Shown here one piece after another: positions 1-64,000 of a DNA stretch of 64,000 nt. Location of the stretch: the NCBI GenBank assembly GCA_003116975.1, contig BGKB01000062.1, positions 1 through 64,000 on the forward strand, read 5' to 3'. Positions within the stretch are counted from its first letter, which is position 1, and each line of letters starts with the position of its first letter. The notes under the pieces are model-generated. The model worked only from the letters and a program-made list of their open reading frames with translations. It made no database searches and was not told the DNA's origin. Both the position numbers and the translations under genes were made by a program. The stretch comes from Aurantiochytrium sp. KH105. Its lineage: Eukaryota; Sar; Bigyra; Thraustochytrida; Thraustochytriidae.

Positions 1-1041
1 GGGGGGGCAGCAAAGGGGTGTGACTATTTCCCCCTCGTCTTTGTTGAGCCACAGGACGCCTGCAACGAGAACCTCGTGACAACCTTGCCAAAGCGCATCG
101 TTGGCGCCTTTGCTGTTGTCCAGCGAGGTGGGTGTTCCTTCCAGCGCAAGGTAAAGACCATGGAGCTTCTTGGCGCGAGTGCTGTTCTCGTCATCAATTC
201 AGAGGATCGTCTTTTTCGTATGGAGCCCGACGCCTTCGCACTGGAAGACCTCTCGCTTCCTGTGGCCATGATCTCAGCGCCAGATGGCAACGCGCTTCGA
301 AAATTACAGTCGCATCGTCTCATGGATTTGGACTTGCGCATTCGCGCCAAGCTTGTGGCTTCACAAGACTGCGCTGCCATAGAAAGGGAAAATCTAGCAC
401 TTGCCGCGGCCAAGGCGCGAGGGGACAAGTCATTTTTCCGCACGCAGGGTGCTTTGCGCGAGACTGATCTGAGTGAAGCAGGCCATCATCGTTTTGGGGC
501 TCTGGCGCCTGCCGGGGCCTTTGTGCTCGACAACGGCTCGGATCGCGTGTTTGACTTTATTACCGCCGCGTACTCGGCTCCTCTCCCCGTTGGGCGCGAC
601 CTCGCGGCAAGTCCCGAGCTTCAAGTGGACGGGTGTGTGCTTGTTGCACAGGAAGATTCGGACGACGTCCAATATCGTCGAATTTTGCAGCTACAGCGTC
701 GTCAACCCGGACTTCAGTGCGTCATTGTGGTCTCGCGCGACTCCCGTGTCCATCGCCTTGACGCAAGGCTTCCTAGCGAATGTCGTGCGGCGGTCTTGAT
801 GATCTCAGCCACTGCAGGGAGACACATCCGGGCCTCGCCGTCCTGCAAGCTTCAGCTCGAGCCTTCGCACTCGGTATGGCATCGATGGCAAGAACTTCAG
901 ATCTTTGAAAACCCAGCGCGGTGGCCGTCTGCGCCATCTGCTCGACGGCGTCTTGCCAGTAGGCTCGCTACTCGAACTGCGTCCTCTCCGTGCAGGTCGG
1001 TCTATGTACAAGCCATCTTGCCCCCCGATACTGTATTTTAG
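1..1041 (+). CDS. PA-domain protein, 5' end cut by window edge
   Basis: Frame 1 is open from base 1 to a TAG at 1039-1041, so the true start lies upstream; about 346 residues are visible. The first ~100 residues form a protease-associated (PA) domain: a Cys-containing lead (DACNENL), then VQRGGCSFQRKV, then the LLGASAVLVIN strand, the usual PA core. PA domains are found in secretory-pathway proteins: peptidases, vacuolar sorting receptors, membrane RING proteins and some EDEM-type GH47 mannosidases, where PA sits near the C-terminus. A C-terminal PA domain would suit an EDEM-like protein acting in ER quality control, but no glycosidase sequence is visible, so this is inference. The last ~100 residues are Arg/Ser-rich and look unlike a domain; a missed intron near the 3' end is possible. 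No transmembrane helix is seen in the visible part. Confidence 0.6.
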   Translation, partial: GGAAKGCDYFPLVFVEPQDACNENLVTTLPKRIVGAFAVVQRGGCSFQRKVKTMELLGASAVLVINSEDRLFRMEPDAFALEDLSLPVAMISAPDGNALRKLQSHRLMDLDLRIRAKLVASQDCAAIERENLALAAAKARGDKSFFRTQGALRETDLSEAGHHRFGALAPAGAFVLDNGSDRVFDFITAAYSAPLPVGRDLAASPELQVDGCVLVAQEDSDDVQYRRILQLQRRQPGLQCVIVVSRDSRVHRLDARLPSECRAAVLMISATAGRHIRASPSCKLQLEPSHSVWHRWQELQIFENPARWPSAPSARRRLASRLATRTASSPCRSVYVQAILPPDTVF

Positions 1042-2260
1042 CTGCCTGCATGGTCCTCGTAGGCCAAGGCCCCCAAACCAATTTTAAGTTTAAAAAAAAA
1101 GATGAACAACATGTGAAAGCAGAAACTTGTGCATTCGAGTAGCAGGTACAATTTTCCGTACTACGCTTTTCTTGTAGATTCTTTCCTTCTGCTCATGTCT
1201 TCTCCCGATTTTCTCTTCCCTTCCCAACTTGTGTATAACCGTTTTCCGTTGCCATCGCAGGCTCTCGTCACAGACTTGCTGTGAAAGAAAAAGATCTCCT
1301 TTGCCGCACTTTTCATCCCTGTTCATGGCATCTCGTCCCATTCGCACCTGGTATGCGCTCTCATGCCTGCCAGGCTGAAACATGACTCGAAAGGACGCTC
1401 GTGGTAGCGCCACCACACGGCCAAAAACTTTTCTTTTTTTTTCCTTCTCTCGCATGGTGCGACTAGCAGCAGACGTATAGGACTACGTGTGTCCAAGCGC
1501 GCGTGTCGTGTGTGCCCTGGCGTACGTATGCCCCCTGTGCGCCTGGGTCTCGTCTCGCGGCGCCCATTCCCTCTCCTGCCTCGCCGAAGAGCGACGGTCG
1601 TGGCCGCTCGTCCCTGGCGAGAACGGGCCTCGCGCCGCGCCGTCTCGCCTCGCCTCGGGCCCTCTCGCGCAGGCAGGCAGGCAGGCAGGCAGGCCTCTTC
1701 TGATGCGATCAGTCGTCTCGACTCGAGGCGAGGCAACAAATCCCAGGCGCGGGGCGTCCGCCCTCAAGCCTTGCGCCGAGGATTCGCCGAACTGCGGAAT
1801 GCGCGCATACTCCACTTGCGCGCCGCATTCCGCACTTGCGCGCGAGGGCGCCTGCTTGGCTTATCTTCCCTCCTTGGGCCCGCTCGCCTCTCGCGCGCCA
1901 GCGACAAAACCAAATCCGGCCCCCGACACCGAGCTAGCCAGCCAGGCGCCCGCCCGCCCAGCCCGCCCGCTCGCTCGTCACCGCGCGCGCGCGCGCAAGA
2001 GGGAGAGCGGCCGCGCGTCGCGTCTCGCGTCGCGTGGATTCGCGCGTACTCGCGCCGCTTGCTAGCTGGATAGCGAGCGAGCGGGGAATAGCAGCGCGAA
2101 AGACCAAAGCCGCGTCGCCGCGCTCGAGCGAGCCCAACCCGGCACGGCCTGCGCGGGCCTCTTTGTGCGCCCGGTATCCAGGGGGACCGGTGTACGAGAC
2201 CAGCGAGCGCACGTACGCCTGTGCGACCGCGCGTCCCAAGCTGACGACCGCGCAGCCAAC
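1042..2260. promoter_or_regulatory. Intergenic and promoter region upstream of PFKFB
   Basis: No supported gene lies here. The first ~400 bases are AT-richer and should hold the 3' UTR of the PA-domain gene. From about 1480 the sequence becomes very GC-rich, with a (CAGG)n tract at 1670-1694 and a (CG)n tract at 1982-1996. Two copies of CACTTGCGCG, the reverse complement of CGCGCAAGTG, start 20 bp apart at 1813 and 1833; the same motif recurs upstream of uS17, the PH-LIM gene and RING-Tubby 2. The overlapping long ORFs in 1487-2308 lie in all frames and reflect low stop density, not genes. Confidence 0.5.
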
Positions 2261-4435
2261 ATGAGCGGCGAGAATGGCAACGGCGGCAGTAAGCGCGCCA
2301 AGACCCATCGATCCATGGAGGCAGCGTGGTCATACCTGCTGTACCTCGAGGAGGACAATGCACAAAACCAGCAGAATGGCGGCAAGGACGACGGCAAAGA
2401 CGTCAAGTTGGAAATCACCGCCAACGGAATCACCCAAAAGAACAGCGACCCGACGCTCGAGGACAAAGCCAATGGGACCGGCAGCGGAGCGGCCGAGGCC
2501 GACGGCGACAGCAAGCCCGAGACCGACGAGATCCCCGTAGACCATCAACTGTTGCACCTCAATGACGGCGCCAAGCTCATCGTGTGCATGGTGGGCAAAC
2601 CGGCGCGCGGCAAAACCTTCTTGGCGGCCAAGCTCCAGCGCTACCTGGAATGGCTCGACTACCGCGTCAAGCACATTGACACCGTGGCCGTGCGACGAAA
2701 GCTCTATAGCAAGGTAGATCCAGACGATTTCTTTAATCCAGAAACCGAAAATACCAAGGCGCAGCGTCGCGCCGCTCACGAGGAGTCCCTCAAACAGGCC
2801 GTCGAGTGGCTGCAGTCCGGCGGTCAGGCCGTCATTTACGACGCAACCAACGGCACGCGTGAGCGCCGCAAGTGGATCTCCGACTATATCGAAAAGAATC
2901 TTGTTGACAAGACCTCGAACGAAACCGTCATGTCGCACCGCATCCTCTGGGTTGAGAGCGTCTGCGACAACGACGAGTTTATTGTGCAAAACTTTTTGGA
3001 GCTTCGCAAAAAGAACGCGGACTTTTGCGAGTTCAAGGACCTTGACGACGCAGCCGCGTCGGCAAAGTTCTTGAAAAAGCTCGAGTATTACGACGCCGAG
3101 TACGAGACGCTCGATGCTACGATCGAAGATATTAGCTTCATCCGCCTTCTCGATTTTGGACAATCTGTGCTGGTCAACAAGATTCACGGATTCATCGAGT
3201 CCAAGCTTGTCTCCTTTTGTATGAACATTCACATGGAGCCGCGTGTCATTATTCTCTTGCGGCACGGCCAGTCAGAGTTTAATGTCGAGGACCGCATCGG
3301 AGGTGATCCGGATCTCACCGACCATGGCAAGCTCTTCGCCAAGAATTTGGCAAAGTTTATTGATGCAGAAGCCCCGCACGGTCTCCAGCCCCGGGAAGCA
3401 GAGCTTTTGGACGAGGCAGAGGAGGCCGAGGCCGCCGCGGCCGCTGCTGCTGCTGCTGCTGCTACTGCTACTGCTACTACTTCCTCCTCCTCCTCCTCGT
3501 CCGCGGCGGCCACGCCTGCTGCTTCCGCGGACGCCAATGGCAATGAGCACGATGAGGATATGCGCGACGCAGCTTCGGAGGAAGTGGCGCAGCCTACCAA
3601 CCCGTACGGCTTTGATCCGGCAAAGGATCTTTTCGTGTGGACGTCAATCCTCCAGCGCACCTTGCAAACCGTGCGTCACATCAAGTGTCGCTCCACAGTG
3701 TCATGGGTCTCATTGTCGGAGATTGACGCTGGCGTGTGCGAGTGCATGACATACAAGGAGTTCCGCGAGCAGCTTGCAACGCAATTCATGAAGCGTCAAC
3801 GCAACAAGGCCACCTGGCGCTACCCTGGCGGCGAGAGTTACTTGGACGTCAAGAAGCGTCTTGAGCCCGTCATTTTTGAGCTCGAGCGTCAGCGCAAGCC
3901 TGTCCTTGTCTGCGCACATCGCGCCGTCATTCGCTGCTTGTACAGCTATTTTTGCGGCATTCCCATCACAAAGGCCCCCTTTCTGCCAGTCCCACTACAC
4001 ACGGCGCTCGTGCTCACGCCTACCTCGCATGGGTGGACCGAGACGCGAACGCCCATCGAGCCCAGCGTTGGCGATCTTGGCGCACACGAGCTCAAGAACA
4101 AGGATCACGACGTTCACGCAGCTGCCGCCAAGATCCGCAAGTCGCAGGCAAAGAAGCGTCGACTCGAGCTTCAGGCGCGCCAGGACGCCTCCGAGGCTGC
4201 GCGCGCCGCGCGTCAAAAGCTCAATGCTGACGAACAGGGCACGGCTGCGACGAATGGTTCTTCGTCTTCGTCTTCGTCTTCATCGTCGTCGTCCTCTTCT
4301 TCTGCCGTAGCCCCACCATCAGCAGAAGCAAATGCAGACTCTGCTCCGGCTGAGGCTGCGTCTGCGTCTGCAGCTGCAGCTGCTGGCGCTCCCACATCAT
4401 CGTCGTCATCATCATCATCATCATCATCATCATAA
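2261..4435 (+). CDS. PFKFB: 6-phosphofructo-2-kinase/fructose-2,6-bisphosphatase (bifunctional)
   Basis: This enzyme makes and degrades fructose 2,6-bisphosphate, the cytosolic regulator of glycolysis against gluconeogenesis. The ATG at 2261 (context CCAACATGA) is the first in frame and gives 724 residues, longer than the usual 450-550. The kinase half has the Walker A loop GKPARGKT (112-119) and the YDATNGTRERR motif (~193-203). The phosphatase half has LLRHGQSE (catalytic H335), RIGGDPDLTDHG, TSILQRTLQT, EIDAGVCECMTY and AHRAVIRC with the second His at 553. RHGQSE has Gln where animal enzymes have Glu. About 70 low-complexity residues (Ala, Thr, Ser, acidic) are inserted in the phosphatase domain between the RHG helix and the TSILQR strand. 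A Ser/Ala-rich tail closes the protein. Both active sites appear intact. Confidence 0.96.
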   Translation: MSGENGNGGSKRAKTHRSMEAAWSYLLYLEEDNAQNQQNGGKDDGKDVKLEITANGITQKNSDPTLEDKANGTGSGAAEADGDSKPETDEIPVDHQLLHLNDGAKLIVCMVGKPARGKTFLAAKLQRYLEWLDYRVKHIDTVAVRRKLYSKVDPDDFFNPETENTKAQRRAAHEESLKQAVEWLQSGGQAVIYDATNGTRERRKWISDYIEKNLVDKTSNETVMSHRILWVESVCDNDEFIVQNFLELRKKNADFCEFKDLDDAAASAKFLKKLEYYDAEYETLDATIEDISFIRLLDFGQSVLVNKIHGFIESKLVSFCMNIHMEPRVIILLRHGQSEFNVEDRIGGDPDLTDHGKLFAKNLAKFIDAEAPHGLQPREAELLDEAEEAEAAAAAAAAAAATATATTSSSSSSSAAATPAASADANGNEHDEDMRDAASEEVAQPTNPYGFDPAKDLFVWTSILQRTLQTVRHIKCRSTVSWVSLSEIDAGVCECMTYKEFREQLATQFMKRQRNKATWRYPGGESYLDVKKRLEPVIFELERQRKPVLVCAHRAVIRCLYSYFCGIPITKAPFLPVPLHTALVLTPTSHGWTETRTPIEPSVGDLGAHELKNKDHDVHAAAAKIRKSQAKKRRLELQARQDASEAARAARQKLNADEQGTAATNGSSSSSSSSSSSSSSSAVAPPSAEANADSAPAEAASASAAAAAGAPTSSSSSSSSSSSS
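4390..4434 (+). repeat. (TCA/TCG)n microsatellite coding the poly-Ser tail
   Basis: A trinucleotide TCA/TCG tract encodes the C-terminal serine run of PFKFB and ends directly at the TAA stop. A second Ser-coding tract lies at about 4258-4302. Length variation in such tracts would change only the tail. Confidence 0.8.
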
Positions 4436-4744
4436 ACAAACCATCTCATTTTATTTGTGCTTTGCTAATGTGTTGCCACGGGGGGGGCGGATCTTTCTCT
4501 CTTCCGGGGTTACACTTTGTCGCGCTGTCTCTCAGCCTGACTCGGAGCCGAGCATTTTTTTTTTTTTGAGGGGGGGGGGGGGGTCCTCCTTTCCTCAGTG
4601 CTCGAACCCCCCTTTTTGGGCCTCTTTTCTTTTGCTTTTGGCCTCTTTGCCTTTGGCGCCACTCACGCGAGCGAGACGACTCGAAAGAGGACGGGAGCCA
4701 AGACCAAGTTCGCGGGCAACGATACGGGCATCGGGAGCGAAAAG
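4436..4744. other. Intergenic PFKFB-METTL5 with homopolymer runs
   Basis: This short same-strand spacer must hold the PFKFB 3' UTR and the METTL5 promoter. It contains a T13 run (4555-4567) followed almost at once by a G14 run (4570-4583). No gene is seen. The frame upstream of METTL5 is open back to 4598 but its first codon is GTG, not ATG. Confidence 0.6.
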
Positions 4745-5584
4745 ATGAAGCTCAAGCAGCTAGAGAGCGCCTTGAGCCATGTCGAGCCCTTTCGCGAGCC
4801 GCGCTGGGACCTCGAGCAGTACCCCACGTCGGCACACATTGCCGCGCGCATCCTGTACACGGCCGACGCCTCCTTTGACGACATCGAGGATAAGACGGTG
4901 CTCGACCTGGGCTGCGGAACATGCATGCTGGGTATTGCTGCCCAGATTCTAGGCAGCGCCTACACGCTCGGTGTGGATCTCGATCCGAATGCGCTCGCCG
5001 TGGCCGTGGACAACATCGAGGAGATGGAGGTCGACATTGATCTCATCAACGCCAACGTGCTCGATGGCTCGCTTCCGCTGCCTGCGGCAAGTTTCGATAC
5101 GGTCGTGATGAACCCTCCCTTTGGAACGCGCAACAAGGGCGCAGATGTTGCCTTTATTGAAACAGCCTTGCGTTTGTCGCGCAAGGCCGTCTACTCGCTG
5201 CACAAATCTTCCACGCGCGACTTTCTCCAACGCAAAGCCAACAAGGATTGGGAAGTTTCGTTCGAGGTCATTGCTCAGCTTCGCTTTGATATTCCCAAAA
5301 TGTACAAATTCCACAAGAAGCAGTCTGCCGACGTCATGGTCGATCTGATTCGTCTTTGCAAACCCGACCCGAAACCTGACAGCGAGCCCAAAGCACCAGC
5401 ACCAGCTGTAGGAGCGACGGCTGCGACGGCAACGACAGGGTCTTTGCCTTCCCAAGCTCCCGAGCCTGCTCCGCCAACGCCCACACCATCAGCCACGAGC
5501 GAGCGCGTTGCCTCGCTTTCAAACGAAATCGATGCGCTCGCCCTTGATCAGAGTCAAAATGACGCAAGTGATGTCGCCAAATAG
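4745..5584 (+). CDS. METTL5: METTL5-type 18S rRNA N6-adenosine methyltransferase
   Basis: METTL5, with TRMT112, methylates one adenosine of 18S rRNA to m6A. The 279-residue product follows human METTL5 closely: KQLESALSHVEPF and LEQYPTSAHIAARILY at the start, the SAM-binding motif DLGCGTCMLGI (54-64), the acidic end of strand two (GVDLD), the catalytic NPPFGTRNKG (123 on), then AVYSLHKSSTR and YKFHKKQSADVMVDLIRL. Human METTL5 ends about there; here a Pro/Ala/Thr-rich tail of ~70 residues is added. The ATG at 4745 (context AAAAGATGA) matches the family N-terminus and is the first ATG in frame. It is convergent with THG1, 443 bp away. Confidence 0.95.
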   Translation: MKLKQLESALSHVEPFREPRWDLEQYPTSAHIAARILYTADASFDDIEDKTVLDLGCGTCMLGIAAQILGSAYTLGVDLDPNALAVAVDNIEEMEVDIDLINANVLDGSLPLPAASFDTVVMNPPFGTRNKGADVAFIETALRLSRKAVYSLHKSSTRDFLQRKANKDWEVSFEVIAQLRFDIPKMYKFHKKQSADVMVDLIRLCKPDPKPDSEPKAPAPAVGATAATATTGSLPSQAPEPAPPTPTPSATSERVASLSNEIDALALDQSQNDASDVAK

Positions 5585-6027
5585 GGCTGTCTCGACTGTT
5601 CGCGCATTGTCGACCAGCAAGGAAACAAGAGAAAAAAAAAATCATTGAAATGAAAGAAAAGACAGAGGCAGAGAATGAAATTGAAAGAGAAAGAGAAAGA
5701 GAGGAAAGCAAAAATGTGTATCAATCGAAATGGTTTCAACCTCGTAGATCCTGTCACGCCCAGTGCCAGTGTCTATCCCTCCGAAATTTTAAAATCAAAA
5801 ATGTTGACGCTTCTGTGTCGCGATGACGCGCATCGCACGAGTGGAGAAAGGAGAACAAAAAAAAAAGCGAAAAAAGGGGAAGACGGAGTCTCGGCGGCAT
5901 GAATGTTTTGATCCATCCTTCCATGCATCCAGCCATCGATCCAGATGTCATCCATCTTTCCGTCCTCCACTGCGCCTCCTTTCTTCATCGTTTCGTAATG
6001 CGTCCGTGTCTTGCAGTTCGCCGTCGT
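5585..6027. other. Convergent 3' region METTL5/THG1
   Basis: Both flanking genes end here, so it should hold two 3' UTRs. It is AT-richer than neighbouring promoters and purine-rich, with GAAAGAGAAAGAGAAAGAGA-like stretches around 5650-5710 and A-runs near 5631 and 5859. No ORF in it has support. Confidence 0.5.
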
Positions 6028-6894
6028 CTACGCGTCCTTACCAAGGACCTCTTCCCAAAAGGTGTCCTGGATAATGTCCTCGTGAAAGACGCGAATCACG
6101 CGCTTGAGCCGCGTCTTCTTGGCAGGCGGCGACCGACCCAGGTCAGAAGCAGAAGCGTGTTTTTCGGAGGCATCGCTCGTCGCCGAGACCTTGGCAACAG
6201 CTTCTTCCTCGGCGCGTACCGCCGACGGGATCGGGACCGGGTGCATGACGCGACGCAAAACGGATCCCTTTCGAAACTGCGCGGGTTCGTTGTTGTAGTT
6301 AATGCCAAAGCTCGAAAACATGATTTCGTGCTTGTCCTGCGAAAGTGTTCCCGAGAGCTCGGCCTCGGCCTCGGCCGGCGTGCGCGCGCCTTGGTGCACG
6401 AGCGCCCAAAAGGCCGTATTGAAGAGATTGTTAATGTGGCAGTCCGCTTGGCGCCAGCGAAAGTAATCTCGCATGCTCTTGTCCGTCGGGTATAGCACAA
6501 TGCGCGCGTCGAATTGCGGCGGGCCCTGCAGCAGGGTCTGCGGAAAAAAAGTGGCCCAGTGGAAGACGTAGGCGGACGAAAAGAGAGACACTAGCAACGA
6601 GAGGATCTTGGCTTTGCGTCGCTTGAACACCACGGCGTCGCGACGAAATACGAAACTGAACTCGTCGCTCTGTCCGTATCCGAGGGCGATCTCCCCAAAC
6701 TCCTCCATTACCGCCACACCACACCGGTTCATGAGGTCGAGCGCACGCTTATCGTTGGGCTTGACGAGGTCATGCGCCTTGGTGAACTTGGTGAATCCGC
6801 GTCCATCCAGTCTCACCACAATATACGTGCTCGGCAGGCACACGTCTCCCACGTCCTCAAACTTGCGGACGTATTCAAAGCTCGTGTGCGCCAT
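6028..6894 (-). CDS. THG1: tRNA(His) guanylyltransferase
   Basis: THG1 adds the G-1 residue to tRNA(His) by 3'-5' polymerisation, needed for histidyl-tRNA synthetase recognition. The 288-residue protein aligns end to end with human THG1L: SFEYVRKFE start, VVRLDGRGFTKF with metal-binding D30 and G31, KPNDKRALDLM, YGQSDEFSFVF with D77 and E78, FDARIVLYP, WRQADCHINNLFNTAFWAL, and INYNNEPAQFRKGSVL. All catalytic carboxylates are present. The C-terminal ~50 residues (Ala/Glu-rich, then a basic segment) go beyond the conserved core. The start context GACGAAGATGG is good and the stop is TAG. It diverges from the CNNM gene across 1,270 bp. Confidence 0.97.
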   Translation of the reverse strand: MAHTSFEYVRKFEDVGDVCLPSTYIVVRLDGRGFTKFTKAHDLVKPNDKRALDLMNRCGVAVMEEFGEIALGYGQSDEFSFVFRRDAVVFKRRKAKILSLLVSLFSSAYVFHWATFFPQTLLQGPPQFDARIVLYPTDKSMRDYFRWRQADCHINNLFNTAFWALVHQGARTPAEAEAELSGTLSQDKHEIMFSSFGINYNNEPAQFRKGSVLRRVMHPVPIPSAVRAEEEAVAKVSATSDASEKHASASDLGRSPPAKKTRLKRVIRVFHEDIIQDTFWEEVLGKDA

Positions 6895-8164
6895 CTTCGT
6901 CCTGGCCGCTGCGCCTCGCGGCGCTGCGCGTTTTGTCGATCCTTAGTCGTCACTCATCTCATCTCCCTCCTCACCTGCCACTGCTTTTGTTTATTGCTAA
7001 AGGACTTATACTTGGTATTGGTATAGGTCTTTTACTCTTAGACTGCATGCCACTCCCAACTTGGAGGACTGTGGCCCGACGATCACAGCACTGCCATCTT
7101 GCAGGCGCTGGCCATGTTTTCAAGTTATATGCTGTTGATTGGTGGAATCCCTCCGCCAGCTTTGGAAGCCCTGGCCTATGCCCTGGTGACTCTGCTAGCC
7201 GCTGCCGCAGCCGCCAGCCACAATCTCCATGATGGCTCCCCATTCACTTTGCTGCTGGCTGGTGCTGGCGGATTTTCTCTCAACGAAACTCGTGGCCAGT
7301 CTGTTGGTCGTGCAGCTGCAGCCCGCACGGCGTCTCATCTCGGCCCTACCGCCATCATGATCAGCTGTGGCTGCAGATGGACGACGATTACGAATCCAAT
7401 CTCTCCCGTGTCTGCAGTTAGTTATACCTTCTTCTCTCTAAAATCCGGGTTCACAGGGTTCACAGGGAACCCATCCCAATCTGCACGCTGCAGCTGGCTG
7501 CTCGTCCTGCCGTGCCGCTTGCATTCGCATTGGCAGTCGCACTCGTATTGGCAGTCTCAGTCGCGCGGGCTCTCGCCCTCCGGCTGACCGGCCTCCGAGA
7601 CGAGACGAGCCGAGCCCGGCCATGCGAGTTGCGCGACTCTCCGAGCTCCAAAGCCAAACAGCGAGCGAGCAGTCTCCTACTGCTACTAGTAGGCCTAAAA
7701 AGAAAAAAAAAAAGCAGTGCAGGCAAAGCCAGCGCTGGCGCCAGCCTACCGGCCAGCACCGCCGGCGCCGCTGGAGCAAGGCGGCGGGGAGGCAGCAGAG
7801 CAGAGCGGGTGTGGGCTGGGCGCGAGGAAGGCGGCGCGGGCGCGAGGAAGCGGCGGCAGCGGAGCGGAGCCGCGCCGGAGAGCGAGGAGCGCGAGGGGAG
7901 AGCAGCTGAGCCGCCGTGGAGCATTCCCTTCGCTCGTTCACTCATTCATACACCGAACGCAAGCACGCAAGGAAGCGGGGAGGCGAGGAGGCGAGCGAGG
8001 AAGGAACCAAGGCCGCGCGGCAGACGAGACAGACGGCGAAAGCGAGAGCGAGAGCGAGAGCGAGAGCAGAGCAGAGCAGAGCAGAGCAGAGCAGAGCAGA
8101 GCAGAGTAGGCGCACCGGGGCCGAGCGCGAGCGCGAGAGCGAGAGCGAGCCGCACTCCCAGTGA
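6895..8164. promoter_or_regulatory. Divergent promoter region THG1/CNNM
   Basis: No supported gene. A 162-codon frame at 7099-7587 with a hydrophobic start was considered and rejected. The CNNM-proximal part is GC-rich and purine-biased and carries two stacked microsatellites just before the CNNM start. Confidence 0.5.
8042..8105. repeat. (GCGAGA)n followed by (GCAGA)8
   Basis: A hexamer tract of GCGAGA units (about 8042-8065) passes directly into eight exact copies of the pentamer GCAGA (8066-8105). The block ends 59 bp before the CNNM start codon, so it probably lies in the 5' UTR or core promoter. Confidence 0.85.
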
Positions 8165-10306
8165 ATGGCGAAGGGCCAGCCATGGACGCTGTCAAGTCGA
8201 GGCGCGCCGCCTCGCAGCGCTGATCCGCGCGCAGGACCGAAATCGGCCCTGCGCGCGGCCAAGCTGCCGGCGGCGCTTGCGCTCGTCTGCCTCGCATGCG
8301 CAGGCATCCTCGGCGTGCTGTCCGTGACCGGACTCGTGCAAAGCGACGCTCAAGTCGCGCGCCTTCGTGGACCGGACGACAGTCAAGCCGGACACGCCAG
8401 AGTCGAACAATGGTGGAATCTCGGACGCCAGCTACAGGACGCAACGGGGGAATCCTGCGCCGCTCTCACCTGCGAGACGGCCAGCCTTTGCCAATGCGCC
8501 ACCGTGACCGCGCCCAAGAGCAAGGGCCAGATGGCCTACGAGTGGATTCTCATCGTCTTGCTCGTCTGCATGAGTGCCCTATTTAGCGGCCTCACCCTCG
8601 GCCTCATGAGTCTCGACAAGATCGGCCTCGAGATCGTCATTGGCGGCGACCCCGGGTCCCGTGACGCCCAGAACGCCCGCAAGATCCAGCCCATTCGCAA
8701 GCATGGCAACCTTTTGCTCTGTACTCTTCTCCTGGGCAATGTGGCCGTCAACTCGCTGCTTTCTATTCTCATGGCCGACTACACGGGCGGCACCGTTGGC
8801 TTCATTGTCTCCACCGGTGTCATTGTCATCTTTGGTGAGATCCTGCCGCAGGCCGCTTGCAGCCGCCACGCGCTCGCTGTCGGCGCCAAGACCGTTTACA
8901 TTGTTAAATTCTTCATGGTCATCATGTTCCCGCTCACCAAGCCCCTGAGCCTAGTTCTCGATTACATTTTCCGCGAGGAAATCGGCGCCATCTACTCGTC
9001 GCAGCAGCTCGGCAAGCTCGTCGAGATCCACGCCAAGCACCAGCAGCTCGACGAGCAGCAGGCGCGCATGATGGGCGGCGCCATCGACTTCAAGGCCAAG
9101 CTCGTCAAGGACGTCATGACGCGCAAGGAAGACATGTTCATGCTGCCTGCATCGCAGGTTCTCGACTTTGAGACCATGTCCAAAATCTTTCAGCGCGGAT
9201 ACAGTCGAATCCCCGTCTACGAGGACGGCGACAAGAACAAAATTGTTGGTCTCTTGCTCACCAAGGACCTTATTCTCATCGACCCAGAAGACTGCACGGC
9301 CGTCTCGTCCGTGATCCAATTCTTTGGTCGCCCCGTCTTTTACTTGTGGCCCGAGAGCAAAATTAGCGAAGCTCTCGCGCTTTTTCGCTCGGGCCGCGCG
9401 CACCTTGCCATCGTCAACACCGTCAACGCCGAGGACGAGTCCCGTGACCCCTTTTACGAGGTTTCCGGCCTCATCACGCTCGAGGACATTATCGAGGAGA
9501 TTCTTCAAGAGGAAATCCTTGACGAGACCGACTCCGTGCACGAGGTCGCCAAGGCCGTCCTTCAGGGCGCCGAGAACCGCGTCGATCGCGCCAACTTTGA
9601 CTTTGCGCGCCTGCGTCTTCTCGACAGCAACCGTCGCAACACTCTCTCTCCCGACGAGGTCCGCGCCATTGTCGCGCACCTTTGCGCCAACGTGCGTCGC
9701 TTTCAGGCCGCCATTGCTCAAGGCCTCTTCACTCCGAGTGACGTCGAGACTCTCGTGGCCAAGCTCGTTGTGCTCGAGCTCAAGCCGGGCGAGCGTCTCT
9801 ACATCAAGGGCAAGCCTGTGACCCACTGCACGCTTCTTCTCAGCGGCAAGATGGGTATTGTCTCGGGCGCCGAGGGCTTTGTTTCCGACGCTGGCCCCTG
9901 GTCCGTCATTGGCCAGGGCGCGCTCGACCCCGAGGTTCCCTCGGGCCACCCCTCTGACTTTAGCGCCACCGTCACCTCGGAAGACGGCGCGCGCTGCATT
10001 CGCATCAATCGCCACAACTTTGAAATGCTTTGCCATCCCAAGAATGATTCCAGTCCCGACGGTGACAACGGTGGAGACATCAAGCGTGCCACCACTCTCG
10101 ACACCAAGTCTGAGACGCCGGCGGAATCGGACCCTCACGCCAGCTTTATTGCCCTGGCGCCCACCGTCGTCGTTCCCGATGGACCTGCTTCACGCGATGC
10201 GCGTACAGCTCCTTCTCAGGAAGACGACAATGACGCCGACGAGTGCGATCACGCTCCCGTGTCCTCGACGGACCAAGTCAGCGACAAACCTTCTTCGCAA
10301 GAGTGA
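8165..10306 (+). CDS. CNNM/ACDP-family transmembrane protein (DUF21 + CBS pair)
   Basis: CNNM proteins take part in Mg2+ transport or its regulation at the plasma membrane or endomembranes. The 713-residue product has an N-terminal hydrophobic helix (about 34-57), a DUF21 membrane domain (about 120-290: ALFSGLTLGLMSLD, GNLLLCTLLLGNVAVNSLLSI, GEILPQAACSRHAL), a CBS pair (about 310-455: DVMTRKEDMFMLP, GYSRIPVYE, VGLLLTKDLI, GLITLEDIIEEIL) and a cyclic-nucleotide-binding-homology region (about 540-650, LKPGERLYIKGKPVTHCTLLLSGKMGI). This order matches eukaryotic CNNM. The ATG at 8165 is first in frame. No substrate is proved by sequence; the alternative is a plain HlyC/CorC-like DUF21 protein. 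Confidence 0.9.
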   Translation: MAKGQPWTLSSRGAPPRSADPRAGPKSALRAAKLPAALALVCLACAGILGVLSVTGLVQSDAQVARLRGPDDSQAGHARVEQWWNLGRQLQDATGESCAALTCETASLCQCATVTAPKSKGQMAYEWILIVLLVCMSALFSGLTLGLMSLDKIGLEIVIGGDPGSRDAQNARKIQPIRKHGNLLLCTLLLGNVAVNSLLSILMADYTGGTVGFIVSTGVIVIFGEILPQAACSRHALAVGAKTVYIVKFFMVIMFPLTKPLSLVLDYIFREEIGAIYSSQQLGKLVEIHAKHQQLDEQQARMMGGAIDFKAKLVKDVMTRKEDMFMLPASQVLDFETMSKIFQRGYSRIPVYEDGDKNKIVGLLLTKDLILIDPEDCTAVSSVIQFFGRPVFYLWPESKISEALALFRSGRAHLAIVNTVNAEDESRDPFYEVSGLITLEDIIEEILQEEILDETDSVHEVAKAVLQGAENRVDRANFDFARLRLLDSNRRNTLSPDEVRAIVAHLCANVRRFQAAIAQGLFTPSDVETLVAKLVVLELKPGERLYIKGKPVTHCTLLLSGKMGIVSGAEGFVSDAGPWSVIGQGALDPEVPSGHPSDFSATVTSEDGARCIRINRHNFEMLCHPKNDSSPDGDNGGDIKRATTLDTKSETPAESDPHASFIALAPTVVVPDGPASRDARTAPSQEDDNDADECDHAPVSSTDQVSDKPSSQE

Positions 10307-10899
10307 GCGACAATGAACCTTTCACGCTCTGCACTTCGCGCGCTCACCCCGCTTGTAATTGTAGGCCCTTTGTAGAACAAGTTCACCAGATTCAATACAA
10401 TCGTTATCATTTTCATTTCGCGTTTTCTGCGCGTAGGATAAAGAAACATCGTCAACACAGACGAACACATTGTCTTGTCGCTTGGTGCATGCGAGCTGTC
10501 TTCATAAGTCGTCAACATTACCATTCATCACTGTCATGAAAATCATGCTGCTCGTCATGCATCCTTGTCGACGATGCCCGTCACAATGAGCTTGCTCTTT
10601 CTTTCAAACAGAACTTTACGTCAATAACATTCATACATTTGTCCATCCATCGATTGACAAGAAGCCCATTTTTTCTTTTTCTTTCAAAATTGCCTCGCGC
10701 TCTGCTCTGATTTGCGTCTTTCATCAAATTCACCGGTGCCGGGCGGCACGTTACGTATATACTAGTTACACAAGATAAATCCGCCTTTCCATTCTCGCCA
10801 GCTCCTCATCTTCCGACGCCGACTCCGAGGTAGAACACTCGCACACACCCCTCTATTAGAACACCTCTGAGAGAACACCTCCTCCGGACCACTCGGACC

Positions 10900-10910
10900 T
10901 AGGGTTAGGG
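10900..10910 (+). promoter_or_regulatory. Telo-box-like element TAGGGTTAGGG
   Basis: One and a half TTAGGG units, about 260 bp upstream of the uS17 start. Telomere-repeat motifs (telo boxes, Rap1-type sites) are known in ribosomal-protein promoters of plants and yeasts; a similar role here is inference. Confidence 0.4.
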
Positions 10911-10977
10911 TCCTCACCTTCCGGCGCTTCGGCGCGTCCGCTTTCGGGTGGAGGCGCCGCGCGTAGAGTGTCACCGT

Positions 10978-11050
10978 GCAAGTGCGGAATAGGACGTGAC
11001 AAGGGCGGAAGAGGGTGCCGCAAGTGCAGAATAGCGCGCGGCAAGTGCGG
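10978..11050. promoter_or_regulatory. Three GCAAGTGC elements in the uS17 promoter
   Basis: GCAAGTGCGG occurs at 10978 and 11041 and GCAAGTGCAG at 11020. The first and second are followed by AATA. The core is shared with the CGCGCAAGTG motif found upstream of other genes in the window. Confidence 0.45.
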
Positions 11051-11171
11051 GCGCCGCAGCCACCCAGCGCCGAGAGAGAGAGAAAGCAGGGCCAGACAGA
11101 CAGACTCGCGACGCGGCGGCAGCAGACGAGAAGCTCGAGGTCGCAGCAGGTCACGCGCACGCACAGCCAGG

Positions 11172-12120
11172 ATGGAGGCCACCGACCAGCACGACAAGTG
11201 TAGGTGACGCGCGGACGCGCAGGGGACGGCACGCGGGCGAGGCGGACGCCGCCCGCGCCGCGCACGAGGCCGCAAGGGCGGGATTGCTGCATGGCGCGGG
11301 CGGGAAGGAGTTCATGGCCAGCCAGCCAAGCCAAGCCAAGCCAAACCAAGCCTAGCCAGCCAGCAAGGCTTGCGAAGGCCAGGGCAGCAGGCTGGACGCG
11401 GGATGAGGAGGAAGGGAGCGTGGTGTACGGCATCATGACCGTGCTCCAAAAAGACTCGGGGAGCCAATTATACTAACGTGCTCTTGCTCTTTCTTTGTAA
11501 AATATGTGTTCGTACGCGCAGCCTTTCAGAAGCAGGATGGCGTCTTCCAGCTGACCAAGAGCAAGAAGCTCTTGGCCAAGAAGAACAAGAAGGGCCAGAT
11601 CCGCTATTACCGTAACATCGGTCTCGGCTTCAAGACCCCCAACGCTGCCATTGAGGGCAACTACGTTGACAAGAAGTGCCCCTTCACCGGCAACGGTACG
11701 TGCTCGCTCAAGCGATAGTTTGATTTGTGCAATGCGAATTGCATGCGCGTGGCAAGTGAATTGACGCTGACTGACCCATTCGTCACGCATTGTTTTCCTT
11801 TTCCCTTTTTCATTTGAAATATTACAGTCTCGATCCGCGGCCGCATTCTCAAGGGTCTCGTTGTCTCCAACAAGATGCACCGCACCATCGTCATGCGCCG
11901 TGACTACCTTCACTACATCCAAAAGTACAACCGTTACGAGAAGCGCCACAAGAACGTCCCTGCTCACCTCTCCCCCTGCTTCAGCGTCAAGGAGGGTGAC
12001 ATCGTCACTGTTGGCCAGTGCCGCCCCCTGTCCAAGACGGTCCGCTTCAACGTCATTGACGTCGATCCCTGCTCCACCCAGAAGCCGGTCAACGTCAAGA
12101 AGCAGTTCCGCGTCTTCTAA
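11172..12120 (+). CDS. RPS11: 40S ribosomal protein uS17 (RPS11), three exons
   Basis: A core protein of the small ribosomal subunit. Coding exons are 11172-11199, 11522-11695 and 11828-12120, giving 164 residues (human RPS11 has 158). Exon 1 codes MEATDQHDK plus one base; joining at the 11200 donor (GTAGGT) to the 11521 acceptor gives [13 protein letters not shown], matching the family YQKQ..FQ start. Exon 2 carries [19 protein letters not shown] and DKKCPFTGN. The splice 11695/11828 restores Val in [12 protein letters not shown]. Exon 3 has [52 protein letters not shown] and the KKQFRVF end. Donors and acceptors are GT/AG. This is the only gene in the window whose introns are clearly demonstrated by protein homology. 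Confidence 0.95.
11200..11521 (+). other. uS17 intron 1 with TACTAAC branch site
   Basis: A 322-bp phase-1 intron with donor GTAGGT and acceptor GCAG. A perfect TACTAAC, the strict yeast-type branch-point heptamer, lies at 11471-11477, about 44 nt before the acceptor. The intron also holds a GCCAA/GCCAG pentamer tract at about 11318-11362. Confidence 0.85.
11696..11827 (+). other. uS17 intron 2
   Basis: A 132-bp phase-1 intron, donor GTACGT, acceptor TTACAG after a T-rich tract. GCTGACTGAC near 11767 is a plausible branch region (CTRAY). Confidence 0.85.
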
Positions 12121-13841
12121 ATATGCTTTGGCTGCCTGAGCGCAAGTAAGAAATCCTATTCGTGTAGGTTGACACCCTTCCTTTCCTTTTCTTTTCTTAT
12201 TGATTACCAACGTCCGCAACTGCCTGCCAGCGAGTGCCCCTTTTCCTCCCTCTTGCCCGTGCTGCTTGGGCTGCCTGCCTGCCTGTGCGGCCGCTTCCCC
12301 TTCTTTTCCCATCTTCTCTTGCGTGCCCGCACAATGGAGGGAGAAGGCTCAGCAGCGGTGGCCCCTGCTCTTCATAGAGCGCGTATTGTCGCTCCTTTCT
12401 GCTTCTTTCCCTGCGCTCCTTGTCCTGTCTGCCTTGCCTGTCCTCGCCCCCTCTTCAGCCACAACCCAACGCATTTTCTCACGATACGAGAACGAACAAG
12501 CTCGCGGCCAAGGGGTGCGCACTTGCATCCATGTGTAAAAAACAGTTGCTGTGGCCTACTCAACCCAATCTGTGCTGGCTACTAGCCACACTGCTCGGCA
12601 CCAACCAACCAGGCAACAAATTGCAACCAATCCAGTAAAACTGCGACCGCACAAGAAGAGCTCGACCGACAAAGCATGTCACTCTCGACCATGGCGGTCC
12701 ACCCTCAGTCTCGTGTTCCCCTTCCCCCTCCCCCCAAAAGTAAACAGTAGTAATCACTTACAATGTGAAGACACAAAGGTGGTGCTGACCCGGCTGCCAA
12801 CGCGAGAATTTTGCCAAAATCCCACTTGCATCTTCAATGATTTCATCGCAATTGCGACAAAAAGTCAGGAACCTTGATCCATCCACGTGATTGCGATGGT
12901 GCTGCAACGAAACAACCTTGCGCGACAATTCTCCCCCTCCCCTTTCCCTCTAGTTCTCCCGAAAGAACGAAGAGTCCGTTTGTCTCTGTATTTGACGCGA
13001 CTGCGACCTGTCCTGAATGAGGAATGTGGTCTCTTTCTCTGCCACGATTTCGGCACTTTCTTGGCGCACCAAAGCTCGCCGCGCTTTCATCGCCTGCGAC
13101 GCCGTCCGTCCTTCCGCAACGCAATCGTGCACCGCGCGCTCTCCGTCGATCACTTTCCTCTCGCTCTCCACGCCCCTGCCCCGCCCCTGCGACCCGCGCG
13201 TCTTGCTCGCCCGTGCGCGATGCTCCGCACGAGCTCTCTCGCCCTGCCATGCCAGCAGTGACAAGAAGCAGAAGAAAGAAAGAGCGAAAGAAAGAAAGAA
13301 AGAAAGAAAGAAAGACCGCCACTGTATCTCGCCACTGTCTCTCCCTCCCTTCTTTCCCCTTTTTCTCTCGTCAAAGCGAAAACCCCGGACGCTCTCGCGC
13401 GCGCACGCTCGACGCGGCCCCTCGCCCGCCCGCGCCGCCCCGCGCGCGCCCGCCCTTGAGCGCGCCGACCCGCGCGCGGACGCTCTCGCGCGCGCCGGCA
13501 CCAACGCGCGCGCGGACGCTCGCACGCACGCTCGCGCGAGTCCACGCGAGCCATCCGGACGGAGCGCGAGCACGGCGCCTCCGAGGCGGCGGCGCCCGGC
13601 CCCATCTCGAAGAGGGGACTCGCAAACGGACGCTCGCTCGCTCGCTCGCTCGCTCGCTCGCGCGCACGCGACGCTGCTGCTGCCGCGCACGCAGCCTCGG
13701 GAGCCATCCCGGCGTGGCGCGACGCGTCGAGCTTGCGCGGGGTCAGGCCGCCAAGAGTATCATAAAGAAAGAGGCCCCGTGAGGGGGACACCATACTACT
13801 AGAGAAAAGGAGGGACACCGGAGCTCGCCCCAGAGCCCAAG
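12121..13841. promoter_or_regulatory. uS17 3' region and KDM4-like promoter
   Basis: No supported gene in 1.7 kb. The left part is pyrimidine-rich on the + strand. A (GAAA)n tract lies at about 13268-13314 and a (CTCG)n tract at about 13631-13661; between them the sequence is CG-dinucleotide-rich. Several ORFs cross here in every frame and have low-complexity Arg/Ala products. Confidence 0.5.
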
Positions 13842-16700
13842 ATGCCTCGCGTTACGCGCACGCGGAGCGGCGCCGCCAAGACGGCGTCGCGCCAAGGACT
13901 GCAGCTTGAGGCGCCCGTATTCCGCCCAACAATGGAGGAGTTCCAGGACTTTGAGCGCTTCGTGGAAAAGATCGAAGTCGCGGGCGCCAAGGCTGGGCTC
14001 GTCAAGGTCATTCCACCCAAAGAGTGGGGGTGGAAGATGCATCCCAATGCCTTCTTGGCCCGACACGACCAGGAAGTCAAACGTCTCATCAAACCCATCC
14101 GACAATTCTCGAGCGGCCGCAAGGGCGCCTACAAGATCGACATCGTCGAGTCCCGCAAAAGAGCCGTCGGTGATTTCTGGGAAGACGCCCATCGCGAAGA
14201 TCTCAAGCGCAAATCCGTCGCGCGCGAGCCTGATGCAAACGCTGTCTTTTGGTCAGGAACCTGGACGTGGCTTGCGAAAGCTACTTCTCAAGAAAACAAT
14301 GAAAAGGACGAGTCCGGCCCCGTCCGTCTCAAAGGAAGCTGGGCCAAGACACCCAAGGACCAGCAGGCCAAGGACGCAAGCTCCGTATCCTTTTCCTTGG
14401 ACCTTGCTCCTTTCTCTGACAGCGACCTGGACCAACGTGACAGCAAACAAGACGATCAAATCGTCGAGCAAGCCCCAGAGCGCGACGCCCGCGCTCCCCA
14501 ATGCTTTCGCGGAAGCGGAAACTTCCATCGTGAAAATGGTGACATTGACCACTGCACCCTTTATCTGATCGAACACATTGTCAGCGAGGCGCGTGGCTCA
14601 CTGCAAGACACAAAGGCGCGCAAGCACCCAGACTTTCATCTCGAGGGTTACGGTGTCCACGGAAACAAAGTCTACAGGCTCACCGGCGAGCTTCGAGCGC
14701 CCACAAGTGACAACGGCAACGACGGCGGCGACGACCACGTGAGGCCCACCTTCTGGCTCTCTTGTACATATCCTTCCACGGAAAACGAAAAGCCGGCTGC
14801 CAAGAAACGTCGTCTCGCGCAAGAGCGCCAATCTCCAGCCGCAGAGGAAGACAGCGCTGGCCCAAGCGCCACTCCAGCATCAGCGTCGGCGTCTTTGTCT
14901 TCGTCTTTGTCACCGACTGACAACAATGACCTCACGAACGAGCGTTGCGCGCATGCCAAGCAAGTGCTCGAATTTGATCCGCGCGCAATACGAGCAAAGG
15001 TCGAGCTGGACGATGCGGACCTCATCGAGTCTTTCTTCTGGAAGGAAATCGGCGCCAACTCAAAACCATGCATGTATGGTGGCGACCAAGTGGGTACAGT
15101 TTTTGGCGACGCCACACACATGGATGCTGGGTCATGGAACCTTGACAAGCTCGACACCATTCTCCGTGTCGGCTTTGGACCCGGTCGCGAAGCCAAAGGA
15201 ATCACGACATCTATGCTCTACTTTGGTATGTGGCGCGCCATGTTCGCCTGGCATACCGAAGACATGGAGCTCAATAGCGTTAACTTCCTACACTATGGCG
15301 CGCCAAAGTACTGGTACGCTGTGCCACCTGAACATGCCACTCGCATGGAACTAATCTCTCGCTCCGAGTTCGGCGGCGAGGCCAACATTTGCTCCGAGTT
15401 TCTTCGCCACAAAAACGTCATGATTGCACCCTCTGTTCTTCTCCGCGAAAAAATTCCCTTTGTGCGCGCTGTCCAGCACGTCGGCGAGTTCATGTTCACC
15501 TTTCCTCGTGCCTATCATGGGGGTTTCAACCTTGGTTTCAATGTCGCCGAGGCCGTCAACTTTGCGACGCCACGCTGGCTTGGCTTTGGTCGTCGCGCCA
15601 CATGGTGCAAGTGCGAAAAGTGGACCTTTCGTCTTGACGTAGACGACTTTGTTGAACGCGTGCGTTATCATGCACCCAAACGTCTCCCTGCCGAGCCCTT
15701 TGAGGGCGATCGCATCTTTTTCCGCTACGACGCCAATGATCTCGTCCCGTGCGGTCGCGTTGGTCGTCGCAAGTCTGCGCACAATCCAGCACCCAAGACG
15801 ATGATGCTCGTTCGTCGACCTCGCCACAAGAAAACGGAAAATGACGAACAAGACGATAACGAGGGTAAAAGGAGATCCTCGCCTCGCGCGAACAATAACA
15901 GCGCAAACGACAAAGCAATGCGCGATGCTGCGTCGGATTCTGTCGAAAGCGGAAACGACGCAGACGCAGACGCAAACGCGGACGAGGAAACTTTGGAACC
16001 CGATATGCGCTGCGCCCTCATGCGCATCACCAAGGGCAAGAACGGGGCTCCCTTCATGGTTGTGCCGGTAAATTGGGACGAGGTTCCCTTTGCGCGCGCA
16101 CCGTTTTATCCTGACGAGGATGACTGGTTCTGGCCCCAGCCAGCAGAACCAGACGCGACCGATGACGAGGCTGGTGAACGCGTCGGCCCGACCGACGCAG
16201 CCGATAGCAGCGACGACGCTGGCCAGCTCGACGAGACACGCCGTCTCGCTCGTCGTGAGCGCTGGGACATGCTCAACTGGACGCGACGAAACCGCATCAT
16301 TGTTCGCAAGGCCAAGGTCCTCCACAAAGCCGACCCCCTGGTGTTTGCGTGCATGCTGCAACTCGTCCAGCAGGATGACAACAGTGACGACCCAGAAGCT
16401 GTCTCACGTGCCATCAACAAGCTTCAGTCGCGCGTTCACAACAATGCCCCAGGATTCAATGCACGTTCACCAGTCGGAACGCCCAAGAATGCCACGATGA
16501 GCAAGGAAGCTACGGCCGGCAAAACACCTTCAGCCAGCAAACGGGTCAACTACAACTTGCACATTGTTCCGCCCGAGCGTGTCAAGATTCTGCACCATCT
16601 CAAGGCTTCACGGACCCAGCGTCGTCGCATGCGCCGGGAGCGAGCACAAGCTGCGATTGCCGCCACATTCGCTGCGCCTCTGGCAGCGGCGACCTCTTGA
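13842..16700 (+). CDS. JmjN/JmjC histone lysine demethylase, KDM4-like
   Basis: Predicted Fe(II)/2-oxoglutarate dioxygenase removing methyl groups from histone H3 lysines in the nucleus. The 952-residue protein has a JmjN domain (about 24-64, APVFRPTMEEFQDFERFVEK to KVIPPKEW) and a JmjC domain (about 425-600). Iron ligands are H471 and E473 (AWHTED) and H559 (YHGGFN). KDM4-type zinc ligands are visible as the CSEFLRH pair and CKC after the core. YFGMWRAMFAWHTEDMELN closely follows KDM4. Over 300 residues of poorly conserved sequence separate JmjN from JmjC, unlike animal KDM4, and no PHD or Tudor domain is seen; the C-terminal part is charged with a basic end. H3K9/K36 specificity is inferred from family likeness only. 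Start context CCCAAGATGC. Confidence 0.92.
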   Translation: MPRVTRTRSGAAKTASRQGLQLEAPVFRPTMEEFQDFERFVEKIEVAGAKAGLVKVIPPKEWGWKMHPNAFLARHDQEVKRLIKPIRQFSSGRKGAYKIDIVESRKRAVGDFWEDAHREDLKRKSVAREPDANAVFWSGTWTWLAKATSQENNEKDESGPVRLKGSWAKTPKDQQAKDASSVSFSLDLAPFSDSDLDQRDSKQDDQIVEQAPERDARAPQCFRGSGNFHRENGDIDHCTLYLIEHIVSEARGSLQDTKARKHPDFHLEGYGVHGNKVYRLTGELRAPTSDNGNDGGDDHVRPTFWLSCTYPSTENEKPAAKKRRLAQERQSPAAEEDSAGPSATPASASASLSSSLSPTDNNDLTNERCAHAKQVLEFDPRAIRAKVELDDADLIESFFWKEIGANSKPCMYGGDQVGTVFGDATHMDAGSWNLDKLDTILRVGFGPGREAKGITTSMLYFGMWRAMFAWHTEDMELNSVNFLHYGAPKYWYAVPPEHATRMELISRSEFGGEANICSEFLRHKNVMIAPSVLLREKIPFVRAVQHVGEFMFTFPRAYHGGFNLGFNVAEAVNFATPRWLGFGRRATWCKCEKWTFRLDVDDFVERVRYHAPKRLPAEPFEGDRIFFRYDANDLVPCGRVGRRKSAHNPAPKTMMLVRRPRHKKTENDEQDDNEGKRRSSPRANNNSANDKAMRDAASDSVESGNDADADANADEETLEPDMRCALMRITKGKNGAPFMVVPVNWDEVPFARAPFYPDEDDWFWPQPAEPDATDDEAGERVGPTDAADSSDDAGQLDETRRLARRERWDMLNWTRRNRIIVRKAKVLHKADPLVFACMLQLVQQDDNSDDPEAVSRAINKLQSRVHNNAPGFNARSPVGTPKNATMSKEATAGKTPSASKRVNYNLHIVPPERVKILHHLKASRTQRRRMRRERAQAAIAATFAAPLAAATS

Positions 16701-16730
16701 AGAAGAAGAAGAAGAAGAAGAAGAAGAAGA
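16699..16730. repeat. (GAA)n microsatellite at the KDM4-like stop
   Basis: About ten GAA units begin at the TGA stop codon of the demethylase gene and run into its 3' UTR. Confidence 0.85.
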
Positions 16731-17186
16731 GAGTATACATACACATCCTTGCTTGAAGCCAGTAACCGAAAGGTAAAGAATAATTTGCAACAAACCTGTA
16801 CGAGAATCCTTTGGCTACTTTGCACAACCACAACAGCCACAAAGTCGCACACTCTTTTCACTTGTTCACTTGCTTGATGGCTTGCCCATGGTGCTCTCCT
16901 TTGTTATTTTCGCGCAGAGCTCTCCTCCCTCATCTCTGGAAACAGGGAGTACTAATGCTGGTCAGGCTTGACTACGTCGAGGCCTACTGGCAGCAGCTCG
17001 AACACGAACAATCAGTCGCAAAAGCTTTCCCGCGAACAGAACCGACCTGACGACAGGCTGGGCGGATCATCGCGGGCGCGGGGACGCGGGTGGCGGAGTT
17101 CCGCCCAGGCCTGCTTGCTCGAGGCCGGCAGATAGGCCGGCCGAACAGGCCCGCCGCAGGGCGGCGAGGACCGAGACTCGAGAAAG
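16701..17186. other. Intergenic KDM4-like/dolichol kinase
   Basis: Holds the upstream gene's 3' UTR (AT-richer, with the GAA tract) and the GC-rich promoter of the dolichol kinase gene, starting near 17040. No gene is seen. Confidence 0.5.
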
Positions 17187-18962
17187 ATGGCCGCAGAAAC
17201 AAGTCGACAAGTCGAGATTGCTCTCGTGGGCATTGCTTGTGCCACCGTGGCGTGGGCCTTGGAGGGCGCTGAGCACGCGCACGTGCGCGCCGAAGCAGGC
17301 TTTCTAGTAGCACAAGCGGCGCTCGTGACAGTAGCCATCTCGGAGCATGCCGTCGTGATACCGCGCATTTGGCTCGACGCCTCGCGAACGTCCCCAGATA
17401 ATGGTCTCGTCTACGTTCTGTTGGGGCCACTTCTTTGCGCGTCACTGTTACTTGCACACTCGCAAGACACAACCTCCTTTACGGCTGAGGACCAACTGCA
17501 GTATGCGCGCGCCATCTTCTGGGCAGCTTCTGCTTGTGCCATGCGATTTCAGGCGTTCACCATGGGCTGGGTTCCAAAATCCCCCCTTCTCTCTGCGGCC
17601 GCAGACCTTCTTGCAGCCCTTTCTAGTGGCGTCATGTGGGTGCTCGGTAGTACTCTGGCTGGCTTACGTGTTGACTTGGCGTCTGGCATTGTGTGGTGCA
17701 CCGGACTCTCATTGTGTGCTCTCGTGATGCAAAAGTTTCTCATTGACATCTGGACAAGAGCCTTCAAGAAATCTTTCACGGTTGGTGAGGCCTTTTGCGT
17801 CATTATCGCCATTGCGCTCACCTTTACAGACTTTGTGCTACTCACGCTCGAGCGGACCATGATATCGTCCTTCACACTTCCCTTTGGTGCATTCAACGAG
17901 CGTGCGCCGCTCTGGGTCGCTTTGCAGGGCGGACTTTTGGGCGTCCTTGCCTTGCCCCTGTTCATGAATAGCTTTCTGAAAAAGCACGCCATTCTCGACA
18001 ACGAAACCCTCTTTGTGGATCCTCGCGACCCCTCCTTCAACTTTCGGGCCGGGCCAACTAGCCCCGACAACACGCCGCTTCTGAGCTGGAATCGCGACGC
18101 CCTCGCGCCAAAGGATCTCGTCATCTTTGTGGGAATTGTGGGCGTATGGTTAGGCGGCGTCATATCTTTCTGGGTAGGCTTTTTACTTGGCGGCCAGCAC
18201 CCTGTTTGGTTCGTGCGCGATTACACCTTTTCTTCGGCCGAGCACGCCAAGGCATTGGTATACTGGATTGCAGTGCTTGGTCTCGGTCTTCCTGTGATTC
18301 ATCTTATTGCCTCTCGTGCCGGCTGGCCCTTGATCATCACGCGCAAGCTCTACCATATCTTGGCGCTTGCCATCTTTGCGCCGCCCATGGTTGCTGTCCC
18401 CGCATTTCTCGCTCTCTCGTTTGGCATTGCCGTGGCTCTCTTGCTCTTTATCGAGGTCGTGCGCATTTGTCGCATTCCTCCTTTTGGAGCCTGGATTCAC
18501 GCCTTTCTGAGAAACTATACAGATTCTCGAGACGAGGGTACCACCATTCTCACTCACATTTATCTGCTCCTTGGCTGTGCCATTCCTCTTTGGCTTTTTA
18601 CGGACATTGCAGGGCCGTCTACAAGCGAGGCGAGGTTTGCAGGCCTCGCAATTCTTGGCGCTGGCGATGCGGCGGGCGCTATTATCGGCTCGCAGCTGGG
18701 CCGCCGTCATTGGCCCGGCGGTCGAAAGACTTTCGAGGGTACGCTGGCGGCGGTACTTTCCACCCTTGCCGTTCTTCGGGCCTTGCATTGGGCTCATGCA
18801 GCCGACAAGCCTTTCAATTGGCCCGTCGTTTTCGTCGCTACGACTCTTACATGCTTGATTGAGGCTTTCACCAAGCAGATTGACAACCTCACTTTGCCTG
18901 TGCTTTACGCTGCGCTTTTGGCGCTTCCCCAACTTCCCATGCCGCGCCTTCCGTTCTATTGA
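17187..18962 (+). CDS. DOLK: Dolichol kinase
   Basis: CTP-dependent kinase of the ER membrane that makes dolichyl phosphate, the lipid carrier for N-glycans, O-mannose and GPI anchors. The 591-residue product is a polytopic membrane protein with more than ten hydrophobic segments (human DOLK 538). The conserved catalytic region is at the C-terminus: TRKLYHILALAIF, EVVRICRIPPFGAWIHAFL, DEGTTILTHIYLLLGCAIPLWL, the CTP-binding region GAGDAAGAIIGSQLGRR with WPGGRKTFEGT, and EAFTKQIDNLTLPV at the end. The ATG at 17187 (AGAAAGATGG) is well placed. It fits functionally beside the glycan-processing genes in the window, but no operon-like link is implied. Confidence 0.93.
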   Translation: MAAETSRQVEIALVGIACATVAWALEGAEHAHVRAEAGFLVAQAALVTVAISEHAVVIPRIWLDASRTSPDNGLVYVLLGPLLCASLLLAHSQDTTSFTAEDQLQYARAIFWAASACAMRFQAFTMGWVPKSPLLSAAADLLAALSSGVMWVLGSTLAGLRVDLASGIVWCTGLSLCALVMQKFLIDIWTRAFKKSFTVGEAFCVIIAIALTFTDFVLLTLERTMISSFTLPFGAFNERAPLWVALQGGLLGVLALPLFMNSFLKKHAILDNETLFVDPRDPSFNFRAGPTSPDNTPLLSWNRDALAPKDLVIFVGIVGVWLGGVISFWVGFLLGGQHPVWFVRDYTFSSAEHAKALVYWIAVLGLGLPVIHLIASRAGWPLIITRKLYHILALAIFAPPMVAVPAFLALSFGIAVALLLFIEVVRICRIPPFGAWIHAFLRNYTDSRDEGTTILTHIYLLLGCAIPLWLFTDIAGPSTSEARFAGLAILGAGDAAGAIIGSQLGRRHWPGGRKTFEGTLAAVLSTLAVLRALHWAHAADKPFNWPVVFVATTLTCLIEAFTKQIDNLTLPVLYAALLALPQLPMPRLPFY

Positions 18963-19443
18963 TCATTATTGTTCCGCTGGCACTCCTCTTCAAGATATGG
19001 CTTTTTAAAAACGAGCACGTCATGCACGATTGAATCTGTACGTTTGGTGAGAAAATGTAATGTGATGTGCGCGCAGTGGCAAACGTCATAATCGTCAACA
19101 TCGTGCTCATTACGAACGACAAGCCGATGGGGGTTAAAACAATCAGTTCAAACATTGGGTTTCATTTCCAGAATACTCCCGTTTGTCACTACGCACGAAG
19201 CTCAGCTCGCTATCTGTGCGTTGCCGCAAAATTTGTTTTTGACTTTCATGGGATGACAGTTTCGCACCTCATGATAGACTCTTCATTCACACGCATGCGC
19301 ACGAGTCTCGGCGCTTTTGTCGGTAGCCATTGGCAAAGACATTGCCCGCGCGGAACAATGTGAAAAAGGGCGCATCAACTAGGCAACTTTCTCTGGCACT
19401 GTCGCAGTCCTTCTCGGACGTAGAAAACCAGTCAGCTTGCAGC
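18963..19443. other. Convergent 3' region dolichol kinase/GT61-1
   Basis: Low-complexity-free, AT-richer stretch between two convergent genes; nothing recognisable beyond presumed 3' UTRs. Confidence 0.45.
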
Positions 19444-21039
19444 TTATGCTTTATTGACGGGCTGGAGCCGTTCTTTTCGCAGGACGTCCACAAGTTGCTG
19501 CGGATCCATCGTGATGCCCTCATCAGGAATGTCAAACGGAACCAAGACGCGAAGATGTCGAATGCCCATAAAGGTAGCAAAGCTATCATAATGGTGGAAC
19601 GGCTCATACTCGTCGGGTATAAGTTCTATCACCATGGCACCTTGTCGCAAAAACAGTAAGTGAGACAATCCGGCGCCATGCACACCGAGGAGAACGTCGG
19701 CTTCACGGACCACTGCTACTTGCTGTGCAAATGACATGGTCTCGAGCGAAATCGGCACCACGTCCACGTCGGGCAAGTCTCGCTGAAGAGTTTCGACAAC
19801 CTCCTTGCCGTTTGCAAGTGTCCTGGACAGTCGCTTGATGCGCGGATGAGCTAGATAAATCTTTCGTAACAGAAAGAGAACGCGTGGCCTTTTCCTCGGA
19901 GGGATAACTTGTTTGTCGTTCAGCATGTGCTGCAAGCCAATGGATGCCATGATGTGCTGAATAAATTCCTTCAAATACGGCGATGGCGGGCACTCGATCC
20001 ATCTTTGCATCGTAGGATGCGACAGCGAAGATCCATACCCTGGAGCGACTAAATAAGCCTCCTTGAAGCAGGTCCCCGGTGCAAGAGAAGACACATACCT
20101 GGGCGTGGTGCGAAATAGCTTGGGCCACTCATCGCCAAATGCACTAGCACTATGTCCATCCAAAAACACAATGTTGACCTCTTCAAGTTCGTTCATGTGA
20201 ATTGTCTGGTACACATTGTACCAGTCCGTTATGGTGTGATAGAAATTTGCATACTCGTATCGCGTCACAAGCAGTGTTGGCGTCGTGACGGTTTCTCTAC
20301 AGGCAGAAGTCTCGGGGGTCGTCGTATTCAGGTGCATCATCACATCTAGGAAATGAAACGGAAATTTATCTTCTGAAGCGAGCGAAAGCGGATCCGAGTC
20401 GCATTGTTCGAGTGAAAACGCTCCTGCTTCGTAAACGCACATTTCTGCACTTTCATTTCGCCACCTAACCGTCTCAATGGGTTCGTTGCCGGGTGTCACG
20501 GTGATACGCCGATTATCAACATGCAAGTCGCGCAGCCTGCACACGGTCGCGGCCACTGCAAGAGGATTCTGCCAGCATACTAACCGCGAGTTGCATGCAT
20601 CAAACAGAGGAACGAAGCCGTTACCAAAAACCCGATTGCATTCCTCCACTTGCACTTCATGCCATGGCAACGCCACCTTGGTCTTGTCGTCGACAAAGCT
20701 GCTCTGCGCCGCGGTGTGCATCAACACGTGCTTAACATCCTTGCCGCTTCCTCGCAGGGTTGCCTGCCCGGGAAATCCTTCGGTCCTTTCTACTGCTGCG
20801 GCCAACACACCCACTGCAGCTCCACGCTGCGCTTGGCTCGCCGGTGTTTGCTCGACAACGACGACGACGATAAAGCCCGTCACCAGCAGCGCCGCGGCCA
20901 CAAGCGCGGCTACAATGGTCCTCTTTCGCTCGGTCCTGACAAAGTTGGCCGTCGCAAATCCCTCGCCGCTGCTCCTTGACGAGAGCGCCTTCGCCTCGTA
21001 CTGCTCCGGCCGCACGTACGCCGCGCCCCGCGTGCGCAT
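19444..21039 (-). CDS. GT61 glycosyltransferase, beta-1,2-xylosyltransferase-like (copy 1)
   Basis: A type II Golgi-type enzyme: short cytosolic tail, one membrane helix (about 41-62, TIVAALVAAALLVTGFIVVV), stem, then a lumenal GT61 domain; 531 residues from the first true ATG (21039; the longer frame begins at GTG). Family marks are VTRYEYANFYHTITDWYNVY, NIVFLDGHSAS, CFKEAYLVAPGYGS and GVHGAGLSHLLFLR, the pattern of plant N-glycan beta-1,2-xylosyltransferase, with EOGT and POMGNT2 as more distant GT61 relatives. Donor and acceptor are therefore uncertain. Several Cys residues in the stem (NRVFGNG..C..RLVCW) are shared with copy 2, suggesting conserved disulfides. It lies in tandem with copy 2, 781 bp downstream of it. 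Confidence 0.88.
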   Translation of the reverse strand: MRTRGAAYVRPEQYEAKALSSRSSGEGFATANFVRTERKRTIVAALVAAALLVTGFIVVVVVEQTPASQAQRGAAVGVLAAAVERTEGFPGQATLRGSGKDVKHVLMHTAAQSSFVDDKTKVALPWHEVQVEECNRVFGNGFVPLFDACNSRLVCWQNPLAVAATVCRLRDLHVDNRRITVTPGNEPIETVRWRNESAEMCVYEAGAFSLEQCDSDPLSLASEDKFPFHFLDVMMHLNTTTPETSACRETVTTPTLLVTRYEYANFYHTITDWYNVYQTIHMNELEEVNIVFLDGHSASAFGDEWPKLFRTTPRYVSSLAPGTCFKEAYLVAPGYGSSLSHPTMQRWIECPPSPYLKEFIQHIMASIGLQHMLNDKQVIPPRKRPRVLFLLRKIYLAHPRIKRLSRTLANGKEVVETLQRDLPDVDVVPISLETMSFAQQVAVVREADVLLGVHGAGLSHLLFLRQGAMVIELIPDEYEPFHHYDSFATFMGIRHLRVLVPFDIPDEGITMDPQQLVDVLRKERLQPVNKA

Positions 21040-21820
21040 CCTCACTGCGCACGCGCGTTTGCTGTTATCGGATGAACGCTCTCAAGCACACGCAAGCAGG
21101 CAGGCAAAACCCAATAAAAAATGGAATCAATGCACAAATTGACTCCATCGTACGAGTCTTCATTGAAGGAAACTCTCGCTCGGGTTTTCAACGACGATGT
21201 TTTATGAGAAAGGCCAAGGAGTACGTGCAAGCACGCGGGTTTGCGCGGCTTCAATGCACAGCTTGGGAGAAGCATCAGCCGCCACGCGCAAATCGGACTT
21301 TCATTTATGGCAAGGCCAGCTCTGCCCCGTTCACGCGCGCTTTTAACTATTAAGCACTTCAGATCGCGGGATCTTTAGCCCCGCAGCATAGAATTCATGC
21401 ATTTTAATCGACTTCATCATGCGAGTCTTGGAACGTGTGTTGCTGCTGATCACAGCGGAAAGAAGAGAGAGCGCGCCAAGTATCACGGACATATGGTCGT
21501 AGCATGCTGCAGCGTGTGCTTTTTGTCCGACTTTGAACTACGCATTTCTGTTAGTGCTAAGGTCGCATCATAAATGTAAATTGCAGGCTCGATCAAAATT
21601 AGAATATATTGGATAAGAACTTTCAGGTACTTGATGTCGAGACAGATGCCATGCTCGGCGGGAAAAACAATGGCAAATTGCAACAGATTCACAAGCGGGG
21701 GGGGGGGGCAAGCGTCATGTTTACACAGAACACGCATCCTTCGCCACCCAAAACGTGCCCTGAACCTATTCGATTCGCTGTAAGCGACATTGTTCGCTGC
21801 TCATGCTGCTGTAATTAAAA
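21040..21820. other. Spacer between the tandem GT61 genes
   Basis: AT-richer than most of the window, with a G12 run at 21697-21708. It should contain the GT61-1 promoter and the GT61-2 3' UTR. No ORF in it resembles a protein. Confidence 0.5.
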
Positions 21821-23500
21821 TTAAACGGGGCGAAGCTCTTCCCTTCGCAGTACGTTAACAATTTGCTGCGCATCCACAGTAATGCCATGATTCGGCGTGT
21901 CACGAGGAATTGAGACGCGAATGTGCCGCACTCCAACAAAAGCAGAAAAGCTGTCATAGTGATGGTTTGACTCGTAGCCACTAGGTATGAGTTCGACAAC
22001 CAATGTACCTGGTCGCATAAACAGCAAGTGGGTGAGTCCAGCGCCATGCACACTAAGCAGTACATCGGCGTCGCGAACAGTCGCAACCTGCTCTGCAAAC
22101 GGCATGTTCTCGAATGAAGTCGGCTCTACATCCACGTCAGGCAGACCTCTTCGAAGAGCTTCCACGAGATCTTTGGCGTTTGCAAGTGTCCGAGGTGTTT
22201 GTCGGATGCGTGGGTGCGCCAAATAGCTCTTTCGCAAAAGGAAGAGCACGCGCGGTCGTTTTCGGGCGCTGCGCGCGTCCCCCAGCATGTGACGCAAGCC
22301 CAAAGAGGCTAAAAAATGACGAGTAAAGTCCTTCAAATACAAAGATGGCGGACACTTGACCCACCTCTGCATCGTAGCATGCGACAACGTGGAGCCGTAT
22401 CCCGGAGCGACCAGATAAGCCTCCTTGAAGCAGGTCTCTGGCGTAAGAGTAGACACGTACTTGGGTGTTGTGCGGAATAGCTTGGCCCACGCCTCGTCGA
22501 GCGCGCCAGCGCTGTGGCCGTCCAAAAAGACTATGTTAACCTCTTGAAGTCCGTTGATTTGAATGGTCTGGTACACATTGTACCAGTCCGTCATGGTGTG
22601 GTATATGTTTGCATACTCGTATCGTGTCACAAGCAGAGTAGGCGTTGTCACTGTTTCTGTACACGTGAGCGCCTCGGAACTCGTGCCCATATGTCTCATT
22701 ACATCGTGGAGGTAATGTGGAAACTTGGACCTCGGAGCCAGTGAAAGCGGACTAGAGTCGCACTGACCTACTGTAAACGCCCCTGTCTTGTAGATGCACA
22801 TTTCGTCGCTTTCTTTTCGCCACCTGACCGTGTCAATGGGTTCATTCCCGGGTGCCACGACAATGCGCCGGTTGTCGATTTTGAGGTCGCGTAGCCTGCA
22901 CATGGTCGCGGCTCCCAAGAGAGAGTTCTCCCAGCATACCAGTCGCGAGCCGCATTCATCAAAGATAGGAGAGAAGCCGTTGCCAAAGGCGCGATTGCAT
23001 TCTTCATTTTGGACTTCTTGCCACGGGGCTTCCGCCCTTACCTCATTTCTTTCATCGATGGTATTTTGTATTTCTGACACGAGCAAAGTATTCTCTGCGT
23101 GTTCCTGTTCTTGTGCATCCGGCGCATACTTTTGCCCCTGCTCATCATCGCTGTGCTGCGACGACAGCTGGTGCTGCGGCTGCTCTACCTCCTTATCCGC
23201 CTCGCTGCCTCGCAGGCCTGCACCCGAGCTTTGCACGTGGCCTTCTTGAATCGATTCTTTTTTTGCAGGCAGCGCACTTATCGCAGCCTCTTCCCCTTGC
23301 GCCTGGACCACGGGCCTTCGCCCCGCGACGACGAAGCCCACCGCCAGCAGCGCCGCGGCCAACAGGGCCGCTACGATCGTCCTTTTCCGCCTGCTGCGGA
23401 CGAGCTTGGCGGCCACGGAGCTCCCGCCGCCGCTCCCGCGCGGGCTCGTTTCCGACTCGAGGTAGCTTCGCCGCACGTTGGCGGCGCTCCGCGTGCGCAT
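21821..23500 (-). CDS. GT61 glycosyltransferase, beta-1,2-xylosyltransferase-like (copy 2)
   Basis: Paralogue of the downstream gene. The 559-residue product begins MRTRSAANVRR and has the same membrane helix (about 41-59, preceded by RSRRKR). The lumenal domain matches copy 1 nearly throughout: VTRYEYANIYHTMTDWYNVY, NIVFLDGHSAG, CFKEAYLVAPGYGSTLSH and SVHGAGLTHLLFMR (Ser replaces Gly before VHGAG). The stem differs: it is longer, with a Gln/Glu/His-rich segment of ~60 residues. High similarity in the catalytic part with divergence in the stem fits tandem duplication followed by change of substrate or of Golgi position; this is inference. It diverges from the helical-repeat gene. Confidence 0.88.
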   Translation of the reverse strand: MRTRSAANVRRSYLESETSPRGSGGGSSVAAKLVRSRRKRTIVAALLAAALLAVGFVVAGRRPVVQAQGEEAAISALPAKKESIQEGHVQSSGAGLRGSEADKEVEQPQHQLSSQHSDDEQGQKYAPDAQEQEHAENTLLVSEIQNTIDERNEVRAEAPWQEVQNEECNRAFGNGFSPIFDECGSRLVCWENSLLGAATMCRLRDLKIDNRRIVVAPGNEPIDTVRWRKESDEMCIYKTGAFTVGQCDSSPLSLAPRSKFPHYLHDVMRHMGTSSEALTCTETVTTPTLLVTRYEYANIYHTMTDWYNVYQTIQINGLQEVNIVFLDGHSAGALDEAWAKLFRTTPKYVSTLTPETCFKEAYLVAPGYGSTLSHATMQRWVKCPPSLYLKDFTRHFLASLGLRHMLGDARSARKRPRVLFLLRKSYLAHPRIRQTPRTLANAKDLVEALRRGLPDVDVEPTSFENMPFAEQVATVRDADVLLSVHGAGLTHLLFMRPGTLVVELIPSGYESNHHYDSFSAFVGVRHIRVSIPRDTPNHGITVDAQQIVNVLRREELRPV

Positions 23501-23548
23501 CCTGCGCCCGCCCGCCCGCCCGCGCGAGGACCTTCAAGGTCGTTTGAT

Positions 23549-23580
<32 letters not shown>

Positions 23581-24012
23581 CGATTGATTTGTTGTGATTT
23601 GATTTGATCGCGTTCTAGCGAAGCAAACCCGAATCAACCTGGTCTTCATCGGTTTCGAGCCGAGCCGAGCCTGTCGCCTTTTAGCGTGGCTTTCAGACGT
23701 TCTGCGAAGCTGGAGGGACGGGCAAGGTCACGCAGAGATCGAAGCGTCCGGAACAGCACGTGCACGTCCATGTAAACCCTGCCCATTTCGTACCAGCAAG
23801 ACACCATCGCGGGAGCAAAGAAAAGCGAACATCAGCGCGGGGTGACCAAGTTGAGGTAATCTAACAAGTGTCGTGTCCCAGAGATTTCGATTAACACCGC
23901 CACCCGCGACCGATATTGTCTTGAAGAGGAAGCCCTCGCTCAACCAAACAAGCAAGGGAAACGAATACAAGCAAACGGGAAACGTAATTTTTCAAATCCC
24001 CAAAACGTCAAT
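23501..24012. promoter_or_regulatory. Divergent promoter GT61-2/helical-repeat gene
   Basis: 512 bp with no gene. A (TGAT)n tract with interspersed GATC occupies 23545-23590, close to the GT61-2 start. Confidence 0.5.
23545..23590. repeat. (GATT)n microsatellite
   Basis: About ten TGAT/GATT units, flanked at both ends by GATCGATT. Confidence 0.85.
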
Positions 24013-25755
24013 ATGGACGCGCTCACCACGGTGCAGACACTGTGCGAGGCGTCGACGACCCCACACAGGGCCGCAGCAACATGCGCCAAAGCCATGCTGG
24101 GAGTAATCAACAATCAAGACGAAATTCGCGCCGATGAAACACTCCGCGCGTCCGCTCAAGATGCTTGCATTGCGCTGGTGCATTCTTGTCGAGGGGCTTC
24201 GCGCTGGGGAGCACTTCGTGCGCTGAGCGTACTGGGTCTATGCTCTGCAGGGCAAACCTCAAATCTAAGCGTCGCGCTCGTTCGAAATGATGAGGCCCTC
24301 GATCCTCGAGCACTTCGCGTGCTCGTTGCGGTCCTCCCCGCGGAATCCGGAGCCGAGCACGCCTTTCTGGACTTTTGTCTATCGACGAGCAAGGCACACC
24401 TCACAGAAGCCGTGCGGCAGTTGCTAGAGCTTCGTAATGACCAAGACGCAGGTGGCGCGGCCAATCTCGCGATGCGGCTGTTCAAATCCGGTTTTCTTGA
24501 TCTTCTCGCTTCAGACCAAACGGATGACGCACAGGAGAATGTCGCACGAGCAGAAACAGTCTCACTCTTACTTTCTGCGCTTGGATTCTGGTGGAAGCCC
24601 AGCAAGACTAGCTTCGCAACGGATCAAGTTCCTCGATCTTTTGATGCAGACTTTCTCGTCGACACTGTCCTGGCGCTCCCAGTCAAAGCTTCCTCGGCGG
24701 CACTTTGTTGCGGTGTCCTCGCTCTGCACATCGGCTTTAGCGCACAAGACAGATCCCACAAGGACTTCGCCTTCATGGAAGACCAGACTTCATTCTCCCA
24801 GATCGTGCGTAAAATCTTCGAAAGACTGCGCAAGATCTCTGTCGCAGAGTCAGAATCAAGCGAGGCGAGCCAGGAAAGTCTCGAACTCTGGCTATGGCCC
24901 CTCCTTTGCTTGTTGCGAACATTGGCGTCTCTCGACGCGCCTGCGGCCGCAGCCATCGCGGTTGGCTTGCCCTTCTCCTCTCGCTTGCCCCTTCATGTGC
25001 AGCACTGGGCTTGCGCGGCCCTTTCACTCACCACCCGGCCTCGTGGTCAAGTGCAAGAATGGGCGCTCAAAATTTCTCGCAATGAGACATGGTTCAGCGG
25101 GACAGAGCGTGATGCAAGAACCCTGGCCAGTGCCGCACTGAGCGCGCGCCATTTTTGCATTGCCACAGGGCTCGAAATTGCTTTCCCTCACACTGTCTTG
25201 GCTCCAGAGACTTGGCTGGCAGCCTTTGCGCAAAACGAGGAGCTTCAAGCGCATACTTCCGTCGAAATGCTTGGTCTGCTCGCTATTCTCAACTTCAAGG
25301 GGGGGTTGCGCACGAAGTTGGTCTTTCCGTTGGCCATGCTCACAAAGGAGGTTCCGTGGCAACTTCGTGCAGCTCATCTTATCTTGATCGCATCTCTTGG
25401 AACTCAGGCACAGCTCCCGAGTTGGGACCCCATCATCTCGGCGCTTTTCGACAGTCCTCATGTCCAAGTTCGCGAGGCAGCCTGCGCATGTGCTTGCCAA
25501 TGCCGGCCCAAAGACGAGGCCATGCGCTTCGGCGTCCTCACAAACTCTGCATCCCCTTGGGCTCGGGTCGTTTGTTTGACAAGTCCTCAAGACGGATGGA
25601 CACATTTTGTCAAGCGTGCTCTGGACCCACCTCTTGAGCTCGAGTCTGTCTCCGCCTCATTCACCAAACAAGCACGTCCACAATTCGTCATCGTTCCAGG
25701 AGTTCTTTCCGAATCTTTCGACCTGCTTTTGCAATGGTATCCGCAGCACGAGTGA
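24013..25755 (+). CDS. Unrecognised alpha-helical repeat protein
   Basis: A 580-residue uninterrupted frame with normal-looking codon use and a good position after the divergent promoter; start ATG at 24013, stop TGA. I do not recognise the family. The sequence is rich in Leu/Ala amphipathic helices separated by short turns (for example RWGALRALSVLGLCS, DPRALRVLVAVLP, WQLRAAHLILIASLG, SPHVQVREAACACACQ), which resembles HEAT/ARM solenoids. No signal peptide, membrane helix or catalytic motif is visible. It is Cys-rich in places without spaced zinc pairs. A scaffold or adaptor role is the neutral guess; solenoid subunits of trafficking, transcription or repair complexes are all possible. Confidence 0.75.
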   Translation: MDALTTVQTLCEASTTPHRAAATCAKAMLGVINNQDEIRADETLRASAQDACIALVHSCRGASRWGALRALSVLGLCSAGQTSNLSVALVRNDEALDPRALRVLVAVLPAESGAEHAFLDFCLSTSKAHLTEAVRQLLELRNDQDAGGAANLAMRLFKSGFLDLLASDQTDDAQENVARAETVSLLLSALGFWWKPSKTSFATDQVPRSFDADFLVDTVLALPVKASSAALCCGVLALHIGFSAQDRSHKDFAFMEDQTSFSQIVRKIFERLRKISVAESESSEASQESLELWLWPLLCLLRTLASLDAPAAAAIAVGLPFSSRLPLHVQHWACAALSLTTRPRGQVQEWALKISRNETWFSGTERDARTLASAALSARHFCIATGLEIAFPHTVLAPETWLAAFAQNEELQAHTSVEMLGLLAILNFKGGLRTKLVFPLAMLTKEVPWQLRAAHLILIASLGTQAQLPSWDPIISALFDSPHVQVREAACACACQCRPKDEAMRFGVLTNSASPWARVVCLTSPQDGWTHFVKRALDPPLELESVSASFTKQARPQFVIVPGVLSESFDLLLQWYPQHE

Positions 25756-26427
25756 ACGACAATGAAAAGACGATTCTTCGTTTGTTTATTTTCTTGCGGA
25801 TCTTCGCAGATCTTTGTCACCAGCCTGCTGGACGTGACAATCTCATGTGTGAGCCAAGCACCAGCCAACTTGAACCTGAGAAATTCGCAAAAACCGTTTT
25901 TCCAGTGTATTACAGAAAGAAAGGGAGGGGTGGCGAGGGTGGGCCAAATAAAAGAGGAGGAAGGAATAAGGTCGCGGAAGACGGACAGACTGCCCACTTC
26001 GCATGGCCACGATTACCTAGCGTGCCTCTCTCGAGAAGCGATTTCCGCCTCGGGAAGTCCGAAGGGACAAAGGCCAACCCAGCGCATGCCTGTACTGCAC
26101 GGGGAGGGGAGAAGCCGGCGAGGTGACTCATCGTCGCTAGTTCGGACCCACGGCACGCTGAGATGACCGCGGCGAGCACGTAGGGTCGCTAGGTCGGTGA
26201 ATAGTCATCACAGTCCGTACTTGTCCGACATGCATGCAACCAGCCTTGGGCGAGATTTTGGCCCAAGGGGCCGAGCAGCGCGGACGGAGGGATGAATGCA
26301 TGCATTGACTCATCGGAGAATCCAGTACATCAAGGATTCAAGCAGAACGTCAAGTCGTAGACACCAAACTCGTCCCAGGTGGCTTGTCTCAAGATTGCTC
26401 CACGCCACTCCAACTCCAACTCCAACA
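25756..26427. promoter_or_regulatory. Intergenic upstream of the VWA gene
   Basis: 672 bp with no supported gene. An in-frame ATG at 26296 would extend the VWA protein by 44 residues, but the ATG at 26428 is preferred because a clean signal peptide starts there. Confidence 0.45.
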
Positions 26428-28356
26428 ATGACTCGAAACGACATGCTTTTTCTCGCTCTCTTCGCCGCTCTCGCGCTTGCATGCATCCCGCAAGCCTTTG
26501 CACAGACATGTTCAGGGATTACAAAACAGTGCACTTGCCGGGAGCCACGAACTGTTCTTCTTTTACTCGATGTGTCGCGCAGCCTCAATCGCACGATCCT
26601 TCTCGATGTCTACGTCGAGGCGATTCGCAAGCTTCACTGCGGTCTAAATCTAGCGCCAACGACCGGCGACGCTGGCTATGATGCCATCGGACTCATTACC
26701 TTTGGCTCCAAGGAGCGCATTGAAATTCCGGTCGCACGCTACACCGAGACTGACTGGCTCGATGAGCTCGATCGATTCCGCAAGGGAAACCCCGCTGTAT
26801 CGAATTGGAGCGAGTGCTGCACGCCTCTCGCAAGTGCGTTTGACCTTGCGCGAAAAGATTTGGAGGCTGGCGAGCTTGAAGGTCGCATCAGTCTCCACGA
26901 TAGCAATGTCCTCGTACAAGTCCTCACAGATGGCTTCCCGGTACAAAACAGGCTCACCATCGAGCCTCAAGAGTACCGACGCTGGACGCAAGAAAAATAT
27001 TGTCCGAGTCGGTACCGTATGCGACTAGTTCCCCGAATGGCCGGAATTCTTGAAGCGACGCCTTTCAATGCCACTGTCAGCACCATGCTTTTGCAAAATC
27101 GCAAGGGCTTGGACAAAATGGATGCTATGGACTACTTTTCTGGACTCAACTTGCCCGAGTATGAAATCTCTCGCAAGAGACAGCCCTACATCGAGGAGCG
27201 TCAAGGCAAAGGGTATCGCTGCACACATACGCCAAAGTTCTTCCCCGTCGTCACAGCCCCGGCAGAGGATCATGTCGACGCACTCGACGAGTCGATGACC
27301 GCAGTTGACGTTGCCAATGCCATTTTGGCCCTTATGTGCGGAAGTGACATGGTCGCCATTGGCGACCCTTGTCCTGGGACGCTGGCACCCACGAGCAATC
27401 CCACGATACTTACGCCTCAGCCCACGCCGAGTCCCACGCACGCTGTGTCGGCCTGTCTTGGAGACAAAGACCTTATCTTCCTTGTGGACAGCTCGAACTC
27501 CATTTCCGATCTCGAAGTCGACGATGACGGCGTGGAGCGACAAGTCCGCTTCCAGGATTTCGTGCTGCAAATTGCAGAAGATCTGCAGCGCATTCAGACG
27601 GAGGGGGCAGTCAAGCAACGCACGGGACTCATTACCTTTTCCAGAACGATTCAAGAGAGGATCCCCCTTGCAGCTTACAACTTTTCTGAATGGCACGATG
27701 AAATCGAGAACGTGCGTGACATGGCGTCAGACCTTGTAGGGTGCTGCACCCCTACTGCCGAGGCATTTCGTGCTGCTCGTAAAATGCTCGAGGCCCGAAC
27801 AGAATACAGCGACAACCCAGCCATCGTCTTTGTCATCACCGATGGAATTCCAATGATCAACAAGGAGCCCTATGAGAATGTACCTGGGGATCTCGGCGGC
27901 GAGGTTCAATATCGGCGTGGGGACGCCACGGGGTCGACGGCAGAGGGACGTACCATGACACTTGGAGAGTATCGAAGCTCTGTCGTCTTTAAAGAGGCAC
28001 AAGATCTCAATGCCATCGGTAATGTAACAACCATGCTTGTTGGTGTGCGGAACAACCAGGGCGCTGCGACCCAGGTCGAGTACTTTCTTGGGGACGAAAA
28101 CCAAATCACGTCATGCAAAGGCAACTACGACGTTTCACCTCTTGTCTGCTCCAGCTGCGCGGGGAAAACGGACCCGTGCCTCGGCGAGGACTCTTCTGGC
28201 GAGTGTTGGGTCACGGGCAGCGTGGATCACAGCTGCTCGGCGTTTTACACGCAAGGACTTGTACAGGAAGCACAAGAGGCTGTCACGGACGATCTCGACT
28301 CGCTCATCACTAGTTTGAGTGAGTTTATTTGTGGCGCAGACTTCGTCTCAGAATGA
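26428..28356 (+). CDS. Secreted protein with two von Willebrand A domains
   Basis: A predicted extracellular adhesion or matrix protein of 642 residues. The signal peptide is residues 1-25 or so (LFLALFAALALACIPQAFA). VWA1 (about 42-310) has the metal site DVSRS, the CCTP Thr and VLTDG. A Pro/Thr linker (about 314-343) leads to VWA2 (about 346-600) with DSSNS, CCTP and VITDG. Both MIDAS sites are complete, and a CC pair precedes the MIDAS Thr in each domain, so the two domains look like an internal duplication. A Cys-rich segment (CSSCAGKTDPCLGEDSSGEC) follows VWA2. No transmembrane helix or GPI signal is seen. Its 3' end is 97 bp from the convergent E1 gene. Confidence 0.88.
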   Translation: MTRNDMLFLALFAALALACIPQAFAQTCSGITKQCTCREPRTVLLLLDVSRSLNRTILLDVYVEAIRKLHCGLNLAPTTGDAGYDAIGLITFGSKERIEIPVARYTETDWLDELDRFRKGNPAVSNWSECCTPLASAFDLARKDLEAGELEGRISLHDSNVLVQVLTDGFPVQNRLTIEPQEYRRWTQEKYCPSRYRMRLVPRMAGILEATPFNATVSTMLLQNRKGLDKMDAMDYFSGLNLPEYEISRKRQPYIEERQGKGYRCTHTPKFFPVVTAPAEDHVDALDESMTAVDVANAILALMCGSDMVAIGDPCPGTLAPTSNPTILTPQPTPSPTHAVSACLGDKDLIFLVDSSNSISDLEVDDDGVERQVRFQDFVLQIAEDLQRIQTEGAVKQRTGLITFSRTIQERIPLAAYNFSEWHDEIENVRDMASDLVGCCTPTAEAFRAARKMLEARTEYSDNPAIVFVITDGIPMINKEPYENVPGDLGGEVQYRRGDATGSTAEGRTMTLGEYRSSVVFKEAQDLNAIGNVTTMLVGVRNNQGAATQVEYFLGDENQITSCKGNYDVSPLVCSSCAGKTDPCLGEDSSGECWVTGSVDHSCSAFYTQGLVQEAQEAVTDDLDSLITSLSEFICGADFVSE

Positions 28357-28453
28357 ATAAAGAAAGCAAAACTAAAATGTTGTTCCTAACTCTGGACCTT
28401 TCCTGCTTCCTGCCCCTCTGTGTTTGCGGTTTATACTTTGCCAGGCAGCAGCA

Positions 28454-30904
28454 TTACGGCTCGCAGCATCTCGCCGCAGCCTCGATAATATCGTCTTCAT
28501 TGAGAAAGGTGACTGTTTTGCCGAGCGGATTATAGGTCGGTGCAGCGGTAGCACACTGCCAGGGCCGATTCTTCAGATGCCCACTCGTCTGCAGGGCTGT
28601 AATGGTCCCGGCAAAGGGTTGCTGGCCCTGCTTGCATACGTCTGCGAAAACGACCGGGATCTGAGGGAAGCGTTCCAGGACAGCGCGCATGCCTTCGGTC
28701 GGTCGCCCGAGCGTTGGGCAATCAACGACAAGAGGCCGCTCTGCTCCCTTGTCGCCTGAAGCTGTCGCGGCAAGAGAAGCAGCGGCTCGCAACGAGGTAG
28801 GGACTCCATTTCCGTAGGAGAAAATAAGCAGGTCTGGCGTCTCGGTGCCGCTTGCCCAGACCTTTTCGGCGTCCTCACTTGTTGAGACATCTGCTGTCGT
28901 AGGCGCCGTCCCAGGAGCGTTCGTGTACACCATGACAGTCTCAAAGCCGAGCATCGGTTCGTCCGCACTTGGGTACTCACGGAGCCAATGTGCATCCTCG
29001 TCAGAGAACAGGCTCCTGCGGTACAAGAGGTCGGTCGAATCGACGGACATGATCACACGACCGGCGTGCTTCGCCTGATACAAGGCGTGGCGCATCCCAC
29101 GCACATAGTCCCAGCCGTTTGAAAAGCAGACGACGTCAAGTCCGGGAGGCAAGTGGAGCGTGTTGTGCGTATGAAAGTTGCCACCGAAGACGCCCTTGTC
29201 AAAGCCCTGAAGACGGATAACCATGCCATCCCGCTGCGCACCACCCGAGCACCAGTATGACATGACAATCTCGAAGAAAAGATCTGCGGCGCAGTCCAGG
29301 TACTTGGCATAAGGCATCTCAACAATCGGTGCGAGACCTGACTGCGTGAACCCAAGACCGATGCCAAAGACGGACGTCTCATCGGGCGGAACATCCTGGA
29401 CTCGCTCCGGAAAGCTTTTGGCGAGGTCATCGGTGACACGGTAATAACCTCCGTGACGAACGTCTTCGCCAATGTAAACGGCGGCTGGGTCGCTCGCGAG
29501 TGCTTCGTGAAAGATCTGATTCATGTGCGTGCGCATCGGCTGAGGCTTGCGTTTGCGGGACGCTCTGCCAGCTTCTGCATCGCCCTCACTACGTCCATGG
29601 TTGCTGCCGCTGCTTGCGGTGGGAAGACTGGCAAGTGGGGCTTGCGTTTTCTCAAGCACCTGTTCGCGAGTCTCAATCTTGGGTTCAGCCGCTGCGCGCA
29701 CAAAGGCGTCTTCAACCTGGCCGCGGAGGTCCTTCCACCACGCCTCGAGATCGGCAGCACTGTCAACGAGACCAAGATCGAGAGCTTGCAGACACGCGTC
29801 CTCGAGGGGATTCGCGGCGGCAGCGGCCTCAATCTCGTGCGCTTCGAGGTAATTACCTTGCCGGTCCGTCGCGGCGTGGCCAAAACGCCGCGTGATGCCG
29901 TCGAGCAACAGAATAGCTGGCCGCGCTCGCTTCCGGACGTAGCCAAGCGCATCCTCAGTCGTCTTCCAAAGGTCGTTGAGGTCCACGTGGCCGGCGCCTG
30001 CTCCCGTGGTCTGGAAAACTTTCATCCCCGAGGATTCGAGCATGTGTCGAAGATACCCGTGGCCCTTGAGAGAGATGCAGAGCTCGTTGTTGGTAATGAC
30101 CATGAGAGCTGGGGTCTTGAAGCCTCTGAACTGTGCGTATTTGGCAAGATTCATGGCCGAGAGGGTCATGGCGTTGTTGACGGAGCCGTCGCCCAGACTA
30201 ACGATGCTTACTGCATCAGATGGGAACCGGGCTTTATCCTCACCCAGAAGGCGGGGCGCGAGACGAATTCCCATCGCACGCCCCACTGCTGGTGGGCACT
30301 GCGAGGCAAGCGTTGAAGTCACGTAGAAATCGCAATTCCCGCCGCCGAGCGCGCAGTGGTGACCTGCGGTGACCGGGTCGAGGCTCGAGCACACATATGC
30401 GCGAGCCCGATCGAGCAGCACGTCTTCCTCGGGGCGAACTGCAAACTGGCGCGAGAGTTGTACCGCCACATGGCGGTAATGGAGCGCCATCGGGTCATTT
30501 TGGCGCCCAAGGAGGCCAAGGACGCCGACAAGCTCCTCGCCGCAAGGTCCGATCGTGTAAAAGCCTTCCCCAAGGTACGACGCAATGCGAGCCTCGGTGT
30601 GAAGCAAAAACGTCGCGAACCCCGCGCGAAGCCACGTCCGCGCCATGTCCGGCGTCAGCGACGCGGGTGTGCCACCCCCGAGCCCGGTGCCGGGTCTCTT
30701 TGGCGTGGCGGCGAGGTCTGCGAGCCACTTTTCGAACACGTCCCGCTGCTGCACCTCGACCAGCTCCTCGAGCCTCTTGGCCGCCTCGCCGCGCTTGTCG
30801 GCGTACACGGACAGCGCGCGCACGCTTCGCGCCCCGCGCCGCCCTGGCCCCGCGCCCGCCCTGCTCGCGCTCGCCGCCGCGCGCCTGGCCACGCGGCGCA
30901 TCAT
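28454..30904 (-). CDS. Fused 2-oxo acid dehydrogenase E1 alpha/beta (branched-chain type)
   Basis: A thiamine-diphosphate E1 component with both subunits in one chain of 816 residues. The E1 alpha part (about 85-405) has EGFYTIGPCGEE, HYRHVAVQLSRQF, TSTLASQCPPAVGRAMG and the ThDP motif GDGSVNNAM to ITNNELCISL (238-278). A charged linker (about 406-455) leads to the E1 beta part (456-816): MNQIFHEALASDPAAVYIGEDV, PPDETSVFGIGLG with the conserved Glu, FADVCKQGQQPF. In the usual mitochondrial complexes these are separate proteins. The N-terminal 35 residues (MMRRVARRAAASASRAG...) are Arg/Ala/Ser-rich without acids, as in mitochondrial presequences. The start at 30904 is the first ATG giving this presequence; the frame is open far upstream. 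Branched-chain against other 2-oxo acids is not settled. Confidence 0.87.
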   Translation of the reverse strand: MMRRVARRAAASASRAGAGPGRRGARSVRALSVYADKRGEAAKRLEELVEVQQRDVFEKWLADLAATPKRPGTGLGGGTPASLTPDMARTWLRAGFATFLLHTEARIASYLGEGFYTIGPCGEELVGVLGLLGRQNDPMALHYRHVAVQLSRQFAVRPEEDVLLDRARAYVCSSLDPVTAGHHCALGGGNCDFYVTSTLASQCPPAVGRAMGIRLAPRLLGEDKARFPSDAVSIVSLGDGSVNNAMTLSAMNLAKYAQFRGFKTPALMVITNNELCISLKGHGYLRHMLESSGMKVFQTTGAGAGHVDLNDLWKTTEDALGYVRKRARPAILLLDGITRRFGHAATDRQGNYLEAHEIEAAAAANPLEDACLQALDLGLVDSAADLEAWWKDLRGQVEDAFVRAAAEPKIETREQVLEKTQAPLASLPTASSGSNHGRSEGDAEAGRASRKRKPQPMRTHMNQIFHEALASDPAAVYIGEDVRHGGYYRVTDDLAKSFPERVQDVPPDETSVFGIGLGFTQSGLAPIVEMPYAKYLDCAADLFFEIVMSYWCSGGAQRDGMVIRLQGFDKGVFGGNFHTHNTLHLPPGLDVVCFSNGWDYVRGMRHALYQAKHAGRVIMSVDSTDLLYRRSLFSDEDAHWLREYPSADEPMLGFETVMVYTNAPGTAPTTADVSTSEDAEKVWASGTETPDLLIFSYGNGVPTSLRAAASLAATASGDKGAERPLVVDCPTLGRPTEGMRAVLERFPQIPVVFADVCKQGQQPFAGTITALQTSGHLKNRPWQCATAAPTYNPLGKTVTFLNEDDIIEAAARCCEP

Positions 30905-32393
30905 GGTCGCCGTCTTCGTCCGCTCGCGCCGCGTCCCGCGCTCCGGCCCGAGCCGCGCCTGCCCCGCGTCCCGCGCTCCGACGCGCCTCTGCTCGCCCGA
31001 GCGGACGTGCCTCGCCTGCCTCGCCTCGCTCGCCTCGCTCGCCTCGCGCCGCGGCGTGCGTGCGTGCGCGCGCGTCCGCTGCCGCGAACCGGGACTGCCG
31101 GGGCGGGATCGCGGTCGTGCGACTCTAGCGGGACGGCGAGGCCCAAATCGCGCGCACATCCGGCCTCGCGCGCTGGCAATTCGCATCCCGGCTGCTGCGT
31201 GCCGGGGATGCCGCGCGGATGGCGGGGAAGGAAGCTGGTGTACTTGCACGGGAGGGAGGGACAGCGAGGGGGAGGAGCGGAATTTGCTGCGTCGCTTGAC
31301 GGGGGAGAGAGGCTGGGCGACGACGTTTCGGTGGCGGCTGAAACGAAGAGGTTCGGGAGGTGGGTGGACCGTGCTCGGGAAGATAGACGAGGCGAGCTCT
31401 ACAGCAGCTACTGCTACTGGCAGCGGCAGCGGGTGGTAGAACAGCGACGGGTTTGGATCCAGCGGTGACGACGCTGAGCATCGGACAGAACATGCCAAGC
31501 ATTCATCACTTTTTCGACTGTGCTGCCTTGGCGCTGTCTTTGTCTTGGGTCTGCTTTGATCACAATATGATATGATCACAATGTGATCTGATCTGATCTG
31601 AGAATCTCATCTCAGCTTGAGCATCCTGATCCTGATCACATCTTCTAACCGCCCCCCTCGGCACTCACTACATCTTTGCGGGTTCTTCTCGCACACATAC
31701 CTCGACACAACCCTATCTATAGCTAGCTAGCTCTGCTCCTCGGCCTCTCCTTCCGCTCGCAGTCGTGTCGCAGCTGTCGCTTGCTGCTTTCCCAAGTCCC
31801 AAACTCCCTCCTGGTCTTCTCTCAGCCCCGCCCGCCATTTCCCGACCGCCACGCGTCCACACTCACACGGCATCCCGATGACCGCGCAGTTCCCTCTTGC
31901 TGCTCCTCCTGCTCCTCGTCCTCTTGCTCGTCCTCGCCCTCCTCCTCGGCCTCGTCCTCGTCCTGCTCGAGGAGCGACGGTGGTCAGGAAGGACGACGAC
32001 GGCTCGTATCATCTTCATCTCCATCTTATCTTCACCAAAACCCCTTGCGAGGCCGCGGCTGCGCGGCGGCGCGGAGCACCTCGGGCGCTTGGCGCAGGCA
32101 CGGGCGGCGCGGCGCGGCGCGCGGGAGACGCGCGCGGCTCGTGGCAGCTCGCGCAGCTNCGCGCGGGCGGGCGGGCGAGCGGGCGGGCGCCGCGGGCGCG
32201 CACGCGACAGACTCGAGGCGGAGACCGTGCGCCGGGACCCAGGCCGCGGCGCCGACCGCGCCGGGCGGACGGGCCGGGCGCGGGCGCGGGCAGCTGCGAC
32301 GAGAGCCAAGGCAGCGCCGGCAGCAACGGCGAGGCGCCCGCGCAGACCGCCAGGGCGCCGCAAACTCCAGAGGCGCCGCGTTTTCTGTGCAAG
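30905..32393. promoter_or_regulatory. Divergent promoter E1 fusion/RhoGEF
   Basis: 1.49 kb without a supported gene. The middle (31558-31643) is a GATC-rich repeat patch. A (GCTA)n-like AGCTAGCTAGCT is at about 31721. From 32040 to 32330 it is extremely GC-rich and includes the only ambiguous base of the window, N at 32159. An open frame with an ATG at 31878 extends into the RhoGEF but its product is Arg/Pro/Ala-rich and crosses the N. Confidence 0.5.
31558..31643. repeat. GATC-rich direct repeat patch
   Basis: GATCACAATATGAT (31558-31571) and GATCACAATGTGAT (31574-31587) are near-identical direct repeats, each partly palindromic, followed by TGATCTGATCTGATCTGA and later by CCTGATCCTGATCAC. 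It lies between two divergent genes. Confidence 0.7.
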
Positions 32394-35300
32394 ATGAACG
32401 CGGAACTGCAACAAAAGCTGGCACAAAGGAGGCGCTGGGAGGACGGCGCCAATGGCAACGGCGCAATGGCCCACGCGGAGAGCGCTGGCGGGTTGCAAGC
32501 AGACGCTGCGAAGTCCACCAAGCCACCCGTGGCCCCGCGACCTCAATCGCGATCGCAAGGACCCAGGACGCCGCAGCGAACGCCACCCACGCGGACAGCG
32601 TCTTCTGTGCCCGCGGGATCGACGCGGTCTTTGACGTCAGACAAATCTTCAAGCTCGCCGTCCGCCACCACGAGCAGTAGTGGCAGTCGACCCGCCCCTC
32701 CTGTACCGTCGTCACGAGGGTCGCTGCAAAGATCGCCATCGTCGAAGCGCCACTCTGCGAGCAGACCACCGCCTCCTGTGCCGTCGCCTCGTCTCCAGAC
32801 GCTTGGCAGCACGAGAGAACTGAGTGGCGCAAAATTTCTGCCGACACCCGGACGCAAACCCGAAAAAGGACCCGATCGACCGCCGCCGCCTCGCAGACGC
32901 CCCAAGGATCCCTCTCTGCGTGCCGGGACCGTCGAACGAGAAGACTCGGACACGTTCACGCCCGATTCGTTGCCCAGTAACGGCACCTCTAGGCCGAAGC
33001 GTCCTCCTGTTCCGCAAAGAACAAGAAATGGCGGCCATGTCTCACACGCGTCGCCGGCGCTCACCGAGTTGTCGTCTCCGAGCCACATCGGTCACACGCA
33101 ATCATTCGCGCATCGTGAACATCCTCGTGAGAAGCCCAAATCTCGACCAAACTCGGCAAACTACCTACGTCCGCCATTAAGTCATCCTGCGCCGCCGCCC
33201 GTCCCCAATCGTGGTGTCGCTTCGTCAGATGGGAAATCGGAAAATGGCAGTGTGAGACGATCGCTCAGCAACCGATCCAGTCGGCCGCCAGCACCGACAA
33301 TGTCCGCGTCAGCGGGATCTCGACGCTCCCTCGAGCGTACGTCTTCCCAAGAACGCCAGAGGCGAAACCGATCGCAGTCCCCGAACCGCGTTCCCTCCCC
33401 CGAACGCACGCGGTCAGCAGCAGAGGCTTCCAAGGCGACTCGTCAAAACGCAAATCACGATGGGAACTCGAGCCAGATCTCACAGGAAGAGAGACATCAG
33501 CTCGCAGAACAAGGCAAGTCCATCTTTCAACGAACCATGTCGGCAGACCATTCGGCCCCGGGTACTTCTGGTCGGAATCCCATCGAGGAGGATGACGCAC
33601 AAACGTCTGCGAGCTCAGAGGGAGAGGACCCTGCGGATGCGGAAGACGATGAGGAGCGCGCGCGGCAAGAAAAACTCCAAGAGCTGCGCAAGTCGTACAA
33701 GTACGCGCGCGTGTTGGACCCCTTTGACCCGTGGGAGCAGGGTTATGCGAGTGAGAGCGACGAGCAGAGCATTTATCTCAAGGTCGAGTACGATGACGTG
33801 ATTGAAATCTCTCAGCGCGGGGACAATGGATGGTGGGAGGGCAGTATCTTTGATCAAAGTCGTGGACGTTCCGTCGGGGAGCCGGGCAAGTTTCCTGCCG
33901 ACTTTGTTCAGCCTGTTCCCGATCCGTACTGGATGGAGGGCGACGACGAACTCGAAGCTGCAGAGAGCTCCGGGCTTGGCGCGGGGTCTGAAGAGAACCG
34001 AAGCGCAGCCGAGGCGGCCTCGGAAGCGGCCAAGGTCATGCATAAGCGGTGGCGCAACGCTAATCGACTCTTTCTGGCGCTTCTGGAGCTGGTCACGAAC
34101 GAATTCAAGTATGTTCTCTCGCTGCAAATATGCTACGAGGTTTACATCGAGGGCATTCTCGATGCCTTTGGGGAAGAGTACGTAGGTTCACTTTTCCCGA
34201 GCTGGCAACGCATCTGGCAGTGCCACGAGGATATTTTGCATGGCCTGGCTGACGCCTCGCGTGCAACGTGGAAGAGACTGCTGCGCTTTCCGGACAAAAG
34301 CTCGCCTCGAAGTGCTTCAGGGAGCAGCAAACGCGAGCACAATCGCCGGCAATCTGTCGGTGCGCCCATGGGCAAACTGAAGAATAACACCTCGGAAATG
34401 TGTACTCTGGCGGAGGAGCTCGATGCGATTCAAGCCTGGCACGATGAAAATGTGCTCGAGGACGAAGCCTCACTCTCAGAGGACGATTTACAACATTTCT
34501 TGAAACTCTTGGGCGACTGGTCTGTGCAAGTTTGTCACGCGCTGGAGACAATGGCGGGCAAGCTTAAAATGTCCTCGGTGTATATTCGCAACTACAACGA
34601 CGCCTTACGTTTGTATGACATTTGGACGAGACAAGTCAAAGGCTTCCCCGAAAAGATTTATGAGCTCGAGCAAAACCCCAAGGCGAACAAGTTGAATCTC
34701 TCTTCGTATCTGATCAAGCCTGTGCAACATGTGTGCAGGTACCCACTTCTTGTTCGCGAGGTGCACAAGTATGCCGCGGACGACGCTAGCAAGGATGCTA
34801 TTTTACAATGTCAGGAGCGTCTCATCGAGGTGACCACAGAAGTTAACTCTCTGCAAGACGATGCTAATCCTTCCGACCTTTCACTCACCTTGCAGGATCT
34901 GCGCAATGGTCTGCGCTACCCCAACGAGAAAGTCCATGCCACTGTGGATAATATTCTTCGCAAGGACACCACGCAGCTCATGAAGATTGGCGTCGTGCAC
35001 ATTGTCCAGGCAGGCAAAGGGCTTATCCTCAAGGCTCTCAAGACCGGTGACGCGGGGGCGCCGTACGAGTGCTTTCTGATGAACTCGGTGCTGCTTCTCA
35101 CAGAGAGGCATCAGAACATTCTCTCCAAGAACCGCTTCAAGCTTCGCTGCTACGTTGATGTCAAATGTGTGGGCGTTTCGGGTGTGATTGAGTCTCACGA
35201 CAGCCGCATGTTTGGCTTCAGCACCCAGACGGATGACGATCCGAACCCGTTTTCTGGGAGTCTTATGTCCAAGCCCTCCAAATGGGTCTTTCGTGTTGGC

Positions 35301-35741
35301 AGCATCGCCGAGCGTGACGCGTGGCTGCGCAACCTCGAGCAAGCAATGTACATTTCGCGCGGCATCTCGAGCTCTGGCTCGAGTCCGAAAGGCCAAGGCA
35401 TGTACGACACTGCCACAGCCGCACTCAATGCTGCTCAATCCTCGCGCACGCCTTCGGTGCGCAGTATTGCCACGGCACCTGCGAGCGTGGTCGCAGGCAT
35501 CTTCGGCCAACGTAGCCAGCATCAGCAGCCACAACAGCACCAACAGCACCAACACCAGCAACAAGACAATCGCCCAGATAATGCTCAGTACAACTCGATG
35601 AAGGACCGCCAAAATACGCTCCAAAATGCGCATCCCAGCTACCTGATGCAGCTGACGAACGAGGACCCGATCCTCAACGAGCTCAAGACCAGGCTCAAGC
35701 AGAAACAGTCCAAGCAGTCCATGATCGATGAACTCATGTGA
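32394..35741 (+). CDS. Rho guanine-nucleotide exchange factor (SH3-DH-PH)
   Basis: Predicted Dbl-family activator of Rho GTPases, controlling actin and membrane shape. From the ATG at 32394 (TGCAAGATGA, MNAELQQKLAQRRRWE) it has 1,115 residues. The N-terminal ~400 are Pro/Ser/Arg-rich with many PPxP stretches (RPPPPVPSPR). An SH3 domain follows (about 437-515: ARVLDPFDP, GWWEGSIFD, GKFPADFVQPV), then a DH domain (about 550-850, with SYLIKPVQHVCRYPLLVREV, the conserved helix) and a PH domain (about 856-985, ending WVFRVGSIAERDAWLRNLEQA). A Gln/His tract (QHQQPQQHQQHQHQQQ) is near the end. The DH domain has an insert of ~80 Ser-rich and acidic residues. An earlier ATG at 31878 is less likely. 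Confidence 0.9.
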   Translation: MNAELQQKLAQRRRWEDGANGNGAMAHAESAGGLQADAAKSTKPPVAPRPQSRSQGPRTPQRTPPTRTASSVPAGSTRSLTSDKSSSSPSATTSSSGSRPAPPVPSSRGSLQRSPSSKRHSASRPPPPVPSPRLQTLGSTRELSGAKFLPTPGRKPEKGPDRPPPPRRRPKDPSLRAGTVEREDSDTFTPDSLPSNGTSRPKRPPVPQRTRNGGHVSHASPALTELSSPSHIGHTQSFAHREHPREKPKSRPNSANYLRPPLSHPAPPPVPNRGVASSDGKSENGSVRRSLSNRSSRPPAPTMSASAGSRRSLERTSSQERQRRNRSQSPNRVPSPERTRSAAEASKATRQNANHDGNSSQISQEERHQLAEQGKSIFQRTMSADHSAPGTSGRNPIEEDDAQTSASSEGEDPADAEDDEERARQEKLQELRKSYKYARVLDPFDPWEQGYASESDEQSIYLKVEYDDVIEISQRGDNGWWEGSIFDQSRGRSVGEPGKFPADFVQPVPDPYWMEGDDELEAAESSGLGAGSEENRSAAEAASEAAKVMHKRWRNANRLFLALLELVTNEFKYVLSLQICYEVYIEGILDAFGEEYVGSLFPSWQRIWQCHEDILHGLADASRATWKRLLRFPDKSSPRSASGSSKREHNRRQSVGAPMGKLKNNTSEMCTLAEELDAIQAWHDENVLEDEASLSEDDLQHFLKLLGDWSVQVCHALETMAGKLKMSSVYIRNYNDALRLYDIWTRQVKGFPEKIYELEQNPKANKLNLSSYLIKPVQHVCRYPLLVREVHKYAADDASKDAILQCQERLIEVTTEVNSLQDDANPSDLSLTLQDLRNGLRYPNEKVHATVDNILRKDTTQLMKIGVVHIVQAGKGLILKALKTGDAGAPYECFLMNSVLLLTERHQNILSKNRFKLRCYVDVKCVGVSGVIESHDSRMFGFSTQTDDDPNPFSGSLMSKPSKWVFRVGSIAERDAWLRNLEQAMYISRGISSSGSSPKGQGMYDTATAALNAAQSSRTPSVRSIATAPASVVAGIFGQRSQHQQPQQHQQHQHQQQDNRPDNAQYNSMKDRQNTLQNAHPSYLMQLTNEDPILNELKTRLKQKQSKQSMIDELM

Positions 35742-36465
35742 GAGCCCGTGGAAGGACGCCTTATCACAACCCACGTGGCCCTGACGCCTTTCGTCCTGCT
35801 CGCTGGGCTTTCTCTTTTCCCGGCGGCATCCATACGAGCTCAAGAAACGAAGAAGAAGAAGAAGAAGAAGAAGAAGAAGAAGAAGAGGTCGGTCACCAAT
35901 GTCCGTCTTGCCTCACGAACGAGAGCCGCGGCCCGTGCCAAGGTTGACAGACAGCGAGCAAGGTGGCAACGTGGATGTGCTGCGAGCAGAGCGGGCCGGG
36001 TCGCGCCAAACCGGGAGTCGAGCCGAGCCCGCACAGCGCGCGCGGGCGGGCGGGAGAGCGCGTCGCGGAAGGCGTCAGAGCCAGAGATGGATGGGATGGG
36101 CCAACCCAGCCCGGCGTCTGAGGCGAAAGGGCGTCGACGATGGTCCGCCTGCGCGCGGGGCGCCGCTGGCTTTGGCTGCCCCGCTACGAGCCGACGACGG
36201 GGCTGCCTAGCTGCGCGAGGCAAGGCAAGGCAAGGCAAGGCAAGGCCCGGTCCCAGCCCGGCGCCTCGAGCTCTGCAGCAGAAAGTCTGCGTGGAGCCGC
36301 AGTCGCGCAAGGCACAAGCTCGTTGTGTTGTCGTGCTGTCGTGTCGAGTCGAGTTGAGAGCGGAGCAGGCGCAAGTGCTGCGACACGTCCTTTCGTGCGC
36401 GCGCATAGAGCCCAAGGCTGGGCTGAGCCTGGTCCTGTCAACGTAGGCGTTGGACGCTCGTGAAG
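35742..36465. promoter_or_regulatory. Intergenic RhoGEF/PH-LIM gene
   Basis: No gene. A (GAA)n tract is at 35850-35886 and a (GGCAA)n pentamer tract at about 36219-36246. A GCGCAAGTGC motif is at 36369-36378, 88 bp before the PH-LIM start. Confidence 0.5.
35850..35886. repeat. (GAA)n microsatellite
   Basis: About twelve GAA units downstream of the RhoGEF stop, similar to the GAA tract at the stop of the demethylase gene. Confidence 0.85.
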
Positions 36466-39333
36466 ATGGAGCCGCTCGCTCTAAAGAGCAACGAAGGTCG
36501 CTGGCAAGAAGGCTTTGCCAAGACCGAGGCAGAGAGCTTGTGCTGGTTCGCCGGCAGCGACGAGACTTCACCCCAGGAAAAAGTCGCGCTCGGCCCGCGT
36601 GTCGTGGTGAAAAAGGTGCAATTTGGGCTGCGAAAGAACGTCTTTGAGCTCGATGCAGGTGATGGTTCACCCTTGCAATTCTCGGCAAAAAGTGAGGAAG
36701 CTCGCTCGTCATGGATCAAAATGATTTGCGAGGCTGCTGGCGTGGCCGCGCCGTCCGATCATGACAAGGAGAATCGAGGTCCCTCTCGGGGCGCGGGTGG
36801 GGCGGCTGGCCCAGGTCGCGTGTCGGGCCTGCAAAGCTTGCTGCAGGGCCTTCCCGGGGGTGCGTCTCTCGGTGGCGGCATGATGACGGAAGCACAGGCG
36901 CGAGAGCGACTTCAACAGAAACTTCAAGGAAAGGTGGAAATGCGGAATGTCAGCGAGGCAACCTGTCTTGTCTGCGAGAAACGGATGGATAGTAGCGATC
37001 AAGTTGAACTGCCCTCTGGCGCCAGTGTCCATACTGACTGCATGTACTGCTCGAAATGTGCATGTACTCTCTCCGCAGAGAGCGCCATCATTGATTCAAG
37101 TGCCGGTCTGCTCTTTTGCAAAGAGCACGACCCAGCCAAGCCAGCATCATCGCCCGCGTCCAAGCAAGGGATGACGAATGACGCTGTCATGTCCCGGCCT
37201 CGCGTCAACGCGCGCCGGCGTCGTCCAACAAAACCCCGTGCCAATCGCTCTTCAACCGCGGCTGCAGCAGCCACAAGTGCCTCTGCAGCCCCTGGCGAGG
37301 AGGAAGACTGTACAACGCGCGAGGACGATTTTGCTGACGACCAGCCGGCGCCAGGACCCATCGAAGAGTCCGCGATGGAGCCTACTGTCACGCATCCAAA
37401 CGCGTTTAGCATTGAGCTCGTCAAGAACCCCAAAGCAACCTCCAAAACGCAAAAGAAGGAGCTGCAGCAGCTGCACAAGAGCATCGTCGTGGCGTGTTGT
37501 GAGCAGGCTGCAGATAAGCGACAATGGATCAAGGCACTCGCGAACGCTCTCGAGCTTGTTCGTCTCAAAGATGTTCTTCGGGAGGCCCAGCGCGTGGACA
37601 TGTATGCCGCCATACAGGCCCAGATGGATATTGAGGCGTTTGAGCAGACACACAAGACAGAGCACGAGAGCATTGTCTTCCTTTGTCTGCAAAAGAAAGC
37701 AAGCAAGACCGGCAAGGCGAAAGCCAAGAAACTTGCTCCAGACGCTGCCAAGTGGACTCGCGCTACAGTCAAGCTTAGTGCCTCAGAGGGCCTCGTTGCT
37801 TATGCTAGTGCAGATACCTCTTCGAAGGTTCTCGCGCGTTTGAGTGACCTTGGCATGGGCATCTTTTGCGATGCCGCCACGGGCAAGCCCATCATGTTCG
37901 AACAGCCCGCGAAAGAGTCTACCTCTTCTTCTTCTCCTTCTTCTTCTTCTTCTTCTTCACCTTCGTCTGCAGCAGTATCCAAAGACGAGTGCAGACCGGC
38001 AGCGGCATTGTCAGAGTCCTCGTCTTCCTCGTCCAGCACTGCTGAAGAGGAAGACTTGCCAGTCCCTGCAAAAACATCATCTGTGGACCAAAATCGCACG
38101 GCGTCTGTGGATTCGTCACCCACGGCCTCGTATGAGAATGAGAACGTGAACGAGAACGAAGCAGCACACGAAGACTGGCAGCCGCCCGAGGATGATGAGA
38201 GCGATGATCTCCCGCCCCCGCTTGAGGTGAGCACTCTCCGGGCGGCCGTGCGCGAAGAAGATGCCGCGTCACGGAACGGCGAGCAGCTTCGCAGCGCCTC
38301 ATCAAAGAGCACCGCCCGCAAGCCTAAAACTCTCGGCGCCTCGTTCAAGCAGCGGGCCAAACGAGCAATCACAGCTTCATTTGGGCGTCGACGCTCGGCA
38401 TCGGCCTCGTCGCCCGCATCCTTGACCGCTTCCTCTCCGAGCGGGAAAAGTCGTCTTTTCAAGAGCAAGAGCAAATCCTCCTCGTCGCCATCACCATCGC
38501 CGTCACCTTCCCCACCATCGCCGCTTTCACAACGAGATGCAGAGCAGCAAGGGCAGCAGGGGCAGCAGCAGCAGCAACAACAACAACAACCACAAGAGTC
38601 TCCTGAGGTCGTGCAACTGCAGCCGCCGCCAACACGGCCGAGTCAGATGCCTTGCGCTCCGACCATTCCCGAGATGAACGAAGAGGACGAACATGATGAC
38701 GGCGAGGAGGAAGAGGAGCAGAAATGTGTTGACCAACACGGAGAACAAGGACGAACGAAAGAAACGCTTGCGTCTGAACGGGCTAGAAGTCCGAGCGGGC
38801 AACGTGCCGCAGAAGAGCTCGATGATTCTTTTCCATCGCAGCAGCAGACGCAGCTGCACGTGCAGGCTGAGCGGACGGACCCGTTCGAGACACAAGGTGC
38901 AAGTTTGAGTGAGCATAGCACATCTCAGTCCACACAAGCGTCTGTACAGAGCGAAACGCAGCCATCAGCAATGAGAGACGACATGGCGTCGTGTCCCGTT
39001 TTGGATGGGGACTTTGGAGCGGGTACAGCTGGCGTGGTGTTGCGACCAAGCTCGCGGCAACCGTCAGCATCTGACTATGGAAGCTTCCTAGGTGCCCCGC
39101 CAAACTCGTTCGAGTGCGTGAATTATGCAGCCGAGCGGAATGTAATGGACGATTCGCACAGTCATGAAAATCCACCTGCGGCGTGGCCTGGAACGCCGAC
39201 GCAGCATCAAGCCGAGAACAGCGAAAAGGAGCAAGACGCCGACAAAGACGACGCTGGCTCTGAAAGCGAGCGCACAGTTGGCTCCCGTTCGAGCGAATAC
39301 TGCGAGCAGGCAAGCAACTGTGCGATCCTCTGA
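36466..39333 (+). CDS. PH-LIM scaffold protein with C-terminal CaaX box
   Basis: Predicted membrane-associated signalling scaffold of 955 residues; start ATG at 36466 (GTGAAGATGG). An N-terminal PH domain spans about 10-90 (ending SSWIKMICEA). One LIM domain has all eight zinc ligands: C167, C170, H189, C192, C195, C198, C218, H221. A second PH-like segment follows (about 305-365, ending DKRQWIKALANALELV). The remaining ~500 residues are low-complexity Ser, Gln, Glu and Pro with a basic patch (KQRAKRAITASFGRRRSASA). The protein ends SNCAIL: C952-A-I-L is a CaaX box, and Leu at the last position favours geranylgeranylation in known systems. So PH binding and a lipid anchor could together hold it at a membrane. 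I do not recognise an established family with this order. Confidence 0.82.
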   Translation: MEPLALKSNEGRWQEGFAKTEAESLCWFAGSDETSPQEKVALGPRVVVKKVQFGLRKNVFELDAGDGSPLQFSAKSEEARSSWIKMICEAAGVAAPSDHDKENRGPSRGAGGAAGPGRVSGLQSLLQGLPGGASLGGGMMTEAQARERLQQKLQGKVEMRNVSEATCLVCEKRMDSSDQVELPSGASVHTDCMYCSKCACTLSAESAIIDSSAGLLFCKEHDPAKPASSPASKQGMTNDAVMSRPRVNARRRRPTKPRANRSSTAAAAATSASAAPGEEEDCTTREDDFADDQPAPGPIEESAMEPTVTHPNAFSIELVKNPKATSKTQKKELQQLHKSIVVACCEQAADKRQWIKALANALELVRLKDVLREAQRVDMYAAIQAQMDIEAFEQTHKTEHESIVFLCLQKKASKTGKAKAKKLAPDAAKWTRATVKLSASEGLVAYASADTSSKVLARLSDLGMGIFCDAATGKPIMFEQPAKESTSSSSPSSSSSSSPSSAAVSKDECRPAAALSESSSSSSSTAEEEDLPVPAKTSSVDQNRTASVDSSPTASYENENVNENEAAHEDWQPPEDDESDDLPPPLEVSTLRAAVREEDAASRNGEQLRSASSKSTARKPKTLGASFKQRAKRAITASFGRRRSASASSPASLTASSPSGKSRLFKSKSKSSSSPSPSPSPSPPSPLSQRDAEQQGQQGQQQQQQQQQPQESPEVVQLQPPPTRPSQMPCAPTIPEMNEEDEHDDGEEEEEQKCVDQHGEQGRTKETLASERARSPSGQRAAEELDDSFPSQQQTQLHVQAERTDPFETQGASLSEHSTSQSTQASVQSETQPSAMRDDMASCPVLDGDFGAGTAGVVLRPSSRQPSASDYGSFLGAPPNSFECVNYAAERNVMDDSHSHENPPAAWPGTPTQHQAENSEKEQDADKDDAGSESERTVGSRSSEYCEQASNCAIL

Positions 39334-39441
39334 ATCTATCACAACTTTAGTTTTTCTATTTTTCTTTAGCAATATGCGTGCGAAAGGCTTTGGTGAACAC
39401 GTGTTGGTCTAGTTTCTGTGCTCTTGCCACCGCACAAAGAT

Positions 39442-40470
39442 CTACTGGAACTTGGCGCGATTCTCCTCCAACTGCTTGGCGTGCTGTTCACGGAGGGATG
39501 TTGCGAGTCCAGGATACTCTGCAAACTTTGCCGTATTGTCGCCGCCAACCTTGCCCTGCCGGAAGTGAACAGCATCGCCGGATTGGGCCTTCATCTTGCC
39601 AAATCGCGTGGCCTCGGCAACCCTATCTGCCAGGTCCTGCGAGCACTCCACGTTGAGGTGCTTGGCAATTCTAAAGGCCACTTGGACAGGGTCGCGCACG
39701 ATTTCATCATAGGTGAGTAAGAGTGCGCGCTCCGGGTCGCGCTTGTGGAGAGCCTCGAACGAGGTGATGGCATCGCTGAGGCGGCCATAGGGCTGCAGAT
39801 AGAGATCCCAGGACGCACCGCCGAGAAAGATGGGAACGAATTCCTCCATCGTAGGCTTGGGCTTGTAGTTACGCTGACCCTCGTACAAATGACAATAGGT
39901 AGACACGCAGGCATCCAGGGGGTCTCGGGACACAGTAATGAGCTTCGCTTTGGACTCGGCAAGATGAGGAAAGTATCTGAACACATCATCGGCATTGAAG
40001 TGGGACTTGAGCACCCGGCGGCCCGGAATCTTGTCAAAGTCTTCCGGCGTGAGAAACGGTTCACTTTCGCCCGGCTTCGCGTCGGGTCCTCGGTTTGCGA
40101 TGCGATCGGCACGCTCCTTTTCAATGTCCTCGGCAGGGAATACGTTGACTTCGGGCCAAACCTTGCCAAAGCCAGTCTCGCTGTTATAGATATTTTTCAC
40201 GCCTGGATTAAGCACCGAGGTGTCGCAATTGTTGAGCAAGAGCAGAATCATCTGCTCCGCAACGGTGGTGCCGCATTTCGGAAAGGTCGCCAATACGACG
40301 TCATCGTCCCTGAAGCGCAATTGCGCCGCCAGGAAAGCCGCTCTCTCCTCGTTCCACATTTTCTTGCGCCTTGGCGCCGGCTCAAAGCTGCCCTCCACCT
40401 TGCCAGAGGTCCTGTCCACGACGTTCACAGTGCCATCGTCTTCTTGTCGCGCCTCGAGCCGCGTCGCCAT
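39442..40470 (-). CDS. PAPS-dependent sulfotransferase (Sulfotransfer_1)
   Basis: Transfers sulfate from PAPS to a hydroxyl or amino acceptor, most like soluble cytosolic SULT enzymes; acceptor unknown. The 342-residue product has the 5'-phosphosulfate loop TFPKCGTTV (62-70, family TYPKSGTTW with a Cys in place of Ser), the catalytic His in LKSHF (H157), the 3'-phosphate motif VSRDPLDACVSTY (180-192) and RQGKVGGDN near the end, like the RKGxxGDWK segment of SULTs. No signal peptide or membrane helix is present, so a cytosolic site is likely. Start context GAGAAGATGG. Its 3' end is 108 bp from the convergent PH-LIM gene. Confidence 0.92.
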   Translation of the reverse strand: MATRLEARQEDDGTVNVVDRTSGKVEGSFEPAPRRKKMWNEERAAFLAAQLRFRDDDVVLATFPKCGTTVAEQMILLLLNNCDTSVLNPGVKNIYNSETGFGKVWPEVNVFPAEDIEKERADRIANRGPDAKPGESEPFLTPEDFDKIPGRRVLKSHFNADDVFRYFPHLAESKAKLITVSRDPLDACVSTYCHLYEGQRNYKPKPTMEEFVPIFLGGASWDLYLQPYGRLSDAITSFEALHKRDPERALLLTYDEIVRDPVQVAFRIAKHLNVECSQDLADRVAEATRFGKMKAQSGDAVHFRQGKVGGDNTAKFAEYPGLATSLREQHAKQLEENRAKFQ

Positions 40471-42188
40471 CTTCTCTTACGCACAGTCAGGCAGCCAGGC
40501 AGCCAGGCGAGCAAGCAGTTTGGCAGTCCTGTTTTGCTTTGCAGTCCTGCTCGCACGCAGGTTGGGCGATTGCTCTCGATCTGCACAGCGCACGAGCTCG
40601 ACGTCACCAGCTGCAGCTGCGCGGAGAGCAAGCCCAACCGCGATGGCACGGCACGGCGAGGCGCTGCAAAGGCCGGCCGAGGTTTCTGCCAAGTTCTTTG
40701 TGCCTGCTGCTCAACGCCGCTCCGACTGAACCGCCCGCTTTCGGTGCCTTCCTTCGCCCGACGCCGTGCCGAATTGATGACGGCCAGCACCCGCCGCCGC
40801 TCGCATCTGAGCTGCGTGCCACGCCGCGGCCTCTGCCGCTGCACGCCTGCAGCAGCGAATGAAACTGCTGCCGCCGCGCGAGACGCGGAGGCCCAGGGCG
40901 AGGTGGTTCACAAAATGCGTCACCATCAGCTGCAGCAGCAACAAACGACCCGCGATCTGCAGCGGAGTCATCTTTCAAGATTCCTCGGCGTAGCTCCGGG
41001 CGGCACGCAGGAAGATTTTCGTGGCGACTGCTTTGGAAACTTGCTTGGGGTGAGACGCTTGGAGTAGAATGCCGCAGGAGCTCAGGTGGAGAGCAGCAGG
41101 AGAGGTGCGATCGCTAGCGCATGCCAATGTCATGGAAGACAAAAGTAGAGGTATCAACAGGCGCAAGGAGTCAAGTCAAGCTAGGACATTCCAGCGGCCA
41201 CTGCACGGGACGATTCCAACGTGAAGCCGTTGCACTAGACTACCATTGGCTCGATGCGTTCGTTTATCTCTCGTTTTGCCGCTCTTGTTCTGGTCGCGAG
41301 CGAGAAGAAAAGGCCATACGGCAAAGGCTATCTCGCCTTCTCTTCACGTCATTGAAGTTTTGAAGAACGTCGAAATTGCAAAAATTGGGTCCCGATAGCT
41401 GGAGGAGAGCGAGATCGCTTCAGCAAGTACAATGCATTGCACTACGCTGTTCATTTGTAAAGCGGTTCAAGCTCAGGAACAAATTTCTGCGTGAAAGGCA
41501 GCGTGAGGTCTATTTTGTCCACCGGCCGATCGCATCTCATATTGCTGCCAGCGTTTGCTTCTCTGCATACAGATGATGATGTGTCTTGTTCCCCTTTCCT
41601 TCCCAATCAATCACTCTCGATTTGATGGAGAAGAGGACGAGCAAGCATTCCCTCAACAAGCTTCTTTTTTCTCACCAATTACCACGAGTCGCGTTGCTCG
41701 TCGGTGTCCTTGAATCGACAATTTGCGTGCAGTAATTCTGCTCGCAAAGAAGAAGAGCACGCAACGATAATCCATGCACGAGAATTCCCCCTCCCATCCA
41801 GCTGAAGGCTGATGACATGGGTTTTCCGCGGGCCCACCTTGATGCGCCGTAATGCCGAGAGTCCCGCCGAGAGGAATTGCCGAGCGAGCGAGTGGACCAA
41901 ATGCGAGCGAGAGAAAGATCGAAAGATACCCTCTGTCAGCGCGCGGCCTCCGCCCCCGCTCGGGGTCTCGCCTGCTCTCGCCGAGGCGGGGTCGCGGTCG
42001 CCGAGCAGAGGAGGCCGTCGCAGCAAAGCGGAAACTAGTCCCAGAGGACCTCGCTTTGGCAGACCGGGCACAGAGCGCGAGACGCGCTCGGCGGAGCGGG
42101 GCCGGCAGACGCTGGCGCAGGCGAGCGAGCGAGCGGGCGAGCGAGCGGGCGAGCGAGGGGAAGGAAGGCAGGAGAAAAGCTAGCGACA
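40471..42188. promoter_or_regulatory. Divergent promoter sulfotransferase/MFS transporter
   Basis: 1.7 kb with no supported gene. The sulfotransferase side has GGCAGCCA-type repeats (about 40487-40512). The middle (41100-41700) is AT-richer and featureless. The MFS side is GC-rich with a (GCGA/GCGG)n tract at about 42118-42158, ending 30 bp before the MFS start codon. The 440-codon frame at 39745-41067 is the sulfotransferase antisense frame running on into this promoter. Confidence 0.5.
42118..42158. repeat. (GCGA/GCGG)n microsatellite
   Basis: Tetranucleotide tract directly before the MFS gene; the same unit (as CTCG) precedes the demethylase gene and recurs at 60341-60374 and 62667-62690. 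Confidence 0.8.
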
Positions 42189-43850
42189 ATGCACAACGAA
42201 GACGTGCACCTACTCTCGCGAGAGCCTGAACAGCCTGGTCGCGACGTTGGCCACGACGTCGCGCGACAGGGGGCCGAGGGCCGTGGAGAAAGCGCTCTTG
42301 CCGTCGCGGAGATTGGCTGGCACGGCGATGAGGCGCAAGGTGGAAATGGAGACAATGGCGACGAGGAAGACGAGCTTGTCGAGCTTGTCGATCGCGTGGG
42401 AACGACGCCTCTGCACTGGATGTGCGTGGGCATCCTCGGCCTCGCCAACGCCGCAGACGCCGTGGAGGTGCTTGCGATTGGCTACATAGTCACGGTGTTC
42501 CGAGACCCCGTGAGCGGAGAGCGCATCGACGAAATGCCAGGATGGAGCGCACTTCTGACATCGGCTGTCTTTGCCGGCATGCTGATCGGAGGCCTCGTGA
42601 GCGGGGCCATGGGGGATCGCTTTGGCCGCAAGCCGCTCCTCACGCTCTCGCTAGCGGTCAATGCATGCGCCGCGATGGTGTCGGCGCTCACACCGCTGCT
42701 ACCTGGTAGGATACAAATTGGCTGGCTTGTCTTCTTTCGTCTCATCGGCGGCCTTGGCGTGGGCGGGTCGGTGCCAACGGTGTTCGCCCTGGCATCGGAA
42801 CTCGGACCCGAAAAGACAAGGTCGCTCTTTATCAATGTCGTCGCATCCTTTTGGTCTGCAGGTGTCATGTACACAAGCTTGTGTGCGTACCTCTTTTTAC
42901 ATGGTCAAGGGGGTGAAGATCGCTGGCCCTATTTTGCTGCCATGGTGGCGCTCCCGGGAACCTTGGCTGCGTGCTTATCTTTATGCAAACTCGAAGAGTC
43001 TCCCGTCTTTCTCTGGTCAAATGGACGTAGTCACCAGGCCGGCAAGGTTCTTCTTCGCTTTTTGGAGTCACGAAGGGATCTCGAAACTGCTGAAGTGGAA
43101 ACCCTCCGTGATCATATCGAGATCGCCGCGGTCACGTGCAAGAACGGAGAAGCTGAGCGCATGCAGATGCATCGCATTTCGGGTGCCCTTGCGCTCTTTG
43201 TGAACTTGAAAAAGCTGTTTGAGCACAGGAGCACTCGACGCACCACAATGCTCGTGTCAAGTATTTACTTTTTTTTGAGTTTCGCGCACTATGGGATCTC
43301 ATCATGGATTTCCGACCTCTTTCTCAAGATACACTTTTCTGATCCTTACATTACGTCTGTCTTCTACACTCTGGCCACGATTCCCGGACTTCTCGGTGCC
43401 ACACTTTTGGTGGACCGCCTCGGGCGTCGCGCAACGACGGCCGGGGCCATGGGACTCGCTTGCGTGTCTGCCCTCATGTTTGCGCTCAACACGTCGAACC
43501 GAGTGTACGTCAAGATCTTTGCCGGCCTTTTCAACTGCTTTGCAGCATGCACGTGGAACGCCTTTGACGTGTTCTCGACGGAATCGTTTCCTGCCTCACT
43601 TCGGGCGTCGGGTATTGGGCTTGGCACAGCTTGCGGGCGTGTGGGCAGCGTCGTCGCAAACGTGTACAATGGCTTTGTCCTGGCGTCTGGAGCGAGTGGC
43701 GCAGGGGACGCCGCGCACGTGGCGACAGTGCTCTTATCGGCTGCGGCGTCCATGCTTTGCGGGGCGGCGGCTGCCTTTTCGTTGCCAGAGACCCTGGGCG
43801 CTCGCACCGTCAGAATTAGAGCTGCTCGCTCCCTTGACGCTGTACAATAA
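42189..43850 (+). CDS. MFS transporter, SV2/SVOP or organic-ion type
   Basis: Polytopic membrane transporter of 553 residues with twelve predicted helices after an acidic cytosolic N-terminus of ~75 residues. Sugar-porter/SV2-type motifs are GAMGDRFGRKPLLTLS (helix 2-3 loop), RLIGGLGVGGSVPTVFALASELGP, a large central loop (about 270-340), VDRLGRRATTAGAM (helix 8-9 loop) and STESFPASLRASGIGLGTACGRVG, typical of the SVOP and organic cation/carnitine groups. Substrate cannot be inferred. The initial DxxRxGRR-type signature is intact in both halves. Start context CGACAATGC. Its 3' end is 87 bp from the convergent MCMBP gene. Confidence 0.9.
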   Translation: MHNEDVHLLSREPEQPGRDVGHDVARQGAEGRGESALAVAEIGWHGDEAQGGNGDNGDEEDELVELVDRVGTTPLHWMCVGILGLANAADAVEVLAIGYIVTVFRDPVSGERIDEMPGWSALLTSAVFAGMLIGGLVSGAMGDRFGRKPLLTLSLAVNACAAMVSALTPLLPGRIQIGWLVFFRLIGGLGVGGSVPTVFALASELGPEKTRSLFINVVASFWSAGVMYTSLCAYLFLHGQGGEDRWPYFAAMVALPGTLAACLSLCKLEESPVFLWSNGRSHQAGKVLLRFLESRRDLETAEVETLRDHIEIAAVTCKNGEAERMQMHRISGALALFVNLKKLFEHRSTRRTTMLVSSIYFFLSFAHYGISSWISDLFLKIHFSDPYITSVFYTLATIPGLLGATLLVDRLGRRATTAGAMGLACVSALMFALNTSNRVYVKIFAGLFNCFAACTWNAFDVFSTESFPASLRASGIGLGTACGRVGSVVANVYNGFVLASGASGAGDAAHVATVLLSAAASMLCGAAAAFSLPETLGARTVRIRAARSLDAVQ

Positions 43851-43937
43851 TGACGATAACAAAGCTTGGCTCTTGACCTTCTCCCTCCCCTCTTCCTGGA
43901 TGCTGGGTGTGCAACCCGAATCCGATTTCGGACGTGC

Positions 43938-45845
43938 TCACTTTTTTGCAAGATTTGCGGCAGAGCGCGCTTGTTCCATGTCGAGAATGGCCTTCCAGCC
44001 GTCCTTTGTGAGCTCATCCCGGCCGTGCGATTTTTCCCAGAGCTTTGCGAGCGTGAGCCAGAGGTCAAGCGTCTCGGCTTTGACGCTCTTGCCGTCTCTT
44101 TGACGTGCTGCAACATAGGTTTGCTCAATTTGGGTCGCCAGATCTTGCGACACGGTGAAGTCCGCGTTTGGACCGGCCACGCGTAAGCGTGTATCCGCAA
44201 CGAACTTCCGCAAGACCTGATCCGATACAGGGGCAACTTCTCCATGCTGACTGGCAATCGAAGTTGGGGCTGCGCGATCCTGCTCGAGTGCAAGTACACA
44301 GTCTGCGCCCTCCACAATGGCTGTGCGGTTGGACGTAGCCACAAGCACTGGCGTGTCAACGTCCCAATCGCAGGCAAAGTATTGAAAGTCGTAGTGGAGT
44401 TTCTGTTGTTGAACAAGCTGCTGCAGCGCCTGCACGTTGCGTACGCCTTGATCATTAAGTACACCTTCCTGCAAGGCGGTTTCGTTGACGATGATTGGAG
44501 TTCCGTCACAGAGCTGGAGCTGGCCTGCGCAGAGGCGGTTCGTTTCGTAGTCCTTTTTAGGAAAGAGGCTCTTGGAGGAAAGATCGGCCACAGCAAGCTC
44601 CAGGTAGTGCGAACGCGGCAAGACGTTGGCAAGGACATTGTGCAGGGCCTTGGGGATCGTGCTGTTTTCAGGGATCTTGGCGAGCGCGAGTGCGAGCTTT
44701 CCAACGGGCCGAGCTGAAGCACCCTCGCCGGCTCGCACCGTGGAGGAAAGCATCCAGAGAAGAACGTACTCTGCAGCGAGACGGTCGCCACCAATCGCGG
44801 TGGCAATGCGAGAAAGCAGGGCTTCGCGAACGCGAGTTGTCTCTGCGGTCGTCGATTTCGATGAACTCGCCTTGGGAGAAGCGTCAATGGAAAGAGAGAG
44901 AGTCGGGCCGGAGCGATGCGCAATGCAATGAATGCGAGGCACAAGGCTGCTAGGGGGCCGTCGTGCTGCGATTTCGAGACGCATAAAATCGTCCGCAACG
45001 GCTGCGGCCTCGTCGCTTTCTGCGTCGGACCCGATGGAAGAATCAGGACATTGCGCGAGGACGCCGACGACCTCGATCATCTGACTCACCTTGATCCCTT
45101 CCATGGCAGCATCATACATTTTCACGATGCAAGGCATATCGCCAACGTTGTTCACGTCAAGCTCAAGCGCAAGCTTGTGTGCCGAGGCGGCTGCCGCTGT
45201 CGAGGATGCTGGTTGTGGGCTTGTCTCTGGTTCACCGAGCAGAGGGCGCTTTTCGACGGCAGTGTCGTCACGAGCTGGGTCTTGAAGCGCGACGCGCTTG
45301 CGATGGGCTCGCGCAGCGGGATGCATGCTGTCGGCATTGGATGCTTTCGGGGGCGAGCGAGCGGGTCCTGCTGCAAGTCGGGCCTCCCGTGCCCAGGCCG
45401 ACTCGCCGGGGACAGGCACACAATACAAGGGAAGCCGCTCGGAGAGACCGGCAATGTCCTGGGCACTTGGCGCTGCTGCACGGTTGGATGCAACGTCATG
45501 ATCGAACTCGCGATACTTGAGCGTCTTAAGCGAGCCGCTGTCGCCATCACGAACGACGCAGTCGTAGTACTCCGGATCAAAGGTGTCCTGGACCATGGCC
45601 CTGTATCGCACAAGCATGCCATGGTGTAGTGTCCCTGCGCGAAGGCCGTCGCGTGTGAGCCAAGGGATGGACTCGAGTGCTTGTTTGGAGAAGAGAGTTT
45701 CCTCGCTCAGAATCTTCGCGGCACCCCATGAGTCCTGGGCTCCTTCCTGTTTGAGGACTGCTACGTCTCCGCCTTTTGCCTTTGCACTGGCTACAAAGTG
45801 TTCGTCGACCACGACGAGCGGGGAGTCCACGATTTTGGCGTCCAT
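43938..45845 (-). CDS. MCMBP: MCM complex-binding protein
   Basis: MCMBP binds MCM3-7 in place of MCM2 and helps assemble or unload the replicative helicase in the nucleus. The 635-residue product (human 642) is colinear with the family: GMLVRYRAMVQDTFDPEYY, LPLYCVPVPGESAWAREA, a variable linker with RKRVALQDP, LVPRIHCIAHR, IGGDRLAAEYVLLWMLS, KKDYETNRLCAGQLQL, IVNETALQEGVLNDQGVRNVQAL and the YDFQYFACDWDVDTPVLV block. The start (GCCAACCATGG) is a near-ideal context. The C-terminal segment also matches. No truncation is evident. Confidence 0.96.
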   Translation of the reverse strand: MDAKIVDSPLVVVDEHFVASAKAKGGDVAVLKQEGAQDSWGAAKILSEETLFSKQALESIPWLTRDGLRAGTLHHGMLVRYRAMVQDTFDPEYYDCVVRDGDSGSLKTLKYREFDHDVASNRAAAPSAQDIAGLSERLPLYCVPVPGESAWAREARLAAGPARSPPKASNADSMHPAARAHRKRVALQDPARDDTAVEKRPLLGEPETSPQPASSTAAAASAHKLALELDVNNVGDMPCIVKMYDAAMEGIKVSQMIEVVGVLAQCPDSSIGSDAESDEAAAVADDFMRLEIAARRPPSSLVPRIHCIAHRSGPTLSLSIDASPKASSSKSTTAETTRVREALLSRIATAIGGDRLAAEYVLLWMLSSTVRAGEGASARPVGKLALALAKIPENSTIPKALHNVLANVLPRSHYLELAVADLSSKSLFPKKDYETNRLCAGQLQLCDGTPIIVNETALQEGVLNDQGVRNVQALQQLVQQQKLHYDFQYFACDWDVDTPVLVATSNRTAIVEGADCVLALEQDRAAPTSIASQHGEVAPVSDQVLRKFVADTRLRVAGPNADFTVSQDLATQIEQTYVAARQRDGKSVKAETLDLWLTLAKLWEKSHGRDELTKDGWKAILDMEQARSAANLAKK

Positions 45846-46244
45846 GGTTGGCTTCTCCTGTTGCGCAAAGGTCCGCCGCGAAAGTTTCGATGCGGTACGA
45901 TGCGGTGCAGGATATCACGAAGCTTTTTGCCGGTCGCGATAGCACGCGCGCCTCCAGCCCAGGCGTCTCGTTGCGTCTCGTCGCGCCTCCCCTTGCCTCG
46001 TGTCGCCTCGCCTCGCCTCGCCTCCGATGTTGTTGAACTGGCCAGCCTAACGACCGTCCGAAATCGTTCGTGCTTTCTGGCTGTCGCGATCAGCAATGGC
46101 GAAAGCGCACTTGCAAGAGGCGGATAGCCCATTTGCGGGTGACCGTTTGCGGACTTGTACGCGGCGTCAAAAAGCATTTGCGGCGTCGGGCGTGGCAGAA
46201 CTCGAACGCGACGAGGGCGAGAGGCGACTCGGACGCGGGCGAGG
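45846..46244. promoter_or_regulatory. Divergent promoter MCMBP/ArfGAP-FYVE
   Basis: 399 bp with no gene. It contains CGCCTCGCCTCGCCTC repeats near 46004-46023 and a GCGCACTTGCAAG element at about 46106 related to the recurring CAAGTG motif. Confidence 0.5.
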
Positions 46245-47057
46245 ATGTCGCGGCGCGCGCTAGACGTGGACCAGCTGCAGGCGATCGTGAAGCGCGAGGG
46301 AAATGGAGCGTGCGTGGACTGCGGCGCGGAGAACCCGATGTGGGCGTCGGTAACGTATGGGACGTTACTCTGCCTGGAGGATGCCGGCAAACACCGCGCG
46401 CTCGGCGTGCAAGTGTCCTTTGTGCGGTCGTTGGACCTGGACGCGTGGAAGGACGTCGAGGTGGCAAGTATGATGGTGTCGTCGAATGCCTTTGTCAATG
46501 AGTTTTTTGCGCTGCATGGCGACGCGTCAGAAACGATCCCGCGATATCTGAGCTTGACCGCGGCCAAGTTGCGAAAGCTGCTCGCGCGGCGACGCGAAGC
46601 TTATTCGGAGTCGTCAACAGCGGCGATCACTGGTGCAGATGCGGAATCTGCGTCGCGGGACGACACGGCGAGTGCTTCCTCTTCCTCTGCCGCAACTGCT
46701 CAAGTCGAGGAGCTGAGTGCCGAGGAAACGATCGAGGTTCTCGATTTACAGGAGCGATTTGCGACGCGGGCGCTTGAGCGTGAGGCAAGCTCTAGGGACA
46801 CGGAGGAGCAGCGCCCTTGGGTACCTGACGAGCTCGCCCCGATCTGTATGCTTTGCGGGCGCACATTCACAATGATTTTGCGAAAGCATCATTGTCGCAA
46901 GTGCGGACGCGTGGTTTGTAAATCGTGCGCGCCAGCCAACAATAGCAAGCCCATCCCGCAGCTTGGATATCTTTCTCCCGTGCGTCATTGTCGAGCATGT
47001 TTCGAAAGCGCAGCTATTACGTGGCCGCGGCATGCCCCGGGTCCATCGCCAGCATAG
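46245..47057 (+). CDS. ArfGAP-FYVE fusion protein with altered ArfGAP zinc site
   Basis: A 270-residue protein joining an ArfGAP-like zinc finger (about 8-120) to a C-terminal FYVE finger (about 190-255). The ArfGAP part has C23xxC26, WASVTYGTLLC43, then LEDAGKHRALGVQVSFVRS: the expected fourth zinc Cys is Asp46, while the catalytic arginine (HR51) and LGVxxSFVRS are kept. The FYVE part has WVPD (192-195), RKHHCRKCG (213-221), all eight cysteines (C201, C204, C217, C220, C225, C228, C249, C252) and VRHC for the RVC motif, so PI3P binding on endosomes is likely. Start ATG at 46245, first in frame. GAP activity is uncertain because of Asp46; the protein could be an Arf effector or a structural variant. 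Confidence 0.87.
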   Translation: MSRRALDVDQLQAIVKREGNGACVDCGAENPMWASVTYGTLLCLEDAGKHRALGVQVSFVRSLDLDAWKDVEVASMMVSSNAFVNEFFALHGDASETIPRYLSLTAAKLRKLLARRREAYSESSTAAITGADAESASRDDTASASSSSAATAQVEELSAEETIEVLDLQERFATRALEREASSRDTEEQRPWVPDELAPICMLCGRTFTMILRKHHCRKCGRVVCKSCAPANNSKPIPQLGYLSPVRHCRACFESAAITWPRHAPGPSPA

Positions 47058-47444
47058 AGTCGCTCACCTGTCCTGTGAAAACTAGGCTCGGATTTAAAAT
47101 TGCTTGGGCCGGCTGTGAAAATGAGTTGTAAATTATAGAGTATAAAGTAAACGTTCTCTTTGACTTTTTGCCATGTTGCGAGGTCGTATGTATTGTCAAA
47201 TTGTGTTTCTCGCAGTGCGCATGTCTTTGCTTTTGGTCTTTTGCTTGTTTGTTTTTTGTTTTGGAGGACATGATCGCAATAGAAAAGGAAGTTGATTGAA
47301 TACAGACAACGAACAAAGATAAAGAAAAGAAGGTGAAGAAATCGTGCGCGCTCGCGCTCGCTCGCTTGCTTGCTTCCACCATGGCCAGGCATTGTGGTAC
47401 CTTTTTTATTTTTTTGGTTTGTCGGCAAGATTTTGTTGTATTGT
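47058..47444. other. Convergent 3' region ArfGAP-FYVE/RING-Tubby 1
   Basis: AT-rich 3' UTR-like sequence between convergent genes, with a (GCTC/GCTT)n tract at about 47347-47372. Confidence 0.5.
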
Positions 47445-49401
47445 TCAAATCGGCGAGCAGAGCAGCTTGCGATCGCAGGCCGATAGCGCGACGCCAAAGG
47501 CTTGGAGCGGAGAGAGCGGCCAGGAAACATCGAGAGTGAAGAGCTCGGCCTCGGGGCTCTCGGCGACCTTGCCAAACTGCAAAGCGACGTCGGAGCTGCC
47601 GTTGACCATGAGCTGAAAGTTTTTGTTCGAAGGAAGCGTAACGCGGCCGCAGAAATCGAGTGAGAAGGCACTGATGGTGGGAAGCCAGTATGGCGTCTTG
47701 TTGGCGCCAAAGATGAGCTTTTGCTGGTGATGAGCCGGGGACATGGTGTTCTCGGCGGCGGCACGGCGCAGCGATGCGCTAAGGCGCTCGTCGTCATGGG
47801 TAGGGAGATGGACGCGAGTGTTCCAGTTCGGCCTCTGCTCGCGATTGCGCTTGCTGCGAGTGGAACGGGACGCGGAGGTTCGCCGCCGCCGCAGTGGCGA
47901 GGGCGGGAGGATGGGCGAAAGGAGAGGCATCTCATCTTCGCCAGCCACCACCGCGTGCACACCATCAAGGCCGGAATCGTCCTCGGGGCGGTTGCCGTGG
48001 CTGTTTTCGTTTTCCTCTTGTTGTTGTTGTTGTTCATCATCGTCATCATCATGGTCGTCGTCGTCATCATCATCATCTTCTTCATCTTCTTCATCGTTGT
48101 CGTCGTCGTTCTCGATGTCCATGTCCTCATCAACTTGCTTTTCGTCCTCGTCACTGATGTCATCGTTTTGCTGTCGTTGATCATGGTAATTGTTGTTGTG
48201 AAGGTTGTCATGGCGGGTAGCAGAGCCAGGCGCGTCAGCGTAAGCGTCAGCGTCGGTGCTGCGAACAGGTGATTGCTCCTTTGGGGAGGAGGAGCGCAGA
48301 GACCTTTCCGGGTGAGGAACGATGGCGTCGAGAGCGTTCTCCGCGTCTCGGTCGGCATCTTGATTGTTCCGGGAGCGCGACGCAAGAGCATCGCGCGAGC
48401 TTTGTGCACGCTCCAGGCTGGGAAAGCAAACATGGATGCGGCGCGGCCCCACGGCGCGGCCGAGCCTGTTTTGCGTGTAGCGCACAGCGCCAACCTCGAC
48501 CTGGTCGTCGGGACCGTAGATGGTGTGCTCAAGCCCGCGGAAGGAGCTGGCGACATGGCCCAAATAGGCATCCGAGCAACGGTCGAGCGTAGTTCCGAGC
48601 GGCGCCGAGACGTCCATGGAGATGTCGAGCTGTGCGGTAAGTTCGTCAAGGCTTGTGGGCCCGTGAGATTGTGCATCGCTGATGTCGTCAACCTCGGGCC
48701 GTTTGTGGGAGATGGCGAGGATTTGGTCGCCATATTTGGGTTCGTCCATGGAGGGCAGCGGACCCAGCGGGTAGCGCAGGGTTGTGGGCGCCTGCAAAAA
48801 GAGCTCGTAGCGTGTGGACGCTCCCTGTGCGCAGAATGCGCGAACGTAGCAGCGAACGACGCCGGCAGTTTGCGGTACGGGTGCAGTGAGAAAGGCCTTG
48901 CGTGCGTCGAGACTGTTGCGGAATCGATGCGAGCCGATTCTGTCTCGCGGGACGTAGGCGATCTCGCCAAGGCGTCCGCGACAGAGGGGGCACGAGCTGT
49001 GTTCGCGTCCGGATTTGCATTCCCTCCATTCGTAGATGCATTTTGCGTGCACGGGATGTTGGTTGCACTTGTTGGCGCAGGGAATGGGCGTGCGAGGGCG
49101 GCGCGCGGAGAATCCGTTCATGCAGATGAAGCAGTACTCGTCGGCATCGCTCATGACGGAGGCGGTGCTGCTTGTGATGGACCGTGTACCGTCAGACGAG
49201 CAGCTCCCGAGTCCAAGAAGGGGCGGGAGCGCCGGTGGCGGGACGGCGGTGTCGACGACGGAGCCCACGCGCTTGATCTTTTTGGCGCACGGCCTGCTGG
49301 TCGAGGTCGCCGACCGCCGCTGCTGTTGCTCTTGCCGTTGCTGTTGCTGTTGCAGCGGAGTCCTCTCATGGCGGTGATCGCTTCCGAGCGTCCGGTGAGC
49401 T

Positions 49402-49432
<31 letters not shown>

Positions 49433-49544
49433 GGTCCTCTTGGCGCTGCTCGAGGTCCTCCTCTTCGGGGCGCTCGAGCTCCTTGAGCGGCCGCACGTCG
49501 AGGCTCGACGTGCGCGCGCGCTTGAGTCTCGTCTGGCCCTCCAT
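47445..49544 (-). CDS. RING-Tubby protein 1
   Basis: A 699-residue protein combining a RING-type finger with a C-terminal Tubby domain. The RING is C138xxC141, C156xxxC160, H166xxC169, C185xxC188, a C4HC3 ligand order as in RING-variant (MARCH-like) fingers. The Tubby part (about 225-699) shows RYELFLQAP, YLGHVASSFRGLEHTIYG, VRYTQNRLGRAVGPRRIHV, NKTPYWLPTISAFSLDFCGRV, TLPSNKNFQL and the C-terminal DVSWPLSPLQAFGVALSACD, matching animal tubby step by step. A ~230-residue acidic and Asn/Gln-rich insert splits the domain before NKTPYW. The N-terminus is Gln-rich from CAG repeats. Tubby domains bind PI(4,5)P2; with a RING this suggests a membrane-recruited ubiquitin ligase (inference). The only in-frame ATG is at 49544; the open frame upstream starts at GTG. 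Confidence 0.88.
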
Positions 49545-50153
49545 CACGTCCCGCTCTGCCGCCTCCGCCTCGCCTCGCCCTCTCCTCGCTCGCAGGCCCG
49601 CGCAGACAGGGCTCTGTCGCCTCCGCTCCCGCTGCCGCGCGCCCGCGCTCCGCTGCTCCCGCGCCGCCGCGCGACCGACGTGACTCGGGTCTGCTCCGCC
49701 CTCCTCGCCGCCGCGGGGTGCGTGCCGCGCCTCCGCCTCTCCTCCTGCTGCCTCCGGCGCACGCTCCGCCCGCCGGCGCACTGTGCGCCCGCCCCGCACG
49801 GGCCGGCCGGAGGGAGGGAGGGAGGGAGGAGAGGGAGGAACTCGGAGAGGGCGGAGGCGGTAGAAGAGGCGAGCGAGCTAGCGGCGGCCGGGGCCCCGAG
49901 GAGACTCGGTGCGGGCGCGGCTGCGAGCGAGGCCTGCGGTGCGAGGCAGGCGGGCAGGCTCGGCGGGGAGGAGGTCCGAGGTCCGAGAAGGGTTGTTTGT
50001 TTGTTTGTTTGTTTGTCTGACTGACTTTGCTGGCACGGAGGCGGGATGGGATGGGAAGTGGCGAGACGCGACGCGAGGAGGGCGAGCGAGCGACGGTGCT
50101 CCGCGTCGGCGGGGACGACCGACTTTGATTTGTTTTGTCTTGTTTTGTCTTGT

Positions 50154-50176
50154 GTTGGCTTGGCTTGGCTTGGCTT
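50154..50176. repeat. (TTGGC)n pentamer tract
   Basis: About four TTGGC units, followed by looser TTTGGCTTG copies to 50200. Complement of the GCCAA tracts in uS17 intron 1 and at 63.8 kb. Confidence 0.7.
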
Positions 50177-50317
50177 CCTTTGGCTTGCTTTGGCTTGTCT
50201 TTGGTCTCGTCTGTCGCGTGGCTCTCTTGGGCCGGCTGGCGGGCTGGCTGGCTGGTCTGCTTTGCGGTTAGCTTTGCTTTGCTAGCTTCCGGGTTTCCTC
50301 GCCGGCCTGGGCTAGCT

Positions 50318-50388
50318 AGCTTGCTTGCTTTATTATACTTGCTTGCTTCCTTGCTTGTTTGGAGGAAAGCAAGCAAGCAAGCAAGCAA
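50318..50388. repeat. Inverted repeat of GCTT and AAGC units
   Basis: GCTTGCTT units at about 50329-50358 are followed, after GTTTGGAGG, by AAGC units at 50366-50388. The two arms can pair into a long imperfect hairpin. Confidence 0.65.
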
Positions 50389-50751
50389 AAAACAAGCGTG
50401 CGTGCGTTGCGTGCAGCAACAAGGAAACTTGGAAACTTTGCTTCGCGCCGCCTGGGGAGCGCAGGGACCCGCTGTGCGTGTCCGCCGCGTGGTCACGGGC
50501 GGCTAGCCAGGAATCGATTGATGCCTCGAAGGATGAACGATTGAATGAGTGAATGAACGATCGATCGAACGAACAAGCCAACGAGCCAACGATGCAAATG
50601 CTCGCTCGACGCGACTCGCGCGGGCGGCCTCCGACCCGGCCGCGCGCAAGATCGATCCGTCAATCAACCAATCAATCGATCGATCGATCGATCAATCAGC
50701 CTCGGGTCCGGCCAGAGGCGCTGCGGATGTACGCACTGCACGCACTCGGCC

Positions 50752-50784
50752 TCCTTCCTTCCTTCCTTCCTTCCTTCCTTCCTG
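50752..50784. repeat. (CCTT)n microsatellite
   Basis: Eight uninterrupted CCTT units, a pure pyrimidine tract. Confidence 0.85.
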
Positions 50785-51000
50785 TATAGGTGTTTTCGGC
50801 CGCCTCGGCGCCCTTCCCTTTCTGTGCACGCACCTCGCACCTCGCGACGCGGCTGCTGCGCTGCGACTCGCACGCTGCGACTCGCGCTCGAGCGGGGACG
50901 CGCTCGGAGCCCAGGCGCCGTGTCCGCCAGCAGCTGCAGCTGCAGCTGCTGCGCGAGCGCGGCGAGAGAAGAGGTCCCGGGACCCAGGACACAGGCAAGC

Positions 51001-51001
<1 letters not shown>

Positions 51002-51036
<35 letters not shown>
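51002..51036. repeat. (CTG)11 microsatellite
   Basis: Eleven CTG units outside any supported gene; the neighbouring RING-Tubby 1 gene has a similar tract in its coding sequence (poly-Gln, near 49402-49430). Confidence 0.85.
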
Positions 51037-51038
<2 letters not shown>

Positions 51039-51383
51039 CCGCTCTCTTCCCGCGCCCCCTGCCTGCCTGCTGCGGCGGTATGGGCTCGACAGCGCGAGCA
51101 CTTCGTCGGGTCGAGTCCGGCCCTGCGTCGCGTCTCGCCGCGGCGGCGCGTCGCTTCGCTCGAGCCCGAATGCCTCGCGGACGCACGCTGCTCCGCTGCG
51201 TCCACGCCCTGCAATCTCTCTCCTGTAGTATCTTCTCCGACAGCCAGGTCAACGAACTAACTGCGGCTGCACAACGACTTTCCAGCGCCGACGTGCGGCT
51301 CCGAGGTCCTCGCGCTCGCAGGTCGCCGCCGCTTGGGGCTTTGCTCTCCGCCGGACTGGACGCCCGAGCGGCGTCGCGCCAGC

Positions 51384-51456
51384 CGTGCGTGCGTGCGTGC
51401 GTGCGTGCGTGCGATGCGATCGCGGGGGCGGGAGGGAGGGAGGGAGGGAGGGAGGG
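51384..51456. repeat. (GTGC)n and (GGGA)n tracts
   Basis: A GTGC tract (about 51384-51412) and a GGGA tract (about 51430-51456), 18 bp apart. Confidence 0.8.
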
Positions 51457-52334
51457 CCTCCTTCCAGGCCTCTGCCGCCTTGATTCCAGTCTCGGATCAA
51501 TCGCAGTCAACTCTGATCAGCCAGATGGATGATCGATCGATCGATCGATCGAGCGATGATGATTTCTGCGAGGATGGGTACGACGACGGTGCGCTCGCTC
51601 GTCACGCGCTGCGGCTGCACGGCCTGCGCTGCGCTGCGCCGCGACGAGGCCTCGCAGGCGGGGCAGAAGAGCAGCGCCGGTGACGGTATGAACGAAAGAA
51701 TGAGTGAATGTAGGTCAGTGATGCACACGCAGCACGCGACCGCGGCGTGCCGCTAGGAACTGGAACTCGGCGAGATTAGTTAGTCAATCTTTCACAGCCA
51801 GGTGTTGGACGCACGCCTGCGCAGCGAAGCTAGCTCCTGGACTGTGACGAGGACTCGACGTGGACGTGGACGACTGGGAGCAGCAGCAGAGACAGTGCTG
51901 TGGACACGCCCGCCTCCAGACAGATAGATTGACAGATAGATGGCAGCTGCCACTGGCAGGGGCAGCCAGCCACCGCTGGACGTCCCTGCACGCAGCACAG
52001 CAGCTTCTCACTATTCCTGCCGTGCTTGACCTGAGCACTGCACGCTCCACTTTCGGAATGCAGCTGCAGATTGGACGAGGCGCACGGGTCCGCTCGTCTA
52101 GTGCTGCACTCTTATATTTAGCGCAGGACAGGACAGGACAGCGAAGCGATGAGAGCACGGGCCCGACGGTAGCAGCTCCAAACAGCGTGACGGCTGCACT
52201 GCGGCCAATGGACTCTGTCCTCGTCTGCGCGTCGCGGGGTCAAGATCAAGATGGCTTTGCGTTCAGGGCTTGACTGGTTGCAGCAGTGCAGCAGCCCAGC
52301 CACAGGTTGTAGTAGCAGTAGATTGACGCCTGCC

Positions 52335-52363
52335 TGCAGCAGCAGCTGCAGCTGCAGCTGCAG
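52335..52363. repeat. (CAGCTG)n palindromic tract
   Basis: CAGCAGCTGCAGCTGCAGCT-type repeat, self-complementary, in the RING-Tubby interval; similar CAGCTG clusters recur at 50930-50950 and 61310-61335. Confidence 0.7.
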
Positions 52364-54412
52364 GCACAACTGCAGTAAGGCGGGATCCACGTGCAAATTC
52401 CGAGTCTCGCGCCCGGCAGTGGCGGCTGGATTTGGTTGGTCGTCTGGACACACAGGCAGACAAACAAACGACAGCCACAGCCAGCTCGCTGCAAAAAAAG
52501 CTTCCGCTCCCGTTCGTGGTCTGACGAACCGCGCGGCAGCCCGCTGCCGGGCCACGCAGATGCTCGCAGTCGCGCCCGGGACCGCCCCTGCTGCCCAGCC
52601 CCGCCCCGCCAAGGGGGTCCGCGAAGAGGGGGTGTGCACCGCCCCCTCGTCCCAGTCCCCGTGCTTCCCAGTATCATTCATTGCCCTCACAGTCAGCATC
52701 GCCATGGGGGTGTGTACCTTGCGTCCCGATCGTCCCCGTCGGAGGGGAGCGAGTCCCCGAAGACCGTGCGCCCGACCGCAACTGCAAGTCCCGGGCCCCG
52801 TGCGCATGCTCGTGATCCTCGTCGCCGTGCGGCCGCTCGCCGTTTTCTCGGAGTTGCCCTGCCCGGCACAGGGATGCGATGCGGCTGCAGCGTCCGTCCA
52901 TTGCCAGCAGCAGCAGCAGACGGATAGACGCAGATGCTCTCACGCTCGACTTGAACGAAGCTCGCAGTCGCGTGCGTTCCGAGGACCGAGACGGCCGCAG
53001 CAGCAGCTGCTGCGTGCCGCATTGGACAGTGGCCGTGTCTCTCCTGCGAGAAGCCTTTGAGTTCGGCTCTGTGCTGCGTGGTGGCGGTCGCGGACCGGTC
53101 TCGGCGCGGGGCTCGGGACTTGGGACGCGGAACCTCACGTGGGGTGCGTGCAAGCCCCAACCGCCTGCCGCGCCGACATCCGCACCGCCACACATGATGC
53201 AGCCTACTTATTTACCTACGGAGAGGGAAGGAGACCGCCGATTCTCCTCGGTCTGGTGTGTGTTGCCGTCGAAGGAAGAACGTCCGTCCGTCATCGTGCT
53301 GGTCGGCGACGGCTGTGGCGATGTGGCTCGGACCTCGGAAGCTGCAGAAGCAGCGTGACTGTGACCGTGACGGCCGCAGTCGCAGTCGCAGCGCCGAGGC
53401 GGTACGCACGACCTCGCTGAAGCAGAGCTTGCGAGGCTTGCGAACTTGCGATCCATACATCGATGTATGTATATGTAGAGCTGGCTGTGGCTGGTGCATG
53501 TGAGGCTGACCTTGAGATTTGCATCTGAAGTTCAGATACTTGTACATGTGCATGTGCATGCTCTTGCTCCGTGCGAGAGTTGATCTCAAATCTCTTGCTG
53601 GACGGTTTATAGTCTATTTTGAACCGCATTAAATCTCTTCCACCGCCCGTCGTTGCGCCGACTCTGTCCTTGACCCACTAATTTGATGAAGGTGATCGTG
53701 GTTTCTGCGATATCTATCACCTTGCTGACCTAACCAACACGAACGAGCCTGAACCTTGGAGGAGAATTTATCTTGAGCCAAACGGATGACATCTGGCTGC
53801 TGCAGCTGCTGCTATTGCGACTGTCTGTCTGTCTTATCGCTTGCGTTTTTCTTTCCAAAGTGTTTCTTGGGGTCGCGTTTGCTCTGTTTTGCGTTGGTTT
53901 GGAAGGGACAATACGGGGGGTTCATATTCTTTTTTCTTCTTACAGATGGTGCTTTTCAGGTTCTTTTCACGGAAAGCTGAGTGTGGCTTGAGCCTTAAAG
54001 AAAGGAGGGTTGAATCTTCGTTTATCTTGGACGTCTCACTGGAGGAGAGACGCAAATGAGGATTGTTGACCCACCTCTTGCTCTCACCTTTGTAAGACTT
54101 TGGGGCAAGCAAAAGTCGTGCTGTGTTCAGTCTTGAGGCGAGACAGAAGTCGTCGATTGACACACCATAAGTTGCTCCCACCATATCGAAAAGTTTCGGA
54201 GCAAACCAAAACGGTCGGCCTAAAACTCGTTTTCGCCAACTGCTCGCAAGACTCCGAAGGCAAGCGGGACGTCTCATTGGAGACCTCTCCACATGACCAA
54301 GTGATGAGGCAAAAGACGGCGCTTGAGGCAAGCAAACGATGAACACATGCTCGTTACAAGACCGAAACATCCGGGCCGACGAAGATCATAAATCGACAAT
54401 AAAGTATGGAAC

Positions 54413-54841
54413 ATGCTTCTCCGACGGTGCGGACAAGAGCAAAGATGTCCATCGATAAACCGTTACTCCTTGCATGTGCTGCTATACTCCGTCAAGACCA
54501 TGCAGCGCAAACAAGTGCTAGATGCCCCCAAAAGAAGCGAAACAGATGAAGCATCTACATTTATGCTCTTTGGCACACCGTTCTCTGCCGCTGCAGATGA
54601 TGCCCCAGGGCGCTCGCGCATGCTTTGGTCTGGCGGTTGGAATTGCAATCACGCATGCTCTGCCTCTGGCTGCTAGCATCGAAGCCAAGGCGACCCCGTG
54701 TGGCCAGCGTTTTGCCAACATCCTTTTTGGCCGATGCACACTCTGTCGCAACCAGGCCCTCTCATCCCACCCCGTTTCCTGGGCCAAGCCCTCAAGCAAC
54801 AGATCCGACCTGGACGTCGCCGCGTCCACCGAGAGCCGGTA
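54413..54841 (+). other. Weak candidate small coding exon(s)
   Basis: Within the less GC-rich patch, two + frames look faintly coding. One (ending 54676) has MQRKQVLDAPKRSETDEAST. The other, from an ATG near 54600, reads as a hydrophobic leader (ACFGLAVGIAITHALPLAAS) followed by a Cys-containing stretch, stopping at 54839-54841, with mostly G/C third positions. Neither has a known domain; transcript data would be needed. Listed so that it is not lost. Confidence 0.15.
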
Positions 54842-55567
54842 GTTTTGCGCTCGCGCGATTGCTAGTACTACGTGGCCACACATTGGTCCACACACGCATC
54901 CTGAGACTACAAGCTGACGACAGCTTCTTCTGCGCGTCCATCCATGGCCAGCAGCGGCAGCCAGCACGAAAGCTCTCCCGAGCCTGGCCAAAAGTCCTCG
55001 CTCGCTTACGCACGCAAACGCAGACGCAAGCCCGGACGCGTGCAATTCTCTCTCTTCTTGTCCTCCTGTTCTCCTCGATGTTCTCCCACCAAGTCAAGTC
55101 AAGTCCTTCTTCACCCTGCCTGCCGCTCTCAGCCGGCCGGCGCAAGTCGCAGCATCGAGCCCGGCGCACCCTCGACCTTCACCCCGACTCTCTGCGGCTG
55201 GCCGCTTCCGCCGCATACCGCCGCGCACCCCGCCTCGCTCGCGCCGCATACCGCCGCGCGCATCCCCGCGCGACGGCGAGGCGCGGGCGCGAGGGCGCCG
55301 GCGTCGCGCCGGCAGAGCGGCAACGAGGGCGGGCTCGCGCGAACTCGCCTCGGGCTCGGAAAGGCGGGAGCGAGGAGAAGGAGGACAACCCAGATTCACT
55401 GCCCCTGGGTCCGGTCTCGCGTCGATCTCCCCGGGTCCGGTGCGCGCGTCGGCCCCTCTGACGCGCGCATTGCGTCCAGTGCGCGCCGCGGCGGGGGCGC
55501 GGGTGGCGCGGCGCGAGCCGAAGCCGGTGCGAGCCCACTTTCCCGTGCACGGCGCACGGGCCCGCCG

Positions 55568-55767
55568 GCGCAAGTGGAGAAAGCCGCGGCTGCGCAAGTG
55601 GGTTATCGCGCGCGCAAGTCAGCTATCCCGTTCTCCGCGCAGTGCCTGCAGCGGCCGGCCGGCCGGCCGGCCGGCGCACCGCGGCCGCGCTTCAGCGCCC
55701 TTTCCGCGGCCTTTTGTTCCACTTGCCGGCCGCCGCCAGACACGGCTATAGCCCCGTGCGCAAGTGG
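55568..55767 (+). promoter_or_regulatory. GCGCAAGTG motif cluster upstream of RING-Tubby 2
   Basis: GCGCAAGTGG at 55568, 55592 and 55758, and GCGCAAGTCA at 55612. The first and last share the longer word GCGCAAGTGGAGA, and both are followed within 12 bp by CCGCGG. Confidence 0.45.
55653..55675. repeat. (CCGG)n tract
   Basis: Five to six CCGG units between the GCGCAAGTG motifs upstream of RING-Tubby 2. Confidence 0.8.
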
Positions 55768-56317
55768 AGACCGCGGCACGGCGCCAAGAACAAGAAGGAG
55801 GAGAGCGGGAAAGAGAAAAAAGGAAAAAAAAGGGGGAAAAGTGGGCAGACTTCGATTGATCGATCGACGGTCGATCGATCGTTCGCATCGCCGCCGCGCG
55901 CCGCGCAGACCGAGACAGCGCCGCGCCCTTTCCGCGCCCCCGCTCGCCCCCTCCCCCCCCTCCCGCGGCCCCTCGCGCGCAGGCAGGCAGGCAGGAGCGC
56001 GCGCGCGAGAGAGCGCCGGCAGGCAGGAGGCGGACGTGGAAGGGATTCGGATTTCAAGACGCGCGAGCCGCGCTCGAATCGCCATCGCCTAGCACGCACG
56101 CACGCGCACGGCACGCTCGCGCGCACGCGCCCGGCCGCGCCAAAGCCTCAGCGCGCCGACCGCCAGGCACGCACGCACGCGCGCGCGCACGCACGCGGAG
56201 CCCGCCGAGCCCGCCCGCGCCGCAGCGGAGCAGCAGACAGGCAGTCGTTGCGAGGGAGGGCTCGGAGTCGGCCGTCGATTCGAATCGAATCGATCTTCGG
56301 GAGCCCGGCGCGCCACC

Positions 56318-58483
56318 ATGCTCGTCGCGAACTCCGCGGCCAACGGCCCCAGCCCCGCCGGCAACGCCAATGTCCCCGAGCCCAGGCAGCGCGGCGCCTC
56401 CGCGGGCGCCCGCCCCCCCGCGCTGTCGAGGCAGCGCGCCCGTGCCAGCAGCGGCGACATGGAGAACCAGCCGAGGGCCGCCAACTCGCTGCTGCTGCTG
56501 CCCAACAGGACGCGGAGCTCGGCCATCGCCGGCAAGCCGCCCCTCGGGCCCTCTAACCCGGCCACCGTCGCGCGCGCGGGCACGCACGGGGGCAACGCCT
56601 CCTCCTCGTCCTCCACGGCTCCAGGCGCGGCCGGCGGCGCTGCTGCCGCCGCGCGCGTCGTGAAGCGCGCGAGGAGCCTCAGCCTGCCTCTCGACTGGGA
56701 GGAAAGAGAGCGCCTGCAGCAGCAGTCTCGCGCCGTGGCCACGAGCGCCGCGGCCGCGCTGCCGTTTACGCAAAATACGTCGCTGCATGCCGACCCGGCC
56801 CACCTCGCGTCCTCCTCTCCTCCTTCGTCTCCTTTGTCTAATTCCACAACATCCTCCACTTCTGTGCCATACCAGACTGGGGCCTCGCGTCTCCCTTTGT
56901 CGGGATCGATGCGGGAGTCACTCCTTGTCGCCTCGACGGCTGTGGCTGCAGTCCCAAAGACGACCTCGCCTTCCTCATGCTGCGGTCCTTTGGGAACCGC
57001 TCCTGCTTGCGCAGCTGACGCCGCATCAGGGGCGACACCTTCCGGTGGATCACTGCACGTCTGCGCCGACAACGCCGACGAGGCACGAACCGCAAGTCTT
57101 GCCCAGGACCCAGCCCGCGAGGCCGGGGATCCTCAACCCTGTATTATTTGCTACGGCGGGTTCTCAGCCAAACGACCCCCCGTTCGAATTCCCTGCGAGT
57201 CGAACTGCAACGATGCACCCGTGCATGCCAAGTGCATCTTTGAGTGGAAGGAAACAAAACGCCCCTTTACGCTATCGCCCTCTTCGTGCCCTCTGTGTCG
57301 CGGTGCGCTTTCAGAAATGGACTACACGCCACCAGATCCGCTCCACACTGCATCACTGGTTCGGTTCTCATATCGCAAGTCCTTCGTGTCTCGTCCTGTG
57401 CCGCGGACTGCGGGTATGGTGCGCTGCTACATTCGCGCCGTGCGGGAAGACACTGTTCTCTTTGGGAAATCGATACGATACGAAATGTACCTGCAGGCAC
57501 CTCCCAAGGTGCGATACCCGCACGGAGACCTTCCGACCTCGTCCTCCCCCGTCGTGGGCGACGTTCTCTTGATGGTGGCGCGGAAGAGGTCGCTCAAGCA
57601 AGGGTCCTGCTTTAACTCAATTGTAGACATGAGCCTCGATCAGGCGGGCGAAGATTTTGATCGCAAGGGCGCCAATTTTGTCGGTTGCGTCAAGTCATCC
57701 TTTAGTGGTCTCGAGCATACGGTGCTCGCGCCCTTTTCCACGCAGCCATCGACCGCCTCGAGCGAGTCTCACCGCTCCCAGCGGCAACATCGCTCCGGCG
57801 CGCCTGGCTTCCTCGAGCTCGGCTCGGTGCGCTACACGCAGAACCGTATTGGACGAAGTGTGGGTCCGCGCCGCATGCAAGTCTGCGTGCCAATGGTTGG
57901 CGCGGCGGCTGCCTCGTCCATGGACGACGTCATGGACGAACACCTCGATATTGCGGAGGAGACTGCCGCAGCCAAGGCTGCTGCTGCCGACCACGAGCTT
58001 CCGCCTCTCATATCCTCGTCGTTTGCAAACATGAATGTTCTCGAAGAAGACGACGACGATGATGACGAAGAGGAGGAGGAGCGACCTTGGGCCACGAACG
58101 TGTACAGACCCGTCAAGTCGGCGGACACCATGCGTCAGACGCTCCGTCGCGGTCAGACGGGCGTCGTCAACTCGGACGCACTGTTGTTTGGCTCCAACAA
58201 ACAGCCGTACTGGCTCGACTCGATCCAGGCGTATTCGCTTGATTTTGCGGGTCGTGTGACGCTGCCATCAAACAAAAACTTCCAGCTCTGTCTTCAAGGT
58301 GAGCCTTCGCCGGGGACGACGATTCCTGAGCCCGATGGCTCCAATGAGATCACGCTTCAGTTTGGCAAGGTTCACGAAGGAGCTGTAGAGGTGTACACGC
58401 TCGATTTGCAGTGGCCTCTCTCTCCTGTGCAGGCCTTTGGCATTTGTCTCACGGCAAGCATTCAGAAGATTTGCTGCGCCTGA
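56318..58483 (+). CDS. RING-Tubby protein 2
   Basis: Paralogue of the gene at 47445-49544, 721 residues, start in a perfect context (CGCCACCATGC). After ~270 Ser/Ala-rich residues, a RING with the same spacing: C275xxC278, C293xxxC297, H303xxC306, C324xxC327. Shared text around it is GFSAKRP, VHAKCIFEW and SSCPLCRG. The Tubby domain (about 362-721) has RYEMYLQAPPKVRYPHGDLP, VGCVKSSFSGLEHTVLA, VRYTQNRIGRSVGPRRMQV, NKQPYWLDSIQAYSLDFAGRV, TLPSNKNFQL and LQWPLSPVQAFGICLTAS. The acidic insert is shorter (~100 residues) than in copy 1, and the N-terminus is unrelated, with no poly-Gln. Conserved RING and Tubby parts with free N-termini suggest both domains are under selection. Function as in copy 1 is inference. 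Confidence 0.89.
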   Translation: MLVANSAANGPSPAGNANVPEPRQRGASAGARPPALSRQRARASSGDMENQPRAANSLLLLPNRTRSSAIAGKPPLGPSNPATVARAGTHGGNASSSSSTAPGAAGGAAAAARVVKRARSLSLPLDWEERERLQQQSRAVATSAAAALPFTQNTSLHADPAHLASSSPPSSPLSNSTTSSTSVPYQTGASRLPLSGSMRESLLVASTAVAAVPKTTSPSSCCGPLGTAPACAADAASGATPSGGSLHVCADNADEARTASLAQDPAREAGDPQPCIICYGGFSAKRPPVRIPCESNCNDAPVHAKCIFEWKETKRPFTLSPSSCPLCRGALSEMDYTPPDPLHTASLVRFSYRKSFVSRPVPRTAGMVRCYIRAVREDTVLFGKSIRYEMYLQAPPKVRYPHGDLPTSSSPVVGDVLLMVARKRSLKQGSCFNSIVDMSLDQAGEDFDRKGANFVGCVKSSFSGLEHTVLAPFSTQPSTASSESHRSQRQHRSGAPGFLELGSVRYTQNRIGRSVGPRRMQVCVPMVGAAAASSMDDVMDEHLDIAEETAAAKAAAADHELPPLISSSFANMNVLEEDDDDDDEEEEERPWATNVYRPVKSADTMRQTLRRGQTGVVNSDALLFGSNKQPYWLDSIQAYSLDFAGRVTLPSNKNFQLCLQGEPSPGTTIPEPDGSNEITLQFGKVHEGAVEVYTLDLQWPLSPVQAFGICLTASIQKICCA

Positions 58484-60340
58484 TCTCCCCCCTCCCCCCT
58501 TTTCCCCCCCATTGTATGAGTTATTTTTGAACGTTGATTTCTTTCTTTCCCCCTCTATACAAAGCACTGAGCACTGCTTCTTGTCTCTGCGATCAGCTCA
58601 GTGATCGATCAGCTCAATGATCAGCTTAGCGATTAGCACGCTCTTTGGTTATGTTCCAACACAACGAATGGTTTTGTTCGTGGACTCTCTTTACCGATAA
58701 TTCGCTTGAATATTATGGCAAAGCGGATGATGACAAAGTGGCGGGCCTCCGGAGCCTCACTGCAACAGAGCTACAGCAAGAGGGCCTGGCTGCTGCTCCA
58801 TAGACCAAGCTAGATCAGAGCCTCTCGGTCATATTTTGTTCTCACAAGTCATTTTCTTGGAGTCGAGTCATTGCGAAGCACAGTATACCTACTAGGCCAA
58901 TGCCATCAGCATACATTTTCATTTTCTGAGCCTATATCTCCGTCCCAATGTCTCCCGGTCTCGACACAATTCGCGATGGCTGCTGCTGGCTGCAGCCGCC
59001 GCTAGCGGCTCCGACCGATTAACCCAGCCCGCCTCTCCCCGAAGCCGGCCAGTGAGCCTGCATTTCTGCCCAGCCAAATCTTCGCGCTCTTCGGCAAAAA
59101 GCCATGCGCAGAAGCCTGGCTCGCACGGCCTGCCCAGCTCCGCTTTCGCGCTTGCTCCCAATGTGCTCGGTCACATCATGGCGCACAGCAGCCGTGCGTC
59201 CACGAAGCGCGGGTGATTCGGGAGCGGGGCGCGGGCTCGCGCGCTTCCCCTTTGCGAAAACTGGCTGGCGCCGGGGCGAACGAAGTGAGCGGAGCGAAGT
59301 GAAGTCCATCCATCGCCAAGGCCGCACGCCGCGCCCTAATCCCTTTCCCTTCTTCGGCCAAGTCGGCCAAAAACAAGTCGCCTCACTGTGACAAGCAACA
59401 GCGATGCGAGCAGCAGCGCAGCAAGCGAGTCAAGATCCTTGCACGGCTGCGGCACGGCTTCGCGGCAGCGGACGGACGAGCAGAGGATAAACTGACAGCG
59501 AACGAACGCAAGATGCCCCCCCCCCCCTCTCGGCTGCGACCAACTCGAGGAGCAACGGCCTGATGTGAGCGACTGCGACAGCGAGCAACCAAGAACTTGA
59601 CGCAGAAAAAGGACCAACTTGACGACGAACAGAAAGAAAACTCGAACATGGCCCGAATCGACCCCCAAGCAGCCAACTGTTCTTGCCAGTCAGAAGAAAG
59701 AGAAGAAAGAGACCCCCTTCTCCGTCCAACGGCCGTAGCAAGAAAACCAGCGGCCGCGCCTCGGTGCCTGGCGCGGGCGCAGGCGATCGACCCCTCGCTG
59801 CTGCAGCCAGCAGCAGTGCAGCAGGCTGCTGCGATCGAAGCAGAGCAGCGCTCGAGGGGCGAACGGACGAGCGCGCGAACGAGCGGTCACGGAAGCGCCG
59901 CGCACTATCCCCGGCCCGCACCTCCGCACCTCCGCAGCGCCTTTTTGCGGAGCGCCCGCCGCGGCGCCGCGCGATATGGATGCTAGGATGATGGCCAAGG
60001 CATGCTGTGATTCATGCCAGCGCCGGGCCGCGTCGCTGCCGGCGCCACGAGGGCCCCCGCTTCCACGCCCGCCGCGCGCCGCGAGCCCGCCGCGGCCGCT
60101 GCACTACAGACGCGCGTCTGGCGCGGGCCCGGGGGACGTGGCCATGGCGAGATTCACGCACAGCAGCACAGCACGTTTCCGACGCTGCACGCCTCCGGCC
60201 GGCACGGACGACAGTGGCGGCGCCATGCAGCTCCTGCGCGAGCGTCCTCGTGCAGGCTCGGCACCGCAGCGAGGCGAGGTGAGGCCGAGTCTCGCGCCGG
60301 AGCTGCTTGGCGCCGGCACGTGCCGCGTCCCAAGGTCCAG

Positions 60341-60374
60341 CGCTCGCTCGCTCGCTCGCTCGCTCGCTCGCTCG
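60341..60374. repeat. (CTCG)n microsatellite
   Basis: About eight CTCG units, the same unit as the tract before the demethylase gene. Confidence 0.85.
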
Positions 60375-60615
60375 AAGTCCTGCTTTGAGCGGAGCGGCTG
60401 CGTCGTCGCGGGAAAAGGGGGGAGGAGGGCGGAGAACGGAGCGCGCGGGGACGGGGACGCGGAGTTTCTCCTCTCCATCGTCTGTCTGTTCGATGTGTGC
60501 TGTCTGTCGCTGTCGCTTCAGGGATGCCCGCGATGAAAATTCCAGTTTTTGCACAGTTGTTTTTGCACAGTTGCTTTTGCACATGATTCTTTTTTTCTAT
60601 TTTTTCTTTCAATAA

Positions 60616-61050
60616 TTACCTATTACACAACTCGAACCTTGCCTGCCCTGGCTGCTCGCTCTCCCTCCCGGCGGATTGATCATCCCAAGCTGCCGCGCGT
60701 GCACCGCCAAGAAGACCCCGCGGCGCGACGACATTCGCCCGTGCTACCTGGCTTCAACCCTCGACAGCTTCGAGACCACCAGGCAGGCCGAGTTGACTCG
60801 CTTGCTGCCTGCTCCCGGGGAAAATCAAATCAACACCACGTCTTCTCCATCATTCTCCTCCTCCTTTCGTTGTCGTCGTCGTCGATCACGTTGCCGTCAT
60901 CTTGATCTCAATCCTGCTACCTGCGGTATATCGCCCATGGCTGCCGCGGCTCGCGCAGGTTCGGGCCGGATCAAGGCGACGCGGAAGAGGGGACCAATCA
61001 ATCGATCGATCGATCGCTCCTTGGCACGTCTGGTTTGGCACGGCCAATGA
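60616..61050 (+). other. Weak candidate coding exon
   Basis: Frame open between stops at 60613 and 61048. Codons from about 60685 to 60830 have strong G/C third positions and encode SCRACTAKKTPRRDDIRPCY then LASTLDSFETTRQAELTRLL, more protein-like than surrounding translations. A T-rich stretch (60540-60610) precedes it, as a splice acceptor would need. No family is recognised and downstream translation becomes Ser/Arg low complexity. Confidence 0.15.
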
Positions 61051-62666
61051 GCAGGGTACCATCGCCCGCTAGCCTTGTGTGCCTGGTCGGCGAGCTGGCT
61101 AGCAAGAACGGCCCAAGCTTGCGCCACGCCGGCAGTTGCGCTGCCACTGCTGCTGGCCCCGGCGAAAGCTCCGCGCCGTCGACGCCGGGTCCCGCGACGC
61201 GAAGAGTAGCTGCAGCTCCAGAGCGCGCGGCGACTCGAAGGTCGTCGAGCCCCCAACCACGTGAGCTGCAGCTCCTCTCGCAATATCGCTCGCTTGCTCG
61301 CGCAGCAGCAGTGCCAGCTGCCAGCTGCAGCTGCAGACTGCACGTGCGTGCGCAGGAGGAAGCTGCAGCTGCTGCGGGCCCCGGTCGGAGCCCTCGGAGC
61401 TCTCCTTTCGGGAGCCGCGTCATTTATTCTGCGCCCCTGCTGCCACTTTTTTCACATTTCTAGCGACGACCAGCCAGCTGCAGTGGCAGCAGCAGCAGCA
61501 GCAGCCAGCTGGCACGGTCGTGAATGTGCATAGCTAAGAGTAACTCACTAGACCTGGCTGACAAGGTTCAAGCCCGAGACCGAGGCCGCCAGGGCAGCTG
61601 CTTCCGCAAAGCGACCTTCTTCTTTCTTGAACCGAGACGTGTTGATCGATCGATCTTTTACTTGGGAGAAGCCCCAGCCGGCGCGAGCCTTGAGAAGCTG
61701 CGACGTTGTCGCTTTTGGGGTTGGGGTAGACGATGGTTGTTTTATGGTACAGGCTGCTGGTAGCTCTTGTCTCCCCTGTGTCCGTACGAGCAGTGCAGTT
61801 AGTGTAGCTTGCCACAGACAGAAGCAGAGCGCCAGAACGTGAGCGAGAAGGCAGACAACCCTTGGAAGGGGAGGGCTCGTCGGAGGGATCAACCGAGCCA
61901 ACGTCGAGGAGGAAGAAGGCGGCGAGGGTTGCTTGGACCGCAGCTGCGACAGTTGCTGCAAGCGAGACCAAGCCAGGCCGCCTGCCGACTCGAGGTTTGT
62001 GCATGAATTTTGGAGAAAGCAGCGAAAGCTTCGACACACCTGCTGCAGCACAACTGCTTTCTTTCCGCTTTCTTTCCGCTCGAGCGCGGAGTCTTCCTCC
62101 TGCAGGGAGCTCGTTGTCACTGTCTTCCTCGACGGGTTTGGCGCGCTTTGCTGGGCGGTCTTGGCCGGTGGTGTGGCCTTGCTGCGCTAGAGGAGGCTGA
62201 CGGTGAGTTGCCGACACCGACCGCTCGCTGGTGGTGCACTGGACTGTAGACGTGGCAGTCGTAGGTGCCTAGACAAAGAAAGCAAGCAAAAGCAAGAAAC
62301 AACGCAAGCTCGGACGAGAACAAGCAAACAAACACCCAAACCGTCATCCGCTCGCCAGCTCGAGGCGCCGCGCAGAGCGGAGCAGACCTGCACTCACGCC
62401 CGGCATCAGCGACGCGCGGCCCGGCGCAGCGTCGGTCAAAGATCGCTACTCCGCGCTGCGCTGTGCTGTTCTGCGCTGTGTTGCGTGCGTCTTGCGGGTG
62501 GATCGGATCAGATCGGATTGGTCGAGCACGATCTCGTTCGTCTCAACTCGCGCACGAAGTGCAGGGACCCGAACGGGGCGCCGCGGCCCACCGACCGACC
62601 AGACGGTCGGCCCGTCTGCCGGCCCTGCTGTCCGGACGCTCTCCAGCTTGCGTCCCGTGGCCGGCG

Positions 62667-62690
62667 GGCGAGCGAGCGAGCGAGCGAGCG
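62667..62690. repeat. (GCGA)n microsatellite
   Basis: Six GCGA units. Confidence 0.8.
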
Positions 62691-63306
62691 GCGCACCCTC
62701 TCCGCGATCAGTGGCTCGCTGCATTCGTCCGTCATCACCCATCAGCACTCCTGCACCGACGACGACGACGACGACAGCGAGACACGATAACGAGAGACGC
62801 CCGAGAAGCCTCGCTCGGCGACGCCGGCAGAGACAAGGCCAGCGAGCCGCCCGCGGGCCCGCGAGACCCGCGCCCAACCCGGCCGCCCGTCCCCTTCATC
62901 CGGGCCGCGCAAGCGCGTCTTGCGCTCGGTGCCGCGAGCCCGCTCGCTCCGCCCGCGCCTCCTCCCTCTGCCCGTCAAGCTCGACGCTATTGTATGCGAA
63001 GCTGGCCCTCAAGCTGCTAGCTTCTGCCAGCTTCTCTTTCGGGCACCGCGCGACTGGCGGCTGGCTCGCTGTGCAGCAGCACCCTTGATTCTACGATCGA
63101 AAACCTGCGCCGACCCAAGCCAACCAGACGAAGCGAGGCCAAAGCAACTGGCTGCTGTGCTGCTTGCTGCCAGCCAGCTGTCCTTCTTTCCTTTTGGCTG
63201 AACCTTCGATCGCTTTGCGTTGAAGCTCCTTCGTCGCGGAGGCTTGGTCGGGTTGGCCTGGCGGGTGATTCGCATCGATCGATTCGCATCGACCAAGCGG
63301 CAATTC

Positions 63307-63351
63307 CATTCGATTCGATTCGAGCCGAGTCGAGTCGAGTCGAGTCGAGTA
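63307..63351. repeat. (CGATT)n and (CGAGT)n pentamer tract
   Basis: CGATT units change into GAGTC units, giving five to six CGAGT copies. Confidence 0.75.
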
Positions 63352-63788
63352 GACTGCTCTTTCTTTCTATTGACCGACTGCGACTGCGACAGCGCCCACA
63401 GGCGACAGCGCAAGCACAGCGACAGAGCTAGCGACAGCGACCAGCGGCGCAGAGAAGTGGCGTGGCCCGGACGGGTTTGCACTGCGGTGCACCGTCGCAC
63501 ACCGTCACTCGATTGTGCGAAGGTGCGGGGACCCACAGCGCGGAATTCTAGCTCGCGGGCCTCTCGCACTCAGTCTCACCCTCCCCTCCCCGGTCCCCCA
63601 GTGGCCACGCGGCGGCCTAGCTTCGAGTACCCGTGGGACGCAACTGAGTGCCGCTACGCCGCACTAGGTCACACCTACTGCGCCGGGTGCCCCCAGCCCC
63701 CGGCCAGGAATTCCTGCTGCCCCGCGGCCTCCATTGGCCGGACCTCGCGCCCAGCCGGCACGAGAATAGCCTAGCCTCGTCAAGCCAC

Positions 63789-63851
63789 GCCAAGCCAACC
63801 CAAGTCACGCCAAACCAAACCAAACCAAGCCAAGCCAAGCCAAGCCAAGCC
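63789..63851. repeat. (CCAAG/CCAAA)n pentamer tract
   Basis: About a dozen degenerate CCAAG or CCAAA units; same unit family as in uS17 intron 1 and at 50154-50176. Confidence 0.75.
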
Positions 63852-64000
63852 AACTCACGCCGGCCAGCGCCCAAGTCCTGACTGCAGCGGACGCGCGCGA
63901 CGCTGGGATCTCGGGCGATCGCTCGTAGGTTCTGGCTAGCTGGACGTAGTAGCTGGGTCTAGCTGGCTCGCGCCTTCTTTCTTTCTTTCCGAGGCAGGCG

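Follow-up and report, generated by a model that had tools for sequence, protein, structure and literature searches.

Tubby domains serve as PI(4,5)P2 sensors and as ciliary adaptors, and in some lineages they have also been tied to the ubiquitin system: plant Tubby-like proteins join the Tubby domain to an F-box, while TULP4 has a SOCS box. On the side of the finger, the closest described systems are the C4HC3 or H2-type RING E3 ligases such as RNF38, FANCL, DOA10 and listerin, none of which is known to have a Tubby domain. Here we present four genes of the thraustochytrid Aurantiochytrium sp. KH105 whose products carry a RING-type finger and a Tubby domain in the same chain. With TUB, TULP1 and TULP3 (PF01167) these proteins share a Tubby domain that is alike by sequence and by model, but ahead of the RCY/RCF motif, at a distance of 41-42 residues, they add a RING; they also replace the K330/R332 pair, and three of them (A, B and D) carry an acidic insert. 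Like the plant F-box proteins and TULP4, they join Tubby to a module of the ubiquitin system, but with the RING on the same polypeptide they would not require SKP1 or elongin as a scaffold. With RNF38, FANCL, DOA10 and listerin they have in common the zinc-binding pattern and a CPLCR-like end. No RING-Tubby protein was named among the matches listed in our literature search, from whose scope subscription papers and preprints mostly fell away.

Two RING-Tubby genes in the window

The window, by which we mean the whole stretch of 64,000 nucleotides that was analysed, contains two of the four genes. Gene A lies on the reverse strand (47445..49544) and encodes 699 amino acids, and gene B lies on the forward strand (56318..58483) and encodes 721, both coordinates including the stop codon and both genes being a single unbroken frame. 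In each the frame stays open upstream of the chosen ATG, and the start is uncertain. A second copy of the region, collinear and about 86-90% identical, is found on contig C52, where the alleles of A and B are 710 and 720 amino acids long. The original prediction that each protein holds a RING and a Tubby domain in one chain was borne out, in that a C4HC3 RING is followed, after 41-42 residues, by the Tub domain.

We do not claim a bidirectional promoter common to A and B because 6773 bp (49545-56317) separate them. This 6.8 kb contains two further frames, 54944-56092 and 52251-53060, both without a match in a Pfam scan at E up to 0.01. Adjoining gene A is a forward frame of 270 amino acids (46245-47057) with an ArfGAP domain and a FYVE finger, and another forward frame (36466-39333) encodes 955 amino acids that include a PH domain, along with a LIM match below threshold.

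The Tubby domain of A spans about residues 225-699 (47448..48872, reverse strand; boundaries approximate), and that of B, covering Pfam Tub positions 2-252, lies at 57389..58453 on the forward strand, both being placed by Pfam and by the structure model. As had been anticipated, the Pfam Tub profile (PF01167, cut-off 27 bits) finds the domain in A (100.8 bits) and B (143.8 bits), and it does so as well in C (139.8) and D (106.9), all above the cut-off. In the predicted models, comparison with Foldseek recovers the Tubby beta-barrel with its central helix for the Tub halves; the structure prediction that had been proposed as a check thus speaks for the Tubby fold and not for the RING, which has low confidence in both models. 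No RING entry stood among the listed Foldseek and VIA matches, which carries no weight for a finger modelled at such low confidence. The Tubby domain of A is interrupted ahead of its C-terminal half by a long, low-complexity insert rich in D, E and Q, with acidic runs at residues 484-504 (48033..48095, reverse strand); the corresponding acidic run of B is at residues 576-588 (58043..58081, forward strand), and an acidic insert is also present in D. All four proteins share a stretch near QAP...YP.G.LP that is inserted within Tub and is found neither in human TUB nor in the canonical Tubby of the genome, and all four have LPSNKNF at the site of ASVKNF of TUB.

A four-gene family and its history

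The genome searched comprises 76.03 Mb in 367 contigs, is high in GC and has long unbroken frames. It contains 29 Tub places, which by reading amount to approximately 15 distinct genes, and since these places are mostly paired the assembly looks like two haplotypes. When the RING pattern was sought in the 27 fetched Tub stretches and in the two window genes, it was present in six of the former and both of the latter, that is, in 8 of 29 Tub places. These eight represent four genes with two copies each, distributed over six contigs: besides A and B there are, outside the window, gene C (L018 on C113 and L021 on C104, haplotype copies) and gene D (L022 on C115 and L023 on C106, likewise haplotype copies). 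In a genome search with the RING and linker of B, the 12 places listed comprise the eight RING-Tub places, strongly matched, and four others, weakly matched from E 4.7e-4 on. Pfam scans of the approximately 15 Tub genes, each represented by one copy, found neither an F-box nor a SOCS box; for the F-box there was no match in A or B at E up to 1, and none in C or D at E up to 0.05.

A fusion that is known here from genomic DNA alone, in a protein with a low-complexity insert such as that of A, might conceivably be an artefact of annotation or assembly, in which two separate genes have been joined by mistake or an intron left in place passes for the insert. We consider this extremely improbable, for each of the four genes reads as one unbroken frame in either haplotype, so that the same arrangement recurs in eight of eight copies spread over six contigs, and the last RING cysteine always stands 41-42 residues from the RCY/RCF motif of Tub. 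The alleles, moreover, have kept their frames open, and synonymous sites show the greater divergence between them.

Among the four proteins, identity is 44-59% in the RING and linker, 39-47% in Tub and 11-25% in the N-termini, the last probably being alignment noise. The otherwise dissimilar N-termini of A (residues 8-15) and B (residues 116-123) do have in common a basic stretch followed by serines, KRAR[TS]xSL. In a tree of the 15 Tub domains of the genome together with human TUB, the four RING-Tub proteins form a single branch (support 100/99), within which A falls with B (85/73). Mapped on this tree, the RING-Tub state takes 1 change, and none of 500 shuffles gave a value as low. Between A and B the synonymous sites are saturated (dS 2.2), and therefore the duplication is old. 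Between alleles, synonymous change in the RING-Tub core exceeds amino-acid change, with dN/dS of 0.214 in A, 0.076 in B, 0.037 in C and 0.130 in D; in the N-terminal parts the ratios are 0.373, 0.525, 0.286 and 0.115, respectively, few changes being counted in either case.

The simplest history would be that a C4HC3 RING fused once to a divergent Tubby paralogue and that the fusion gene was then duplicated, probably in a labyrinthulomycete (thraustochytrid) lineage. Scans with an alignment of eight RING-Tub rows gave 63 pattern matches in viral contigs and 50 in prokaryote genomes, of which tblastn confirmed 0; being confined to viral and prokaryotic sequences, these scans are uninformative on spread among stramenopiles.

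Several other Tub proteins of the genome are worth recording in their own right. L013 and L014 (allele L015) combine Tub with GYF domains and, at the N-terminus, with an SH3 domain, as scanned in L013 and L014, which is an unusual combination for a Tubby protein. The Tub protein of L019 and L020 has an N-terminal part that is BTB/BACK-like by eye; for L019 this candidate found no support in Pfam or PDB matches and was set aside. The Tub protein of L016 and L017 has a weak zinc-ribbon match and, by eye, a PDZ-like stretch. Elsewhere in the genome, frames resembling PUFA synthase lie on C72, C155, C290 and C61; on C72, and again on C155, two of them form a divergent pair. Such frames on two contigs match the omega_3_PfaA model at E 1.4e-278 and 1.8e-278 (930 bits), the cut-off of 1010 being reached by no single frame, and in 11 of 14 control genomes the same model also finds matches below its cut-off. 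PUFA synthases of such a size are typical of thraustochytrids, and these frames, taken with the GC content and the long unbroken frames, point towards that group and fit a stramenopile source.

The finger as a putative E3 RING

The finger of A was located by its ligand pattern at residues 138-188 (48981..49133, reverse strand), with ligands read as C138, C141, C156, C160, H166, C169, C185 and C188, an additional histidine at H163, and R189 directly after the last cysteine. That of B, located by ligand pattern and Pfam, covers residues 275-327 (57140..57298, forward strand), with C275, C278, C293, C297, H303, C306, C324 and C327, and then R328. The C4HC3 pattern is present in all eight RING-Tub copies, the eight putative zinc ligands are invariant across the four genes, and in 20000 shuffles each of A and B not one showed a RING ligand pattern. 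Also invariant in the four fingers are the Ile between the first two cysteines, a Trp, the Pro of CPLC and the Arg after the last cysteine, which we take to be the E2-contact and linchpin positions by which E3s engage E2 and ubiquitin.

Profile scores for the finger are marginal. Against Pfam zf-RING_2 (PF13639, cut-off 27.3 bits) the whole proteins score 21.0 (A), 23.1 (B), 23.8 (C) and, by allele, 26.5 and 27.9 (D), so that the expected RING was found by HMM in A and B, with whole-protein scores below the cut-off; B cut to its RING domain rises above it, to 29.3 bits. A six-frame RING search of the genome, in which 150 of 201 candidates were scored, places B, C and D above the same cut-off, and gene A is absent from that list. 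For RINGv / RING-CH (PF12906, cut-off 21.6) the whole B protein scores 15.3 and the cut-out domain 21.6, at the cut-off itself; the spacing in the RING-Tub proteins is C-x3-C-x5-H, as against C-x-C-x7-H in RINGv. All four cut-out fingers match both zf-RING_2 (best 3e-8) and RINGv in Pfam. Two of the four also match the Rad50 zinc hook (Rad50_zn_hook, best 3.4e-6), and two match PHD_NSD (best 0.0035).

Some C4HC3 fingers, PHD among them, are not ligases, and this pattern, together with the marginal RING scores and the PHD_NSD and Rad50_zn_hook matches, would suit a finger that is structural or mediates protein-protein contact without ligase activity, in a protein acting as an adaptor or as a Tubby-type transcription regulator. 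What makes us regard this as quite improbable is the invariance of the Ile, Trp, Pro and post-cysteine Arg in all four proteins, and the company that the finger keeps among known structures. At E up to 1, a profile of the four RINGs has 39 PDB matches. Most of these, the best three among them, are E3 RINGs, including RNF38 (1.6e-4), APC11 (7.1e-4), MEKK1 (0.0044), FANCL (0.013) and DOA10 (0.089); matches of other kinds include a crustacean hormone (0.64) and, twice, ZBTB20 (0.004 and 0.029). With the zinc ligands, the putative E2-contact positions and the post-cysteine Arg invariant in four of four, these sequences would best be read as encoding active RING E3s.

The PI(4,5)P2 pocket and substrate docking

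The original prediction had envisaged the proteins as ligases recruited by PI(4,5)P2; in such a scheme Tubby would bind the plasma membrane through its classic pocket and the RING would modify membrane proteins there. In mouse tubby, the change R332H lowers the affinity for PI(4,5)P2 and KR330/332AA lowers it further, and a second site is placed at residues 301-305 (PMC10445746). Conservation of K330 and R332 is described for animal proteins and for a fair number from plants (PMC6366083). In an alignment to human TUB (chain 1s31), with residue numbers following mouse tubby, the site of the tubby motif GKLRSN (K330, R332) is occupied in A by GHVASS (48543..48560, reverse strand), giving H and A, and in B by GCVKSS (57683..57700, forward strand), giving C and K; C has H/H and D has S/N. 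Both residues are thus kept in none of the four. In L011, which is the canonical Tubby of this genome, the two positions read K/R, and no other of the 15 Tub genes keeps both, although L031 has K/K. At the second site, K302 and R303 are present in all four RING-Tub proteins and R301 in B and C, with 304 and 305 altered in all four; N310 is N in C alone, in an alignment that is there gapped in B and uncertain.

An intact Tubby fold, the retained K302 and R303, R301 in B and C, and the lysine at 332 in B would each favour lipid recruitment of this type; yet none of the four keeps K330 and R332 together, residues 304 and 305 are changed in all four, and mouse substitutions at 330 and 332 cost affinity (PMC10445746). 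We regard a PI(4,5)P2-recruited E3 as doubtful. Canonical recruitment by this lipid appears unlikely for the RING-Tub proteins because K330/R332 have been replaced and such changes lower affinity in the mouse, B with its lysine at 332 being the least clear case. Of the broader idea of a ubiquitin-ligase-like use of Tubby, then, the single RING-Tub chain and the E3 positions stand, with ligase activity inferred from them, and the PI(4,5)P2 step finds no support.

The account that we favour, and which we think probable, is that the four genes are a RING-Tubby family descended from one fusion and encode single-chain RING E3s that dock by means of Tubby. Each protein would most likely be a single-chain RING E3 ubiquitin ligase, whose RING would bind E2~ubiquitin, while the Tubby domain, kept at a constant 41-42 residues away, would dock on either the substrate or the compartment in which it resides. 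Given the replaced residues in the canonical pocket, such docking is probably something other than classic high-affinity PI(4,5)P2 sensing; a protein ligand, or a weak contact with acidic lipid through the remaining KR pair, would be the more likely target. Rather more tentatively, the four genes may constitute a previously undescribed family of single-chain E3s, belonging to one protist lineage, in which a Tubby domain without the PI(4,5)P2 pocket docks the substrate. A direct RING-Tubby fusion would connect Tubby with ubiquitin by an independent route, and the four paralogues, with their altered pocket, would offer a natural set for learning what a Tubby domain binds in place of PI(4,5)P2.
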